64,000 nt of DNA from Nitrospirota bacterium (GTDB lineage: Bacteria > Nitrospirota > Nitrospiria > SBBL01 > JAADHI01). Location of the stretch: NCBI GenBank assembly GCA_029261135.1, contig JAJDBX010000046.1, positions 142,158 to 206,157 of the forward strand, in the 5' to 3' direction. Positions 1 through 64,000 of this stretch are shown piece by piece (positions within the stretch are counted from its first letter, which is position 1; each line of letters opens with the position of its first letter). A model generated the notes under the pieces. It saw only the letters and a program-made list of their open reading frames with translations, made no database searches and was not told where the DNA came from. A program made the translations under genes and the position numbers.

Positions 1-220
1 TGGTACGGCGGGTTATCGAAATATTGACGACTACTGGCGTCACCGCTTTAGCAACGGTGACAAAGGCCTGCTCACTCTTGACCACGCCATTGGGTTTTGG
101 CGAAAGGCTTTGTTTTCCGACCGCTTCACCCGAAGGGACAATACGAAAATTAGAACTCAGCACGACACCGAAAACGATACCCGCTAATAATAAAAAAGCG
201 GAAAAGACAAATCGCCTCAT
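1..220 (-). CDS. HtrA/Do-type serine protease, N-terminal part
   Basis: The 73 readable codons give a start with an N-terminal hydrophobic segment (residues 4-22, FVFSAFLLLAGIVFGVVL) and then a polar stretch. They end in the FVTVAKAVTPVVVNIS segment that opens the trypsin-like domain of DegP/DegQ/HtrA proteases. The ATG at 218-220 has a GGAG-type ribosome site a few bases upstream. The catalytic His-Asp-Ser and PDZ domains would lie beyond the left edge and cannot be checked. Family knowledge: envelope quality-control proteases, membrane-anchored or periplasmic. It is transcribed divergently from bioA. The identification rests on the first segment only, but that segment is characteristic. Confidence 0.75.
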   Translation of the reverse strand, partial: MRRFVFSAFLLLAGIVFGVVLSSNFRIVPSGEAVGKQSLSPKPNGVVKSEQAFVTVAKAVTPVVVNISITRRT

Positions 221-323
221 TCCGCTCCGATCCTGTTTCGGCACGCCCCCCCTTTTAATCAATTTGTTTTGGGATTATACTACAGCCTTTTTCTTATTGT
301 AAAGTACAGGAATAACAAGCCTT
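221..323. promoter_or_regulatory. Divergent promoter region between htrA-like gene and bioA
   Basis: This 103-base spacer separates two divergently transcribed genes, so it must hold promoters in both directions. A TATACT hexamer at 276-281 could be the -10 of bioA, but no good -35 lies 16-18 bases upstream. No palindromic operator was seen. Confidence 0.3.
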
Positions 324-1709
324 ATGCCCGACAAACTTGAAGAACCCCTTAATATCAAAAAAAAAGACCAGCACTTCATCTGGCATCCCTTCACCCAAAT
401 GAAAGAATGGGAACAAGAACCACCCACCATCATTGTAAAGGGAGACGGGGTAACCCTCACCGACATCGAAGGAAAGCACTACCTCGATGGGACCTCTTCC
501 TTATGGGTCAATATTCACGGGCACCGGCATCCGCATATCGATCAAGCATTGCTTGCGCAGATCAATCAAATTTCACACTCGACGCTCTTAGGGCTTGCCA
601 ACCTCCCCTCAATAACGCTGGCAGAAAAACTCCTTCAAATCGCGCCAACTTCCGAATCGCCCCCTGAAAAACTCGCAAAAGTGTTTTACTCCGATAACGG
701 CTCTACGGCGGTGGAGGTTGCTCTGAAAATCGCCTTCGGTTTTTGGCAATACCAAGGAAAGAATGAAAGGAGAAAAAAGCTTTTCATTTCCTTCGAGAAT
801 GCCTATCACGGCGATACCATTGGCTCAGTCAGTTTGGGCGGCATTGACCTTTTCCACCAAACTTATGGCCCCCTTTTATTTGAGACGATTAAAGTCCCCG
901 CGCCGACCTGCTATCGCTGCCCGATTGGGCTTCAATATCCTTCGTGCAACATGGCTTGCATTGATGAGGTCGAAAAAACCATGCAAGCGCATCAGCATCA
1001 ATGTGCCGGCCTCATCATCGAGCCCCTCATTCAGGCCGCCGCAGGCATGTTGACTGCGCCGCCCGGCTACCTCAAAAAGATCCGTGCGCTCTGTACCCGA
1101 TACAACATACTCATGATCGCCGACGAGGTCGCCACCGGATTTGGACGCACCGGCAAAATGTTCGCCTGCGAACATGAAGGGGTCGTGCCCGACCTCATGG
1201 CACTTTCCAAGGGGATTACAGGGGGATATCTTCCGCTCGCGGCAACACTCACCACCCAGCGTATTTATGATGCTTATCTCGGAGAATACGCTGAATTTAA
1301 AACCTTTTTTCATGGCCACAGCTACACGGGGAACCCTTTGGGCTGTGCCGCCGCCATCGCCAATTTGGAGGTCTTTGAAAAAGAAGAGACCCTAAAAAAC
1401 CTTCAAGCTAAAATTCAATTTGTGAAAGAAACAATCGATCCCTGGAAACACTGGACGCATGTCGGAGAAATCCGGCAGGCCGGGTTCATGATCGCCATTG
1501 AACTCGTTTCTGACAAAAGGACAAAACAGCCCTATGCTTTAGAAAAAAGAATGGGTGGCTTGGTGTGTCAGGAAGCAAAAGAACGTGGACTGATCTTACG
1601 TCCCCTCGGCAATGTCGTGGTCTTGATGCCCCCTTTATCCATTGAAATGGCTGATTTAGAAACGATGGTTTCAATTGTGGGGGACGCGATTAAAAAAGTG
1701 ACGGCTTGA
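324..1709 (+). CDS. bioA: Adenosylmethionine-8-amino-7-oxononanoate aminotransferase
   Basis: BioA transfers the amino group of S-adenosylmethionine to 8-amino-7-oxononanoate, giving 7,8-diaminononanoate in biotin synthesis. The 461-aa protein shows the whole class-III PLP aminotransferase fold. It has the early HPFTQMKEW segment typical of BioA, DNGSTAVEVALK around residue 125, AYHGDT, the PLP-ring aspartate in IADEVATGFG (Asp267) and the PLP lysine in LSKGITGGYLP (Lys296). A CYRCPIG stretch near residue 196 is typical of one BioA branch. Length is normal for the family. The ATG has an AGGA about 12 bases upstream. No other biotin genes are adjacent, so it is a stand-alone bio gene here. Confidence 0.93.
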   Translation: MPDKLEEPLNIKKKDQHFIWHPFTQMKEWEQEPPTIIVKGDGVTLTDIEGKHYLDGTSSLWVNIHGHRHPHIDQALLAQINQISHSTLLGLANLPSITLAEKLLQIAPTSESPPEKLAKVFYSDNGSTAVEVALKIAFGFWQYQGKNERRKKLFISFENAYHGDTIGSVSLGGIDLFHQTYGPLLFETIKVPAPTCYRCPIGLQYPSCNMACIDEVEKTMQAHQHQCAGLIIEPLIQAAAGMLTAPPGYLKKIRALCTRYNILMIADEVATGFGRTGKMFACEHEGVVPDLMALSKGITGGYLPLAATLTTQRIYDAYLGEYAEFKTFFHGHSYTGNPLGCAAAIANLEVFEKEETLKNLQAKIQFVKETIDPWKHWTHVGEIRQAGFMIAIELVSDKRTKQPYALEKRMGGLVCQEAKERGLILRPLGNVVVLMPPLSIEMADLETMVSIVGDAIKKVTA

Positions 1710-1831
1710 GGAAGAAGAAACACGAATACTTATTCGCTCTATTCCAATTCCACAGACAATCTTTTCTTTTCCCCGTGCTCAATTGAAAATCTTAGAGGCG
1801 AAAAAGAAATAGCTTTCTCCCTAAACCCTTG

Positions 1832-1859
1832 TCAGGAACCGATTAAAATCGGTTCCTGA
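1832..1859. terminator. 12-bp perfect hairpin downstream of bioA
   Basis: TCAGGAACCGAT and ATCGGTTCCTGA form a perfect 12-bp stem around a TAAA loop, between bioA and a convergent gene. Neither strand has a clear T-run after the stem, so it may be a two-way mRNA-end hairpin rather than a classic intrinsic terminator. Confidence 0.5.
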
Positions 1860-1942
1860 GTTGCAATAATAAAAGTCAAACAAAAACTTGATCCCTATTA
1901 CTCAGGGAAATTACTTACGCTACAGCTGTAAATCTAGTGGGC

Positions 1943-2296
1943 TTATCTTCTAATTTCTAAACTTGATAATAAACAGATACCTGCAATTTCTTTATTGACA
2001 CCATTCACATCTTCTTTTACCCCCATAATTTTTACTGGGATATCGGCAATGTACGAAGATAAGGCCATTGATAATAAATCACTATCCTCATTTCTGAATG
2101 CGAAATAATATTTGCTAACATTATGATAACAATTCGCACCACCTGAGATTGCCTGAGGGTTGTCAATTTCTACCCATAAGTGCGTTTCGTATCTCTTTAT
2201 ACCTGTAATCTTACCCTCAACATCAAGGCTGTCCGCATGTGCTACTGAGAATAAAAACATCAACGCCATCGTTGTCAGTAAAATCATTTTTTTCAT
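1943..2296 (-). CDS. Small secreted protein of unknown function
   Basis: This is a 117-aa protein when started at MKKMILL, which follows an AGGAGG ribosome site; a longer TTG start would swallow that site. Residues 1-22 form a clear Sec signal peptide ending in AHA. The mature part (about 95 aa) has two cysteines (in GGANCYHN and GICLL) that could form a disulfide, and no recognised family motif. It lies just downstream of the large RHS shell gene on the same strand, where a toxin tip or immunity gene would normally be found. A link to that system is possible but unsupported. Confidence 0.6.
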   Translation of the reverse strand: MKKMILLTTMALMFLFSVAHADSLDVEGKITGIKRYETHLWVEIDNPQAISGGANCYHNVSKYYFAFRNEDSDLLSMALSSYIADIPVKIMGVKEDVNGVNKEIAGICLLSSLEIRR

Positions 2297-2452
2297 TTTG
2301 TTCCTCCTAATTTTCAATATTTATTTTTAATAATAAAAAATCATCCTGTAGTCTTTGTTGCGATTGAGATGCTGTATACCTCTGATATCTGTCTGAACAA
2401 AACTGCAAAAAGCAGATGAGGTTTTGTTCTTTTTGTTGCTGAAAATCCGCGT

Positions 2453-5400
2453 TTACTGAAGTAATAAATTGATGATCGGCACCAACCAAGCCGCCAACAA
2501 AGCAGCCTGCGCTAAAGAGGCTGGTGTTGACAAAGGATCATTGGGATCGCTGCCCGCTTCGTATTCTTCTAAATTGGTAAACCCATCCCCATCCGGATCA
2601 CTAGTCACCGGGTCAATACTGGCATCGAAGGGGTCATTAGGGTTTAGGCCGTTTTGGATTTCATAATCATCCGGTAGCCCATCCCCATCAGTATCTAGGA
2701 TAGAAGGATTAAAGTCCCCTCCAATCACTTTGGCAATCCGTTGACCATTAAGGTAAACATATTCGGCATATGGCAATCCATTGGGGTTCGATTCGACCAA
2801 TATATTGCCAGCGGCATCGTGATGATAGAGTGTTGTTTTTCCCGAGGGGGTTTGATCTATTTTCTTAATGCGTTTCCCATCTCCATCATAGATGTAATCC
2901 ACACAACATGCATTTGGATGCGTTGCTTGGATAAGTTGATTCAGTGAATTGTAGTCTAAGACCCGCCCGCGAACAAAGGTCATATTGCCATTCGTATCGT
3001 ATTCAAAAGAATCGGACTCTGCCCCACTGATAGAGGTCAAACGATTTGATATGCTTGAATAATTAAAATTCTTCGTACTGCCATTCAAAGTCCGTGTTTT
3101 TCGGTTTCCCACGGTGGAATAGGTAAAAGCGAGGGATCCCCATACTCCTGTGGCAGTGGTCAGACGATCCACATTGTCGTAGCCCATTGACCGGTTATTG
3201 TTTCCTGAAATGGATGTTATATTTCCAACCCCATCATAAGCATAGGTGTCATTCATCACGGATGAAACACTCTGGATTTTTATGCGGGAACGGTTGTCAT
3301 AAGTAAAGTCGGTCTGTTTTGCATTTCCGAATTGAAGATGATCGATTCCACCAGAGGGATGGTAGAAAATAGTAGAAACATAACCTAAAATATTTGTGAC
3401 ACGATCCGCTGAATCATAAAAATAGCTAAGCGTTCGACCCGTCGGATATTCTAAAAACGCAAGATTCCCCTGTGGGTTATAAGTGTACTTGGTCGAAAAT
3501 ATCTTTCCACCAATCGTTACTTTCTCCAATTTAATGCGGTTTAAAGTATCGTAATCGTAAACATGGCTTGAAGCATCACTTGTCATGGTTTTCCGATTGT
3601 CTGCCTTATCATAAATAAAGGACGTATCATCGACTACTCCAGGATAATCAATATTCGTCAGCCGATTGATGCCATCGTATGTAAAGGTGGTCGTCCCTTT
3701 CCCATCTAGTTTTGAGATGACGTTTCCGACAGGATCGTGTCCATAAGAAATGGTTCCGATCTCCGGTTGTGTTTCGCTGGTCATAAAATTTTTGCTGTTA
3801 AATGAAAAGTTCCTCTGCAAGCCGCCGGGATGGGTGATTCTTTTCAAACTTCCCACAGCGTTGTATGCGTAGCTGGTCGTGCCAGTAGCATCTAAAACAG
3901 AAACTAAGCGTTTTCCTTCCGGGTCACCAAAGGATTCATATCCTCTTGTGGTCGAAATGTTCCGCTCATTTTTGATGGATACCTTGTTTCCAGAGTAGGT
4001 GAACACTTGGCTTGTACTGTCCGGATGCGTTACTGTTTCGACCCGGCCTAAGACGTCGTATACAAAATTATCGCCAATATTCGCTGTCCCAGCATAGGGA
4101 TACGATTGATACACAACTTCCCCGCAAGTATTGTAAGTGGTTTTTGTTAGAATCCCTTCGGCTGCGGAAGTGCTTGTGACACGGCCCAAACCATCAACGT
4201 TGTATTGTGTAAAATTATTACCTTTACTGACTTTCCAATTGCTTGTGGTATAGGTGATCGTTGTACTATTTCCCTCCGGCGGGTCAATCAGTGTAATCCT
4301 GTTTAAGCGATCGTACTGAAAATTAGTGGTGTACCCTTGACCTCTTCCATTTGTTTCACTTTGTATCGTCCCTGCCGAATTAATCGTTCGACTGATTGAA
4401 TATATTGTGGATGCGGGTTTTGTGATCTTAGAGACAAGCCCCTTTGAATATTGAAAAGTGGTTTTCTTGCCCCGTGCATCTGTCCGGGAGGTCATGTTGC
4501 CGTTGGTATATCCAAAGGTGGTGGTGACGCCATATCGGGTGAGGGTTTTTAAATTTCCATTATTCGCATCGTAGGTAAAACTCGTCGTGAATGTTTCTCC
4601 ACTCACAGAGACGTTTTGGGTTAAAGGATAATTCGCGACGATGTTTTTAGAGCTGTTATAAAAATAGCTTAGGGTTGTCGTCCTGATTCCCTCTCCACTT
4701 TCGGTAATTGTTTTAGGGTTCCCGTATGGGTCGTAATTTCTGTAGGTCGTGGTGTATATTCTGCCATCTTGGGTAATTGTCTTCTTATCAAGCAGAGGCA
4801 AAAAAATCTCGTCATCCCAGGCGAAGGATCCGGTTGTGTAGAGATTTTCCAAGGAGACAGAAGTCCCCGGCACCCATTCATACACTTCGGTGCGTTCAAC
4901 AATACCGCCATCTAGTATCTCTTTTTTGAGCAGCTTTCCAACCCGCCAAAGCAGGTTTCTCTTCCCAAAAGAATTCCCCAACTCGGCAATGCTTGCAAAG
5001 GTGTACCGCTCTGTTTTCACTTTCCCGCAATTTGGATAGGTGATCGTGCTCACTTGAGAATTGTTCGTATTCGCATTGTAGGCGTAATTCCAAGTTGCTG
5101 AGGTAATCCCTCGTCCACTGAAGGTTCGGCTGGTCACGACAGAAAAGTTATGGATATTATACCCGGTGTCAAACGGGACATCACTATATCCATAGCTCAG
5201 CACAGAACCGCTGGGATAAGTGATGCTCTTTAATTGATGATATGACGATCCCGTTGTATGGTAGGTGTAGCTCCATGAGCCAGCAGATGAACCTACATTG
5301 CTGGAAACTTTCTTTAAGAAATAAAAACCGGTATCCGGGAATTGCTCATATGTATAACTAAAAGTTCCCCCAGCCCCTGAAATTGAAGAAATAAAGTCAA

Positions 5401-6148
5401 CGGTGATGTTGGGAAAGCCCCTTAAGGGGTAAGCAGTGTACCCAATATTAATTGTGTGTCCAGAACTTGTATTGTCGGTAATCTTGACTAATTGGCCAGG
5501 TTTATTTGGAAGATATGTAAAGGTGATCGTATTGCCGTTTGTCGTTGTGATCGAATCGACAAGGTAAAATGAAGCGCCATGGGCCGAAAACTTGTAAATC
5601 GTACCATCTGTTAGGATGAGTTCATACTGGTTGTTAGCGGCGCTGCGGTAAATCCAATTTTCTTTCGTGATTTTGTACGTAGTCGTATTATCTTTATCTG
5701 CGTAAGCAGGATGCGTTGAACCATCCGGCATTTCTATAATCGGATTGTTTCCATTGATTCCACTTCCACCTGGGATGTGCACCCGGCCAAAATGAAAGGA
5801 CCAGCCAAACCCCATATGACTATCATTTTCACCAACGTGGTTGCCATAAGCCTTCACGCGGCTGTTGTAGGCTCGCTGAACATTGATGTCGAGGCCGCCA
5901 TTGCCGGGGAGGAGGGTGTCGGTGTGAAGTAGATTGAGGTTGCCGCTAAAAGGATCGACGGTTTCCACCACATCCAGGAAGGGTGCAGAAGAATATGCCC
6001 CAATAATCGCATCTGTTCCTTTTTGCCCATAAAAGGGATCGTCAAGTTCGGTCTCTACTTGCGCATGGGTGAAAGAAGGGGACATGATAAAAACTATGAA
6101 CGCGAAACAACTGATAAATAAGCATGAAAAGCTAAGAAATATTTTCAT
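2453..6148 (-). CDS. Secreted RHS/YD-repeat 'shell' protein without core or toxin
   Basis: This 1231-aa protein starts with a signal peptide (about residues 1-29, cleavage after THA). It continues with a long tyrosine/aspartate (YD) repeat region with many FTYDGINRLT-like units, the repeats that wrap into the RHS/TcC cocoon. At about residues 1128-1145 it reaches AEYVYLNGQRIAKVIGGD, the element that in ordinary RHS proteins directly precedes the YYHNDxLGSP segment and core. Here the core and toxin are absent. Instead there are two DxDGDG calcium-binding, thrombospondin-3-like repeats (about 1152-1205) and a hydrophobic C-terminus (about 1211-1231) that could anchor it. The ATG has GGAG six bases upstream. 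Two tip genes nearby begin exactly where this one stops. Confidence 0.85.
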   Translation of the reverse strand: MKIFLSFSCLFISCFAFIVFIMSPSFTHAQVETELDDPFYGQKGTDAIIGAYSSAPFLDVVETVDPFSGNLNLLHTDTLLPGNGGLDINVQRAYNSRVKAYGNHVGENDSHMGFGWSFHFGRVHIPGGSGINGNNPIIEMPDGSTHPAYADKDNTTTYKITKENWIYRSAANNQYELILTDGTIYKFSAHGASFYLVDSITTTNGNTITFTYLPNKPGQLVKITDNTSSGHTINIGYTAYPLRGFPNITVDFISSISGAGGTFSYTYEQFPDTGFYFLKKVSSNVGSSAGSWSYTYHTTGSSYHQLKSITYPSGSVLSYGYSDVPFDTGYNIHNFSVVTSRTFSGRGITSATWNYAYNANTNNSQVSTITYPNCGKVKTERYTFASIAELGNSFGKRNLLWRVGKLLKKEILDGGIVERTEVYEWVPGTSVSLENLYTTGSFAWDDEIFLPLLDKKTITQDGRIYTTTYRNYDPYGNPKTITESGEGIRTTTLSYFYNSSKNIVANYPLTQNVSVSGETFTTSFTYDANNGNLKTLTRYGVTTTFGYTNGNMTSRTDARGKKTTFQYSKGLVSKITKPASTIYSISRTINSAGTIQSETNGRGQGYTTNFQYDRLNRITLIDPPEGNSTTITYTTSNWKVSKGNNFTQYNVDGLGRVTSTSAAEGILTKTTYNTCGEVVYQSYPYAGTANIGDNFVYDVLGRVETVTHPDSTSQVFTYSGNKVSIKNERNISTTRGYESFGDPEGKRLVSVLDATGTTSYAYNAVGSLKRITHPGGLQRNFSFNSKNFMTSETQPEIGTISYGHDPVGNVISKLDGKGTTTFTYDGINRLTNIDYPGVVDDTSFIYDKADNRKTMTSDASSHVYDYDTLNRIKLEKVTIGGKIFSTKYTYNPQGNLAFLEYPTGRTLSYFYDSADRVTNILGYVSTIFYHPSGGIDHLQFGNAKQTDFTYDNRSRIKIQSVSSVMNDTYAYDGVGNITSISGNNNRSMGYDNVDRLTTATGVWGSLAFTYSTVGNRKTRTLNGSTKNFNYSSISNRLTSISGAESDSFEYDTNGNMTFVRGRVLDYNSLNQLIQATHPNACCVDYIYDGDGKRIKKIDQTPSGKTTLYHHDAAGNILVESNPNGLPYAEYVYLNGQRIAKVIGGDFNPSILDTDGDGLPDDYEIQNGLNPNDPFDASIDPVTSDPDGDGFTNLEEYEAGSDPNDPLSTPASLAQAALLAAWLVPIINLLLQ

Positions 6149-6218
6149 AAGAACTCCAAACTTTTAAGTTGAAAAACTCCCTACTTAATACGGGGATAGC
6201 CATATAGCCACAAATTTA

Positions 6219-6692
6219 CTACCCGGAAAAAAAATTTCCTTTTGAGTCGCAGATAATAAATTTTGCTTTATTTCCTGAAATTTCCTTTGGCTCCGACATG
6301 ATCCAGCTTTCATCCCACACATCGTCTCTGCCTTGAATAGTGAGTGTCTCTTTATCGGTGGTCTCAATTGTCAGATTTCCATCTTCTCTTACATCAACTC
6401 CACAAACACTTGCTCCAATAAGAAGCATTAACCTGTAAGCTAAAGCAGGATCTCCTTTCTCACTCCTACGAATTTTTAGTGGCAATGATTCGATAAAATC
6501 GCTCCATTGCTCATCTTTACCAAAATAACATCCCGATTTAATTTCCAAATGAATTACATTCGGCTTATCTTTCTCAACATTAGTGTGCTCAAAACGAAGT
6601 CTAAAACCTGCAGAGTAATCGAAGGCAACCAAAACTGTTCCTAAAAGCCACTCTTTTACTCTATGCCTAATATTACTTATTGAATTAATCAT
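6219..6692 (-). CDS. Candidate immunity protein for RHS tip A
   Basis: This 157-aa cytosolic protein has no signal peptide. Its C-terminal half (LIGASVCGVDVREDGNL, then TIETTDKETLTI and a WxxSW-like end) resembles the small beta-rich DUF6188-type proteins often found as immunity or accessory genes. That match is from memory and is weak. Its ATG overlaps the stop of the frame-restored tail of tip A as ATGA (6689-6692), the usual coupling of toxin and immunity genes and the same arrangement as in the second unit. By context it would neutralise tip A inside the cell. Confidence 0.6.
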   Translation of the reverse strand: MINSISNIRHRVKEWLLGTVLVAFDYSAGFRLRFEHTNVEKDKPNVIHLEIKSGCYFGKDEQWSDFIESLPLKIRRSEKGDPALAYRLMLLIGASVCGVDVREDGNLTIETTDKETLTIQGRDDVWDESWIMSEPKEISGNKAKFIICDSKGNFFSG

Positions 6693-6862
6693 GGATTTTG
6701 TTTGAAGTGGCTCGCATCTCGTATTTGTTTTTTTGTCCCATGTGGAGTACCTCCAGAAGGAGTACGCGGGCTATTTCTCCCCGGTGTATTTATAACTGCT
6801 CTGCGGTTATGTCGACCTCCTCCCTCCATTGTACGTACATCGACTGATCCTTTAAGTATTGG
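6689..6862 (-). pseudogene. Frame-displaced C-terminal tail of RHS tip A
   Basis: Directly after the in-frame stop of tip A (6852-6854), the next frame reads a coherent 57-residue tail containing GSVDVRTMEGGGRHNRRAV and then NTPGRNSPRTPSGG. It ends in a TGA that overlaps the immunity ATG. Removing one A from the AAAA run (6870-6873 on the complementary strand) would join it to the upstream part. So the toxin domain is either inactivated by a single-base insertion, or the insertion is a sequencing error. Confidence 0.65.
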
Positions 6863-7679
6863 AGCTGTATTTTATCATCCCCGGTTCAGGTGTTTTATCA
6901 GCTGCTCTACTAGGGAACCCTGCATCATCAAATCCCTTCCTCATCCGACTTTGACTTAGCGGCACTGCTACACCATCTGGCGTAACTGAAAAATCTGCTT
7001 TTTTCAGTATTCCTTTAGATTTTGAGGCTACTTTCCCGACATCCGCAGCTTTATCTGCCGCTCTTGCTGTTTTAATGGCAACTCCTGCACCGCCCGGAAT
7101 AAAAGGAGTCGCGGCTGCCACAGTATCAATAATGACTGCAGCTGCATTGGCCAGAGTAGGGGCACTATAAAATGCACTAATACTAAAGCCCAAAGAAACA
7201 ATATCAAAAGCCGTCTCCAGAAACTGCCCATCCGCGTCAACATAACGGTATGGATTATTCGTCGTGTAGGCATAAAGATTGTGGCGTTGCGGAAGAATCA
7301 ACGTGGAACTCGGACGCCCTCCCATAAGAATGGGGTCAGCCGAAATAAAGCGTCCCAGGCGCGCATCATAATACCGCGCCCCAAAATAATGCAGCCCTGT
7401 TTCCACATCAAGTTCTTTCCCCGTAAAGCGATGGGCATTGGGCTTGGTGTTTGTCCTAAGCAATTCTTCCCCAAAAGGCTGATAATCGGCCTCCCAGACT
7501 ACAGCCCCCAAATCATTGGTCATCGCCACCGGAGAACCCAAGGCATCGTTGTGATAATAAAAAACGTCTTCTGCCGAAGCTTGCGCTGCAGGCAAAAAGA
7601 GCGCAGCCGCTAAAAGCAAAGCCCCCAAAACCCATCGCCCGAAAAACCCAAGCAGGGGCTTACGATTCCTGCTATGCAT
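6852..7679 (-). CDS. RHS core 'tip' A: secreted orphan core with toxin-like C-terminus (frameshifted)
   Basis: From the ATG at 7679 (AGGAG seven bases upstream) the frame gives 275 aa. A signal peptide (LLLAAALFLPAAQASA) comes first, then VFYYHNDALGSP, VVWEADYQPFGEE and the RHS core GLHYFGARYYDARLGRFISADP. A variable tail begins after NPYRYVDADGQ. The tail runs through a hydrophobic Ala/Ile-rich stretch into SVTPDGVAVPLSQSRMRKGF, a segment I associate with polymorphic toxin C-termini. The frame stops early and the rest of the toxin lies in the next frame. Restored, the protein would be 329 aa. It is nearly identical to tip B up to the core. An upstream TTG (7751) is in frame but lacks a ribosome site. 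Confidence 0.8.
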   Translation of the reverse strand: MHSRNRKPLLGFFGRWVLGALLLAAALFLPAAQASAEDVFYYHNDALGSPVAMTNDLGAVVWEADYQPFGEELLRTNTKPNAHRFTGKELDVETGLHYFGARYYDARLGRFISADPILMGGRPSSTLILPQRHNLYAYTTNNPYRYVDADGQFLETAFDIVSLGFSISAFYSAPTLANAAAVIIDTVAAATPFIPGGAGVAIKTARAADKAADVGKVASKSKGILKKADFSVTPDGVAVPLSQSRMRKGFDDAGFPSRAADKTPEPGMIKYSSNT

Positions 7680-7873
7680 ATAAAATCTCCTCATGTCCAT
7701 ATTGAATAAACACTTCATGGCTTCTGCCACAGAATAGGGTCTTGATTTCAACGGTTTTTAGGGACTGTTTAAAAAGAAAGGTCTTCATCAAAAGAAAATC
7801 CCGATCACAGAAAATAAATAAAGTACGGCCTTATCTGGATGCTGCGGGTCACCCTTTTGAAACAAGAAAAAAA
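7332..7873 (-). repeat. Direct repeat, copy A (tip leader, signal peptide and RHS core)
   Basis: This stretch is nearly identical to 9214-9776, at a constant offset of 1882 bases through the coding part. It spans the RHS core, the signal peptide, the leader and about 100 bases upstream. Divergence begins left of 7332, where the variable tails start. Right of about 7840 copy B has some 20 extra bases. Confidence 0.85.
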
Positions 7874-8070
7874 GGATCGACGGTTTCCAGCACATCCAGA
7901 AAGGGCGCAGAAGAATAGGCCTCAATAATTGCGTCCGTCCCTTTTTGCCCATAAAAGGGATCTTCGAGTTCGGTCTCTACTTGCGCAAGAGCAAGAGCGG
8001 GCAAAAGTAAAAGAATGTTCAATATTAATAAAATCTGGAATATCTTTACCACGTTATTCTCTCCATACAT
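7849..8070 (-). pseudogene. Truncated N-terminus of an RHS shell gene
   Basis: The 73-residue frame has a signal peptide followed by QVETELEDPFYGQKGTDAII and a stretch matching the mature N-terminus of the 1231-aa shell protein almost residue for residue. Homology ends at VETVDPF, and the frame runs out in sequence also found upstream of tip B. The break lies at a short shared tract (aaaaggatcgacgg), visible both here (about 7866) and inside the intact shell gene (about 5949). This is a remnant of a second shell gene lost by deletion or recombination. Confidence 0.8.
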
Positions 8071-8140
8071 TGATTTGACAGAAAATTTTTATAAATCCAA
8101 CGCGGGCAGCGAACTGACACTCTTTATGTATCCACAAAGA

Positions 8141-8629
8141 CTAATTGACCTCTTTCAAAGAAAATTTTACGTCATCTAAATCAAGAACTGTCTGTTGACC
8201 GTTATAGTCAATCAACACCTTATCAAATGGTTTCTTTTCGTAATACCAACCATCATCCTTAATTGAAACAAACTTATCAATTGGCAACCCTCCCTCTGGT
8301 AGATTAATCAAACAGTCGTTTAAATGATCTTTAACAGCTTCACCAGATCGGGAATAACAATACACAGCATGGGTCGGCATTTTATTAGGTTGTATAATTC
8401 GACTACTTGGCGAATTCACATCCGCGCCATCACCATAAACCTCTAAAAATATTTCAGAATTTTCAGAATTTTGGGATAGTGATCCTTCTACTACCAATTC
8501 CCAATTGGCTTGAAGCCAGTCGTCCTTGAGTGAACCAGTTTTATCATACGAGATTAGCTGTTCCAGCTCGTCCCAGTAATTCCTAAGCAAAAATAAATAC
8601 TTGTTTATGAGATCTCCAATATCAATCAT
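8141..8629 (-). CDS. Candidate immunity protein for RHS tip B
   Basis: This 162-aa acidic cytosolic protein has no signal peptide or membrane segment. It contains WDELEQLISYDKTGSLKDDW near the N-terminus and an acidic C-terminus (VLDLDDVKFSLKEVN). Its ATG overlaps the stop of tip B (ATGA at 8626-8629), so the two are translationally coupled. I do not recognise the family. Position, size, charge and coupling make immunity to the tip B toxin the best inference. The gene is AT-rich compared with the surrounding core repeat, as toxin/immunity modules often are. Confidence 0.6.
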   Translation of the reverse strand: MIDIGDLINKYLFLLRNYWDELEQLISYDKTGSLKDDWLQANWELVVEGSLSQNSENSEIFLEVYGDGADVNSPSSRIIQPNKMPTHAVYCYSRSGEAVKDHLNDCLINLPEGGLPIDKFVSIKDDGWYYEKKPFDKVLIDYNGQQTVLDLDDVKFSLKEVN

Positions 8630-9561
8630 TTAGTTAAGTCTTTTAATAGGCGCTTTTCTGTCGTTGTTGGACTACGCTTCAATCCTTTGCTTCCAGGCAA
8701 CGTATCTTTGAACTTAACTTTAAGTGGTGGCGCTCCCGGAGGGGCCTTCGGGTGCGTATTAGGTACGAATTCTTTAACACGATCTTCCGTTATGTCTATA
8801 GCACTCCCATCATTTTTGGTTATTTTTACACCTGGCTTGCCTTTACGTGTCCGACGGGTAACGACGTCGGCAATATCATCTGCCTTATTAGAAATCTTTG
8901 GGATTTTATTAACTACTTTGCCGGCGACAAAACCTCCAACAGCAGCTACTGTATCTTGTACTATTATGTCTCCTGTAAATTCCCCACCTGTTTGAGAATC
9001 AACGAGCCCTTGATTACCTGAAGGGGCATTCACAGCACTCGGATTTGTAAGGTTATTGAATATTGCGACACCAAAACCAATCGCAAACCCCGTTGATATA
9101 AGGAATTCTCCATCAGGATCGACATAGCGATAAGGGTTATTGGTCGTATAAGCATAAAGATTATGGCGTTGAGGAAGGATCAAGGTGGAAAGTGGACGAC
9201 CATATAACATTGCGGGGTCAGCCGAAATAAAGCGTCCCAGGCGCGCATCATAATACCGCGCCCCAAAATAATGCAGCCCTGTTTCCACATCAAGTTCTTT
9301 CCCCGTAAAGCGATGGGCATTGGGCTCGGTGTTTGTCGTAATCAATTCTTCCCCAAAAGGCTGATAATCAGCCTTCCAAACTACAGCCCCCAAATCATTG
9401 GTCATCGCCACCGGAGAACCCAAGGCATCGTTGTGATAATAAAAAACGTCTTCTGCCGAAGCTTGCGCTGCAGGCAAAAATAGCGCCGCCGCCAAGAGCA
9501 AGGCGCCCAAAATCCATCGCCCGAAAAACCCCAGCAGGGACTTGCGATTCCTGTTATGCAT
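8626..9561 (-). CDS. RHS core 'tip' B: secreted orphan core with a different toxin-like C-terminus
   Basis: Started at the ATG at 9561 (AGGAG seven bases upstream), this 311-aa protein has the same signal peptide, FYYHNDALGSP segment and RHS core GLHYFGARYYDARLGRFISADP as tip A. After NPYRYVDPDGE it diverges completely. A glycine/alanine-rich hydrophobic stretch is followed by a basic tail with KITKNDGSAIDITEDRVKEF, THPKAPPGAPPLKVKF and PGSKGLKRSPTTTEKRLL. This layout matches short C-terminal toxin domains of RHS/YD proteins; the biochemical activity cannot be read from the sequence. The gene is intact. Its stop overlaps the immunity start by four bases. Confidence 0.82.
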   Translation of the reverse strand: MHNRNRKSLLGFFGRWILGALLLAAALFLPAAQASAEDVFYYHNDALGSPVAMTNDLGAVVWKADYQPFGEELITTNTEPNAHRFTGKELDVETGLHYFGARYYDARLGRFISADPAMLYGRPLSTLILPQRHNLYAYTTNNPYRYVDPDGEFLISTGFAIGFGVAIFNNLTNPSAVNAPSGNQGLVDSQTGGEFTGDIIVQDTVAAVGGFVAGKVVNKIPKISNKADDIADVVTRRTRKGKPGVKITKNDGSAIDITEDRVKEFVPNTHPKAPPGAPPLKVKFKDTLPGSKGLKRSPTTTEKRLLKDLTK

Positions 9562-9776
9562 ATAAAATCTCCTCATGTCCATATTGAATAAACACTTCAT
9601 GGCTTCTGCCACAGAATAGGGTCTTGATTTCAACGGTTTTTAGGGACTGTTTAAAAAGAAAGGTCTTCATCAAAAGAAAATCCTGATCACAGAAAATAAA
9701 AAAAGTACTGCCCAATCTGGATGCTGCGATGACGACTAAAAAATGTTGCGGGTCAATCTATTGAAACAAGAAAAAA
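9214..9776 (-). repeat. Direct repeat, copy B (tip leader, signal peptide and RHS core)
   Basis: Second copy of the 7332-7873 repeat. The coding part is almost unchanged. Upstream it carries about 20 extra bases (around 9730-9750) before the shared CGGGTCA and GAAACAAGAAAAAAA tracts resume. Confidence 0.85.
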
Positions 9777-10067
9777 AGAGGTATACCCAAGATGTAAGGG
9801 ATAATCCAAATATAAATATACAAATGAACTGGATTTATTTTGGCACTTTATATCCATAAAGTATCATCACAGTCAAGTAAAAATTGGAATAAAAACAGAT
9901 TCACCCCAAAATGGGTTTTAAGGAAATGGGAATCAAGTTGTTATTTTTTTAGTCACAATTCAGTTGACCCATCTGTTTTTTCATGGCAAAAACCCCCTCC
10001 CCGCTTCCGCGTTTAAAATTCCGTGAAAGAGTTCAACCTTCGATCTCTATTCCCTTATTTTTTAAAT
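9562..10067. other. Intergenic region upstream of the RHS tip/immunity genes
   Basis: The first 215 bases belong to the tip-B leader and direct repeat. The remainder to 10067 is AT-rich and holds no convincing gene. It must contain the promoter for the minus-strand RHS unit, but I see no clear -35/-10 pair. Confidence 0.4.
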
Positions 10068-10559
10068 TTAAGTACGATCATGCGTCGGGACCACAAGAAC
10101 TGGGCAAGGAGAGCGTTTTAAGAGACCTTCACTGACGCTACCCATCACCAAATTATAAACGGCACCATGCCCGTGAGAACCGACAATAATCATATCGACA
10201 CCCAACCTCCGCGATTCACGAAGAATCACTTCGATCACGGAACCTTGAATCAAAAGAGCGACAGCTTCTATGCCAGATCTTTTTAACTCACCTGCCCCCT
10301 CTTGCAATGCCTTATGTTCTTTCTTGAATTTATCCGAAATTTGATCCTGCCTTGTTGAAGGATCAGGGCCATAGCCAACATAACAAGGTTGAAGTCCCCC
10401 AAAACCAGGTTCATGGTCTACATAAGCAATGACCCCCGGTTTGGGTCCCACCACATGAAGCAAACATATTTTAGAGGATAGACCGGATGCCAATTTTTTT
10501 GCCTCTTGCAAAATAATATGAGAGCCCTCAGATAAATCAAGTGCCACTAAAATGTCCAT
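10068..10559 (-). CDS. Universal stress protein, UspA family
   Basis: This 163-aa single-domain protein starts with MDILVALDLSEGS, the first strand and nucleotide-contacting loop of the Usp fold. It ends with the ATP-binding signature GSHGHGAVYNLVMGSVSEGLL and the closing strand CPVLVVPTH. The spacing G-x2-G-x9-G-S is present, so this is likely an ATP-binding Usp of the MJ0577 type. Family knowledge: cytosolic, induced by stress or energy limitation, with poorly defined partners. A middle insertion (about residues 40-75) contains HEPGFGGLQPCYVGYG, which is not typical. It is a stand-alone gene between the RHS locus and a divergent regulator. Confidence 0.9.
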   Translation of the reverse strand: MDILVALDLSEGSHIILQEAKKLASGLSSKICLLHVVGPKPGVIAYVDHEPGFGGLQPCYVGYGPDPSTRQDQISDKFKKEHKALQEGAGELKRSGIEAVALLIQGSVIEVILRESRRLGVDMIIVGSHGHGAVYNLVMGSVSEGLLKRSPCPVLVVPTHDRT

Positions 10560-11006
10560 GTCAGTCTCTCGTTTTCAGTACGCATAAATATAGAGGACTT
10601 TGATCCCTTCCCAAGTAGTGTATTTCGGACAAGGTAAAAAATGCAATACTGATCAACAACCCAAGATCAGGATTGCATTTTGAGGAATACAGGTGAAACG
10701 TTTTTATAAATAGAGGAGCATCAGATCTCACTGACACTGGAAGATTTAATAGAGCCCAGATCTTCTTGCGTTTAAAACATTCCAGAATAAAACTCGAATC
10801 TCGGATGAATATAATCCCCAAAAATCTAAGTCCAAGCGGCCGGCCATTGAATCGAATTTTTAGACAGTGTATTCTGGCGAGGATTGGCTGTACCTTCCCC
10901 AATGTTTATTCACAAAAACCGCAGCTTCTTTTCATACTGATTTACTGCTTGACTTGCTTAGGCGGGCGGTTATAATTCAATCTTTTGTTGACTAAAGAGT
11001 GCTGAA
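10560..11006. other. Divergent intergenic region between usp and FHA-sigma54 regulator
   Basis: 447 bases with no gene I can support. Short frames on both strands lack ribosome sites and family motifs. The right end carries the promoter described separately. Confidence 0.5.
10949..10976 (+). promoter_or_regulatory. Sigma70-type promoter for the FHA-sigma54 activator gene
   Basis: TTGACT (10949-10954) and a perfect TATAAT (10971-10976) are separated by 16 bases. They sit about 30 bases before the ATG at 11007. This is the best promoter match in the window. Confidence 0.8.
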
Positions 11007-12611
11007 ATGGCGAGTTTGCGTATTTATCTCAAAGATGAGTTCCGCTGGAGTTATACTCTGCTGGATCAGGAAGTACGCATCGGTCGAAGCCGGGATAACC
11101 ATATCGTCCTCCCGCATCCCGAAGTGTCGCGCTATCAGGCCGTGATCCGAAAAGAGGGAAGGCAATACATCCTTGCAGATCAAAGTGGCCGCGGCCTTCA
11201 GGTTAACCATAAAAACACAAAAAAAACGCCCTTGACAGAGGGACAAGTCTCACTCATTGGCCCCTATCGTCTCATTTTCGAGCCCGAAGAGGTTTCTGAT
11301 TTTCCAACGGATACGATGACATGGGAACCCACCCTTGATTTGCCGGCGCCCGGCGCAACACGGGTGGGCACCGGCAAATATGAACTGGTCGTGACCAACG
11401 GCCCTGATGAAGGGAATCGGATGCCCCTCAGCCAAGGCATTCTCAAGGTGGGGCGAAGCGCACATGCCAACCTGGTCCTCTCAGATAAAACGGTGTCGAA
11501 TATTCACTTAGAATTGGAATCAGGCGCAACCGGGGTGCATATTCGCGATATGGGCAGCACAAACGGAACGCTTGTAGATGGACAGCGCATCCAAAGCCTT
11601 GTCGTTGACGTGGGCTCTGAAATTCAAGTGGGCAACTCAAGCCTCAAGGTATTCCTTGAAGAAGAAACGGTCCCCCTCTCCCCGCCTTCACTGGGCCGCC
11701 TTGTGGGGAAATGCCCGAAAATGCAAGAAGTGTATCAGTGGATCAAAAAAGGCGCAAAGAGCAGTGTTTCCATTTTGATTCAAGGGGAAACAGGCTGTGG
11801 AAAAGAGCTGGTGGCGAGAGAGGTGCACCGCTTAAGTGATCGGTCAGCCGGCCCTTTTATTACAATCGATTGCAGTGCCATTCCGAAGGACTTGATCGAA
11901 TCAGAACTCTTTGGTCATGAAAAAGGGTCTTTTACAGGGGCCTCAAATCAACGACAAGGGGCTTTTGAACTGGCAGAAGGCGGGACGATTTTTCTGGATG
12001 AAATTGGCGAGCTCCCGATTGAGATGCAGCCCAAGCTACTGCGCGTACTTGAAGAAAAACATTTTAAGCGGATCGGCGGCAGCAAACAAATGGACTCTGA
12101 TTTTCGAGTGGTGGCCGCAACAAATCGCTGGTTGGATCAAGAAGTGATCAAGGGCAACTTTCGGCAAGACCTTTATTTCAGGCTTTATGTGATTCCTATT
12201 TTTCTTCCGCCGCTCCGGGAACGCAAAGATGATATTCCACTTCTAGCCCAGCATTTTTTAAAAGGGAAATCTATTCATCTTCCCCAACCCACACTCGATA
12301 AACTCACCGAACACGACTGGCCGGGCAATGTGCGCGAACTTCGCAATGCACTTGAACGCGGGGTGGTCATGATGGAAGGGGTCACACTGAGAACCGATGA
12401 TCTCCTCTTTTTGGGCAATAGCAAGAAAAAGGGCTCCGCCATGTTGTCGGTTGAAAGCGAAGACTTTTCTCCTCCGGCCTCACTTGAAGAGATTGAAAAG
12501 CAAGTGATTCAAAGGTCGCTCAAAATACACAAAGGGGACAAAAAAGCGGTCGCAACAGAATTGGGAATCGCCCTTTCAACCCTCTACGAAAAAATCCGTC
12601 GTTTTAAATAA
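11007..12611 (+). CDS. FHA-FHA-AAA+ sigma54-dependent transcriptional activator
   Basis: A 534-aa regulator with two N-terminal forkhead-associated domains (about 1-92, with GRSRDN and SRYQAVI; about 118-215, with GRSAHAN, SNIHLELE and GSTNGT). A sigma54 AAA+ domain (about 230-460) and a C-terminal Fis-type helix-turn-helix (about 490-534) follow. Walker A is GETGCGKE (260-267). The sigma54-contact loop is GSFTGA (307-312) in place of GAFTGA, and Walker B is GTIFLDEIGE. FHA domains bind phosphothreonine, so activity is probably gated by a Ser/Thr kinase, although none is encoded nearby. The second FHA keeps the canonical GRS-SxxH-STNGT pattern; the first is weaker. Targets are unknown. Confidence 0.92.
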   Translation: MASLRIYLKDEFRWSYTLLDQEVRIGRSRDNHIVLPHPEVSRYQAVIRKEGRQYILADQSGRGLQVNHKNTKKTPLTEGQVSLIGPYRLIFEPEEVSDFPTDTMTWEPTLDLPAPGATRVGTGKYELVVTNGPDEGNRMPLSQGILKVGRSAHANLVLSDKTVSNIHLELESGATGVHIRDMGSTNGTLVDGQRIQSLVVDVGSEIQVGNSSLKVFLEEETVPLSPPSLGRLVGKCPKMQEVYQWIKKGAKSSVSILIQGETGCGKELVAREVHRLSDRSAGPFITIDCSAIPKDLIESELFGHEKGSFTGASNQRQGAFELAEGGTIFLDEIGELPIEMQPKLLRVLEEKHFKRIGGSKQMDSDFRVVAATNRWLDQEVIKGNFRQDLYFRLYVIPIFLPPLRERKDDIPLLAQHFLKGKSIHLPQPTLDKLTEHDWPGNVRELRNALERGVVMMEGVTLRTDDLLFLGNSKKKGSAMLSVESEDFSPPASLEEIEKQVIQRSLKIHKGDKKAVATELGIALSTLYEKIRRFK

Positions 12612-12679
12612 TTGAATGGATGATTGATTGAATAAAGGCATCCTGCCTTTGAAGCATTTCTTTTGAGATACACAAAAGA

Positions 12680-13819
12680 TTAAGGGCTTTTCCCTTCGCC
12701 CACGATGGCGATTAAGACTTCTCCGTAGCGCTTGATCTGCCATTGGCGCATTGAGGGGATGGATTCAAAATCCTCCATCTGCTTGGGTTTCAAACGAGCG
12801 ACTTCTTTCAATACATTTCCGGTCAAGACCATGGCGGGCTCAAGTTTTTCTGTTTCTGCTTGTGTGTTTCGCCATGTTTTGAGTACCTTCAATAACTTTT
12901 CCTGCCCTGAGGTCAGCGGAGGGTTTTGGCTTTTGACTCGTCCGGGCAAAGGCTCATTCGCTTCTATTCCTTTTTGAATGGCTGCAAGCCAAAGGGGGAT
13001 GTTGTTTGAAATGGCTCTATTTATTTTGGGAAAAAGTTTGAGTAGTTCAGCTTCATCCTGAGGCATTTTTTCAGACAACAAAATCAAATGCCGAGATGAG
13101 ATGACTTTAAAAGGGGGATGGTCTCGTTCTTTGGCCAATTGGTCTCGCGCCACAATGAGTTCCCTTAAGATCAGCTGGGATTTTTCCGATAAGGCACGCG
13201 AACCCTTAATCCGAAGATAATCGTTGGGCTCAAAATCCTTGCCGCTCCAAGTGATCGCTTCCATCAATTGGCACTCTTCTTCAAGTTGATCCAGGCGTCC
13301 TGTTTTGCCAACGGCCTCGGTTAAAATTTGATAGAGTCGATAAAGGTAAACGGTGTCGAGGGCGGCATAATCGAGTTGTTCTTTAGAAAGTGGACGCAGT
13401 TTCCAATTGGCTTTTTGATATCTTTTAGAGAGTTTGACCTGAAAATAGGTTTCGATTAAATTTTGAAGTGAAAACTGACGTATTCCGGCCGCACGGGCGG
13501 CCAAAGCGGTATCGAAGATGGGCCCCACCTGAAATCCAAAATCCCGTTTTAATGAAACAACGTCGTAATCAGAACCGTGAAATATTTTTAAAATAGAGCG
13601 ATTTGAAAAAAGCGAGGCCAGCGCTTGTACCGTGTCGAGCAAGAGCGGATCGAAGATGTAATTCTTCTCATTTCCGGTAATCTGGATCAGGCTGACACTT
13701 TCTTTATAAGAAAAAAGAGAATCCCCTTCAATATCAACCCCGATATAATCACAATCCTGGAGTTCATTGATCGCCGCATCCCGTGCTTCTGATTCAGTGA
13801 TGTATTCGTATTCGGGTAT
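12680..13819 (-). CDS. rnd: Ribonuclease D, apparently starting at ATA
   Basis: A 3'-5' exoribonuclease of the DEDDy class, used for tRNA and other RNA 3'-end trimming. The catalytic acids are visible in GVDIEGD (Asp29, Glu31), HGSDYDV (Asp84) and DYAALDTVYLY (Tyr and Asp). An HRDC domain follows around LRELIVARDQLAKERD. The N-terminal 59 residues, including the first two catalytic acids, are in frame upstream of the first TTG (13642), and that stretch has no ATG, GTG or TTG. Starting at the ATA at 13817-13819, six bases after a perfect GGAGGT, gives 379 aa beginning (M)PEYEYITESEA, the expected N-terminus. The gene follows the TlpA-like gene by 14 bases. Confidence 0.88.
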   Translation of the reverse strand: MPEYEYITESEARDAAINELQDCDYIGVDIEGDSLFSYKESVSLIQITGNEKNYIFDPLLLDTVQALASLFSNRSILKIFHGSDYDVVSLKRDFGFQVGPIFDTALAARAAGIRQFSLQNLIETYFQVKLSKRYQKANWKLRPLSKEQLDYAALDTVYLYRLYQILTEAVGKTGRLDQLEEECQLMEAITWSGKDFEPNDYLRIKGSRALSEKSQLILRELIVARDQLAKERDHPPFKVISSRHLILLSEKMPQDEAELLKLFPKINRAISNNIPLWLAAIQKGIEANEPLPGRVKSQNPPLTSGQEKLLKVLKTWRNTQAETEKLEPAMVLTGNVLKEVARLKPKQMEDFESIPSMRQWQIKRYGEVLIAIVGEGKSP

Positions 13820-13825
13820 AACGCA

Positions 13826-13831
13826 ACCTCC
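13826..13831 (-). promoter_or_regulatory. Ribosome-binding site pointing to the ATA start of rnd
   Basis: GGAGGT on the minus strand lies immediately after the stop of the upstream gene and six bases before the in-frame ATA. No usual start codon lies at workable distance in the rnd frame, so this site decides the start. Confidence 0.7.
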
Positions 13832-13833
13832 GC

Positions 13834-14346
13834 TTACAATAATTCTGAAAGGATTTTTCGGAATTGAGGATGTTCAAAGAGACCGCCGCCGCGATAGGGG
13901 ACAATCAGTTGCCCTTCTTTGTCGAAAAGAAAAAAGGTCGGAGTCACTTGCGTTCCAAAACGTGATGCGACCTGATCCCCAGTGTCATAAAGGACAGGGA
14001 AAGAAAAAACATCGGGATGGCTTTTTACATATTCTCGAATACTCTGTTCAGAATCGCCAAAGCCAATGCCAATCACTTGAAAAGAACGCTCGCCTAACTT
14101 TTCATGAAGCAGGCCGGCCTTCGGCAGTTCGTGTTTACAGACATCGCACCAAGAGGCCCAAAAGACCAATAGGGTTGTTTTCCCCAGCAAATCTTTTTCG
14201 GTAAAAGACTTCCCACTTAAGGAGGTCAACTCAAAAGGTGGGCTTTTTGCCCGGTCTGTTTCAGTTTCAGCACGGAGCGGACGGGTCACGAAGAACGCGA
14301 TGAAAACGAAAAAAACGACCCAATTCATTGATTTGCGAGTGAACAT
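13834..14346 (-). CDS. TlpA/ResA-like thiol-disulfide oxidoreductase
   Basis: Started at MFTRKSMNW, this is a 170-aa protein with an N-terminal hydrophobic segment (NWVVFFVFIAFFV) that targets or anchors it outside the cytosol. It is followed by a thioredoxin-fold domain: LLVFWASWCDVCKHELP carries the CxxC pair, and TQVTPTFFLFD holds the cis-proline. This composition fits TlpA/ResA/CcmG-type proteins that reduce disulfides in exported proteins, for example during cytochrome c maturation. The longer TTG or GTG starts upstream would put the signal anchor too far inside. It is immediately followed by rnd. The specific substrate is unknown. Confidence 0.85.
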   Translation of the reverse strand: MFTRKSMNWVVFFVFIAFFVTRPLRAETETDRAKSPPFELTSLSGKSFTEKDLLGKTTLLVFWASWCDVCKHELPKAGLLHEKLGERSFQVIGIGFGDSEQSIREYVKSHPDVFSFPVLYDTGDQVASRFGTQVTPTFFLFDKEGQLIVPYRGGGLFEHPQFRKILSELL

Positions 14347-14507
14347 AAGAAAAACATTCTCACACAACTGCACACCTTTCGCAAGGTTTAGAGGCATCTG
14401 AAATTTACAAATCAATGTGTACAGGAGATCTCCACGGCAATGCGCTACCATTTCAGGAGATAATCTGATAACATTCCTGTCTTATTTTTTGGGGAGGAAA
14501 GATCAAA

Positions 14508-15080
14508 ATGAACAGCATCATCCACATTAAAATGAACCCTCTTTTCATCGTCTTGTTTTTGGCCTTGAGCTTCATATCCCATCCAGTCTATGCACAATCT
14601 GAGACCAGCTCTGATGAAGGTCCCGGCAAAAGCGTGCCGACCCTCGGGAATTTACATATTTCTTCAATTAGAGCGCCGCACTCCCCATATAATACGATAC
14701 CCCCGACTTCCGGCCCGCACACCCACAATGTCGCCCAGTGGGGGGTCTATCGACAGCAGGTTCCGGACGAACTCCAGGTACATAATCTAGAAGATGGCGG
14801 GGTGATTATTCAGTATGACTGCAAGGACTGCCGTGATTTCACTAAAAAACTTGAAAAAATAGTGAGAGGCTATTTCAAAAGGGCGAAAGAAGAACAAAAA
14901 GGCAAAGCGCGAAGCAAGTACAGCCATCTTATTGTGGGCCCCTACAAAGGGATTGGCGCAAAGATTGCGCTCACGGCCTGGGGAAGAATTGATAAATTTG
15001 ATGAATTTGATGAAGACCGCATCCATCGCTTTATCGAAGCCTATGTGGGGATCGATCATCACCCCGCTCGAAAGGAATAA
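14508..15080 (+). CDS. Secreted DUF3105 family protein
   Basis: A 190-aa protein with a Sec signal peptide (FIVLFLALSFISHPVYA, about residues 13-29). The DUF3105 core includes YNTIPPTSGPHTHNVAQWG, HNLEDGGVIIQYDC and, near the end, ALTAWGRIDKFDEFDED. Histidine-rich GPHTH and the late HH pair suggest metal binding, but this is inference. The ribosome site GGGGAGGA lies eight bases before the ATG. It is followed by lnt after 27 bases, so the two may be cotranscribed. The family has no firm function. Confidence 0.85.
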   Translation: MNSIIHIKMNPLFIVLFLALSFISHPVYAQSETSSDEGPGKSVPTLGNLHISSIRAPHSPYNTIPPTSGPHTHNVAQWGVYRQQVPDELQVHNLEDGGVIIQYDCKDCRDFTKKLEKIVRGYFKRAKEEQKGKARSKYSHLIVGPYKGIGAKIALTAWGRIDKFDEFDEDRIHRFIEAYVGIDHHPARKE

Positions 15081-15107
15081 GACCTTCACCCTAAGCCAAG
15101 CAAGTCT

Positions 15108-16673
15108 ATGACCTCTTCACCCAAGCAGGTCTTACCCTATGGGCTTGCTCTTTTATCGGGTTTCTTACTTGCCTTAAGTTTCCCGGATACCAATTTATAT
15201 CCCCTCGCCTGGTTCGCGTTTATCCCCCTTTTTTTTGCGATCCGTTCCCAAAATCCGCCGAAGGCTTTTTTGCTCGCTTGGCTGACCGCTTTGGTTTATT
15301 TTTGCGGAACACTTTACTGGGTAACAATCAGTCTGCAGTTCTACGGCGGAATTTCTCCATTCGTCAGCACCTTGGTCATGCTCCTGCTTGTGGCCTATCT
15401 TTCGCTTTATCTCGGTCTCTTTGCTTGGATTCTCCAATATATCTCTAAGGAACATGAGAAAGGATTGTTACTCTTCGCTCCTGCACTCTGGGTGGTCTTA
15501 GAATGGCTGAAAGGGCATCTCTTAACGGGATTTCCTTGGGCAAGCCTCGCCTATTCTCAAAGTGATTTTCTTCCGATGATCCAAATTGCCGATTTTGGCA
15601 GTCTCTATTCCGTGGGTTTTGTGATGATGCTGGTGAATCGCGCTCTGTATTTAACGATACTAAAAAAAATCGACCACTCCTTTTTTATCCAAAGCATTTC
15701 TTGGAAATCGATAGCTTTTGCCTTATCGATATTTTTTTGTGCACTTTTTTATGGTTTCTTCCGCTTATCCCAACCGATGACCAATGGAGAAACAATTCGG
15801 GTTTCCGTCATTCAAGGCAATATCGCCCAAAATCAAAAATGGGATCAGGCCTTTAAAGATCAGACCACTCAGACCTATGTTGATCTTTCTCTTTCGACTT
15901 TAAAAAACAATGGAAACCGACCCGATCTTATTGTGTGGCCGGAGGCCGCAACGCCGTTTATATTCGGGACAGAACACGCGACTGAGGCCCTGTTCCAGGA
16001 ATTTGTTCATGATAAAAAAGTACACTTGCTTTTCGGATCGCCCAGTTTAGAATCAAGGCCCTCTGGGGAAATTAGGCTGCATAACAGTGCTTTCCTGCTT
16101 TCTCCGGAACAGGTGGACATTTCACAATATGACAAATTACATCTTGTTCCTTTTGGTGAATATATCCCTATGCCTAATCTGCTCTTTTTTATAGATAAAC
16201 TCGTCCAAGACATCGGAGACTTTTTCCCTGGAACCCAAGCGACTGTTTTTGAAATCGAAAATAAAAAAATAGGAACCGTCATCTGTTTTGAAGTTATTTT
16301 TCCAGAACTCGTCCGTCGCTTTGTCCAAAATGGGGCAAGCCTGATGACCACACTGAGTAATGATGCTTGGTTTGGAACTTCTAGTGCGCCCACCCAGCAT
16401 TTCTCGATGGTCGTCTTTCGTGCCGTAGAAAACCGTGTGCCCTTTGCGCGCGCGGCCAATACGGGGATTTCAGGATTTATCGATGCTCAGGGTCACATTC
16501 TTCATCAAAGCAATCTTTTTGTGGAGGCCACTGCCACATCAACGCTTTCACTCCGTCAAACAGAAACCTTGTATAGCCAATTCGGTGATTTTTTTGCGGG
16601 ATTCTGTGCTATGATCACAGCCATATTATTACTGAGGTCCCATTTTAAAAGGAGAATACGAGATGCTCTTTGA
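15108..16673 (+). CDS. lnt: Apolipoprotein N-acyltransferase
   Basis: Lnt adds the third acyl chain to the N-terminal cysteine of lipoproteins in the inner membrane. The 521-aa protein has about six N-terminal membrane segments (residues 8-225). The periplasmic nitrilase-like domain begins at RVSVIQGNIAQNQKW. Its catalytic triad is Glu279 (IVWPEAATP), Lys343 (YDKLHLVPFGEY) and Cys393 (GTVICFEVIFPE), in close register with the E. coli enzyme. AWFGTSSAPTQHF and RAVENRVPFARAANTG complete the signature. One C-terminal membrane helix follows. Its last codons overlap the true start of prfB by 11 bases. Confidence 0.95.
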   Translation: MTSSPKQVLPYGLALLSGFLLALSFPDTNLYPLAWFAFIPLFFAIRSQNPPKAFLLAWLTALVYFCGTLYWVTISLQFYGGISPFVSTLVMLLLVAYLSLYLGLFAWILQYISKEHEKGLLLFAPALWVVLEWLKGHLLTGFPWASLAYSQSDFLPMIQIADFGSLYSVGFVMMLVNRALYLTILKKIDHSFFIQSISWKSIAFALSIFFCALFYGFFRLSQPMTNGETIRVSVIQGNIAQNQKWDQAFKDQTTQTYVDLSLSTLKNNGNRPDLIVWPEAATPFIFGTEHATEALFQEFVHDKKVHLLFGSPSLESRPSGEIRLHNSAFLLSPEQVDISQYDKLHLVPFGEYIPMPNLLFFIDKLVQDIGDFFPGTQATVFEIENKKIGTVICFEVIFPELVRRFVQNGASLMTTLSNDAWFGTSSAPTQHFSMVVFRAVENRVPFARAANTGISGFIDAQGHILHQSNLFVEATATSTLSLRQTETLYSQFGDFFAGFCAMITAILLLRSHFKRRIRDAL

Positions 16674-17764
16674 ACAAGAAGAACAACTAAAAACAATCCG
16701 GCTTGAGAGTGACCAGCTCCGGGGGCATCTTTGACCTTTCATCAAACGCAAAAAAAATTGACATACTGACGACTGAATCCTCTGAGCCCAATTTCTGGGT
16801 AGATTCTCAAAAAGCCCAGGAGAAAATGGCGCTGAAAACCCGGCTTGAGAAAGCGCTCAGTCGTTGGCAGGATGTGGATTCCGAGTTAGAAGAAGCCGAT
16901 CTCCTCATCGAACTGATTAAGGAAGAGGAAGATCCCTCCCTTGAAAAAGATCTTGAAGTCGCGCTAAAAAACTTACAAGACAAGATTGACGCGCTGACCA
17001 TTGAAACCCTTTTTACAGGCGAGAGAGATTTCAATAATGCCATTGTCACGATTCACCCCGGCGCGGGCGGGACAGAGTCGCAAGATTGGGCACAAATGCT
17101 TATGCGCATGTATGGCCGATGGGTCGAACGAAAATCATATCATGTTGAAACGCTCGATTTGCAGGCCGGGGATGAGGCGGGGATCAAAAGCGTCACGCTT
17201 TTGGTGAAGGGGCCATACGCTTACGGCTATTTTAAAGCGGAAGCTGGCGTGCATCGTCTTGTCCGGATTTCTCCCTTTGATGCCAATAAGCGGCGGCACA
17301 CCTCCTTTGCGTCTGTTTTTGTTTCACCAGAGCTTGAAGATGATGTTGATATTGAAATCGATGAAAAGGAGATTCGCCTCGATATTTTCCGAGCCAGTGG
17401 CGCGGGCGGACAGCATGTCAACAAAACCTCTTCCGCTGTTCGGATCACGCATTTACCCACTGGCTTTGTAACACAATGTCAGAATGAACGGTCTCAGCGC
17501 CAAAATAAACTCATCGCCATGCGGGTTTTAAAATCCCATCTTTATGAGCTGCAGCAGGAAGAAAAAAAGAAGTCAGTGGCAAAGATGACGGGAGAAAAAA
17601 AGGAAATTGGCTGGGGCAGCCAGATTCGTTCCTACGTTTTTCAGCCCTATCAAATGGTCAAAGATCACCGGACGGGAATCGAATCGGGCAATGTCTCTGC
17701 CGTCATGGATGGGGATATTGATCTGTTTGTTGATGGTTACTTAAAAAGACCCAAGGAAAATTAA
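16663..17764 (+). CDS. prfB: Peptide chain release factor 2, with programmed +1 frameshift
   Basis: RF2 terminates translation at UGA and UAA. The gene starts at ATG 16663 (GGAG nine bases upstream, inside the end of lnt) and reads 23 codons to an in-frame TGA at 16732-16734. Decoding then shifts +1 to GAC (16733) and continues to 17764, giving 366 aa. The stop-recognition SPF is at residues 203-205 (ISPFDANKRRHTS). The peptidyl-hydrolysis GGQ is at 248-250 (GAGGQHVNKTSSAVR), within two positions of E. coli RF2. A single-frame call would wrongly begin near 16703. The 3' end overlaps the convergent kinase-like gene by four bases. Confidence 0.95.
16720..16735 (+). promoter_or_regulatory. prfB autoregulatory frameshift site
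   Basis: A purine-rich CGGGGG stretch acts as an internal Shine-Dalgarno just upstream of the slippery CTT TGA C. When RF2 is scarce the ribosome slips +1 at CTT and bypasses the UGA. This is the conserved bacterial RF2 feedback arrangement. Confidence 0.93.
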
Positions 17765-20469
17765 TTTGATGACTGAGGGTTTCTCCTCACCACCGGGATG
17801 CGAATCGATATCCGTGTGCCTTTTCCCGGTTGGGAGTCGATATAAAAGGTTCCTCCTGAAAGTTCGACACGCTCTTTCATGCCCAGAATACCAATCTCCT
17901 TCCGCATCATCTGCGGCGAGGAGAAATAACGCTTCACATCAAAGCCTTTGCCGTCGTCTGTGATGTAAAGATGAATGTGGGGTTCGCGCTTTTCCAGTGA
18001 GACAATCGCTGACTCTGCTTTAGCATGCGTCGAAATATTGGCCAGAGATTCTTGAATAATCCGGAAAAGAAGGATCTCAATCCGAGCGGGTAAGCGTTTG
18101 ATTGTGCCGCCGATCTGGAGCTGTACCTTTGTTTTTGTTTGTGTCTCAAATTCTTTCACCACCCATTTGATGGTGGACACAAGGCCGGATTCATCTAGAA
18201 TGGCGGGCCTCAGTTCTGCGGAAAGCGCTTTCAAGCGATCAAAGGTTTTACTCGCTTTGTTTCCTACACGGTCGAAGCGTTTTTTCATTTCTGATGAAGG
18301 CTCTTTGACTGTTTTTTTGAGCCATTCAATATCATCGCGAATTGCCGTCAAGTCTGCGCCCGACTCATCGCGTAGTTTTTTTGCGATCCGTCGGCGCTCT
18401 TCTTCTTGAACGTTGACAATGGTCGAGGACAAGGTCTGCAAGCGTTCACGATGCCGACTCACTGAATGGTGGAGTATCGCATTTTCGATCCCAATGGAAA
18501 CCTGGTTTGCCATTACAGAAACGTTTTGAATCTCTTCGTTTGTAAATTTCCGAAAATATCGAGTCTCATCAAGTAAGAGTACACCTGTCACCCGATCACG
18601 ATTTATGAAGGGCACTGCAAGCAAAGATCTTGACTTAAAGGCCTTAATCCATTTTTTCCCGACGCGTGGGTCGCTGGATGCATTTTCAATCACAAAGGGG
18701 TGGCGCTCCCGTGCTGTGATTGGAATTAAGTGGTTCTCATTCACTTTAATTTCAAATTTCCGGACGGCGTCTCCTCTTTGGTCAGATCCACTCGCGCCAT
18801 AATAGACATGACGCTTTGCGTCCTCTAAAAAAATATAACTGTTACTTGCACCAATCATCTTTTTCAAATTCTCTGCTATGGAATTGAGCAACTGTTCTAA
18901 ATTCAGATTTTTTGTAATGGACAGACCCACTTCGTTTAAGGTCTCTAAAGATTCGATACGTTTTTGTAAAAGATCAAAGGCTTTCACTTGGTCAATGACC
19001 CGCCCCACTTCATGGCCGAGTACCTTTAATGCCTTCAAGTCAATTTCTGGGAGAATCTCTTCCCGACTGAAAAGAATGAGTTCCCCCCAAAGGTGGTCTT
19101 CCGATTCAATGGGAACGCCCATGAAAGAGCTTAATGCATCTTCACCAAACAAGCGCTTTTTAATAGAGGATTTTTTAGATTTAGCCCCGATATAGACCCC
19201 ATCCCCTTTTTCAATCACATTCCAAAGCAGGTGTTCTTTTGCGCCAAGGCCGTGTTTTTCAATCTGTTCTTGTTGGCGCTCGGAAAGCCCTTGTTCCGCA
19301 ATCACAAGGAGTTTCTTTTTGCTGGCCTGTAATCGAAGTAGACAGGCCCCCTCAAGACCAAGCTTTAAAAATCCCTTTTTCAAAGCCTCTTTCAAAATTT
19401 TCGCTTCATCAAGCTGATGCTTTGCGCGACCTGAAGTCTCGTGAGAGATCTTTTGCAAGGCAGAAGAAATACTACTCCAAATTGCATACAAGGCATTTTT
19501 ATAAATAATTTCTGTTTCTAATGGGTCGATTTGCGTGACATCTTTTGCAGATAATGTAATCGCAGTCAGTTTTTCTTCTTGTTTTTCTAAACTCAGTTGT
19601 GCGGAAAGAATCCTTTTTCGCCCTCCCGGTTTCAGCGCTTCTAAAAGGATGGACTCGATTCCCTCATCACTGGCTTTCAGTTTTTTCACTGCAGACAAGT
19701 AACTCGTGTAGGATTTTTTGGTGAGGTAGGTTGAAAGCGCTGTATTTTGAACACCATCGACATTTAAACCGATACAATCTAAAAATAAGGGACTACAAGC
19801 CTTGATTCGCCCTGAAAGATCAAGTGAAAGGGTAATCCCTTCTGTGCTCGATTCTTTTTTTTCTTCAAACTGAGGTGCTACGATAGGGGATGGGTCTGGC
19901 GCATTCGGCACAAGATAGGGCCGCAACAAATTCGACATCATTAAAAATGCACGCTGATCTGTCGAACTCATGGCACTGGGTTCAAAAAACCCGGTTAAAA
20001 GAGAACCATAAATGGTTTTTTCAGATCGAAGGGTAATACCATGGAAGGTGCGAATATTGATGCCTCGAATGACTTGACCAATAAATCGGCGGTCTTTGGA
20101 GATATCATCAGAATAGAGCGGTTCGGCTTCGTGGCTAACAATGGTGGGGAGAGACTGCCAGGCACGGGCAAGCTTTCCCTCACTGATCATATGTTGAGGC
20201 AAGCCATTTTGAAAATGGAGAAACCACTCCTGGTTACCCTCATCCCACTTAAAAAATAGAAGGAGGTCAGGATTGACTTCTTTTGTAATTTGTTCTAAAA
20301 GCCGGTCTAAAAAATTTTCCGAATCATGCCTGCGCTCAGCAAGGTCTGAGAAAAGCTGTAAAACTGGATCAAGTTTTTCGTAAAATCCTGAAGACTCTTC
20401 TTTAAGCGCGGGCGGTGTAACTCTTTCGTTATCATCGGATAATGACCCTTGCAGTACTGCGTCGGACAT
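17761..20469 (-). CDS. Cytosolic multi-GAF/PAS histidine-kinase-like protein lacking the phospho-His
   Basis: A 902-aa soluble protein. Domains in order: GAF-like (about 30-190), PAS-like (about 215-320), two further GAF domains (about 345-500 and 515-680), a HisKA_3-type dimerisation helix (about 690-765) and an HATPase_c domain (about 790-895; FRIIQESLANISTHA, ITDDGKGFD, GILGMKERVELSGG). In the HisKA_3 box the usual ELHDE reads KLRDE, so the phospho-accepting His is Arg700. The ATPase part looks intact. No response regulator is adjacent. It could be a degenerate sensor, an allosteric partner of another kinase, or an ATP-dependent sensor. The start is supported by AAGGGA eight bases upstream. 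Confidence 0.85.
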   Translation of the reverse strand: MSDAVLQGSLSDDNERVTPPALKEESSGFYEKLDPVLQLFSDLAERRHDSENFLDRLLEQITKEVNPDLLLFFKWDEGNQEWFLHFQNGLPQHMISEGKLARAWQSLPTIVSHEAEPLYSDDISKDRRFIGQVIRGINIRTFHGITLRSEKTIYGSLLTGFFEPSAMSSTDQRAFLMMSNLLRPYLVPNAPDPSPIVAPQFEEKKESSTEGITLSLDLSGRIKACSPLFLDCIGLNVDGVQNTALSTYLTKKSYTSYLSAVKKLKASDEGIESILLEALKPGGRKRILSAQLSLEKQEEKLTAITLSAKDVTQIDPLETEIIYKNALYAIWSSISSALQKISHETSGRAKHQLDEAKILKEALKKGFLKLGLEGACLLRLQASKKKLLVIAEQGLSERQQEQIEKHGLGAKEHLLWNVIEKGDGVYIGAKSKKSSIKKRLFGEDALSSFMGVPIESEDHLWGELILFSREEILPEIDLKALKVLGHEVGRVIDQVKAFDLLQKRIESLETLNEVGLSITKNLNLEQLLNSIAENLKKMIGASNSYIFLEDAKRHVYYGASGSDQRGDAVRKFEIKVNENHLIPITARERHPFVIENASSDPRVGKKWIKAFKSRSLLAVPFINRDRVTGVLLLDETRYFRKFTNEEIQNVSVMANQVSIGIENAILHHSVSRHRERLQTLSSTIVNVQEEERRRIAKKLRDESGADLTAIRDDIEWLKKTVKEPSSEMKKRFDRVGNKASKTFDRLKALSAELRPAILDESGLVSTIKWVVKEFETQTKTKVQLQIGGTIKRLPARIEILLFRIIQESLANISTHAKAESAIVSLEKREPHIHLYITDDGKGFDVKRYFSSPQMMRKEIGILGMKERVELSGGTFYIDSQPGKGTRISIRIPVVRRNPQSSN

Positions 20470-20690
20470 CTCAAATCCCTTACTCGTTGAACCGAGTTAT
20501 ATTCAGTGTAATATGACATAATTTTTATTGTGACCCTATTAACCAGGGATAGGCCGCGACTGAACCCATTTTCCAGATCAAGAGAAGCGGCTTAAAGGCA
20601 TGTACTAAATACATCCTTGATGTTTCCGACCGTAGCATACCCCCTTTTCAAAGTCAAAAAATCAATTCAATTAAATCCCCTTAGTATTGA

Positions 20691-22637
20691 TTAAACTTTT
20701 AACTCAATCCGGTTTTTCCCTTTATTTTTAGCAAGAAATAAGGCTTGATCCGTACGCTCGATCAGCGGCTCAATGCGATAATTGTCATCAAACTGATTCG
20801 AGGTAATGCCAATACTCAGCGTAACACGATCCGCAATAAATGAGGCCGGATGAGAGATGTTCTCTTGCCAAAGCGATTTTTTGATTTGCTCTGCCAAAGT
20901 TTTCGCCCCTTTGGCATCTGTGGATGGCAGAATGACCGCGAAGGTCTCTCCGCCATAACGCGCCAGTAAATCAACCGAACGCAGCAAATTCCCTTTAATC
21001 ACCTCAGCCACACGTCTCAATCCATCGTCTCCGGAAATACGGCCACAGGACTGAATAAATTGCTTGAGATAATCGATATCACAGATGATCAGAGAAAGAT
21101 CGGCATTTTCCCGCCGGGCGCGATTCAATTCTTCTTCAAGCCGCTGTTCAAAGTGGCTACGATCTGGAATTTGCGTGAGTCCATCAAATAACAATAAATG
21201 TTTTAAGCCTTTATTTGCCTTTTCAAGTTTGGTTTCTGTTTGCTTCAATGTTTCTTGTGTCAATTTATGCTGACTTAAATCTTGTAAAATACCCGTAAAT
21301 GTTGGTGTTTTCGATGTACCACATGGCGTCATAACTAACAGTGCATGAAAAATAGAACCGTCGCACCGTTGGCACAGGACTTCAGGGATCACTTCTGGAG
21401 TGGCTCGGCCATTGCTTTTAAAATAAGTGGCAAGGTCTGAATCTGAATCGACTTTCCCTTGAGGTACAGAAAGACAGTGCACCGATTTTCCCCGCAGTTC
21501 GTCTATTGAATAGCCAAAAATCCGCTCAGCAGCCGGATTCATCTGTTCAATCTTTCCTTTTTCGTCGCTTGTAATAACCGCATCAAACATATGATTGAGA
21601 ATGAGATGACCATAATCTTTGGCTTGAAGAAGGCGGGTATAAGCCATATGTTTTTTTTGATAAAGTCTGATTAAAACGGTTGCATTGACTAGGATTGTCA
21701 GCATGGTGAGAACGCTCGCCCCTGTCCTTAAGAGATCGAGTTGTTCTCTTTTTTCCTTAACTGGTTTTTTCATTTCTTTAGCAAGGACAGGATGAATCAA
21801 CATCGCGCTGTCCAGCACTTGAAACCCTGAATCGATGTAAACAAAAGGTTCAGAAGAAGATTTCCGATCCAGAAGGCCTTGGGAATCATCAATAAATTGA
21901 TGCCCTTGTTTCATAAAATTCTCGAAAATGGGGGTCTCGATCTCAGGGAAAACGGGCCTGAGCGCATCAATCAGATCGGCGACACGAAAAAGGAGTAATT
22001 CGGCTGCTTCTATATTTAAGCGAAAAATGTCCTGGACTCCACCTCCCCAATTTTCTTCGTCAAATAAACCGCTGCCATCTCTGAGGATCTGCCCGAATGC
22101 CGCATTGCTTTCTGAGATCAAATTATTAAGGCTCTCCAAAGCATTCATCTCTGCTTTGGATATCAAACGACGATCGAAGGGAATCGCGATCGATGTCCGT
22201 AGGGTGTGGACCTCTTGAATTAAAATGCCATATCGACGTAATAAAACGGGATTGCGTTCAGAGCTAATCTTTTGATGAAGTATCTTTTGGATTAAAATGG
22301 GAAGTTGCTGGCCTCTGCCCTCCATTGTGGATAAGTTTGTCATTTTATCGATCAGCAGGGCGGAGAGCCGCACCTTAAATTGTTCTTCAAGACCCCTTTT
22401 GTCTTGATCCTTGCTTGAAGTAAACGCGGCGAGTGTACGAATTTGATGCAGTAGAGAGCTGAGATGGCTTAATCTTGTCGATTGCTCAATGGCTTGATTA
22501 TAGTTTGATAGAATGCCGACTTTTTCGTTTAAGCGAGTGAGAACTGCGAAGAGCAGTGCAAGCAATAGCACGCTTGAAAATGCAATGCCCCTTAGGGGGT
22601 GCCATTTTTTAAGCCCTGGATCCGCTTGTTTTTCCAA
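20691..22637 (-). CDS. Membrane diguanylate cyclase with PAS domain (GGETF)
   Basis: A 648-aa protein with TM1 near residues 16-35, a periplasmic sensor region (about 40-300), TM2 around TGASVLTMLTILVNATVL, a PAS domain (about 345-460) and a C-terminal GGDEF domain (about 490-648). The active site reads RYGGETF (562-566), with Thr where the second acidic residue is normally found. An inhibitory I-site RSVD (553-556) sits the standard five residues upstream. The rest of the fold (CDIDYLKQF, SGDDGLRRVAEVI, TLSIGIT) is well kept. Family knowledge: makes cyclic di-GMP, which commonly controls exopolysaccharide and biofilm. Activity with GGETF is uncertain. Confidence 0.9.
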   Translation of the reverse strand: MEKQADPGLKKWHPLRGIAFSSVLLLALLFAVLTRLNEKVGILSNYNQAIEQSTRLSHLSSLLHQIRTLAAFTSSKDQDKRGLEEQFKVRLSALLIDKMTNLSTMEGRGQQLPILIQKILHQKISSERNPVLLRRYGILIQEVHTLRTSIAIPFDRRLISKAEMNALESLNNLISESNAAFGQILRDGSGLFDEENWGGGVQDIFRLNIEAAELLLFRVADLIDALRPVFPEIETPIFENFMKQGHQFIDDSQGLLDRKSSSEPFVYIDSGFQVLDSAMLIHPVLAKEMKKPVKEKREQLDLLRTGASVLTMLTILVNATVLIRLYQKKHMAYTRLLQAKDYGHLILNHMFDAVITSDEKGKIEQMNPAAERIFGYSIDELRGKSVHCLSVPQGKVDSDSDLATYFKSNGRATPEVIPEVLCQRCDGSIFHALLVMTPCGTSKTPTFTGILQDLSQHKLTQETLKQTETKLEKANKGLKHLLLFDGLTQIPDRSHFEQRLEEELNRARRENADLSLIICDIDYLKQFIQSCGRISGDDGLRRVAEVIKGNLLRSVDLLARYGGETFAVILPSTDAKGAKTLAEQIKKSLWQENISHPASFIADRVTLSIGITSNQFDDNYRIEPLIERTDQALFLAKNKGKNRIELKV

Positions 22638-23218
22638 ATAAATTGAACCTACCCTGACGCGATAATTGAAATATCCCCGTGGTTTTAATCTCCCATTGTA
22701 TTAAGTATACGTCAAAATATGAAAAATATTTTGGCAGGAGGATTTATCATTTCAAATGGGAAGGAAGAGGGCTCAAGCCTTGATCTCAGGAGCCATTCGC
22801 TCTCCCCTAAAAGGCTTCAAAACGATTTTCTTTCACCCCTTTCATTAAAAATCCGTTCTGATGATTCATAAACCTTATCATCCCAAATAGATGTTTGAGA
22901 ATCTGCTTCCGTTTCTTCATCGTTTCAGGGTCTTCATCCGAACCGCCTGGGTCAACTTTATTCCCTTCCGGACATCAGGTCATGTCGTCTCGGGTCTTCA
23001 CGCTTGCTCAAAGAGGAGTCACAGGACAAATAAATCACTCTCACAGGGTATCAAGAAGTTGCCAAAATAAACATTCCCCGTTATAGTATAGTCCGTTACC
23101 GACTTCTAGCGACGCTAGAGCTAAAATATTCGCCATTAAATGAATCAGTCAATCAACACTAGGAACAAATATGGGGTTAATAACAAACTCACTTTAAAAT
23201 AAGGAATAGGGGTAAAAC
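22638..23218. other. Divergent intergenic region with AT-rich inverted repeat
   Basis: 581 bases between the divergent cyclase and lipoprotein genes. An 8-bp inverted repeat CAAAATAT/ATATTTTG (22713-22733, 5-base loop) lies about 80 bases upstream of the cyclase start and could be an operator. A short palindrome TCTAGCG-A-CGCTAGA (23105-23119) lies in the lipoprotein leader. A 63-codon frame at 22895-23086 has no ribosome site or family features and was not called. Confidence 0.45.
23059..23087 (+). promoter_or_regulatory. Sigma70-type promoter for the lipoprotein gene
   Basis: TTGCCA (23059-23064), a 17-base spacer and TATAGT (23082-23087). The predicted transcript has a leader of about 125 bases containing a perfect 7-bp palindrome close to its 5' end. 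Confidence 0.65.
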
Positions 23219-24445
23219 ATGTTGAAATCTACAAACAAGTTTTCGGGTTTCGTTTTTGCTTTGAGTCTTTTGGTCGGACTTTCAGGGTGCGGTGATGAAA
23301 CAACTTCAAACAATTCCGTCCCCAACCAGTCAGTAAATAAGAAGGCAACTATTCAAGGGGGCGTCTTTGATGCCACCACGGGAGCAAGGATAGGCGGGGA
23401 CGATCTTAGCTTAACGCTTGTTCAGGGGACTTCGCATCGTACACCGAACGTCTTAGTTAAAGACACAACCAAACCCTTGGTGGGCGAGTATGCCTTTTCA
23501 GATGTTCCGGTCAACATTGATGCCGGGAATATCACCTTTAAGATGGTCATCACCAACACGAACTATCAGCGCTTTGAAGGCCTAGTCACTTTTCCAGTAC
23601 CTTCGGCAACCATCGCGGGGACAACCGATTCAATCATCAACATCGTCCGGGATGTCTATCTCTTTCCGGTGGGAGCAACAGCACCCGATATCGAGGTTGC
23701 AGTTTCTTATAGCGGTGAAGAAGTTGTAGGCGCAACAGTCATGTTACAGCAGAATGCGGCAGCAAACTCTGTATCGATAACAACTTCTGGAGGAACGAGG
23801 CTTGCTGCAAGTCCGGGGTTGTTGCCAACCCTTTCTGCAGTAACCGCTTTAAATGCGGACGGTGTTGCTGTTGCAACCTTTTCTGGTGCCAGCCTGGTTT
23901 TGGGTGGTGCTTACACCCCAGTCGTCTTACCGGTAACACATGAGGGCACCCCATTGGCTCGTCAGACCCTGGCTCAGATCTTCGCAGGAACCTCAGTCAG
24001 CCCCATCGCCGTCGCCATGACGGATATCGTTCCAGGCGCAAATAATGACGGTCTTCATGTCGTTTTTGCCTCTAACCGGAATGTAGACGATCTTGTTGCA
24101 ACAGGGGCTTTGTCGCTTGTTTTTAATCGGGATATTGCGTTACCTGATGCTACAGCTTTTCCATTTACTGTAAGTATCACGCAGTGTCTCCCTAACACTG
24201 GGCCTTGTACTGCAGTAGTAACAGCATCGGTTACTCCAGTATTAACGAATAGCCGAACCTTAACACTGACCCCTGTTTTCTCAACAGCGGTGGCAGCTAC
24301 AGATCTTGGTCTCCAAGTAACATTTGCCGGGGGAGCAGTTACTATCCCTGGTGAGAACGAAGCTGTGAGCATTTTTGGTACTGCCAACATGCTTCTATTT
24401 GATGGGTCACAGATAAGTGGTATTGTGAATATTCTTGGTCGATAA
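23219..24445 (+). CDS. Lipoprotein with carboxypeptidase-regulatory-like domain, function unknown
   Basis: A 408-aa protein. The N-terminus FVFALSLLVGLSGCGDE is a type II signal peptide with lipobox LSGC (Cys about 23), so it is lipid-anchored after Lgt, LspA and Lnt processing. The following IQGGVFDATTGARIGGDDL and EYAFSDVPVN segments resemble carboxypeptidase-regulatory or carbohydrate-binding-like beta-sandwich domains. The remainder is Thr/Ala/Val-rich beta-sandwich sequence with two cysteines (TQCLPNTGPC). No catalytic motif is seen. It has its own promoter and terminator, so it is monocistronic. A structural or adhesive surface role is plausible but unproven. Confidence 0.75.
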   Translation: MLKSTNKFSGFVFALSLLVGLSGCGDETTSNNSVPNQSVNKKATIQGGVFDATTGARIGGDDLSLTLVQGTSHRTPNVLVKDTTKPLVGEYAFSDVPVNIDAGNITFKMVITNTNYQRFEGLVTFPVPSATIAGTTDSIINIVRDVYLFPVGATAPDIEVAVSYSGEEVVGATVMLQQNAAANSVSITTSGGTRLAASPGLLPTLSAVTALNADGVAVATFSGASLVLGGAYTPVVLPVTHEGTPLARQTLAQIFAGTSVSPIAVAMTDIVPGANNDGLHVVFASNRNVDDLVATGALSLVFNRDIALPDATAFPFTVSITQCLPNTGPCTAVVTASVTPVLTNSRTLTLTPVFSTAVAATDLGLQVTFAGGAVTIPGENEAVSIFGTANMLLFDGSQISGIVNILGR

Positions 24446-24476
24446 ATAAGCACTGAGATTATTTAAATCCCAAAAA

Positions 24477-24517
24477 AGCTCTCCCTCTCTTAATGTCAAG
24501 GGGGGAGGGCTTTTTTT
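24477..24517 (+). terminator. Rho-independent terminator after the lipoprotein gene
   Basis: A 12-bp stem (24477-24488 with 24500-24511, three G-U pairs) is followed by seven Ts. Confidence 0.85.
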
Positions 24518-24610
24518 GTCTAAGGCTCATTGTAATCCTTGAGAAAAGTTCCCCTCGGCGACCAGGGTACTGATGAATCGCCCACTCTTTTTTGTCTTGA
24601 TAGATGTTTC

Positions 24611-24958
24611 TTACGTCCCCGGCTCAATCACAGCCGACATAGAACCTTGGCATTTTGGAATGATGGGATCTGCGCCATAGGCATGGATTTGATCGCGTTT
24701 GAATTCTGCTTGCTCTTGGTGGCTTGTGAAAACGATGACGCACCCTGCAGAATCCACTTCAAGCGCCATTTGATAGGCCACTTCCTGGCTGTGTCCAAAG
24801 AGGTCTCCCAACATGGTGATCACATATTCGTAAGAGTGGTCGTTGTCATCCAATAAAACAACATTGTAGGGCGGGATCAGTAAAGTGGACTCCCTCTCTT
24901 CTGTCGTTTCAATTGGCTCCGGGGCATTTTTTGTTTGTAATGTGATCTGCTTCACCAA
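24611..24958 (-). CDS. clpS: ATP-dependent Clp protease adaptor ClpS
   Basis: ClpS delivers N-degron substrates to ClpAP. The 115-aa protein has the conserved core YNVVLLDDNDHSYEYVI (about residues 31-47), with the Asn-Asp pair that binds the substrate alpha-amino group. A short helix region around HSQEVAYQMALEVDSAG, then VIVFTSHQEQAEFKRDQI, follows. A 30-residue flexible N-terminus is normal. It starts at TTG 24958, seven bases after AGGGG. No clpA is adjacent, which is common outside proteobacteria. It is separated from icd by a strong terminator. Confidence 0.93.
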   Translation of the reverse strand: MVKQITLQTKNAPEPIETTEERESTLLIPPYNVVLLDDNDHSYEYVITMLGDLFGHSQEVAYQMALEVDSAGCVIVFTSHQEQAEFKRDQIHAYGADPIIPKCQGSMSAVIEPGT

Positions 24959-24980
24959 TTTGTTGCCCCTGAGACTTGCT

Positions 24981-25024
24981 AAAAAAGCCTGAAACAGAAT
25001 GTCTATTCTATCTCAGGCTTTTTT
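24981..25024. terminator. Bidirectional intrinsic terminator between icd and clpS
   Basis: AAAAAAGCCTGA and TCAGGCTTTTTT form a perfect 12-bp inverted repeat with T-runs on both strands. It ends the minus-strand icd transcript and isolates clpS. Confidence 0.85.
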
Positions 25025-25050
25025 AAAGCGATGTCCTAAAGATTTTCTAT

Positions 25051-27291
<2,241 letters not shown>

Positions 27292-27388
27292 TCAGTTAAA
27301 AGTTTGAACCATTTAGAGGGTATTTAGTAATGGATTGATTCTATCCTTGTCAACTTTTTCTTATTGATCGAAGTGTTCCTGTAATGGC

Positions 27389-28126
27389 TTATTTTTTACG
27401 GTTTTGCTTCCGAGGCACATCGATAAAAAGGGCAACCCCTTTCCCTTCACTATTTTTAAAGAAGATAGTTCCACCGTGGCGGGTAATAATTTGATGTGAA
27501 ATGGCAAGCCCTAAGCCAGCGCCACCGCGTTTGGTCGTCACAAAAGGAAGGAAGATCTCTTCTTGGTTTTCAGGGGGGATGCCGGGGCCGGTGTCTTTTA
27601 TCTGTACGATAAAGTGATGGTCAGAAATAGAGGTGTGAATTTCTAAAGTGCCACTCCCTTTCATCGCTTGGATGGCATTGAGTAGTGTATTTAACAAGAC
27701 CTGATGGAAAGCAGCCGGGTCGAGTTCAACCTCAGGCATATCATCAGGAATATGGGTTTTTACGATGATATCTCGATGTTTCTCCGGGTGAATGGCAAAA
27801 GCAAGTGCCCTATCGATCAATGTTTTGACAACCGTTTTTTCAAAATGGAGCGGAGGGGTGCTTGTGAATTCCAGGAACTCCGTCACGACCTCGTTAAGTC
27901 GGCCAACCTCGGAGACGACGGCTTCAGCGATCTTTTTCTGTGTTTCGTCCTCTGTTTTTTTAGCAAGGTGTTCGACGAGTGATTGAATCACTGCCAATGG
28001 ATTTCGAATTTCGTGCGCAACCCCCGCAGAAAGGGCTCTCATCGCTGAAAGTTGTTCAGGAAGTGAAGAGGAGGGATGCGCTTCAAGCCCTGTATCAAGC
28101 CTGTTTTTCCGAGGATTCATTAGCAA
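27389..28126 (-). CDS. Small soluble histidine kinase (HisKA + HATPase only)
   Basis: A 245-aa protein with an intact phospho-acceptor box SAGVAHEIRNPLAVI (His about 37) and the HATPase motifs LLNAIQAM, IKDTGPGIPPENQEEIF and GGAGLGLAI. No sensor or membrane segment precedes the kinase core, so it is either cytosolic with a partner sensor or the remnant of a longer kinase. The TTG at 28126 follows GGAGG by six bases and is preferred over the ATG two codons later. No response regulator lies next to it. The nearest downstream gene on the strand is icd. Confidence 0.9.
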   Translation of the reverse strand: MLMNPRKNRLDTGLEAHPSSSLPEQLSAMRALSAGVAHEIRNPLAVIQSLVEHLAKKTEDETQKKIAEAVVSEVGRLNEVVTEFLEFTSTPPLHFEKTVVKTLIDRALAFAIHPEKHRDIIVKTHIPDDMPEVELDPAAFHQVLLNTLLNAIQAMKGSGTLEIHTSISDHHFIVQIKDTGPGIPPENQEEIFLPFVTTKRGGAGLGLAISHQIITRHGGTIFFKNSEGKGVALFIDVPRKQNRKK

Positions 28127-28633
28127 TATTGTCCTCCAAATAATGATTTAGTGTCCAAGTGCCAAGTACTTTAGAAAAAAAAGGTAGTAGATAACATAAT
28201 CGGTATTTTCGATCAAGAAAATGGCATGAAATAGGCTGATTTCATTGAAAATTCCCTTCCTTTTTTAGCTTGTTTCACCGGGGTGTTTTTTGCCTCAAAT
28301 TTTTAAAGACAAAGGTTTCGTGACATCGATGGGTCAAAATTACTATAAGGAGGAAAAAGCAAAAAATAGGTAAAAACAACAGATAAAACATGGGGTACGA
28401 GCGCAGGGGAAAAGAAAAATCTGAATATAGAACCCCTTTAAAATAGGGCTTTTGTCCCAAAAATAGGGTTGACAAGCTAGAGAGAAGTTCTCTAGTATTT
28501 AAAAATTTTCTGACGGTTTATTTATGCCCAAATGATTATAGATGGAATCGAATACTTATGATCCATTTTTATTGTGAATTGAGTCAAGTGCTCTATCAAA
28601 ATATCAAATGACTAGAAAAGTGGAGGCGGTAAT
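28127..28633. other. Divergent intergenic region upstream of aclBA
   Basis: 507 AT-rich bases between the small kinase and aclB, holding the aclB promoter and palindrome described separately. A 66-codon minus-strand frame (28275-28475) with a hydrophobic stretch has no ribosome site and overlaps this promoter, so it was not called. Confidence 0.5.
28469..28498 (+). promoter_or_regulatory. Candidate aclBA promoter with palindromic operator in the spacer
   Basis: A perfect -35 TTGACA (28469-28474) is followed by TAGTAT at 28493-28498 (18-base spacer, 4 of 6 to consensus). The palindrome CTAGAGA-GAAGT-TCTCTAG (28477-28495) fills the space between them. A repressor or activator bound there would directly control polymerase access. 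Confidence 0.6.
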
Positions 28634-29839
28634 ATGGCAAAGGTCTTAGAAGGACCCGGGATGAGGCTCCTGTCAAAATGGGGCATGGCGGTACCACATT
28701 ATGTTGTAATAACAGATGCAACACAGCTCGACAATCTCGCTCAGGCAAACCCCTGGTTGCGCGAATCAAAACTTGTGGTAAAAGCGCATGAGGCCATTGG
28801 TGGACGAATGAAGCTGGGCTTGGTCAAGGTGGGCCTGGATTTGGCTGAGGCACAGGTTGCTGCATTCGAAATGCTGGGCAAAGAAGTGTCTGATGTGAAG
28901 ATTTCCCAAGTCATCATTTCTGAAATGGTCGCACATGATGAAGAATATTACGTTGCGGTAAAATCAACGCGCGATGGCGCAGAGCTGCTTCTGGCGAGCA
29001 TGGGCGGAATCGAAGTTGAGGCCAATTGGGAAAAAGTGCAGAAACTCGAAATTCCCTTGGGTGTCGACCCTAAGCTCTCTGAGGTGGAAGCACTTGCAAA
29101 ATCTGCAGGTTTTAATGATGATCTCTTACCCAAGGTTGCCGAATTTTCGGTCAAACTTTTTCAGTGTTATGACCAGGAAGACGGCAACTACCTTGAGATC
29201 AATCCTCTCGTGATTAAAGCATCCACGGGTGAATTGACCGCCTTGGATGCCGTGACGATGGTGGATGGTGATGCGCGATTCCGTCACCCAGATTGGAACT
29301 TTAATTTTGCCTCAGAATTTGGCCGCCCCTATTCCGACAATGAAAAAGCAATTCTGGATATTGATACACGCGTAAAAGGCTCGGTCAAATTTATTGAGAT
29401 CCCCGGTGGCGATACGGCACTTTTGCCTGCAGGCGGCGGCGCTTCAGTTTATTACTCCGACGCGGTGCTTGCACTAGGAGGGACTTTGGCCAACTATTCT
29501 GAATATTCAGGAGATCCCCCCGATTGGGCCGTTGAAGCCTTAACTGAGAAAGTCTGTTCCCTGAAAGGCATCAAGCGCATTATTGTGGGCGGGGCCATTG
29601 CGAACTTTACGAATGTAAAAAAGACTTTTTCAGGCATTATTAATGGCTTTAGAAAAGCAAAATCTGATGGAAAATTGGAAGGGGTTTCGATTTGGGTGCG
29701 CCGTGGCGGTCCATTTGAAAAAGAGGGTTTAGCTGCAATGAAAGTGCTTGAAAATGAAGGATTTGATATCCATGTTTACGATCGTTACACACCTCTGACA
29801 GATATTGTCGACTACGCAATCAAAGGAGGTGTCCAGTGA
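28634..29839 (+). CDS. aclB: ATP-citrate lyase beta (small) subunit
   Basis: A 401-aa protein of the ATP-grasp/succinyl-CoA-synthetase-beta type found in two-subunit ATP-citrate lyase. N-terminal KVLEGPGMRLLSKWGMAVPHY and VVKAHEAIGGRMKLGLVKVG build the ATP-grasp domain. YLEINPLVIKA supplies metal ligands. The C-terminal domain (LLPAGGGASVYYSD, IIVGGAIANFTNVKKTFSGI) is the citrate/CoA-side module. With AclA it cleaves citrate plus CoA plus ATP to acetyl-CoA and oxaloacetate, the diagnostic step of the reductive TCA cycle. GGAGG lies eight bases before the ATG. Its stop overlaps aclA by four bases (GTGA), so subunits are translationally coupled. Confidence 0.95.
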   Translation: MAKVLEGPGMRLLSKWGMAVPHYVVITDATQLDNLAQANPWLRESKLVVKAHEAIGGRMKLGLVKVGLDLAEAQVAAFEMLGKEVSDVKISQVIISEMVAHDEEYYVAVKSTRDGAELLLASMGGIEVEANWEKVQKLEIPLGVDPKLSEVEALAKSAGFNDDLLPKVAEFSVKLFQCYDQEDGNYLEINPLVIKASTGELTALDAVTMVDGDARFRHPDWNFNFASEFGRPYSDNEKAILDIDTRVKGSVKFIEIPGGDTALLPAGGGASVYYSDAVLALGGTLANYSEYSGDPPDWAVEALTEKVCSLKGIKRIIVGGAIANFTNVKKTFSGIINGFRKAKSDGKLEGVSIWVRRGGPFEKEGLAAMKVLENEGFDIHVYDRYTPLTDIVDYAIKGGVQ

Positions 29840-31659
29840 GCATCATTACAAATAAAGAAACCCGCGTTGTGATTCAGGGCGGCCCCGCAGGGGTGAATGC
29901 GGCCAAACGAATGGCCGAGTTCTGTCACCTGAGCCAGATCCCTTTTAACCTTTGTGCCTTTGTTTTTCCGCCAAGTGCAGGAAAAACAAACGAGATCCCT
30001 TTTGGGAGCACATTGGTTTCGGTACCCATCTTCAAAACCGTGAAGGAGGCGACGAAGGAATTCCCTGAGATCAATACCTCCTTGATTTACATTGCGCCAA
30101 ACCGTGCATTGGCAGGAACGATGGAAGCACTGGGCGATCCGAATATTCAATTGATCTCTATGATTACAGAAGGATTGCCGGAGAAAGATGCTAAAAAACT
30201 ACGGATCGAGGCAGAAAAACTCGGGAAGGTATTTAACGGGCCCTCATCCATTGGCATTATCTCCGCCGGGGAATCACGGCTGGGTGTTGTCGGGGGATCA
30301 TATGACAACCTCATGTTATGCAAACTCCATCGTCAGGGTTCATTCGGGGTGATTACAAAATCAGGTGGGCTTTCCAATGAAATTATGTGGATTTGCAGCC
30401 AGTTTGCCGACGGCATCACGACGGCCATTGGAATAGGAGGAGATACTTATCCGGGTTCAGATTTTGTGACCTATCTCGAAAAATTCGAAAAAGACCCGCA
30501 AACCAAAGTGGTCGTGATGGTCGGTGAAATGGGCGGGGATTTAGAAGAAAAAGCGGCGGCCTGGTATGCAGAAAAAGAACGTCGGATTAAACTCATCGCA
30601 GTCGTTTCCGGTTATTGCCAGGAAGAACTGCCAAAAGGGATGAAGTTCGGCCACGCGGGTGCGAAAGAAGGACTGCATGGGGAAGGATCTGCGCGAAGTA
30701 AAGCCGAGGCCTTAACAAAAGCAGGAGCCATTGTTCCGGACACCTTTGGCGGTTTAGGCCCCGTCATTAAGGCCGCTTATGACGACATTCTTGCACAGGG
30801 CGGCCTACCCCTAATTCCAGAAGAAGATATTGCCACACGACAACTTCCAAAAACCATCGAAGAAGCCATTAAAGATGGAGATGTTTTTGCTGAACCCCTG
30901 TTGAAGTCTTCCATCTGCGATGATCGCGGAGAAGAACCACTCTATAGTGGTTATGCGGCTTCTGAATTGATCGACAAGGGCTACGAAATTCCTCATGTGA
31001 TCGGCTTATTATGGGACAAGCGCCTTGTGACCCCCGTTGAGGCAGAAATTATTAAACGGATTGTGATTTTATCGGCAGATCATGGCCCCTGTGTTTCGGG
31101 CGCACTTGTCACCATTATTGCGGCTTGTGCCGGGATTTCGATGGCACAGGCGGTCGCGGCAGGCATGATCATGATTGGGCCTCGTTTTGGGGGGGCTGTG
31201 ACAGGTGCCGGTCAGTGGTTTAGTTATGCGGTCAAAAACAAGATGTCCGTTGATGACTTTTTAAGCCATATGAAGAAAAATGTCGGCCCCGTACCTGGAA
31301 TTGGTCACCGTGTGAAGTCTCTTCGAAATCCAGACAAACGAGTGAAGGCCTTGATTTCTTATGTAAAATCAACAGGAATTCCAACACCACATCTCGATTT
31401 TGCCTTATCCGTCGAGGAACGCACAACAGCGAAAAAAGATACCCTCATTTTGAATGTGGATGGAACGATGGCAGCCATTCTAGTTGATTTGGGTTTTCCT
31501 ATTGATGCATTGAACGGATTTTTTATCCTTTCCAGAACCATCGGTTTGATCGGGCACTGGATTGATCAGAAACGTGAAGAAAGTCGCCTCGTGCGTCTGT
31601 TTAGATATCTGGCCAATTACACATCGACAAAACGAAGAGAGGTACCGCCACTCGATTAA
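29836..31659 (+). CDS. aclA: ATP-citrate lyase alpha (large) subunit
   Basis: A 607-aa protein joining a succinyl-CoA-synthetase-alpha-like part (about 1-330) to a citrate-synthase-like C-terminal part (about 340-600). The phosphorylated histidine lies in KFGHAGAKEG (His273). GIISAGESRLGVVGG and ITKSGGLSNEIMW form the CoA/nucleotide side. In the C-terminal half, ADHGPCVSGALVTIIAACAG and VPGIGHRVKSLRNPDKRV hold citrate-synthase-type catalytic segments. It starts at GTG 29836, overlapping aclB. The length and fused architecture match bacterial AclA. Together with AclB it commits the organism to citrate cleavage. Confidence 0.96.
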   Translation: MSIITNKETRVVIQGGPAGVNAAKRMAEFCHLSQIPFNLCAFVFPPSAGKTNEIPFGSTLVSVPIFKTVKEATKEFPEINTSLIYIAPNRALAGTMEALGDPNIQLISMITEGLPEKDAKKLRIEAEKLGKVFNGPSSIGIISAGESRLGVVGGSYDNLMLCKLHRQGSFGVITKSGGLSNEIMWICSQFADGITTAIGIGGDTYPGSDFVTYLEKFEKDPQTKVVVMVGEMGGDLEEKAAAWYAEKERRIKLIAVVSGYCQEELPKGMKFGHAGAKEGLHGEGSARSKAEALTKAGAIVPDTFGGLGPVIKAAYDDILAQGGLPLIPEEDIATRQLPKTIEEAIKDGDVFAEPLLKSSICDDRGEEPLYSGYAASELIDKGYEIPHVIGLLWDKRLVTPVEAEIIKRIVILSADHGPCVSGALVTIIAACAGISMAQAVAAGMIMIGPRFGGAVTGAGQWFSYAVKNKMSVDDFLSHMKKNVGPVPGIGHRVKSLRNPDKRVKALISYVKSTGIPTPHLDFALSVEERTTAKKDTLILNVDGTMAAILVDLGFPIDALNGFFILSRTIGLIGHWIDQKREESRLVRLFRYLANYTSTKRREVPPLD

Positions 31660-31748
31660 CGCGTAGAGTTTTTACACCTTATTACTGAGCAAGGGGGGAA
31701 ATGAGCTGGGATCGATCCCGTCGTGTCTCCCCTCAGCTAGAATCAAAC

Positions 31749-31788
31749 TTCCTTTTTTCAAGTGATCAGGCTGTCTTGAAAAAAGGAA
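31749..31788 (+). other. Leader hairpin between aclA and aconitase gene
   Basis: TTCCTTTTTTCAAG and CTTGAAAAAAGGAA form a perfect 14-bp stem with a 12-base loop. It ends only a few bases before the aconitase ribosome site (GGAGG at 31796-31800). There is no T-run after the stem, so it is not an obvious terminator. It could be a processing or stability element, or modulate acn translation. Confidence 0.6.
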
Positions 31789-31808
31789 AATGTTTGGAGG
31801 ATTTGATT

Positions 31809-34055
31809 ATGTCTGCTAAAGCAATTGAAAATCAGTACCGGGAAATGACTGTTCGGGTTGAGGCTGCGCGACAGCGTGTCGGTCACCCCTTAACCCTGAC
31901 TGAAAAGATTCTTTTTTCTCACTTAGATGACCCGAAAGGTCAAACACTCGAACGAGGCAAGGCGCAACTGGCGCTCCGGCCGGATCGCGTCGCGATGCAG
32001 GATGCCACGGCACAGATGGCGATGTTGCAATTTATTCAAGCCAATAAAAAAGAGGCCGCGGTACCGACCACCATCCATTGTGATCATTTGATTCGTGCGC
32101 AGAGTGGCGCAAAAGAAGACATTGACCGTGCCATCTCTGAAAATAGAGAAGTCTATGATTTTCTTGCTTCCGCTGCGAAGAAGTATGGGATTGGTTTTTG
32201 GAAACCGGGAGCCGGCATTATTCATCAGGTGGTGCTTGAAAATTACGCTTATCCGGGTGGACTCATTATTGGAACTGACTCTCACACCCCGAACGGTGGT
32301 GGCCTCGGGATGCTGGCTATTGGCGTGGGCGGAGCAGACGCCGGAGAAGTGATGGCAGGTCTTGCCTGGGAAGTCCTTCAACCTAAGTTACTGGGCGTTC
32401 GTCTGACTGGTTCTCTCAGTGGTTGGGCCTCGGCCAAAGACGTCATATTATGTTTGCTCGGTCAGCTGACGACCAAAGGCGGAACCAATAAGATTGTTGA
32501 ATACTTTGGCCCTGGCGCTGAAACCATCAGTGCAACGGGTAAAGGGACGATTACCAATATGGGTGCTGAACTCGGCGCGACCACATCGGTTTTTCCTTAT
32601 GATCAAAAAATGGCCGCTTATCTCAAAATAACGGATCGTTCGGATATTGCAGCACTTGCTGATGCAAATAAAGCGATTCTGACGGCGGATCCAGAAGTCT
32701 TGGCCGATCCTGAAAGCTATTACGATGAAGTTGTTGAGATCAATCTCTCTGAATTAGAGCCTTTTGTTGTCGGACCTCATTCGCCTGACTTGGCCCGTCC
32801 CATCTCTAAGCTTGGGACTGAAGCAAAAGAGAATGGGTATCCCATGACGGTCTCGGCCGCCTTGATTGGAAGCTGCACCAATTCTTCCTACGAAGACATT
32901 ACCCGTGCGGCACATATCGCGAGCCAAGGCTTGAAAGCGGGACTAAAAGCAAAGGGAGAATTTCTGGTTTCCCCTGGCTCAGAGCGCATTTATCATACAA
33001 TGAAGCGTGATGGTTTCATCGAAATTTTCGAAGCCATGGGTGGAAAAGTCCTGGCAAATGCCTGTGGCCCTTGCATTGGACAGTGGCAACGGGAAGATAA
33101 AAAGAAAGGGGAACCCAATTCCATTATCAGCTCCTTTAATCGGAATTTTAGGGGTCGTAATGATGCCAATCCAGAAACCCTCTCTTTTTTGAGCAGCCCT
33201 GAGTTGGTGACGGTGATGGCTTTTTCTGGTGATCTTGCTTTTAATCCACTGAAGGATACCTTGACTTCTGAAGACGGCACAAAAATCAAATTCGAAGCTC
33301 CGCAAGGCCTTGAACTTCCCCCCAATGGTTTTGCATCCGGTGAAGTGGGTTTTGTGGCTCCGGATGAGGATGGTTCAGGAATTTCTGTGATCGTTGCTGA
33401 AGAGAGCGAACGGCTTCAATTGCTTTCTCCTTTTCCTAAATGGGACGGAAATGATTTAGAAGAGCTCACGGTATTACTCAAAGTTCAGGGGAAGTGCACA
33501 ACCGATCATATCTCTCCTGCCGGACCCTGGTTACGCTACCGAGGACATCTAGACCGAATCAGTGACAATATGTTCCTCGGCGCGAATAATATCTTTACGG
33601 ATACACCGGGTAAGGCCAATGATATCTTGTCCGGTGAAAAAGACCTCACCCCGTCACAAGTGGCACGGCGGTATAAGCTGAAAGGGATCGGATCCATTGT
33701 CATCGGGGACGAAAACTATGGTGAGGGCAGTTCACGAGAACACGCGGCCATGTCGCCCCGTTTTCTCGGCGTCAAAGTGGTGATTACCAAAAGCTTTGCT
33801 CGTATTCATGAGACCAACTTGAAAAAACAAGGTGTTTTAGCGCTCACCTTTGCAGACCCTTCGGATTGGGAAAAAATTGGGGAGACTGATCGCATCAGCG
33901 TGCTGGGTTTATCTCATTTGTCACCAGGGAAACCCGTCGAAGTCGTCATCCATCATGGCGAAGAAAAGATCAGCATTCAAACACAACACAGTTTAACCGA
34001 TGCACAAGTGGACTGGTTTAAGGCAGGTTCAGCCTTGAACGCCTTGAACGCTTAG
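31809..34055 (+). CDS. Aconitate hydratase (mitochondrial-type)
   Basis: Aconitase isomerises citrate and isocitrate. Started at the ATG at 31809, eight bases after GGAGG, the protein has 748 aa; a start at 31701 would add 36 residues that do not resemble aconitase. The [4Fe-4S] ligands are Cys356 (GSCTNSSYEDI), Cys419 and Cys422 (ACGPCIGQ). Other signatures are IHCDHLIRAQ, GTDSHTPNGGGLGMLAIGVGG, CTTDHISPAGPWLRYRGHLD and GDENYGEGSSREHAA. The size and the single-lobe linker resemble the mitochondrial/Bacteroidetes group rather than AcnA (about 890) or AcnB. It lies between aclBA and the fumarate reductase genes, consistent with a role in citrate supply or use in the reductive cycle. Confidence 0.95.
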   Translation: MSAKAIENQYREMTVRVEAARQRVGHPLTLTEKILFSHLDDPKGQTLERGKAQLALRPDRVAMQDATAQMAMLQFIQANKKEAAVPTTIHCDHLIRAQSGAKEDIDRAISENREVYDFLASAAKKYGIGFWKPGAGIIHQVVLENYAYPGGLIIGTDSHTPNGGGLGMLAIGVGGADAGEVMAGLAWEVLQPKLLGVRLTGSLSGWASAKDVILCLLGQLTTKGGTNKIVEYFGPGAETISATGKGTITNMGAELGATTSVFPYDQKMAAYLKITDRSDIAALADANKAILTADPEVLADPESYYDEVVEINLSELEPFVVGPHSPDLARPISKLGTEAKENGYPMTVSAALIGSCTNSSYEDITRAAHIASQGLKAGLKAKGEFLVSPGSERIYHTMKRDGFIEIFEAMGGKVLANACGPCIGQWQREDKKKGEPNSIISSFNRNFRGRNDANPETLSFLSSPELVTVMAFSGDLAFNPLKDTLTSEDGTKIKFEAPQGLELPPNGFASGEVGFVAPDEDGSGISVIVAEESERLQLLSPFPKWDGNDLEELTVLLKVQGKCTTDHISPAGPWLRYRGHLDRISDNMFLGANNIFTDTPGKANDILSGEKDLTPSQVARRYKLKGIGSIVIGDENYGEGSSREHAAMSPRFLGVKVVITKSFARIHETNLKKQGVLALTFADPSDWEKIGETDRISVLGLSHLSPGKPVEVVIHHGEEKISIQTQHSLTDAQVDWFKAGSALNALNA

Positions 34056-34091
34056 TGTTGTAAAAAGACGTGACTGAACAATATCGCACTC

Positions 34092-34125
34092 GAGTAAGGT
34101 GCTCCTTTCCAGGCAGCACCTTCTC
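34092..34125 (+). other. Intercistronic hairpin between acn and frdB1
   Basis: AAGGTGCT and AGCACCTT pair perfectly (8 bp, 11-base loop), with a further GAG/CTC pair after one bulge. No T-run follows, so read-through into frdB1 is likely, perhaps with mRNA processing or partial attenuation. Confidence 0.5.
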
Positions 34126-34141
34126 AATTTAAGGTAAGAGA

Positions 34142-34819
34142 TTGAATCAAAAGGAAAACCCAAAAGACATTACAGTCGAAATTTCGGGAAAGAAATATCA
34201 GGTGCCCGAAGGGCTGACCATGTTGCAGGCGATGTGGCATTCCGGTCTTGAATTGACTCGGGGTGTGGGCTGCCTGGGCGGGATTTGCGGGGCTTGCCCG
34301 GCAAAGTATCGCACGAAAGAGGATACAAAAATTAAAACCGCTTTGGCCTGTCAAACCCAGGTTGAAGATGGGATGGCCTTCTCCTTAATTGCTTCTTATT
34401 ATCCCAACCGGAAGGTGACCTATCAGTTCCCGGAGATGAAAGATCCCAAACAAGATCTTTTTCGACATTACCCGGAAGCTGCCCTTTGCCGGAATTGTGA
34501 TGCCTGCACGGTGGCCTGCCCGAAAGGGATTGATGTGAGAACCGGGGTATGGAAAGCCGTTTTTGGTGATTTCAAAGAAGGGGCTGAGCTTTTTCTTTCT
34601 TGTGTGATGTGTAGCCTTTGTGTGCCCGTCTGTATCGCGGATATTGCGCCGAACCAAGTGGGACTTTTTATGCGACGTGCCCAAGGCATCTTTTTTGAAA
34701 AGAAATCGCCACAACTTGCGAATCGCGTTGATGAGATCGCAGATGGAAAGTACAATGCAGAATGGGAAAATCTCTTAAGTTTACCGGATGATGCCATTCA
34801 GGTTGAGCCCATCTCTTGA
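34142..34819 (+). CDS. Fumarate reductase/succinate dehydrogenase-type iron-sulfur protein 1
   Basis: A 225-aa protein with an N-terminal ferredoxin fold binding a [2Fe-2S] centre (Cys44, 49, 52, 70; CLGGICGAC and ALACQT). Two cysteine clusters follow: CRNCDACTVACPKG (116-126) and CVMCSLCVPVC (154-164). This is the SdhB/FrdB layout, but the second cluster motif reads CxxCxxCxxxC, as for a [4Fe-4S] rather than the usual [3Fe-4S] centre. It would pass electrons to FrdA. The start is TTG 34142 after AAGGTAAGAG. A diverged paralog follows directly, and no SdhC/D-type membrane anchor is present. Confidence 0.85.
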   Translation: MNQKENPKDITVEISGKKYQVPEGLTMLQAMWHSGLELTRGVGCLGGICGACPAKYRTKEDTKIKTALACQTQVEDGMAFSLIASYYPNRKVTYQFPEMKDPKQDLFRHYPEAALCRNCDACTVACPKGIDVRTGVWKAVFGDFKEGAELFLSCVMCSLCVPVCIADIAPNQVGLFMRRAQGIFFEKKSPQLANRVDEIADGKYNAEWENLLSLPDDAIQVEPIS

Positions 34820-34842
34820 ACGGGGCGTTTGATATTGAACCC

Positions 34843-34849
34843 AAAGGAG
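34843..34849 (+). promoter_or_regulatory. Ribosome-binding site pointing to an ATT start of frdB2
   Basis: AAAGGAG lies seven bases before an in-frame ATT (34857-34859). No ATG, GTG or TTG occurs in this frame between the preceding stop (34836-34838) and the internal ATG at 34932. That ATG lies well inside the conserved ferredoxin domain. Confidence 0.7.
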
Positions 34850-34856
34850 CTTAGCG

Positions 34857-35507
34857 ATTTCCAGCCCAATCACGATTACAATCGATGGGGAAAAACACCC
34901 CGTTCCACTTGGGATTACCGTCATTCAGGCCATGTGGCATCTTGGCCGTTCGATGACGCGGGGTGTGGGCTGTCTTGGCGGGGCTTGTGGCACTTGCACA
35001 ATCACAACCCGCTTCCCCGATCAAATGATTCCAAAAACAGCACTCGCCTGTCAAACAATGGTTTCAGAGGGAATGAATATTACCTTTCTTTCTTCCGACC
35101 CTTCAAAAAAAACAATCTCACCCCTACCCACTGAATCGCCATCCCGAGAAACCCTGTTCCAATATTATCCTGAAACAAGACGCTGCGTTTCCTGTCAAGC
35201 CTGTTCTACGGCTTGTCCACAAGGGATTGACGTGATGGTGGCTGTACGCGAAGCCATTGTTGGTGATCTCTCAGCCGTGGCAGAGCGATTTACAAGCTGC
35301 GTCATGTGTGGGCTTTGCGCCGCAGTTTGTGAAACCAAAATTCGGCCTCACCGTATGGGTTTGTATGCACGCCGCTTGACAGGTGCTTTTTATCCCAAAG
35401 AAGCCAGTGATTTGGTCAATCGTATCGAAGAGATTCATTCAGGTCGTTTTGATCCAGAATGGGCCCGTGTGATGCAACCTGATGATGAAACGGCTGTAAA
35501 GACATAG
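34857..35507 (+). CDS. Fumarate reductase-type iron-sulfur protein 2, apparently starting at ATT
   Basis: From ATT 34857 the protein has 216 aa and begins (M)SSPITITIDGEKHPVPLGIT, aligning residue by residue with the N-terminus of the preceding paralog (DITVEISGKKYQVPEGLT). The [2Fe-2S] ligands (CLGGACGTC, ALACQT) and clusters CVSCQACSTACPQG and CVMCGLCAAVC are all kept. Starting at the first ATG (34932) would remove the first 25 residues of the ferredoxin fold. It sits 37 bases after frdB1 and 16 bases before frdA. It is probably a second electron-transfer subunit of the same fumarate reductase, perhaps linking a different donor. Confidence 0.85.
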   Translation: MSSPITITIDGEKHPVPLGITVIQAMWHLGRSMTRGVGCLGGACGTCTITTRFPDQMIPKTALACQTMVSEGMNITFLSSDPSKKTISPLPTESPSRETLFQYYPETRRCVSCQACSTACPQGIDVMVAVREAIVGDLSAVAERFTSCVMCGLCAAVCETKIRPHRMGLYARRLTGAFYPKEASDLVNRIEEIHSGRFDPEWARVMQPDDETAVKT

Positions 35508-35523
35508 ATAGAGGAAAGGATTG

Positions 35524-37110
35524 ATGAGTGATATAGAATCTTCAAAATCTTTGGTCAATGACGCGCGCCCCTTACGGGTCGATCAAGAAATGGCGCGTCT
35601 TTCTCAGGATGAAAAAAGCTTACTGGTTCATCGGTTTCATCCCGATTATAAAAAAGAAGCCTATGGCACCTTGCAAGTGGGACCCAATAAAGGTCAAACA
35701 TCTGTCCATGAAGTCATCCGCTTGTTAGAGGGAAAAAGTCAGCTGGCTACAAAAACGGTTTCCCTTACGCCAACACACGAAGTAGATGTTTTGATTGTCG
35801 GTGGTGGAGGTGCAGGTTCGACCGCAGCACTGGCTGCAAAAGCAGCGGGGTCAAAGGTGCTGATGGCGACGAAGCTGAGATTGGGTGATTCTAATACGGT
35901 CATGGCCGAAGGCGGCATGCAAGTTGCCGTTTCTCCTGAAGATTCTCCTGTGCGGCATTTTGTCGATTCTTTTAAAGGCGGGCAGATGGCGAATGACCGC
36001 ACCTTGCTTAAAACCTTGGTGGAGGAAGGCCCTTCGGTCGCGAAATGGCTCATCGATAACGGTGTTTTGTTTGATCGTGAAGAAGATGGCAACTTAAGCA
36101 TTCGATCTGGCGGAGGAAGCAGCCTCCCCCGACTGCTACGCTGTAAAGATTATACCGGTCTTGAGTTGATGCGTGTTTTAAAAGACTGCGTGCTCAACGA
36201 AGAAATCGAGGTACTCGAATTCAGTCCTGTACTTGAACTACTCACAGACGGTGAAGGAACCTGTACCGGCGCCGTTTTAAAAAATTTAGATACGGATCAA
36301 CTGATTATTGTACAGGCCAAAACGGTGATTTTGTCAACGGGCGGCATTGGCCGTTTACATATCCAAGGTTTTCCAACGAGCAATCACTATGGTGCCACCG
36401 GAGATGCCCTTTCGATGGCCTATCGTGCGGGTGCTGAACTGACCCTGCAAGATACCTTTCAATATCATCCAACCGGTTCTGTTTATCCAGAGGCGATGGC
36501 GGGTTTGTTAGTCACCGAGGCGATTCGCTCAGTGGGTGCTCACCTGTTAAATGTAAAAGGAGAACGTTTTGTTTTTGAGCTGGAAACCCGAGATGCCGTA
36601 GCCTCAGCCATCATTCGTGAATGTCAGGAAGGCCGTGGGGTTGAAACCCCAGCCGGGCGCAAAGGGGTCTGGCTTGATATGCCCCTGGTTGATGTCCTGC
36701 ATGGCGAAGGCACATTGCGTGAGCGTTTTCCGAATATGCATCGGCAATTTTCAAAATACCAAATTGATATTGAAAAAGAACCTGTGCTTATTTATCCGAC
36801 CCTTCATTATCAAAATGGTGGCATTAAAATTGATGTGGATGGCGAATCCACCCTGAAAAATCTTTATGTCGCGGGTGAAGCCTCTGGCGGGATTCATGGA
36901 CGGAATCGTTTGATGGGAAATTCCCTGCTCGATATCATTGTCTATGGCAAAAGAGCGGGTAAAGCCGCTTCAAAAAGAGCAACGACATCGTTATCAAAAT
37001 CTTTGTCCCTCAAGCATTTGGAGTCTTTTCAAGCAGAACAAAAAGCGGCGGGGATTGTTCCAGAAGTTCTGTCTCCCATGCTTTTTCCAGATTATGTCAA
37101 TAAAGACTGA
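35524..37110 (+). CDS. Fumarate reductase/succinate dehydrogenase flavoprotein subunit, non-covalent FAD type
   Basis: A 528-aa flavoprotein with the FAD-binding VDVLIVGGGGAGSTAALAA, the active-site YHPTG region, and the late GGIHGRNRLMGNSLLDIIVYG that holds the catalytic arginine. The histidine that covalently binds FAD in SdhA/FrdA is replaced: the segment reads GDSNTVMAEGG, with Asn124 in its place. FAD should therefore be non-covalent, as in soluble fumarate reductases and L-aspartate oxidase. An extra N-terminal region (about 1-75) precedes the FAD domain. With two Fe-S subunits and no membrane anchors, it probably works as a soluble fumarate reductase in the reductive cycle. The ATG after AGGAAAGG is preferred over TTG one codon earlier. 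Confidence 0.88.
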   Translation: MSDIESSKSLVNDARPLRVDQEMARLSQDEKSLLVHRFHPDYKKEAYGTLQVGPNKGQTSVHEVIRLLEGKSQLATKTVSLTPTHEVDVLIVGGGGAGSTAALAAKAAGSKVLMATKLRLGDSNTVMAEGGMQVAVSPEDSPVRHFVDSFKGGQMANDRTLLKTLVEEGPSVAKWLIDNGVLFDREEDGNLSIRSGGGSSLPRLLRCKDYTGLELMRVLKDCVLNEEIEVLEFSPVLELLTDGEGTCTGAVLKNLDTDQLIIVQAKTVILSTGGIGRLHIQGFPTSNHYGATGDALSMAYRAGAELTLQDTFQYHPTGSVYPEAMAGLLVTEAIRSVGAHLLNVKGERFVFELETRDAVASAIIRECQEGRGVETPAGRKGVWLDMPLVDVLHGEGTLRERFPNMHRQFSKYQIDIEKEPVLIYPTLHYQNGGIKIDVDGESTLKNLYVAGEASGGIHGRNRLMGNSLLDIIVYGKRAGKAASKRATTSLSKSLSLKHLESFQAEQKAAGIVPEVLSPMLFPDYVNKD

Positions 37111-37172
37111 TCGCTGGATCTTTTATGTTTAAACAGGATTGATTGCAAGTCAAACTTTTTGTGGAGGGTAAA

Positions 37173-37601
37173 ATGAAATTTTTGAGTGTGATAATCATGA
37201 TGAGTCATTTGTTTTTAGCACATGGGATTGCTTCTGCAGAGATGGCCAGAACGGCATCAAAAGTTGACGCATCCGTGTACATCATTTCCCCGGCCAATGG
37301 TGAAATCGTTTCCAAAACCTTTACCATCAAGTTTGGATTGCGAGGCATGGGGGTCGCTCCCGCTGGAACGGACAAAGCCGGAACAGGGCACCACCATCTT
37401 TTAATTGATGGCAAAACCCTTCCTCCTTTTGATAAACCGATGGGAAAAGAGGGTATCAAACATTTTGGGGGTGGACAAACAGAGACGGTCATGATGCTTG
37501 GTCCGGGCAAACACACCTTACAACTTGTTTTAGGCGATAAATCTCACGTGCCTCATCAACCGCCCCTTGTTTCAAAACAAATTACGGTCATTGTGAAATA
37601 A
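37173..37601 (+). CDS. Secreted DUF4399 family protein
   Basis: A 142-aa protein when started at MKFLSV, four bases after GGAGGG. It has a signal peptide (about residues 1-21, ending AHGIASA) and a DUF4399 domain: VYIISPANGEIVSKTF, then GTGHHHLLIDGKTLP, GGGQTETVMMLGPGKHTLQL and late HVPHQ. The HHH cluster and later histidines could bind metal. It lies inside the reductive TCA operon between frdA and sucC, where a periplasmic protein is unexpected. It is probably an insertion riding along rather than a pathway enzyme. Confidence 0.85.
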   Translation: MKFLSVIIMMSHLFLAHGIASAEMARTASKVDASVYIISPANGEIVSKTFTIKFGLRGMGVAPAGTDKAGTGHHHLLIDGKTLPPFDKPMGKEGIKHFGGGQTETVMMLGPGKHTLQLVLGDKSHVPHQPPLVSKQITVIVK

Positions 37602-37653
37602 TTGCTCTGAGTCCGTTTTTAAGTCCGTATAAAAAAAGAAGGATACTTATAAG

Positions 37654-38814
37654 ATGAATATTCATGAATACCAGGCAAAAGCCCTATTCCGAAAATATCA
37701 GATTCCTGTTCCCAATGGTGATGTGGCCTTCTCTCCGGAAGAAGCGGCTTCCGTGGCCAAAACGCTGGAAACACCGATATGTGTCGTCAAGGCTCAAATT
37801 CATGCGGGGGGGCGCGGCAAGGCCGGTGGCGTACTTTTGGCCAGAACGAGGGAAGAAGTCATCCCGCTTGCGAAAGAAATCCTTGGGAAAATCCTCGTCA
37901 CACCACAAACGGGCCCTGAAGGCAAAGAAGTCAAAAAACTTCTGATTGAAGAAGGGGCGGATATTCAAAATGAACTCTATTTAAGCCTGGTCGCCGACCG
38001 GGGCAGTGGCTCGGTCGTGGTGATCGCAAGTACGGAAGGAGGGATGGAAATTGAAGAGGTTGCGGAAGCAACACCTGAAAAAATTATCCGCCTTTCAATC
38101 GATCCTGCTTTTGGTTTTCAGGCATACGAGGGCAGATCTATCGCTTTTAAAATGGGGCTTCCCAAAGAAGTGATCGGTCAATTTGTCAAATTGCTTGGCA
38201 ATCTATATCGACTGTTTATCGAAAAAGGAGCCATGCAGATCGAGATCAACCCCTTAATCATTACGGGAGACAATCGTTTAATCGCACTGGATGCCAAGGT
38301 GGGATTTGATGACAGTGCGCTTTTCAAAAACCCAGATGTGAGTAAATTGCGTGATTTGGATGAAGAAGACGTACTCGAAACCCGAGCGGCTGAATTTGGC
38401 CTTAACTATATCAAACTGGATGGAAAAATTGGTTGCATGGTCAATGGCGCAGGCCTTGCGATGTCAACGATGGATGTCATCAAACTCGCCGGTTCAGAAC
38501 CCGCCAACTTTTTAGATGTCGGGGGCGGTGCGTCGAAAGAGACAGTCAAACAGGCATTTCAGATCTTATTGGACGACCCGAATGTGAAAGGGGTTTTAGT
38601 CAACATTTTCGGGGGCATTGTGCGCTGTGAGCGCATCGCAGGGGGTATTATTGATGCCGCCAAAGAGGTCTCTTTAAATGTGCCGCTGGTTGTGCGTTTG
38701 GAAGGGACGAATGCGACCGAAGCGAAAACTCTGCTGGCGGATTCTGATATTGAATTGATTGTTGCGGATACGCTATGGGATGGGGCGCAGAAGATTGTTG
38801 CCCAGGTGAGCTAA
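37654..38814 (+). CDS. sucC: Succinyl-CoA synthetase beta subunit (ADP-forming type)
   Basis: A 386-aa ATP-grasp protein of normal length. It starts [20 protein letters not shown], with [14 protein letters not shown] for nucleotide binding, [13 protein letters not shown] for metal ligands and [19 protein letters not shown] in the C-terminal domain. It forms the beta half of the enzyme that makes succinyl-CoA from succinate, CoA and ATP, feeding 2-oxoglutarate synthesis in the reductive direction. AGAAGGA precedes the ATG. It is followed by sucD after 31 bases. Confidence 0.96.
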
Positions 38815-38845
38815 GCCATTTATGAGAACGAAGTAAGGAGTTCCA

Positions 38846-39718
38846 ATGTCTATTTTAGTGAATAAAAATACACGCGTCCTGGTTCAGGGTATTACGGGAA
38901 AAGAAGGTTCTTATCATGCTTCTGCCTGTAAGGAATATGGCACCCAAGTGATGGCCGGCGTGACCCCGGGTAAAGGGGGGAGTGATTTTGAGGGCATCCC
39001 TGTTTTCAATACGGTTGAAGCGGCTGTGATTGAAACGGCTGCGGATGTCGCGCTTATTTTTGTGCCGCCCCCCTTTGCCGCCGATGCCATTATGGAATCT
39101 GCCGAAGCCGCAGTTCCGCTGATTATTTGTATTACGGAAGGGATTCCAGTCATGGATATGATGCGAGTAAAACGCTTTTTGGCTGAAAAGCCCGTTCGCC
39201 TCATTGGCCCCAACTGTCCCGGCATTATTACGCCAGGTGAATGTAAAATTGGGATTATGCCCGGCTTTATTCATAAAAAAGGAAACGTCGGCGTTGTCTC
39301 CAGAAGTGGCACCTTAACTTACGAAGCCGTCTTGCAACTGACTGAGCGAGGCATCGGCCAATCGACCTGTATCGGGATTGGTGGCGATCCCGTAAATGGC
39401 ACCAACTTCATTGATGTGCTCGAAATGTTTGAAAAGGATGGCGAAACCGAAGCGATTGTAATGATTGGAGAAATCGGTGGCGATGCAGAAGAGGCCGCGG
39501 CTGTTTTTATCCAAAAAAATGTGAGCAAACCCGTAGTGGCTTTTATTGCAGGCATGACGGCCCCTCCGGGTCGAAGAATGGGGCATGCCGGTGCGATTAT
39601 CTCCGGCGGAAAAGGGACTGCGGCAGATAAGATGGCGGCACTGGAATCCGCAGGCGTCACCGTAGTAAAAAACCCGGCACTGATTGGGGAAGCGATCGAA
39701 AAATGTTTCGCTAAATAA
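38846..39718 (+). CDS. sucD: Succinyl-CoA synthetase alpha subunit
   Basis: A 290-aa protein with the CoA-binding Rossmann start [33 protein letters not shown], and the phospho-histidine His247 in [16 protein letters not shown]. It pairs with SucC directly upstream. AAGGAG lies seven bases before the ATG. The order sucC-sucD and the length are standard. Here it closes the set of carbon-cycle genes on this strand. Confidence 0.96.
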
Positions 39719-39735
39719 ACATGACAAGGACTGAG

Positions 39736-40161
39736 ATGGGGGTTCGAATGCTTCACGACCGGGATCTCACGCCCACAGAAGCCATTCAGATTCAAGGCCG
39801 TCTTTGTCAGCAACGTGTTCTTGATCAAGCCTCTGATGTAGTTCATATTCTGGCGGGAGTCGATGTCTCTTTTTCTATCGGCTCCAATGTGCTGTATGGC
39901 GCAATTGTTTTGCTTGATCTGAGCGATGCCATTTTTACAAAAAATGACCAGAAGATCGCGACTTACACCATTCTAGAAAGTGGGGGCGCATCTCTTAAAA
40001 TTCATTTTCCCTCTATCCCGGGTCTTCTTTCTTTTCGTGAAATCCTTGTTGTCCTCAAAGCCTGGGAGAAATTAAACCTTCAGACTGATTGTATCATCTG
40101 TGAGGGGCAAGGCGTTGCGCATCATCTCGTGAATGAAGCACGGTGGAAGGCGGCCGCATGA
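39736..40161 (+). pseudogene. Truncated endonuclease V
   Basis: The 141-aa frame (ATG 39736, five bases after AAGGA) matches the first 60 percent of endonuclease V (Nfi), which cuts DNA next to deoxyinosine. AGVDVSF holds the first catalytic Asp and PGLLSFRE the Glu. The third site, normally VDGHG, reads CEGQG, so the Asp is Glu and the His is Gln. After AHHL the family sequence stops. The frame ends in ATGA overlapping the uppP start, and about 80 residues, including the last metal ligand, are missing. It looks like a deletion that fused the 5' part of nfi to uppP. An inactive remnant is most likely. Confidence 0.8.
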
Positions 40162-40949
40162 GCGAGTGGTTTCTGGCAGTGCTGCTCGGCTTGGTCGAAG
40201 GCTTGACTGAATTTATTCCAGTGTCTTCGACGGGGCACCTCATTGTCGCAGGGGATTTATTAAAATTTACGGGGGATAAAGCGGCTACTTTTGATGTTTT
40301 TATCCAACTGGGGGCGATCTTAGCCGTTGTTTTTATCTACAAGGAAAAATTTTTAGGACTGCTCTCTTTTGAAAAAAAAGACGGGTTTTCCGGCATGAAT
40401 GGCATTATCTTGCTGGCATTGACCACAGCACCCGCCCTGGTGATTGGCTTCCTGGTGCATTCCTATATCAAAACCTATCTTTTCAATCCCACGACGGTTG
40501 CCCTGGGCTTGGGCTTGGGCGGGGTAATTATGATCATCGCGGAACGGAAACTTCCCACCGCAGAAGAAACAACATTGGATCAGATTCAAAGGGGAGATGC
40601 TTTAAAGGTCGGATTTTTTCAATGTTTGGCCATGTGGCCGGGTGTTTCGAGATCCGGGGCAACCATTATCGGCGGCATGATGATCGGAATGCACAGGAAA
40701 ATCGCGTCCGAATATTCCTTTCTCGCAGCAGTTCCTGTGATGTGTGCAGCAACCATTTACGACCTCTATAAAAGCCGCAGTTTTTTAAGCCTTTCTGATG
40801 TCCCTTTTTTTGCCATCGGTTTTGTCGTTTCTTTTATTTCCGCGTGGTTTGCCGTGAGATTTTTTCTTAAGCTCATCAGTACCCATACCTTGGAAGCCTT
40901 CGGATGGTATCGTATTGGCATCGCAGCCCTCATTTTAGCCTTCGTGTAA
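40158..40949 (+). CDS. uppP: Undecaprenyl-diphosphate phosphatase
   Basis: UppP (BacA) recycles the lipid carrier undecaprenyl diphosphate for peptidoglycan and polysaccharide synthesis. The 263-aa membrane protein shows both family boxes: GLVEGLTEFIPVSSTGHL (about 10-27) and MWPGVSRSGATIIGGM (about 165-180), with the catalytic Glu, Ser, His and Arg, and about eight membrane segments. The ATG at 40158 overlaps the stop of the truncated nfi (ATGA) and is preceded by GGAAGG. A clear terminator follows. Confidence 0.95.
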   Translation: MSEWFLAVLLGLVEGLTEFIPVSSTGHLIVAGDLLKFTGDKAATFDVFIQLGAILAVVFIYKEKFLGLLSFEKKDGFSGMNGIILLALTTAPALVIGFLVHSYIKTYLFNPTTVALGLGLGGVIMIIAERKLPTAEETTLDQIQRGDALKVGFFQCLAMWPGVSRSGATIIGGMMIGMHRKIASEYSFLAAVPVMCAATIYDLYKSRSFLSLSDVPFFAIGFVVSFISAWFAVRFFLKLISTHTLEAFGWYRIGIAALILAFV

Positions 40950-41020
40950 AACTCGTAAGAAAATGAACTTGATGGATTGAATTTGACGAGACAATGACTA
41001 TATAGAAAACAGGATCCTTC

Positions 41021-41050
41021 AAATGACGTGATAGTGACCGTCATTTTTTT
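41021..41050 (+). terminator. Intrinsic terminator after uppP
   Basis: AAATGACG and CGTCATTT form a perfect 8-bp stem (10-base loop), followed by Ts to 41050. It probably ends the acl-to-uppP transcripts. Confidence 0.8.
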
Positions 41051-41131
41051 GAATTTTAGTTCTCAATCTTAAAACCTTCAATCAACCCATTTATTAAAAT
41101 TATCGACAACAACAAATAAGGAGCACGAAGT

Positions 41132-42988
41132 ATGACGACGGCAAGCAGTAATAAAGAGACATTTGAATATCAAGCAGAGATGAAACAACTGCTCCATTTA
41201 ATTATTCATTCTTTATACACCCATCCTGAGGTTTTTTTAAGAGAGTTGATTTCAAATGCTTCTGACGCATCCAATAAAGTGCGTTATTTGCAAATGAAAA
41301 ACGATACGATCATCGATCGTAATAAAGAATTGAAGATTAAAATTGAGTCCGATGAAAAGGAACATCGCTTTTCAATTGAAGATTCAGGCATCGGGATGTC
41401 GCGTGATGACTTGATCAACAATATCGGAACGATTGCGTCTTCCGGCACATTAGAATTTTTAAAGGACGCCAAAAAAGCAAAAAATGATGTGGGTGAGATG
41501 ATCGGGCAATTTGGTGTGGGTTTTTATTCGGCCTTCATGGTGACGGATGAAATTGTGGTTGAAACGCGTCATGCTGACAAAGATTCTGTCGGGCTGCGTT
41601 GGACCTCTTCCGGAGATGGGAGTTATTCCATCGAAGAGGTTAAACGCGAAGAAAGAGGCACAAAGATCTCCTTCAAGTTAAAAGATGAATTCAAAGAATA
41701 CTCAACGGATTTTAAAATTAAAGACACGATCAAAAAGTATTCAAATTTTGCGGATTTTCCCATTCATGTGGGCAAAGAAAAGGTCAACACCATTGAGCCG
41801 CTTTGGATTAAAAAAGCTAAGGATTTGAAAGCGGAGGAACTCAAGGAATTTTATAAGTTTGTTGCGAATGACTGGGAAGATCCTTTAGATCACTTGCATC
41901 TCTCCCTTGAAGGGGTCGGAGCGACATTCAAGGCCTTGTTGTTTATTCCAAAGCGGGCTCCCTTTGAACTGATGAGAACACAAGATCATAAGACGGTTCA
42001 GCTTTATTCCAATCGCATCATGATCATGGAAGATTGCAAAGACCTCTTGCCGGAATATCTTCAGTTTATTCGAGGGGTGGTGGATACCGCCGATTTGTCG
42101 CTGAATGTGTCGCGGGAAATGGTGCAATCTTCTCCTGTGATGCAAAAAATAAAAACCACGCTGACCAACAAAATTCTTCAATGGCTTGATAAAATGGCCA
42201 CAAAAAATACTGAGAAGTATGCTGAGTTTTACAAGACTTTCGGCAAGCTTTTTAAATATGGGGTGAATAGTGATTTTGCCAACAAGGATAAAATCGTCGA
42301 TCTGTTGCGCTTTGAAACCTCTCAGCAAAAAGAAGGCGTGCTTTCTTCTTTCAAAACCTATGTTTCTCGTATGAAGGAAGATCAGAAAGAAATTTATTAC
42401 TTATCGGGAGAGAGCCGTGGTCAAGTCGAATCCAACCCGAATATGGAATATTTTAAAAAGCATGAGATCGAAGTCTTGTACTTGATTGATCCTGTGGATG
42501 CTTTTATCATCCCCTCCATTCCAGAGTATGATAAGAAACCAATTAAAGCCGTGGACAAGGGGGATTTGGATTTAAAAGAGGACGAGAAGAAGGGAGAGAA
42601 AAAAGACAACGAACTTTCAAAAGCCCTCATTGATCTCTTCAAAGAAACGCTTAAAGATAAGACTGAAGATGTCAGGACTTCAAAGCGCCTCGTCGATTCG
42701 GCGGTGACTTTGGTCGCGAGTGCGGATGGTGCGGACAAACATACGGAGCACCTGATGAAAATGATGGGTCAGGATGCCCCCCAATCCAAACGTATTTTGG
42801 AAGTAAATGCGGATCATCCTGTGATTCGAAATTTATCAAAACGCTATATCGCGAACGACAAAGATCCCATGTTAAATAAATGCATCCTCGGACTTTTCGA
42901 AAGTGCGCAACTGATCGACGATGAACTGGTTTCCAAAAACGACTACGTGAAAAGAATGATGGAAATCATGGAAGAGGCCACGCAGTAA
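41132..42988 (+). CDS. htpG: Molecular chaperone HtpG (Hsp90)
   Basis: A 618-aa ATP-dependent chaperone of normal bacterial Hsp90 length. The N-terminal GHKL ATPase shows FLRELISNASDA, EDSGIGMSRDDLINNIGTIA and GQFGVGFYSAFMV. The middle domain has NVSREMVQSSPVM, and the C-terminal dimerisation domain follows an acidic, Lys-rich linker (about 500-520, DLKEDEKKGEKKDNE). AAGGAG lies nine bases before the ATG. It stands alone between terminator-like hairpins. Confidence 0.97.
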   Translation: MTTASSNKETFEYQAEMKQLLHLIIHSLYTHPEVFLRELISNASDASNKVRYLQMKNDTIIDRNKELKIKIESDEKEHRFSIEDSGIGMSRDDLINNIGTIASSGTLEFLKDAKKAKNDVGEMIGQFGVGFYSAFMVTDEIVVETRHADKDSVGLRWTSSGDGSYSIEEVKREERGTKISFKLKDEFKEYSTDFKIKDTIKKYSNFADFPIHVGKEKVNTIEPLWIKKAKDLKAEELKEFYKFVANDWEDPLDHLHLSLEGVGATFKALLFIPKRAPFELMRTQDHKTVQLYSNRIMIMEDCKDLLPEYLQFIRGVVDTADLSLNVSREMVQSSPVMQKIKTTLTNKILQWLDKMATKNTEKYAEFYKTFGKLFKYGVNSDFANKDKIVDLLRFETSQQKEGVLSSFKTYVSRMKEDQKEIYYLSGESRGQVESNPNMEYFKKHEIEVLYLIDPVDAFIIPSIPEYDKKPIKAVDKGDLDLKEDEKKGEKKDNELSKALIDLFKETLKDKTEDVRTSKRLVDSAVTLVASADGADKHTEHLMKMMGQDAPQSKRILEVNADHPVIRNLSKRYIANDKDPMLNKCILGLFESAQLIDDELVSKNDYVKRMMEIMEEATQ

Positions 42989-43035
42989 AAGTTAACCCCT
43001 TGATAATAAAAAGGGATCATGACTCAGCATGAAGT

Positions 43036-43061
43036 GAGGGGCTTTCGCTAGAGAGCTCCTC
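43036..43061. terminator. Hairpin between convergent htpG and PEP-CTERM genes
   Basis: GAGGGGCT and AGCTCCTC pair over 8 bp with one G-U and a 10-base loop. There is no T-run. It lies between two convergent genes, so it may serve as a weak shared terminator. Confidence 0.35.
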
Positions 43062-43133
43062 ATCATCCAATTTAGGATACGATTTTTTTTGGCGAGGAAT
43101 GACCAAGGGGAAAAAAGCGTGATCTTTGTATGA

Positions 43134-43799
43134 TTACCGTTTACTTCGAAAAAAGAAAAACATTCCAACAAGACCCGATACCATCAGAACAAAGCTTCCT
43201 GGTTCAGGCGTGGGAATAGGAGAAAAGGTCTGGCCGACATTGATATTTCCAAATGACGCCGCCTTTGGAGTCGCCCAGGAAAAATCTTCATAAGAATTTC
43301 CGATGCCCACCAACTGGAGAGAGTGGCCAATGGGTGTGCTTGAGGATTCAGACACCCCGATATCTGTACTTGTCATTCCGATTGCCGATCCGTCGTTGGC
43401 GGTAAAAAATCCTTCGTAACTTAAAAATTGGATGACATTGTCAGCACCATCTAAGAGGGCGATGCCCCCTGTAGAATTTCGAATACCGGATTGGGAAAAA
43501 GAACGTGCTCCGAAACCATTGAATTGATCCGGGATAACTGCACTTAGATCAATGTAACTGTTGTAGCGTGTTCCGTCACTTCCACGATAAAGCGCGATGC
43601 GCCATCCTGTGAGATCCGTTCCTGCCAAACCGGTAACCTCAATGCCTTCACCGTTGTCTCCTCCGGTATTGTCATAATGAATCTCATTGATAAATACCGG
43701 GATGGCGAACGCATCACTCACAAATAAAACGATGGTCATCAAAAATACAACAGGAAAAATATAGATATAAAAAGAAAGATTTTTTCGTATGCACGTCAT
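43134..43799 (-). CDS. PEP-CTERM protein with lamin-tail-like domain
   Basis: A 221-aa exported protein. An N-terminal signal peptide (about 10-32, ending DAFA) is followed by FINEIHYDNTGGDNGEGIEV and LTGWRIALYRG, typical of the lamin-tail (LTD) beta-sandwich used in secreted proteins. The C-terminus TPEPGSFVLMVSGLVGMFFF plus RSKR is a textbook PEP-CTERM sorting signal: Pro-Glu-Pro, one transmembrane helix, basic end. Family knowledge: exosortase recognises this tail and processes the protein during export into the exopolysaccharide matrix. No exosortase gene is in the window. It has its own promoter. Confidence 0.9.
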   Translation of the reverse strand: MTCIRKNLSFYIYIFPVVFLMTIVLFVSDAFAIPVFINEIHYDNTGGDNGEGIEVTGLAGTDLTGWRIALYRGSDGTRYNSYIDLSAVIPDQFNGFGARSFSQSGIRNSTGGIALLDGADNVIQFLSYEGFFTANDGSAIGMTSTDIGVSESSSTPIGHSLQLVGIGNSYEDFSWATPKAASFGNINVGQTFSPIPTPEPGSFVLMVSGLVGMFFFFRSKR

Positions 43800-43873
43800 A
43801 ATTCACCTCTAAAAAAAGATTGAATAAAATGAAGCGATACTTGAGATGAAATCAACTTTTAGACTGTATAAAT

Positions 43874-43902
43874 AAAATAGTTAGGACTTTTGGCTTTGTC
43901 AA
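43874..43902 (-). promoter_or_regulatory. Promoter for the PEP-CTERM gene
   Basis: On the minus strand TTGACA (43897-43902), a 17-base spacer and TATTTT (43874-43879) stand about 75 bases before the ATG at 43799. Confidence 0.65.
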
Positions 43903-43993
43903 GCATTTTTTAGTGTCTTTTGAAATAAACAACGACAGGAACTCACCCTCGCCACACCTAAGGATTACTATATCGACAAAGAGACAGGGTGTC

Positions 43994-44731
43994 TTATTGA
44001 AATCCAAGAGCAAAAATAGCCCCATTCGGTAAATTGGGGATCACTTTCGTTCCGTAAATACGCCCGACTTGATCCACTCTCATTTCTGGCCAATCTCCGA
44101 ATTCAGCACCCAGTGCTTTGAGTAATGCGATCGCCGTTGGCGTAATCGTTTCACCTTTCGCATCAACACCATAGACAGGAACGCCCTTCAAAAGTTCTAA
44201 GACTGCCGGGACTGGCGTGGAAAGGAGGCCATGCTCGCAGCGGACTGTTCCATCACAAACAGGAATGGGACTACAGATAAATATTTCAGGGGAAATCAGA
44301 TCAAACAAAGCGCTCGCAAGACAAATATCGAGGAGGCTATCCAAGGCACCGACTTCGTGAAATGTGACTTCTTGAACTGGAATAGCGTGAACCCTGCTCT
44401 CAGCTTCCGCCAATAAAGTAAATGCCGATACCGCATATTTTTTTGCAGAAACAGACAGTCGGCTCACCGCTATAATTTTTTTGATCTCTGAAAATCTTCT
44501 ATGAGCATGCTGCCTTGGGAGTGAAATATCCGCTTGCCAGCCCGAAATATTGTTAATAGAAATTTGTTTGAGAGAGAAACATTCTTTTAAATCAGGGAAG
44601 CCAATCGCATTAATCAATTCGTCCAGTATTTTTTGAGTCAGCCTAGAAATTAGGGCGAACCCGCTTAACAACATATCCCCGCTTAAACCCGAGGGCGTTC
44701 GAATGGACAAGACTTTTTTAGTGTCTAGCAT
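43994..44731 (-). CDS. larC: LarC-like nickel insertion protein, N-terminal domain only
   Basis: LarC is the CTP-dependent cyclometallase that puts nickel into the pincer nucleotide cofactor. This 245-aa protein covers the LarC1 half: SGLSGDMLLSGF, then VTFHEVGALDSLLDI, CEHGLLSTPVPAVLELLKG and GETITPTAIALLKALGAEFGDW. The usual opening DCxxGISGDM is altered, reading RTPSGLSGDM. The C-terminal LarC2 half (about 130 aa, nucleotide binding) is absent, and the 194 bases downstream have no room for it. In lactobacilli LarC1 and full LarC come from a programmed frameshift; that does not apply here. It overlaps larB by 14 bases. Confidence 0.85.
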   Translation of the reverse strand: MLDTKKVLSIRTPSGLSGDMLLSGFALISRLTQKILDELINAIGFPDLKECFSLKQISINNISGWQADISLPRQHAHRRFSEIKKIIAVSRLSVSAKKYAVSAFTLLAEAESRVHAIPVQEVTFHEVGALDSLLDICLASALFDLISPEIFICSPIPVCDGTVRCEHGLLSTPVPAVLELLKGVPVYGVDAKGETITPTAIALLKALGAEFGDWPEMRVDQVGRIYGTKVIPNLPNGAIFALGFQ

Positions 44732-45380
44732 AATTCATCAGACGAATAATCCTTGATGCGGCACAGGCCCCACCGTAACCATTATCAATATTCATGACTG
44801 AAATACCCGAGGCACAACTCGAGAGTATCGCATTTAAAGCCGTCTCACCGCCCCGAGCCATCCCATAGCCCACAGATGTGGGAACAGCAACGATTGGCAT
44901 TGGGCTCAAGCCCCCCAAGACTGAAACGATGGCAGCATCCATCCCTGCGACGACGATCACGACATCATGCGAATTGATTTCTTCGATTCGCTCCTGCAAG
45001 CGCCACAAAGCGGCCACCCCAATATCATAAAAAGAATTGTATGGGATCCCTAAAAAAACAAGTGTTCGGCTAAGCTCTGTCGCAACAGGTAAGTCAGAAG
45101 TCCCCGCAGTCACCACCGCAACACGCCCGCCTTTGACCGCTTCGTATGTCCCATTCAAAAAGGCCGTTTTTGATTCGACATCGTAGTCCAACAAGCTTGC
45201 AGCAGAAGAATCGAGTTTGTGATATTTTTCTACTTGAAGGCGTGTCAATAATATGGGTGATTGATACGCACTCAGTTCCGGAATCATGCGATTTAATATC
45301 TCGATTGATTTTCCCTCACAAAAAATAGCTTCGGGAAGACCAATACGTTCGTATCGCGCATGATCATAGACGAAACTCAC
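44718..45380 (-). CDS. larB: LarB, pyridinium-3,5-biscarboxylic acid mononucleotide synthase
   Basis: LarB carboxylates and hydrolyses nicotinic acid adenine dinucleotide, the first step of nickel-pincer cofactor synthesis. The 220-aa protein has the PurE-like core: VAVVTAGTSDLPVATE, YDIGVAALWRL, VIVVAGMDAAIVSVLGGLSP, IAVPTSVGYGMARGGETAL and NIDNGYGGACAA. These carry the family Asp/Cys/Gly loops. It is slightly shorter at the N-terminus than the usual 246 aa but keeps the GLPEAIFCEGK strand. Its start overlaps larE by four bases and its end overlaps larC, so the three form one operon. Confidence 0.93.
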   Translation of the reverse strand: MSFVYDHARYERIGLPEAIFCEGKSIEILNRMIPELSAYQSPILLTRLQVEKYHKLDSSAASLLDYDVESKTAFLNGTYEAVKGGRVAVVTAGTSDLPVATELSRTLVFLGIPYNSFYDIGVAALWRLQERIEEINSHDVVIVVAGMDAAIVSVLGGLSPMPIVAVPTSVGYGMARGGETALNAILSSCASGISVMNIDNGYGGACAASRIIRLMNYARH

Positions 45381-46204
45381 GGAAGAGCTCTAAAAGCACG
45401 TCCGGGACGATAGGTTCCGGGATCAAGCGACACAGAACGCACCAAGGGATGATGTGACTGTAACTGCTCTCTCAAATGAGAGAGCACCTCAGTCGTCAGT
45501 TTCTCTCGGTCAGAAGATAAGACCTCGATTCTCATCTCATCCTCTTCGAGACGGCATCGCACCATTTTAAGGGGCACATTATTTTGTAAGATCGTTTCAG
45601 AGAAATGAATCGCCTGAAGTCTTTCCGGGGTCACACGTGTACCCGTATAAATCCGACTGGACAGGCAGGGAGAGGAGGGCAACTCCGAAAAAGAGAGCTC
45701 AAGTTGGCGTGCATAAGACCGGATATCTTCCTTTCCCATCCCTGCTTCCACATAAGGATGCCGTACCCCGAACTGATCGGCCGCAATCAATCCGGGGCGA
45801 TACTCGGAAAGGTCATCGCAATTCGTCCCGCTCATAATCGAAAAACCCTCAGCGCCTTCTTTCAAAAGCCTTTGAGACAAAAAACTCAAAGAGCGATACA
45901 GGTGTGTCTTGCAGAAAAAACAACGATTAAGGGGATTGCTCAAGTAATTTTCGTCTTGAAACTCCTCGGACGAAATCAGATGTAAGCGCCACCCTTCTTT
46001 CTCGGCAAAGGTTTTGACCCGCTCAGTTGCTTCCGAAGGTACTGAAGGGCCGACGGAGTGAACAACATGGCATTTTCGACCTAGAGTGCGATGCGCCGTG
46101 ACAGCAAGCAAGAGGCTGTCGATCCCTCCGCTACAGGCGATAAGCACCCCTTTGCATTGCTGAAGCAATACTTCAAGCGGAGAAATGTTTATGTCCAACA
46201 TCAC
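45377..46204 (-). CDS. larE: LarE, ATP-dependent sacrificial sulfur transferase
   Basis: LarE adenylates the pincer precursor and adds sulfur to its carboxylates. The 275-aa protein begins with the PP-loop GVLIACSGGIDSLLLA. It has NRCFFCKTHLYRSL and the conserved SPCLSSRIYTGTRVT, where Cys180 matches the sulfur-donating cysteine of the sacrificial type. It is the first gene of larE-larB-larC. No larA (lactate racemase) or other LarA-like enzyme is in the window, so the Ni-pincer client must be encoded elsewhere. Confidence 0.93.
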   Translation of the reverse strand: MMLDINISPLEVLLQQCKGVLIACSGGIDSLLLAVTAHRTLGRKCHVVHSVGPSVPSEATERVKTFAEKEGWRLHLISSEEFQDENYLSNPLNRCFFCKTHLYRSLSFLSQRLLKEGAEGFSIMSGTNCDDLSEYRPGLIAADQFGVRHPYVEAGMGKEDIRSYARQLELSFSELPSSPCLSSRIYTGTRVTPERLQAIHFSETILQNNVPLKMVRCRLEEDEMRIEVLSSDREKLTTEVLSHLREQLQSHHPLVRSVSLDPGTYRPGRAFRALP

Positions 46205-46236
46205 GACCTATCAATCAAAAAAAAGCCACTCCAAGT

Positions 46237-49005
46237 TTAGTTTACCAATACCCCTGTTGGCGCATCTGGGGGTAAATCGGGGGGGAGATTCCCGGAACGC
46301 ACAACCTGAAAAGTAGCACTCCCTGTCGCATCAAATGACAGCGTCCCGGCAGAGGCTGATGCGGTCAGATTACTAAAAATTTTCGAACCACCTTTGTAAA
46401 TATCATACAAACCAGGGGTCATGTCCACAAGAAGATGTCTACCTGATTTTGAGGAAGGATAGCTCACAGAGTAGGTCGCAGAAGCTACTGAGGCTCCGAG
46501 GGTATTGCTGGAAAACATCACAATTCTCGGTACTGTTGCGTCGTTAATTTGCGTCCCTACCATCGTATCTCCATCGATTCTCGTGCTTGGGGTCATTGAG
46601 GTTAAGGTTGCCGAATCGCCAATTTGCATTACGTTTAGGAAGGTGTCCGATTGCTGTCCTGTGGTGCTTTGCACCTGCATGGTGTAGGTGCCACGGTAGT
46701 ATTTTTCCCAATCGGCAAGTGCGCGGGTCAGCATGAGGCGTCCACGCATGTCTTCCCAGTAATGTCCTGAGCCCCCTGTTTTGTTAATCTGAAAACTCGT
46801 GGGCAGAAGGGTTTTATTATACAAACGGCCATGCCCGTTGTTTCCACTCCAGGAGGCATTGAGTTCGATGATGTTGTTTTGTGTGGGGGTACTGTCTGTA
46901 CGTACCCAGCGCCCGCCGCCGCTGTCGGGATCATCGGCGTAGTCTTGCGCCGTCATTGATATTTCGGTGCCGACACTATTGAGTAATTTAGGGGCATCAT
47001 ACTGCACCTGAAGAAACCAATATTTTGTCGTATCACTGGCATTAGGGGTATTCACGCGATCAAAAACAACGACATATTCATCATTTGATCCCCCTGCAGA
47101 GCGCAAATTTACAAATTGACGTTTGGCATAATCAACTTTTGAATCGCTCCAAGCATTGGAGTAGTCGTAGTCAACATAATCATACTTTGAGGCATTTAAA
47201 TCCGATAGCAGAATGGTTCCAGAATGATTGGAACCATTCGTTTGCCAGGCAGCGGCATTCGGATCAATCTCGTATTGATTGAAGTTACTTCGAAATTCCG
47301 CGTAATAATTTGTACTAGGATTCGAATCGATTTCAGCCTGGCTGCGAACACCAATGACGTTGTACCAGGGGTTTGAATCTGTCTTTTTACTACCCGTACC
47401 TGAAAAACTTTTTTTAATGTTACGGTTTGTCGTCAAATGGCCATACTTATATATTTCAAAGGCCCCAAATGTTTTATGATTGTGGCCTCCACTTCCGTTA
47501 AACCAGCTTGGCGCCTCAAACTTCACCACAGTCGCATCTTGGTCGTCAAAAGCAGAGAGGAAGTAGTGCCGCCCATTCCCAATATTTTTCGACAAAGGAA
47601 GATTCAAGGTACTCGGACTTTTTGATATAACATTATCGTGCCGGTCTGTCGAAATGAGTTCAAAGGGCACCCATCGTTGCTGGATGTTGGCGGCGCTGGT
47701 TGGAGAATCGCTGCCATTCAGCCAGTTACTATCATCCCGAATCCACTTAAAAAGAGATGCCAAGTCACCTGAATCACTTTGATTACCACGCGCCAAAAAA
47801 TGAATCGTCGGATTCATCACCATACGCGTCACCCGTCCCCAATCTCTTTTATAGTCCCATGAAGGATCCTTAGCCGAAGAGTCCTGCGACTGCAACCAAC
47901 GGTGTTCATCTCCATCCACAAATCGACGAGGGTTAATCGAATAAAGATAGTAAAAGGGCGTATATTTCATCCAGCCTGTCTGCTCATAGTAGTTCGTGTT
48001 TAATGCCGTACTCATCGCGGGTAGAAAATCTGCCACCTTTTTGTATGAGATTTGCTGATAACCAATGCCTTCTACCGTTGATACCCCCCCCAAAAAGAAG
48101 TTGTTGTGCAGGGTGACAAAACCATCTATCCAGTTTCTTTTCAGGAGATCCATTAGGCTCACTAAGGTATCTGAGTAAAAAGTTGAACCGGTATCATTCA
48201 CGTCATCACCATACAAACCCAGTACAGCCATGCCATTTTGATAAGTGCCATAGGATTGTTCCGTAAAAGGATTATCCTTCGTGCCCGCATATTTATTGTC
48301 GTAGGCATTTTTGGTCGCCCGGATGAAATCCTGCCGATCTGATTTGGTAACCTTGCTAAAAACCCAATCATTGACAATTGCCAAAGCTAAATTTTTAGGT
48401 CCATCATAACCCGTCGAGCCGTAGTCGTAGGTATAAAAATCCAACCAATCATGTTTACTTGTGGTAGTTGCACTCACCGCATTCAGTTTCACAGCAATGT
48501 ACCGACCATACTCAACCGCTTTGTTTCCGTATTCAGCGCTTGTGTGCGCCGGGGAAATACTCAAATTGTAGGGAGGCGCTTTCAAGACATCCACATCAAT
48601 GATGTAGAGAAAAGCGTTGTTGATCGCGTTTCGAGAAGCATCCAGACCTAAAGTTGAGGTCACCGTCTTGCTCCACTCTCCATCGACCGATGCAATAAGA
48701 TCGTTGAACCGGGACAAATAAGTTAAATCATTCACCAGTTTCTGACGAATTTCTGTTACCGTCATTCCCATTGCACCGGGATTCGCAGACTTATAGGCAT
48801 CTGAAATCAGATACAGTCTGGGATGTACGCCATTGGCCATTGGAGAACCCGCAGGAGGCGTCCATGCCAATAGCTGGGAGGGTGTGATCAAAAGAGAGAA
48901 TAACAATAAGAAGATTGCGTGGATACCGACAAACGAGACAAGACGAGTCACCAAAATTATAAAAATATATTTAGGGCAATATTTATTTCCTATTCTATCG
49001 CGCAT
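46237..49005 (-). CDS. Large secreted heparinase II/III-like protein
   Basis: A 922-aa protein with a long N-terminal signal or anchor (about residues 17-48, ending in SQLLAW). A helical (alpha/alpha)-toroid-like region follows (about 60-480). A beta-rich C-terminal half then contains APSWFNGSGGHNHKTFGAFE and YKYGHLTTNRN, the His/Asn pattern of heparinase II/III-type polysaccharide lyases. The last residues (PPDLPPDAPTGVLVN) are a proline linker that seems to stop just where another module would begin. It probably cleaves an acidic exopolysaccharide outside the cell, perhaps the polymer made by the neighbouring cluster. This is inference; catalytic residues are not firmly placed. Confidence 0.7.
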   Translation of the reverse strand: MRDRIGNKYCPKYIFIILVTRLVSFVGIHAIFLLLFSLLITPSQLLAWTPPAGSPMANGVHPRLYLISDAYKSANPGAMGMTVTEIRQKLVNDLTYLSRFNDLIASVDGEWSKTVTSTLGLDASRNAINNAFLYIIDVDVLKAPPYNLSISPAHTSAEYGNKAVEYGRYIAVKLNAVSATTTSKHDWLDFYTYDYGSTGYDGPKNLALAIVNDWVFSKVTKSDRQDFIRATKNAYDNKYAGTKDNPFTEQSYGTYQNGMAVLGLYGDDVNDTGSTFYSDTLVSLMDLLKRNWIDGFVTLHNNFFLGGVSTVEGIGYQQISYKKVADFLPAMSTALNTNYYEQTGWMKYTPFYYLYSINPRRFVDGDEHRWLQSQDSSAKDPSWDYKRDWGRVTRMVMNPTIHFLARGNQSDSGDLASLFKWIRDDSNWLNGSDSPTSAANIQQRWVPFELISTDRHDNVISKSPSTLNLPLSKNIGNGRHYFLSAFDDQDATVVKFEAPSWFNGSGGHNHKTFGAFEIYKYGHLTTNRNIKKSFSGTGSKKTDSNPWYNVIGVRSQAEIDSNPSTNYYAEFRSNFNQYEIDPNAAAWQTNGSNHSGTILLSDLNASKYDYVDYDYSNAWSDSKVDYAKRQFVNLRSAGGSNDEYVVVFDRVNTPNASDTTKYWFLQVQYDAPKLLNSVGTEISMTAQDYADDPDSGGGRWVRTDSTPTQNNIIELNASWSGNNGHGRLYNKTLLPTSFQINKTGGSGHYWEDMRGRLMLTRALADWEKYYRGTYTMQVQSTTGQQSDTFLNVMQIGDSATLTSMTPSTRIDGDTMVGTQINDATVPRIVMFSSNTLGASVASATYSVSYPSSKSGRHLLVDMTPGLYDIYKGGSKIFSNLTASASAGTLSFDATGSATFQVVRSGNLPPDLPPDAPTGVLVN

Positions 49006-49340
49006 TCCTTCCCTTTCTACATAAACGACAATTCAATGCCAGAATAAAACAATCCTTGAGGTCTGACAGAGCAGTTATGATGCCTAATCACTTATTTTCT
49101 CTAAAAAAATAATAATATATTAATATAGTTACTTTTTTATAAAAAAATAGTTCATTTCAGGACGATCACTCACTATTTTAAAGAGTGAGATTACACAAAT
49201 TGTGGTTTCAATTTCATAGAAAGTGTCTCCAAGAGACACCACTTTTTCCTAAAAAGATACCCTTTTAGAACCTAACATATTTTTGTATTCAAACCGGATG
49301 ATGAAATAGAGTCTCTTTTGAATTTAGACCATAAATGGAA
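49006..49340. other. AT-rich intergenic region at the end of the exopolysaccharide operon
   Basis: 335 bases, strongly AT-rich. No gene is seen. It contains a GTGTCTC/GAGACAC hairpin described separately and a smaller CTCACT/AGTGAG repeat near 49170-49190. It must also hold the promoter for the heparinase-like gene. Confidence 0.5.
49223..49239 (-). terminator. Hairpin likely ending the exopolysaccharide operon
   Basis: GTGTCTC and GAGACAC form a perfect 7-bp stem with a 3-base loop. On the minus strand a short TTTCT follows, on the plus strand CACTTTTT, so it could act both ways. Confidence 0.5.
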
Positions 49341-50747
49341 TTAGAACTGAAAATAAATAAAAGGCTGAAATCCTTTTGGATAAAATAAAATGACCAACCA
49401 GACAAAACATAAAACGATCGCGGGCGTATACCAAGCATTTATGGGAAGTAAATGAAGGCGTGTTAGCTTGAAATCGTAAAGAATGTGAATCAAGAAGGTC
49501 CCAAACAAAACAAAGAGAACAAAGGGATGCATCCAGGAAACGCCAGCTCCAAAGGTAAACATCTTTTCTAGAATGGTAGTCGCATGAGCAAAATCAATCG
49601 CTCTAAAAAACACCCAACCGACAACGACAACCATCATTGTCGTGGCCCAACTCAGGAATGATACCAAGACCGAAACAAAGCCTGCCTCTAGGGGCACCGG
49701 CTTAATGCGATCCCAGAAGCGATTCACGATGAGTGCGAGACCATGCCACACCCCCCAAAAAACAAAGGTCCACCCTGCACCATGCCACAAACCACACAGT
49801 GACATCGCAATAAAGGTATTCACATAGGTTCTCATCTGCCCTAAGCGGTTCCCGCCCAAGGGAATATAGAGATAATCCCTGATCCAAGTCGAGAGTGAAA
49901 TGTGCCACCTTCTCCAAAAATCACCGATACTTTTAGCGACATAGGGAAAATCGAAATTAATATTGAGATCATAGCCCAAGATTCGAGAAATCCCAATCGC
50001 CATATCAGAATATCCAGAAAAATCACAATATATTTGTATCGAATAGGCCAGCATGGCGAGCCACACCGTCGTCCCATCAAAAGCATTCACATTTGAAATA
50101 ACGGGGTCAACAAACATGGCCAAACGATCCGCCACAAACACCTTCTTAAACATGCCTACCACAAAAATACGCGTACCCAAGTGAATATTTTCTTTTGTAA
50201 ACGGATGAAATAATTGTAACTGAGGCAAAAAATACGAAGCCCTTACAATTGGCCCTGCGACAAGTTGCGGGAAAAATGCGACAAAAACTGCAAAATCAAG
50301 AAAATGGGTGCAGGGCTCCATCTTTCGATTGTACACGTCAATAGTGTAACTCAGGGTCTGGAAAGTGTAAAAAGAGATTCCCACAGGGAGAATAATGTTT
50401 AAGGTTGATAGGTTCAGATTCAAAGATCCAAGCGCCGCCTGAAAAGAAGTAATAAAGAAATTACAATACTTGAAGAAAAAAAGAATGCCTAAATTGATCA
50501 CCAGGCTACACAAGAGGAGCCGCCTGCGCTGGGACAGACAATTTGTCTGTCCCAGCTTCATACCGATCAAGTAGTCGACACTCGTAGAAATTAGGATCAA
50601 ACTAAGAAAACGATAGTCCCAATACGAATAAAAATAATAACTGGCCGCCAGAATCAATGTTTTTCTTAGCGTATTGTTTTTTAAGTAGACTAACGCTAAC
50701 AAAATAGTCCCAAAAAAAACACCAAATTCAATTTGAGTGAAAAGCAT
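49341..50747 (-). CDS. MBOAT family O-acyltransferase (AlgI/DltB-like)
   Basis: A 468-aa multi-pass membrane protein of the AlgI type. FFPQLVAGPIVRASYFLPQL, WRRWHISLSTWIRDYLYIPLGG and MSLCGLWHGAGWTFVFWGVWHG are hallmark segments; the last carries the catalytic His. These proteins move acyl groups, usually acetyl, across the membrane to sugars or polymers. The next gene upstream (one base apart) encodes an SGNH-fold partner, the normal arrangement for exopolysaccharide O-acetylation. It is the last gene of the minus-strand operon. Confidence 0.93.
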   Translation of the reverse strand: MLFTQIEFGVFFGTILLALVYLKNNTLRKTLILAASYYFYSYWDYRFLSLILISTSVDYLIGMKLGQTNCLSQRRRLLLCSLVINLGILFFFKYCNFFITSFQAALGSLNLNLSTLNIILPVGISFYTFQTLSYTIDVYNRKMEPCTHFLDFAVFVAFFPQLVAGPIVRASYFLPQLQLFHPFTKENIHLGTRIFVVGMFKKVFVADRLAMFVDPVISNVNAFDGTTVWLAMLAYSIQIYCDFSGYSDMAIGISRILGYDLNINFDFPYVAKSIGDFWRRWHISLSTWIRDYLYIPLGGNRLGQMRTYVNTFIAMSLCGLWHGAGWTFVFWGVWHGLALIVNRFWDRIKPVPLEAGFVSVLVSFLSWATTMMVVVVGWVFFRAIDFAHATTILEKMFTFGAGVSWMHPFVLFVLFGTFLIHILYDFKLTRLHLLPINAWYTPAIVLCFVWLVILFYPKGFQPFIYFQF

Positions 50748-50748
50748 C

Positions 50749-51792
50749 TTAGTCCAATCCTTCTTTCAAAACATAGTCAAACATCGCCTCTGCCACTAAA
50801 CGGTTCCCATCCTCATTAAGATGCCCATCTCCTGGTATTGAATTGGAAAAACCGTTATGGAATTTACCCGTGGATTCATGGAATGAAATAAACTTCGGTT
50901 CAAGGCTCATAAACCCCACACCATGCTCCTCACATTTTTTTTTAAAATCGCGCATGAAGGACGCAGTTCTATCTGTAAAATCAAAGCGACCGTTACTTAA
51001 TTCTGGAACCCGAGGGACATACACAAAAATGAGAGGACGCCTTGTTTGCTCCTTCAGTTTTTCTAACATAAAATCAAGTGCCTCTGATTCATCGTAGGAC
51101 CTTGGTTTTTCCGACACTCCTTTTTTCTTTTCATGCCCATAAACCGGCCCCACAACAAACCGCATCTTGCTCCACTGAGGCACAGAACGAGCCAGTGCAA
51201 AAATAAAGTTAAGGTTGAGATCATTAATCAGTTTTCTCAAAACCAATGGCCCTTTTGGTGTGCTCTCTTTATAAACAAACTTAAACTCCGGGTCAGCCAT
51301 GAAAGTGGATCCTCTTCTTTTTTTTGCAGGCAAGAGATCTCGTTTGTGATTGATGACGATAAAATGGGCCTCAATGGCATCAACCAGCTTCTCATATTTT
51401 GGAATATCAAAATAATAGTCAACAACGGCCCCTCCCAAGGCCCCAACGCTGAAGGCCATCAAATCCCTCTTTTTTACCTTACTTATTTTAGTAAAAACCT
51501 GAGCAATCTTTTGGTCGTCATCAACCTGGATTGCCTCAACAAAAGAATCCCCCCATATCGCAACTTTTTTGGAATGAATAGAAGTAATGTCTGGGATCCC
51601 ATGTACACCCAAAACACCCGAAACGCTCGAGCCCCAACCTTCGTTTCTCTCTCGATTGACGGAACCCGCCACACGCACATATTTTTCCAAATCAGGGTTC
51701 CATTCATAGGGCTCAATAGTGTCAAGAAAAAAGGCGGAAACCACCCAAACAAACAACACCGAAAAAAGAAAGCTAAGGGATAATTTTTTCAT
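50749..51792 (-). CDS. SGNH-fold O-acyltransferase/esterase partner of the MBOAT protein
   Basis: A 347-aa protein with an N-terminal membrane helix or signal (SLSFLFSVLFVWVVSAFFL). The SGNH hydrolase blocks follow: VAIWGDSFVEA (catalytic Ser), a middle Gly/Asn region, and near the end IPGDGHLNEDGNRL (Asp and His). In AlgJ/AlgX- and DltD-like systems such a periplasmic domain finishes acyl transfer started by the MBOAT protein. It lies one base upstream of the MBOAT gene, so the two are surely cotranscribed. No Shine-Dalgarno is obvious before the ATG. Confidence 0.85.
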   Translation of the reverse strand: MKKLSLSFLFSVLFVWVVSAFFLDTIEPYEWNPDLEKYVRVAGSVNRERNEGWGSSVSGVLGVHGIPDITSIHSKKVAIWGDSFVEAIQVDDDQKIAQVFTKISKVKKRDLMAFSVGALGGAVVDYYFDIPKYEKLVDAIEAHFIVINHKRDLLPAKKRRGSTFMADPEFKFVYKESTPKGPLVLRKLINDLNLNFIFALARSVPQWSKMRFVVGPVYGHEKKKGVSEKPRSYDESEALDFMLEKLKEQTRRPLIFVYVPRVPELSNGRFDFTDRTASFMRDFKKKCEEHGVGFMSLEPKFISFHESTGKFHNGFSNSIPGDGHLNEDGNRLVAEAMFDYVLKEGLD

Positions 51793-51885
51793 AAATTTTG
51801 GAATAGATTAAAAAGATCTTGAGGCAGGAAGGCCGTCAAGTTTGACAGCGCCATAAAACATTTATTGGATGCTGAAGGATTTTTC

Positions 51886-52875
51886 TCAGCCTTGAATTTT
51901 TTCAAAAAGTGTTTGCTTATGTTTCTCAAAAATATCCAACTTCAACTTTCTCAGTACTTTTGCTTCTGATTTAAGGTTTTCCAAACGGGATAGGGCACTT
52001 TCTATTCCAGTCACAATCTCCTCAACAGAATTTTTCACAAAAACAGCGCCCATGGGGAAATTCTCCCTGAGTACCTTCCAATCCGAGGTGACGACAGGTC
52101 GACCATAATAGATTGCTTCATAGGCCCCACGCTGCATCGTATTATCCCGAGTCGTTAAAACCACGATCAGATCGGAAACCTGCAACAGACCCGCATAATC
52201 TTCTTCAGACAAAAAATCAGTAAAATGAACGTTTTTTAGTTCAAGATCTAAATAAACCCTTTGTTTTTTCCCGAGCTTTCCAGTCACAGAAAATTGAATC
52301 TCAGACAGGTTTTTTGTCGCTTCTAAAAATTGATCCACGGGCTCATCTTGTGCAAAAGTATTCACCAATGTAACATTGATTTTTCCTGTTAATTCGGGGA
52401 TTTTAGCCTTGTCACATTTGATGGGCACATCTGGAACAATGACATATTCTGCCCCCCAGTCTTCAATAATTCTTGCAATTCCTCTATTTGTCACAATCGA
52501 AAAGATTGCTTTTCTGCAAAAAAACTGTTGTAAAAACTCGACTTTCTTCCATATAAGATGATCAAAAGCCCCAGTGTGTGCATCAATAACATATCTTGCA
52601 TCAAAAATCTTACAATGAATATAAACGGGAATCGTGGCAAAAACGGAGGGACTCATTACAAAAACCACATCGGGTCGATCCCGAAATAAAATCGACAAGG
52701 TTACAATCGCTTGAAAAAAATACTTCAGAAGAACCGTAAAGTAGTTGCTTCCCAAAAATTCGGAATAAACCATGTAGGACTGTCCGCCTAACTCCCGGGC
52801 CGTATTGTCACTCCGGCTGCAGTAAGGCGCCCACGAGATGTACACAATTTTAGGAAAAGGGCTGCCTTTCTCCAT
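51886..52875 (-). CDS. Glycosyltransferase, GT4-like
   Basis: A 329-aa GT-B type protein. Segments typical of GT4 donors are present: the N-terminal IVYISWAPYCSRSDNTAREL acceptor side, then a C-terminal domain with INVTLVNTFAQDEP, FSVTGKLGKKQRV, and QRGAYEAIYYGRPVVTSDW, holding the E(x7)E-like nucleotide-sugar site. An internal hydrophobic helix (YFFQAIVTLSILF) may dock at the membrane. Its ATG overlaps the next upstream gene's stop by one base. The sugar specificity cannot be told. Confidence 0.82.
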   Translation of the reverse strand: MEKGSPFPKIVYISWAPYCSRSDNTARELGGQSYMVYSEFLGSNYFTVLLKYFFQAIVTLSILFRDRPDVVFVMSPSVFATIPVYIHCKIFDARYVIDAHTGAFDHLIWKKVEFLQQFFCRKAIFSIVTNRGIARIIEDWGAEYVIVPDVPIKCDKAKIPELTGKINVTLVNTFAQDEPVDQFLEATKNLSEIQFSVTGKLGKKQRVYLDLELKNVHFTDFLSEEDYAGLLQVSDLIVVLTTRDNTMQRGAYEAIYYGRPVVTSDWKVLRENFPMGAVFVKNSVEEIVTGIESALSRLENLKSEAKVLRKLKLDIFEKHKQTLFEKIQG

Positions 52876-53954
52876 TACTGAAAGACTTCTTTGAGAAAAT
52901 TCAATTCTGTTTCAACCGTGTCTTCCACCATCGGTCGATAGAGCGATGGCTTTTGGTTTTCAATATCCCCTAAAGCTGCGGAGACCTTTTTATGCATGTC
53001 TTTTGGGTCTGTTGCGGCATAGGTCATCACCCCTGTTGGCCGCCGGCCATTTTCACTTGCAACCACCAGGGTTCCAACAGAAAGCGCTTCCAATACAGAA
53101 GAAGCCACACCATCGGAGGTGGGTGTTCTCAGATAGATATCGGCTCTCGCTAAAAGGCTTAAGAATTCATTGTGATCGAGTGATTTTACGAGTAGGACGC
53201 GCTCGCTCTTTTCAAAATTAAGTAATTTTTGATAGAGCTCAGAAACGCCACCATCTTCTATCACACCGATTCCCGTTAGAATAACACCGACATCTGCATC
53301 CAGTTCTTCCAGAAATTCAAGCAAGGTTTCGATATAGAAACCATTTCGAAGCACGATATAGGATACGATCAACGATTTTTTCTTTTCTGCAAAATGCTCT
53401 ATTTCTGAAGCCAAAGCCACCGTCTCATAATTTAAATATTGCTTGCTAAAAGCCGGAATCGGATGAATTTTTTTGGAATGAATTCCAGGCCCATACAGTG
53501 AAATTTCTTTTTTGATGGCCTCATCGTTGCAAACAATCAAGTTCGCAAGAAAAAAATTCATCCAGATCACTAAATACATAATCCCAGCACTTTGCTTTGG
53601 GAAATAGAGTTGCTGCAGCCCCCCATGAAAAGTTAATGCCGCCCGCCTAAAGGTCAAAAGTGAAATGATGTGTGCCATCAATCCCAGAATTGGCCCTTTG
53701 ACCGCTTGTGCATTCACATGGATGTGAAAACAATAGCCTTTCAAGCGCATATGCAAAAGGGTTCTCAGATAATGTGCTCCACCCTGAACATCAATATATT
53801 CCGGACTTTTTATCTGGCGATTTTTCCCCAAATTTAAGACTTGGCATACGTCACCCTGCTCTCGAAAGGCATCCCGAAGATACTTAATCCGCACACTCCA
53901 ACCCGAAAATGGCGGTGGATAGGAACCGATTTCTAGTATGCGAAAACGGCTCAT
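52875..53954 (-). CDS. Glycosyltransferase, GT4 family
   Basis: A 359-aa GT-B protein with ILEIGSYPPPFSGWSVRIKY at the N-terminus and a C-terminal donor domain: GVILTGIGVIEDGGVSELY, LLVKSLDHNEFLSLLARAD, and SDGVASSVLEALSVGTLVVAS with the catalytic Glu. Hydrophobic segments in the middle (GLMAHIISLLTF and MYLVIWMNFFLANLIV) suggest membrane association. It overlaps the heparinase-like gene by four bases (ATGA). Confidence 0.87.
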   Translation of the reverse strand: MSRFRILEIGSYPPPFSGWSVRIKYLRDAFREQGDVCQVLNLGKNRQIKSPEYIDVQGGAHYLRTLLHMRLKGYCFHIHVNAQAVKGPILGLMAHIISLLTFRRAALTFHGGLQQLYFPKQSAGIMYLVIWMNFFLANLIVCNDEAIKKEISLYGPGIHSKKIHPIPAFSKQYLNYETVALASEIEHFAEKKKSLIVSYIVLRNGFYIETLLEFLEELDADVGVILTGIGVIEDGGVSELYQKLLNFEKSERVLLVKSLDHNEFLSLLARADIYLRTPTSDGVASSVLEALSVGTLVVASENGRRPTGVMTYAATDPKDMHKKVSAALGDIENQKPSLYRPMVEDTVETELNFLKEVFQ

Positions 53955-56179
53955 TTAGATAAATCCTCACCCTCACATCGGATCACAGTACGGGTATCGC
54001 AACAAAACGAAACCACATAGTTTTTCCCTTCAAGGGAAAAACTCGGGCGGAATACAGACTCGGCATGAGTCGGAGCCTCCTCTGATTGTCCCAAAGAAAA
54101 CGAACACTTGTTTCCCTTACAGGGAATCAGCAACATCGGGAAAAGAAAGGGGTTGCGGCTAAGACTCATCTCAAAGGATAGAACCCATGCCGGTGTTTTA
54201 TGACCATAGCCCTTTGCCTGCCATCCATATTCTGGCCCCAAACCCTCTTTGCCGCGTTGTGCGGACAGCTCGCAATCTTCAAAATATTGTATCAGAAGTC
54301 CGACTTCCCCACGAGATGCACACACCTGCTTCTTCTCCCGATCAATTTCAAGAGACACTCCAGCATCGAAGTGAAAATAGGCTGTGGCCTTCTCACCGCT
54401 TCCCTCACTTTTCAGCTGATCACACAGCGTCCAAAACTGAGTCCCTACCGATACGATTTCTCTTCGGTGTGCTGTTTTTCTATCGTAATTGATCTCACCG
54501 CAAACCGATTCAAGCCTTCCCAGTTGACCCCAGTGCAGGAGTTTCGGGTTGATCACTGATTTCCAGGTCAAGCGGCCACAGTATTCGGCCTGACGATGTT
54601 CTGCAATTTTGATCGTGTTATGCGCGGCTTCTTCCCGAAAATATCGATGCCAAGACAGGGGACCAAAATAGGTGTGAAAACCACCTTCGGCGAGTATGGC
54701 TTGTCCAAAAACAGAAAGCTCAAAAGACAGCGCATCCGCGTGACCATGCGCTGCCGAAGGAACGGCATCTTCGTGTAAACCCGCCGCCATATCACCACAA
54801 TCAAAACAAAGATAGTGTGCATCTTTTTCCCATGAATCCCGCATCACATAATATCCACTCACGGAGAGGGCTTTAGAACATTCTTTTGGACAAAGACTGT
54901 GCAGGTTTTCAAAAGATGCGACTGCCGATTCATCGCAAAACCACAAGAGTTCCTCAGAGAGACCACTGCTTTGGGCTTTAAAGTCTGGACGATTGAATAA
55001 CACGGCACCGAGGCTTAAATACCCGCGAAAATCCCAAGAATGCTCGGCATTGAAATATAAAGAGCGTGCATTATCGATGTCGCCAATGGCAGGAAGTGTG
55101 CCATCGGGCTTCGTGAGCACCATAGACACCTCAAGCGCCTTTTCAATCATGATGAGCATTTTTTCTGAAACAGGCTTATGATTCGCCTTTCGAAGCATTA
55201 AAGACTGTAGGTAAAATCCCAAAGTGAAGTGATGATAAAATGTCGCTTGCTCCACACACATCCCATCATCAAAAAACTGTTGCTCGATATTGCGTTCTAA
55301 GAGAGACCAGCCCAAGTCCTCCCAGGCTGGCGCTGCTTTCAATTGTGAAAAGAGGCTACCAATGACATGAAGCCCTGCGGCCTCACCAATCAGATGATTA
55401 TAAGGGCTGGAATAAGTCGATAAATGATCAGCCATGTGGAGGCCATGCTCGTATATGGACTTCAAAAACAAGAAATGAAATGAGGCATTAAAGTACTTTG
55501 AACCGAGACACAGAAAATAGGCCCAAATCCAAGCCAAAGCACGAACCGCCAATTCCAGAGAACTGGTCCAATTCACTCCCGTATGATAGGGGTTGTCGGC
55601 AATCCAGGACGAAATAATCTCAACGACTTTCTTCGCGTATTTCTCATCCCCGGAAATCCAATAGGCCTTGGCCAACACGATCAAATATTGATGCCGGTTC
55701 ATCTCCCAAATATACTTAATATCTACTGTTTCGCTGGGTTTAGATTTAGAGACCAGCGAGTAAAAAAGACGCGGCCATTCAAGGTCTTCAAACGGATCTT
55801 TATGCCATTCCCCAGATTGTGCTAAATCAAATTCGTGTCCCAAGAGCCACACCTTGTTCCCACAAAGATGATCCGCAGCCTTTAGCCAGCTTCCAGTATT
55901 GAGATGTTCACTGATTTTTTTGATCCGATCGGCTTTGACATAAGCCTCGGGGAAAAAGCGGTCTCGGTTACCGGATAAAAAATTCTGAAAAAGTCTGTCT
56001 GCCGCATTCTCTTGAGAAGAAAGACCACAGCATCTTGAAACAAAATCGGCGTCTGAAAGTCTGTCTTCTCCAGAAGCGTGGCGACGCTGCTCTTTTTTTT
56101 CAAGGCGGCGCTGGGCCAAGCGAAAGGCGATCTCCGCTTTGGGCATCACGAGCAACTTTCTTATTTTATTTATTAACAT
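53951..56179 (-). CDS. Heparinase II/III family protein
   Basis: A 742-aa protein. The N-terminal alginate-lyase-like helical domain (about 30-400) shows YSSPYNHLIGEAAGLHVIG and EQATFYHHFTLGFYLQSL. The C-terminal Heparinase_II_III beta domain has AAHGHADALSFELSVFGQ, EGGFHTYFGPLSWHRYFR and EEAAHNTIKIAEHRQAEY, with the conserved His/Tyr catalytic pattern. No signal peptide is evident, which is usual for the members found inside exosortase-type exopolysaccharide clusters. It may trim or edit the polymer, or act as a C5-epimerase-like lyase. It lies between a sulfotransferase and a glycosyltransferase. Confidence 0.88.
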   Translation of the reverse strand: MLINKIRKLLVMPKAEIAFRLAQRRLEKKEQRRHASGEDRLSDADFVSRCCGLSSQENAADRLFQNFLSGNRDRFFPEAYVKADRIKKISEHLNTGSWLKAADHLCGNKVWLLGHEFDLAQSGEWHKDPFEDLEWPRLFYSLVSKSKPSETVDIKYIWEMNRHQYLIVLAKAYWISGDEKYAKKVVEIISSWIADNPYHTGVNWTSSLELAVRALAWIWAYFLCLGSKYFNASFHFLFLKSIYEHGLHMADHLSTYSSPYNHLIGEAAGLHVIGSLFSQLKAAPAWEDLGWSLLERNIEQQFFDDGMCVEQATFYHHFTLGFYLQSLMLRKANHKPVSEKMLIMIEKALEVSMVLTKPDGTLPAIGDIDNARSLYFNAEHSWDFRGYLSLGAVLFNRPDFKAQSSGLSEELLWFCDESAVASFENLHSLCPKECSKALSVSGYYVMRDSWEKDAHYLCFDCGDMAAGLHEDAVPSAAHGHADALSFELSVFGQAILAEGGFHTYFGPLSWHRYFREEAAHNTIKIAEHRQAEYCGRLTWKSVINPKLLHWGQLGRLESVCGEINYDRKTAHRREIVSVGTQFWTLCDQLKSEGSGEKATAYFHFDAGVSLEIDREKKQVCASRGEVGLLIQYFEDCELSAQRGKEGLGPEYGWQAKGYGHKTPAWVLSFEMSLSRNPFLFPMLLIPCKGNKCSFSLGQSEEAPTHAESVFRPSFSLEGKNYVVSFCCDTRTVIRCEGEDLSK

Positions 56180-56203
56180 CTTTTGTTCATCACTTCAGGA
56201 GGG

Positions 56204-56935
56204 CTATTTCTTGAGCCAGCGTTGTAGTTTTAACTTACAGACTCCGATGCTATAACGTATCCGAAACTTGAGTTCTGACTCTTTCTTACTTATCTTGGTG
56301 CGCCGAATGGCGTCATAATCACCCATCTGAATATCGAGGTCTAAATAACTGTTGAGTTTTTGAATCAGTGTTTCTTTGTTTTTGAGTTCGTCGTAATGAA
56401 TTCTGAGTACGTCTAAATTCTCGCGTTTGATGAGATGTTCAACTGCAGCCACTTGCTCATCATACTTTCTATAAATATCTTCTTTGGTGAAAAAGACTTT
56501 GTATTTTGTATAACTCCGAAAAATCTGCTTGTGATCCCGTGTGATAAAAATAAGCTTCACAGATGTGAGATCAATAAAGGATTTCCAAAAATAAATTGTG
56601 TAGCAAAGCCTGGGATCTTTCCACAACCAGGGGCTATTTTGTTCACATTTTTCAACAAATTGTCTGTATTTTTCAGCATCGCATTTTCCCGCCCAGTCTT
56701 CTACCTTTTGAATATCCACAGGGCGATCAAAACGAATCTTGTGGTGCCCATAACCCGACTCGAAAAAAATGGCCTTGTCGAGCTCAACCAAGTCCGGATT
56801 TTCATAGTCTCCATCAGGGTAGCCATCCCGGGTTTCAATCGCCTCCAAATTAATGTAGTAACGATCTTTCGAGATCAAACCCGAGAGGAGAGAAGAGCCT
56901 GTACGTCCCGGCCCCAATATCACGATATTGTTCAT
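56204..56935 (-). CDS. Sulfotransferase family protein
   Basis: A 243-aa protein starting MNNIVILGPGRTGSSLLSGL, the 5'-phosphosulfate-binding loop of PAPS-dependent sulfotransferases. VKLIFITRDHKQIFRSY, the 3'-phosphate-binding strand with Arg and Ser, follows near residue 125. The C-terminus has a Lys/Arg-rich amphipathic end. In this operon it would sulfate the exopolysaccharide or a sugar precursor. Its start overlaps the previous gene by four bases. Confidence 0.85.
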   Translation of the reverse strand: MNNIVILGPGRTGSSLLSGLISKDRYYINLEAIETRDGYPDGDYENPDLVELDKAIFFESGYGHHKIRFDRPVDIQKVEDWAGKCDAEKYRQFVEKCEQNSPWLWKDPRLCYTIYFWKSFIDLTSVKLIFITRDHKQIFRSYTKYKVFFTKEDIYRKYDEQVAAVEHLIKRENLDVLRIHYDELKNKETLIQKLNSYLDLDIQMGDYDAIRRTKISKKESELKFRIRYSIGVCKLKLQRWLKK

Positions 56936-57744
56936 ACGGTCGCTCCCCCGGCGTGATAGCCCTCTAAAAAAGCATCAATCATTTGTTCCTTCATACCCAT
57001 AGAATACAGCATATTGAACCTGGCCTTTCGGAGATAACGACAAAAAAAATGAATGTCTTCATCAGGCAAGCCCGGTTCAACCGCGACAAAATCAATGACC
57101 TCCACCGACTGAGGCGAGACAAAAATATTTCTCGGGCTATAATCGTGATGGCAGGACGACATAAAATCACAACCCTCTGTCGGTGGGCGATCATATTTCG
57201 CCTCAAAATCAGTGATGTGCTCTGCGAGAACCGTCTCACTCGAAATTTCTTTAAAACACAGGTGGAACAAAGCCAACCAGTAGCCCACTTGTTCGCAATG
57301 CCCCACGATCTCTTTTTTGGCCACCACAGGAAATTTCCGCACCAAGTAGTCATTCATTAAAATTCCGGAACATTCTTTTGTGATGAGTAGATTACAATCC
57401 GGCAACAACACGATCGGCTGCGAGCAAGAAAAATGTCGATCTGGTATCACCCGTTGTTCAAAGAAATAATAGAGTTTCTCCATCACAGAAAACTGTTTTT
57501 TCAAGGCCAGATGAATCGCTACTTCGGGTTTATTTTTGAGATGACGAATCCAATACCGCGTGTCACCCTCAGATCCGCCACTCACTTCGATACGATAAAA
57601 CTCGGTGTAACGTTTTCTTAAATCTGAAGAGAGTAGTGTGAGATCCGAAATATCGCTCTCTCGCTGCAAAAGACCTGGATCGGATTTCAGGCGATTTGAA
57701 AAGGCTTCAAAAGAAAAAAAGGAATTGGCAGCGCTTTGTTCCAT
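56932..57744 (-). CDS. Phosphotransferase of the APH/LPS-kinase fold
   Basis: A 270-aa protein kinase-like enzyme. The catalytic loop reads SCHHDYSPRNIFV (Asp and Asn), followed by the metal-binding VIDFVAVEPG. The N-lobe has YWIRHLKNKPEVAIHLALKK with possible ATP-binding lysines. These signatures fit APH-type or WaaP/Kdo-kinase-like proteins, which phosphorylate sugars or lipid-linked glycans. In this operon the substrate is probably a saccharide of the exopolysaccharide or its lipid carrier. The specific substrate is unknown. Confidence 0.75.
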   Translation of the reverse strand: MEQSAANSFFSFEAFSNRLKSDPGLLQRESDISDLTLLSSDLRKRYTEFYRIEVSGGSEGDTRYWIRHLKNKPEVAIHLALKKQFSVMEKLYYFFEQRVIPDRHFSCSQPIVLLPDCNLLITKECSGILMNDYLVRKFPVVAKKEIVGHCEQVGYWLALFHLCFKEISSETVLAEHITDFEAKYDRPPTEGCDFMSSCHHDYSPRNIFVSPQSVEVIDFVAVEPGLPDEDIHFFCRYLRKARFNMLYSMGMKEQMIDAFLEGYHAGGATV

Positions 57745-57759
57745 TTTAAATGAGTCTTA

Positions 57760-59595
57760 TCAGGCTTTTAATTTGGGATAGGGGATTTTGGATAACAGAG
57801 ATTTGGCCTCTTCTGGAAAAGATTGGCAGCGATCTTCAAGAAACAGCTCATTGAACTTAAAAGCTGCGGCCAAGTTCAAGATGGTCAAGGTGGCATCTCT
57901 TTCTCCCGAAAAATGGGACATCACGAGGGTTTCGGCCGACTCAGCGTCAATCACACCCGGTAATGCAGAAGCACTATTGATCTGATCTAAGAGATAGTCT
58001 TTCAAGCGAATATCAGTCAAGGTGTCCCGTCGTGGATCTTTGTGTTTGGCTTTATGTCCTCGCCGGGTATTTCGAAAAACTTTGGAGGCCACACGATTAA
58101 CCAGGTTTTGCATCAGACTCACGGAGATGGGCTTTCCTGTTGCTTGATAGGGGACATCCTTCATTTTTTCATTTAAGGTGAGGCAAGACATTTTTTCCCA
58201 CAGGGCTTCTTGTCGGTAACGCATCGGAACCTTGAAATAAAAATCCAGCAAACGATTGTCGGCAAAAAACATCAAACCCTTAAAATAATAGCCATTGATC
58301 TGCATCGAATTGAAGGTGGTTCTGGGTTCTCGATTTCTGAGGTACCAGGCAATAAAGCGGTTTGAAAAACAGGGATCCTCCATTTCGGCGTAACTTTCTG
58401 AAAAAGCACTCTTAGCCACCTCAGTCTGTTCTTCGTAAAATTCATGCTTTAATATGCCGTGCCAATTCCCTGAGCTTTTTTGGGTTAAGCGCTCAAAAGT
58501 GTGGTCAATTTTTTCGGACATCGAGGTCGGGTACAACATGTAGGGTTGGATCAACTTGGTGGAAACCAAACCAATAAGGCCACCATGCGAATAATTTTTC
58601 ACCCCGCGCTCCAACAGAAAGGGATGATACTTAAATGAGGTAAAGCTTTTGATATTGGTTTCAGAAGCCGTCAGCCACACCACGAGCGACAAAAGATCGG
58701 AATACTTCGTACTGATCCCGGGCTCGGTCACATATTGATGGTTCTCAAATCCCAGTCGCTCCGAAGTCATTGCCCCGTAGATCAAATCACGAGAACCTTC
58801 AAATCCGTAGGTCACCGTCTCGGCAGAAATCCCGGATTTTTCTGCCGCTCCCGCAATCAAACGACTATCTAGCCCGCCGGATAAAAAGATTTTGATATCT
58901 GTAAAATATCGAAACCGTTCTTCAGTTGCTTCAATTAAACGCCGGTTAAACTCATGTGAAACCCCCTTCAAATCGAGATCGAAATAGTCTCCAAATTTAG
59001 GTTTCCAATAGGTTTCTGTACTGACATTTTCACCATCCACCGTCACCGCACTCGCAGGCCCAAACCGCTCTACCTCTTTCAACAAGGTTCCGTCACCAAA
59101 GACATAACCAAACACAAAAAATCGGTACAAGCTCTGAAGTTCAAGGCTCGGATCATTCGTCATACAGCGGATGATCGAACGGATATTTGACGCAATGACG
59201 ATACCCCCACCCATTTTATGTAGGTATAAGTTATAGAGGGAGGTGTGACAATTGAACGCTTTCAAAACATGGCTTCTACGATCATAGAGGAGTAGATTAA
59301 AATTTCCATTGAACTGCTCAATACATTGATCCCCCTCCATTATTATTTTTTTTAATATCTTATCGAGCGACCCTTGGTTGATGACATCACCTTCTAAAAC
59401 CAAGACATGATCGGTTGATACAAGCATTTTTTTCGTTTGACTGGGCTCTAGTGACAGAAGACAAACATAGGCATCCAGAAAAACTTCTTCCTGTTGATCA
59501 ACATTTGGAAAAAAATTCACAGCGAGTAGCTTCGGGAGCACCTCATTTTTGTGGAATTGGCTTCCTTTTGATGAGGTATAGGCTACAAGAGGCAT
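57760..59595 (-). CDS. Asparagine synthase-like protein without the glutaminase cysteine
   Basis: A 611-aa protein with a class-II amidotransferase-like N-terminal half and a PP-loop synthetase half (IFLSGGLDSRLIAGAAEKSG, SGGxDS motif; VTYGFEGSRDLIYGAM). In true AsnB-type enzymes Cys follows the initial Met and hydrolyses glutamine. Here the protein starts MPLVAYTSS, with no Cys in that place, so it cannot use glutamine in the normal way. It may use free ammonia or another amine, or have a beta-lactam-synthetase-like role. It sits next to a flippase and a kinase in the exopolysaccharide operon, and a second AsnB-like gene lies two genes upstream. Confidence 0.82.
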   Translation of the reverse strand: MPLVAYTSSKGSQFHKNEVLPKLLAVNFFPNVDQQEEVFLDAYVCLLSLEPSQTKKMLVSTDHVLVLEGDVINQGSLDKILKKIIMEGDQCIEQFNGNFNLLLYDRRSHVLKAFNCHTSLYNLYLHKMGGGIVIASNIRSIIRCMTNDPSLELQSLYRFFVFGYVFGDGTLLKEVERFGPASAVTVDGENVSTETYWKPKFGDYFDLDLKGVSHEFNRRLIEATEERFRYFTDIKIFLSGGLDSRLIAGAAEKSGISAETVTYGFEGSRDLIYGAMTSERLGFENHQYVTEPGISTKYSDLLSLVVWLTASETNIKSFTSFKYHPFLLERGVKNYSHGGLIGLVSTKLIQPYMLYPTSMSEKIDHTFERLTQKSSGNWHGILKHEFYEEQTEVAKSAFSESYAEMEDPCFSNRFIAWYLRNREPRTTFNSMQINGYYFKGLMFFADNRLLDFYFKVPMRYRQEALWEKMSCLTLNEKMKDVPYQATGKPISVSLMQNLVNRVASKVFRNTRRGHKAKHKDPRRDTLTDIRLKDYLLDQINSASALPGVIDAESAETLVMSHFSGERDATLTILNLAAAFKFNELFLEDRCQSFPEEAKSLLSKIPYPKLKA

Positions 59596-59623
59596 TCTGT
59601 CCTCAGAAAGTTTGGGAAGAGCA

Positions 59624-61105
59624 TCATAAAACCAGCTTTAGCTTTCCATTTCGGAACCGAAGTTCTTTCCACACAAAAAGAAAGCTGAATAGAACAAATT
59701 CTAGGCCAATAACGGGAATCCATAAAATATTCTCGACCTTTAAGTATAACCCATTCACCGCATAGAGCAGGACAAATAGTGCGATTGGGCCGACCATCAC
59801 CTTCAGAAAATAATCTGAAGTCTTGAGCGCAATTTTTTTAAGTGAATAGATCGGGGTAATCAGACCACTGGTAAGCACGACTGTGATCAAGGAGGCAAAG
59901 GCAATCCCATAGACCCCGTAGGTTTTTACCAGCACAATGCTCAAGCCTAAATTGAGAAACATCTCAATTAAACCGAGAAATCCATAAAAACGGTTATGCC
60001 CCAAACCCACCACGACGTGAATCAACATGCTCTGGCTCATCGAAAAAGTTTTCGCAAACAGGAGAATAATCAATATTTCCCAGGACAAATCATAATTCGG
60101 CCCCATCCAAAATGCGATAAACTGGCGTCCAAAGAGTACGGCCATTAAAGCGGTTCCGAGTAAGAAACTCATTGTGTATTTAGGCATGATCATCGCGATT
60201 GCTTTTAGACCTTTTTCTTTGTTCTCGGTTTTGAGTTTACTCGTAAACGGAAGAATGGTTGCCCGGACTCCTTTCGGAATTTTTGCAAGATATCGCAACA
60301 AACTCTCGGCAATTGAATAAAAGGCCACCGTTTTCATATCTAAAAAAATACCGACCAGCAAGATATCCGTTCGTTCGAGAATGCGAATGGACATCTGCCG
60401 TAAAAAATTAAAAAAGGCAAAAACATAAGCACCTTTCATTGACTCAAAATCGATGAGTGATCTTGAAAACTTTAAAAATGGGCAAATCTTGAAGACAACA
60501 CAAATGAGAGTTAGCGCCGAGACCAGCTCGACCGCCAAGACTGAAAGTGCCGCAACCACCAAACCATGACCCATCTTCAAAATAAAAATAATCGTGAGAC
60601 TACGTAAAATCGAAAAAATGACATTGACCGTATTTCTCAAAACAAACTTTCTCTGGCTAACAATGACCCCTCTAAATGTATTGCCTATTGCACCCACACA
60701 AAAATTGAGTCCGACGATGCAAAATACGACTTGGGTTTCTTTAAGGAAGACAGGATCAATATTGAAAACTTTTTCGATGTTTAGCACCAGGAGAATGACA
60801 ACGACAGCGATAATGGGAATGATGAATGAATAGGATGCCAAAGTCGTATTTAGTAAAATATTGGCTTTTTTGTATTCCTTCTGTCCACTGTAATCTGCAA
60901 AATACTTGATGATGGTGGTTCGAATGCCGATATCCAAGATGCCATAATATCCTGTCAGGGACATCGCGATTGACCAGATACCGTAACGTTCGTTCCCAAA
61001 TGAGTGCACAATGATCGGGGTCGCAATAAAAGCCAAGAGGTAGGAACAGACGGTTCCTGTCCAATTCGCAACAACGGCTAGACCCAGTTCTTTTTTTAGA
61101 GACAT
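59624..61105 (-). CDS. Polysaccharide flippase, Wzx/MATE-like
   Basis: A 493-aa integral membrane protein with about 12-14 transmembrane helices. It begins LAVVANWTGTVCSYLLAFIA and carries the Gly-rich FGNERYGIWSIAMSLTGYYG segment common to Wzx-type lipid-linked oligosaccharide flippases. It would move repeat units on undecaprenyl diphosphate across the inner membrane. No Wzy polymerase is seen in the window; it may lie beyond the right edge. It is 55 bases from the upstream glycosyltransferase gene. Confidence 0.9.
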   Translation of the reverse strand: MSLKKELGLAVVANWTGTVCSYLLAFIATPIIVHSFGNERYGIWSIAMSLTGYYGILDIGIRTTIIKYFADYSGQKEYKKANILLNTTLASYSFIIPIIAVVVILLVLNIEKVFNIDPVFLKETQVVFCIVGLNFCVGAIGNTFRGVIVSQRKFVLRNTVNVIFSILRSLTIIFILKMGHGLVVAALSVLAVELVSALTLICVVFKICPFLKFSRSLIDFESMKGAYVFAFFNFLRQMSIRILERTDILLVGIFLDMKTVAFYSIAESLLRYLAKIPKGVRATILPFTSKLKTENKEKGLKAIAMIMPKYTMSFLLGTALMAVLFGRQFIAFWMGPNYDLSWEILIILLFAKTFSMSQSMLIHVVVGLGHNRFYGFLGLIEMFLNLGLSIVLVKTYGVYGIAFASLITVVLTSGLITPIYSLKKIALKTSDYFLKVMVGPIALFVLLYAVNGLYLKVENILWIPVIGLEFVLFSFLFVWKELRFRNGKLKLVL

Positions 61106-61160
61106 TTTATTCTTAAACCTCTTGACCTAGCAGAGAGGACAAACCAGAAAGCGACCTTAT

Positions 61161-62282
61161 TCAAAAAGAACCTTTCTGCTTAAAAAGATCCCCGTAAAGC
61201 CCCTCATATCGAGAAACCATCTTATTTAAACTATATTCACTTTCGACTAAAGCACGTCCCGCTTGACCATAGACCGATCTCAGTTCGGGATGCTTAAGTA
61301 GGTTTCCAATGGCAGAAGCCAGAGTGAAAATATCATCAGAAGGGACAAGCAGGCCGCTTTTCTTGTGTTTCACCAGTGCCGGATTGCCTCCCACATCTGT
61401 CGCGATCACCGGCAATGCACAGCTCATCGCCTCCAATATGGTATTCGACATCCCTTCACTTAAGGAAGGGAGCACAAATACATCCATCAGATTTAAAACC
61501 GCTGAAACATCAGATCGTCTGCCAGAAAATACAACACGATCCAAAACACCCAGTGATGAGGCCAGGGAGACGAGACTTTCTTTTAAGGGGCCATCTCCGA
61601 CAAGCAGTAAACTCACATGGTCATCAGTTTCGACAATTCCCCTAAAAGCCTTGATCAAAAAATCTTGGTTCTTCACCGGCATGAAACGCCCCACCGTTCC
61701 AACAATGCGGTGCTCTTTATTCAGACCCAGCATCTCCTGAAGCGCGGTGTTTTTCTTTCTGTAGCAAAAGTGCGCCGTATCCACACCGTTTTGAATCACC
61801 TGAATATTATCGACCGGATACCCAACGGTCTTTGAAAGTCTCATTTTGTGCGCTTCAGAAACAGAAAGGAGCTGATCGGTCAATCCCCAAAAATACCGTT
61901 GTATCGGTAGATTACGTGCTTTTTCTTGAATCGTACCATGCTCACCATGCACGATACTGGACACCCCTGCCATTTTTGCGGCAAGAAACCCTTCACACAA
62001 GGTACCCCAAGCATGTGTGTGAAGCACATCGGGTTGCCATGATTTTAAGAGCCTGCGAAGCCGAAAAGGCAGCCCAAAGTCATTCCCCGGTTTTTTGTTC
62101 AAGTCAAAGAGTCTGGTCTGGGGTGTGCGGACACGTCCTTCTTGCGTGCCCTGGCCGACAAAAGCACAAATTGCACTTTCAATCTTACTCTGATCAATGT
62201 GATTAACGATGTTAATGATGCCATTTTCAGCCCCACCTGCACCCAATTGGTGAATCAGGTGCATCACTTTGATTCTCTGCAT
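61161..62282 (-). CDS. Glycosyltransferase, GT4 family, of the exosortase-associated type
   Basis: A 373-aa GT-B enzyme. The N-terminal VMHLIHQLGAGGAENGIINI, LHTHAWGTLCEGFLAA and IVHGEHGTIQEKA resemble the sugar transferases that accompany PEP-CTERM/exosortase A loci. The donor domain has VIQNGVDTAHF, IVGTVGRFMPVKNQDFLIKA, LLLVGDGPLKESL and PSLSEGMSNTILEAMSCALP with the catalytic Glu pair. It lies three bases from the asparagine synthase gene upstream. Confidence 0.9.
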   Translation of the reverse strand: MQRIKVMHLIHQLGAGGAENGIINIVNHIDQSKIESAICAFVGQGTQEGRVRTPQTRLFDLNKKPGNDFGLPFRLRRLLKSWQPDVLHTHAWGTLCEGFLAAKMAGVSSIVHGEHGTIQEKARNLPIQRYFWGLTDQLLSVSEAHKMRLSKTVGYPVDNIQVIQNGVDTAHFCYRKKNTALQEMLGLNKEHRIVGTVGRFMPVKNQDFLIKAFRGIVETDDHVSLLLVGDGPLKESLVSLASSLGVLDRVVFSGRRSDVSAVLNLMDVFVLPSLSEGMSNTILEAMSCALPVIATDVGGNPALVKHKKSGLLVPSDDIFTLASAIGNLLKHPELRSVYGQAGRALVESEYSLNKMVSRYEGLYGDLFKQKGSF

Positions 62283-62284
62283 TT

Positions 62285-64000
62285 TTAGAGAGCCGACTGA
62301 GACAGAGCGCTAGATCGGGCCAATTGAATTCTGGGATGCTCTCCGATGAACCAGTTTTCATACCAGAGCTGGAACATCAGAATCATCCACAAAAGTCGTT
62401 CATAGTTTCTTTGTCCCGACATGTGTTGTGAAATCACCTTTTGAACAAAACTGGCGTCTAAGATGCCAAAACGCTTGATCCGCGTTTCCGAAAGCGTGTC
62501 CATCAGCAAGGGTTTGAGTTCTTGCCGGTACCAGTCGTTCAAGGGAATTGAAAAACCGGTCTTTCGATGACTAAAGACTTCCTCAGGTAATGCGTCTCGA
62601 AAGCTTTCTTTGAGGATATATTTTGTGATCTGCTTTGAGAGCTTCAATTCTGGTGGAACCTTCATCGCAAATTCGACCAAGTGATGATCCAAAAAAGGAG
62701 CCCGTGTTTCTAGGGAGTTGGCCATGCTCATACGATCCACTTTCGTGAGAATATCATCCGGCATGTAGACCTTCATGTCGAAATACATGCACTGATTGAG
62801 CAAGGGTTCTCCCTCAAGAAACACCCTGTTTGCCACTTCATGCGCACTCACCTTGGTCATTCTTTGCAAAAAGTCAATCGTAAAAAGCTCAGACAATATC
62901 CCTTCCCGAGCGCCAACGCTGAACAAGGCGTAATCACTGTATTTCAAGGATTGCAAAAAAGCTTTGCCTTTAAACCCAAAGGGAAGTGCCTCCCCAATAT
63001 ATTTTGAAAAGACATTCCGAATGGGTTTCGGAAGATTTTTCATAGCACCACGATCCAAAATTCTAGGGTAGCGATTGTATCCGCCAAAGAGCTCATCGCC
63101 ACCATCCCCTGAAATCGCGACCGTCACGTGTTCTCTCGTCATTTGGGAAACAAGATATGTCGGCAAAGCCGAGGAATCACCAAAGGGTTCATCGAATGAC
63201 CATTGGATTTCATCGATTAGGCTCAAGGCATCTGGCCGTGCTATTAACTCATGATGATCCGTTCCATATTTTTGGGCCACCGCCCGGGCAAAGGGCAGCT
63301 CGCTTATCTCTTGATTTTCGAGACCGATGGAAAATGTTTTTACCCGTGTATTGCTGGCCTCGCTCATCAATGCCACCATAATACTCGAGTCAATTCCTCC
63401 GCTTAAAAAAGCACCCAGAGGCACATCACTGATCAAACGAAGCGCAACAGACTCTTTCAATTTGTGGCGCAGTTCTTCACAAATCACTTCCTTTTTTCGT
63501 GACTCCGGCCGAAGCGCGTCATGGCCATAACGCGCTTCCCAATATAACTTCTTTCTCATTTCGTGATTTTGATAAACAAGATATTCCCCCGGAAAAAGCT
63601 TGTAGACATTTCTATAAATAGATCCCGGAGCCGGAATATAATTAAAAGTAAAATAATGCGAAACTGCGTTTGGAGACAGTTCTTTTTTAAATTTCGGATG
63701 ACACAACATCGACTTTATTTCAGAAGCAAAGAGAAAGTCGCCATCCATTTCAGTGTAATAAAGGGGTTTTTCACCCATTCGATCTCTGGCCAGTATTAAC
63801 TTTTCTTCATTTTTATCCCACAATGCGATCGCAAACATGCCGTTCAGGTGTGTCAAAAAATCATCACCGTAGCTTTCGTAGAGATGGACAATCACCTCTG
63901 TGTCAGAATGGGTATAAAAAGAATGGCCCTTAGAAATGAGCGCCTCTCTCAAAGAGAGGAAATTATAAATCTCACCGTTAAAAACAACGACGATAGACTT
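62285..64000 (-). CDS. Asparagine synthase (glutamine-hydrolysing type), partial at the right edge
   Basis: The frame stays open to the edge, and 16 codons read before the first internal TTG (63952): they include VVVFNGEIYNF, the AsnB N-terminal glutaminase strand. So the true start and its cysteine lie beyond 64000. The visible 571 codons carry HLNGMFAIALWD, RDRMGEKPLYYT, the PP-loop AFLSGGIDSSIMVALM and ISGDGGDELFGGYNRY. The sequence fits the amidotransferases found in exosortase A-type exopolysaccharide clusters, which may amidate uronic acids of the polymer. It is the most upstream visible gene of the operon. Confidence 0.9.
   Translation of the reverse strand, partial: KSIVVVFNGEIYNFLSLREALISKGHSFYTHSDTEVIVHLYESYGDDFLTHLNGMFAIALWDKNEEKLILARDRMGEKPLYYTEMDGDFLFASEIKSMLCHPKFKKELSPNAVSHYFTFNYIPAPGSIYRNVYKLFPGEYLVYQNHEMRKKLYWEARYGHDALRPESRKKEVICEELRHKLKESVALRLISDVPLGAFLSGGIDSSIMVALMSEASNTRVKTFSIGLENQEISELPFARAVAQKYGTDHHELIARPDALSLIDEIQWSFDEPFGDSSALPTYLVSQMTREHVTVAISGDGGDELFGGYNRYPRILDRGAMKNLPKPIRNVFSKYIGEALPFGFKGKAFLQSLKYSDYALFSVGAREGILSELFTIDFLQRMTKVSAHEVANRVFLEGEPLLNQCMYFDMKVYMPDDILTKVDRMSMANSLETRAPFLDHHLVEFAMKVPPELKLSKQITKYILKESFRDALPEEVFSHRKTGFSIPLNDWYRQELKPLLMDTLSETRIKRFGILDASFVQKVISQHMSGQRNYERLLWMILMFQLWYENWFIGEHPRIQLARSSALSQSAL

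Follow-up and report, generated by a model that had tools for sequence, protein, structure and literature searches.

A conserved ATT codon as the most likely start of an iron-sulfur subunit gene, with weak start codons in a few other genes, in a Nitrospirota lineage

Few conserved AUU-type start codons have been documented. In E. coli, infC and pcnB start with AUU (PMC9410913). According to the title of Binns and Masters (2002), a paper cited in both PMC9410913 and PMC13009471, translation of pcnB is limited by its AUU. When S. aureus reporters were assayed in poor medium, AUU and AUA combined with a strong Shine-Dalgarno (SD) sequence gave ~10% of the AUG output (PMC13009471). Switches from AUG to AUU in other bacteria number 1 of 61,358, and annotation may undercount them (PMC5622118). 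Gene callers limited to ATG, GTG, and TTG truncate or miss such genes.

The window, the whole stretch of 64,000 nucleotides analyzed here, comes from a Nitrospirota assembly of 3.22 Mb in 77 contigs (G000). Its positions 28634-39718 hold a cluster resembling a reductive TCA operon. The features around the start site in question are as follows.
28634-39718, members of the reductive-TCA-like cluster: a citryl-CoA/succinyl-CoA synthetase-like pair, an aconitase-like protein, fumarate-reductase-like subunits, and a succinyl-CoA ligase-like pair
34142..34819, plus strand, frdB1, the paralog of frdB2, with a TTG start (ATG in relatives); internal control
34843..34849, plus strand, SD sequence AAAGGAG of frdB2, followed by seven bases (CTTAGCG) and then ATT
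34857..34859, plus strand, ATT start codon of frdB2, at a column of ATT in relatives
34857..35507, plus strand, frdB2, 216 aa from ATT, the Fe-S subunit (2Fe-2S plus 4Fe-4S; Pfam Fer2_4 and Fer4_9) of a fumarate-reductase-like complex
35524..37110, plus strand, frdA-like flavoprotein subunit, with a standard start in 8 of 8 family genomes; internal control

The frdB2 frame opens after TGA at 34836-34838 and continues with ACC CAA AGG AGC TTA GCG ATT TCC AGC CCA ATC ACG ATT ACA ATC GAT. The preliminary description had reported AAAGGAG, a gap of seven bases and ATT at 34857, with no standard start before the internal ATG. Direct reading confirmed this: between the TGA and the ATG at 34932 (codon 26), the frame contains no ATG, GTG, or TTG. 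The computed SD stacking energy is -11.6 kcal/mol, with a spacing of 6 in the register used, and the SD sequence lies at a normal distance from ATT. The N-terminal ferredoxin part had also been placed upstream of the internal ATG and described as shared with the paralog, and this holds. When translation starts at ATT, the Fer2_4 (2Fe-2S) match (E 2.1e-9) begins at residue 3, and FrdB1, 45% identical, aligns from residue 4. The product from ATG 34932 would miss about one-third of the 2Fe-2S domain. Among curated families, the dhsB and TfrB matches of FrdB2 are far below the cut-off, and the best match of the flavoprotein of the same operon is TfrA at 358 of 718 bits. Because these matches are below the cut-off, the label "fumarate-reductase-like" for frdB2 is drawn from the operon context only.

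Orthologs were compared in eight genomes of the family (G000 to G007), of which G001 to G004 are congeners of G000, and in 18 from the order. Genus and family labels from the search tool, not a tree, define the groups. Relatives of the source genome include Nitrospirota bacterium OFTM211, OFTM249, and OFTM308, and Candidatus Manganitrophus is one family away. ATT occupies the column of the frdB2 start in seven of the eight family genomes (G000 to G005 and G007), that is, in 4/4 sampled congeners and 2/3 other family members, and the orthologs are 60-73% identical. The sole exception is G006, with ATG. Manganitrophus orthologs have mostly TTG ATG, slightly upstream. An error of sequencing or assembly that turned ATG into ATT could be imagined in an assembly as fragmented as this one (77 contigs), but the identical ATT in six other genomes makes it next to impossible, and the orthologs already refute it.

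Initiation at another codon is very improbable, whether at the nearby upstream TTG that some species have, at the internal ATG, or at a different near-cognate codon. TTG is found two codons upstream of ATT in G002 and G004, but there it abuts the SD sequence. It is farther upstream in G003 and G005, and G005 also has TTG directly after ATT. No standard start exists anywhere between the stop and ATT in G000, G001, and G007, and initiation at the internal ATG would delete part of the 2Fe-2S domain. An out-of-frame upstream TTG combined with a frameshift was considered as well, and was not seen in the frdB2 orthologs of relatives.

The shared ATT column goes beyond what chance would give: pairwise identity among frdB2 sequences is 1.0 at start positions 1 and 2, 0.33 (close to random) in the six preceding bases, and 0.52 in the SD block. 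For frdB2 and for two of the genes described below, cdf and rsfS, identity is 1.0 at positions 1 and 2 but 0.33-0.56 over the six preceding bases, and thus homology begins at the start codon. Codon 2 after the weak starts is mostly Ser, Pro, or Thr, typical after a removable Met. In each of the eight family genomes, the internal controls, frdB1 and frdA, start with ATG, GTG, or TTG. Where it could be measured, the distance to frdB1 rules out an overlap of the two genes as the reason for ATT conservation: the intergenic gaps differ, ranging from 23 to 58 nt in six genomes (all but G002 and G003). The ATT of frdB2 is most likely a genuine conserved AUU start, a known kind of start codon in new genes. 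In principle, the column of ATT, ATC, or ATA could instead represent a conserved Ile codon, with a different non-standard start before it.

A second weak start in the window, the ATA of rnd, had been claimed earlier.
12680..13819, minus strand, rnd (ribonuclease D) coding region from ATA, with a match to NCBIfam TIGR01388
13817..13819, minus strand, ATA start codon of rnd, with the SD sequence GGAGGT upstream at normal spacing

The ATA start stands up to inspection, with GGAGGT at normal spacing and no standard start in the frame before codon 60. The TIGR01388 match (E 7.6e-58; 196.5 of 298.95 bits, below the curated cut-off) places profile position 2 on query residue 6. The start column of rnd in six genomes reads ATA, ATC, ATT, ATC, ATT, and ATT, with no standard start nearby. 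G001 has ATG beside the start column, the start in G006 is probably TTG, and outgroup rnd genes start mostly with ATG or GTG.

The proposed survey for further weak-start genes did find more. It covered 1.83 Mb with 1,440 predicted genes, ~57% of the source genome, and required coding signal well ahead of every standard start, plus an SD-spaced ATT, ATC, or ATA. It undercounts, since only genes with a coding signal well upstream of the first standard start are detected. About six of the 1,440 genes need such a start: frdB2, rnd, cdf, rsfS, an HlyD-like gene, and possibly a heme-oxygenase-like gene. The names of the cdf transporter and of the last two genes come from reading their translations.

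The gene cdf, for a CDF-type cation transporter (C65), starts with ATT, and ATT or ATC is found in six genomes. Four of the genomes lack a usable standard start between the stop and the conserved N-terminus. Outgroups have ATG near the conserved region, but the alignment does not extend to the extreme N-terminus. The ribosome-silencing factor gene rsfS (C45; ATT) matches PF02410 and apparently has an ATT start in 16 of the 18 order genomes, nine of these having no in-frame upstream standard start at all. In G009 an ATG is found two codons upstream, G003 is ambiguous, and one Nitrospira has GTG. The SD sequence of rsfS is weaker than the AAAGGAG of frdB2. The ATT of the HlyD/MacA-like membrane fusion protein gene (G000 C10:51721-52896) is private to the source species, and its relatives use standard starts. 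The heme-oxygenase/TenA-like gene (G000 C41:324834-325556) has ATT as its only plausible start, overlapping the upstream stop (TATTAA). Because of this overlap with the stop of the upstream gene, conservation of that ATT is not evidence. The weak-start pattern recurs independently at rnd, cdf, and rsfS. The distribution of codons suggests that the weak start of rsfS is old and order-wide, and that frdB2, rnd, and cdf acquired theirs in the clade formed by genera g1 and g2 (seven genomes: G000 to G005 and G007).

A per-codon test over all codons detected no excess of SD-spaced ATT, ATC, or ATA over other codons, indicating a handful of genes and not a general habit. Ab initio start models were unable to call the weak starts on their own. 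Due to these two results, the case rests on comparison between genomes. A 400 kb sample of Manganitrophus, selected to cover infC as well as the frd genes, contained one clear case, the ATC of infC, and one doubtful case.

Relaxed start selection throughout the lineage, caused by altered discrimination by IF3, had been raised as an explanation and is quite improbable. In its favor, infC lost ATC in the same clade where frdB2, rnd, and cdf gained ATT, ATC, or ATA, but this is one event on one branch. General relaxation is contradicted by the small number of genes (~6/1,440), the lack of enrichment of SD-spaced codons, and the canonical initiator tRNA, which has the usual CAU anticodon. Examination of infC for an altered IF3 revealed a normal sequence, which aligns well with solved IF3 and contains the FRGREM and EGRNM motifs.

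The unexpected outcome was the start codon of infC itself. In the seven g1 and g2 genomes it is ATG and the protein is extended at its N-terminus; it is ATC in all 11 other order genomes (every readable one) and in a Nitrospira. An AUU-type start as a sign of infC autoregulation was accordingly not found in the source organism, and autoregulation was presumably lost along with the ATC start. It is possible, though rather doubtful, that on one branch infC gave up its ancestral ATC while frdB2, rnd, and cdf acquired ATT, ATC, or ATA beside the older ATT of rsfS, which would amount to a rewiring of the genes that IF3 controls through their start codons. As a single coincidence on a single branch, the correlation is no proof of cause; it is the part most worth testing.

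A real ATT start with no regulatory role, tolerated and kept by drift or shared ancestry, is unlikely. Only eight species are in the family sample, and some of the conservation is explained by inheritance alone. New changes to ATT occur, as indicated by the HlyD-like gene, which has ATT in the source species and standard starts in relatives. However, 27-40% of the protein sequence differs between orthologs, and ATG has not returned to the rnd and cdf columns, whose third position can be T, C, or A. Elsewhere, AUG also very rarely changes to AUU (PMC5622118).

Sequence comparison suggests instead that the weak start is maintained to limit protein output and is not an error. Low expression is more probable than a relaxed choice of starts, given that specific genes keep the weak codon and their operon neighbors use standard starts. 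The suggestion of deliberate low expression in the preliminary description therefore fares better than relaxation, and its regulatory part is our extrapolation.

Decoding of an ATT start by fMet-tRNA follows from known biology. For frdB2, we infer fMet initiation, reduced output, and sensitivity to IF3. Ordinary fMet-tRNA(CAU) would read the ATT at 34857 despite a mismatch at the third position, with the strong SD sequence as an aid. The weak codon would limit FrdB2 synthesis relative to FrdB1 and FrdA of the same operon, and probably makes translation sensitive to IF3 activity. In all, it is likely that frdB2 is translated from ATT 34857, that the weak codon is maintained to limit FrdB2 against FrdB1 and FrdA, probably in an IF3-sensitive manner, and that frdB2 is one of a small set of such genes in the lineage.

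Several conserved cases together with an oppositely switched infC make this lineage a natural test of selection for weak or IF3-controlled translation. The order-wide ATT of rsfS, if true, would tie start-codon control to ribosome silencing.

Like infC and pcnB of E. coli, the genes described here have an AUU start in particular chromosomal genes. They are other genes, however, and infC of the source lineage itself has ATG. The cvfC1 (AUU), ccpN (AUA), and infC (AUA) genes of S. aureus similarly combine conserved non-canonical starts with a strong SD sequence (PMC13009471). Those genes are unrelated, and reduced output was measured there. S. aureus infC keeps its weak start, but infC of the source clade does not. 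A further parallel is the ATC of infC in Manganitrophus and Nitrospira, which belongs to the same codon class and occurs in the same order and class of bacteria, but which was lost in the clade of the source genome.
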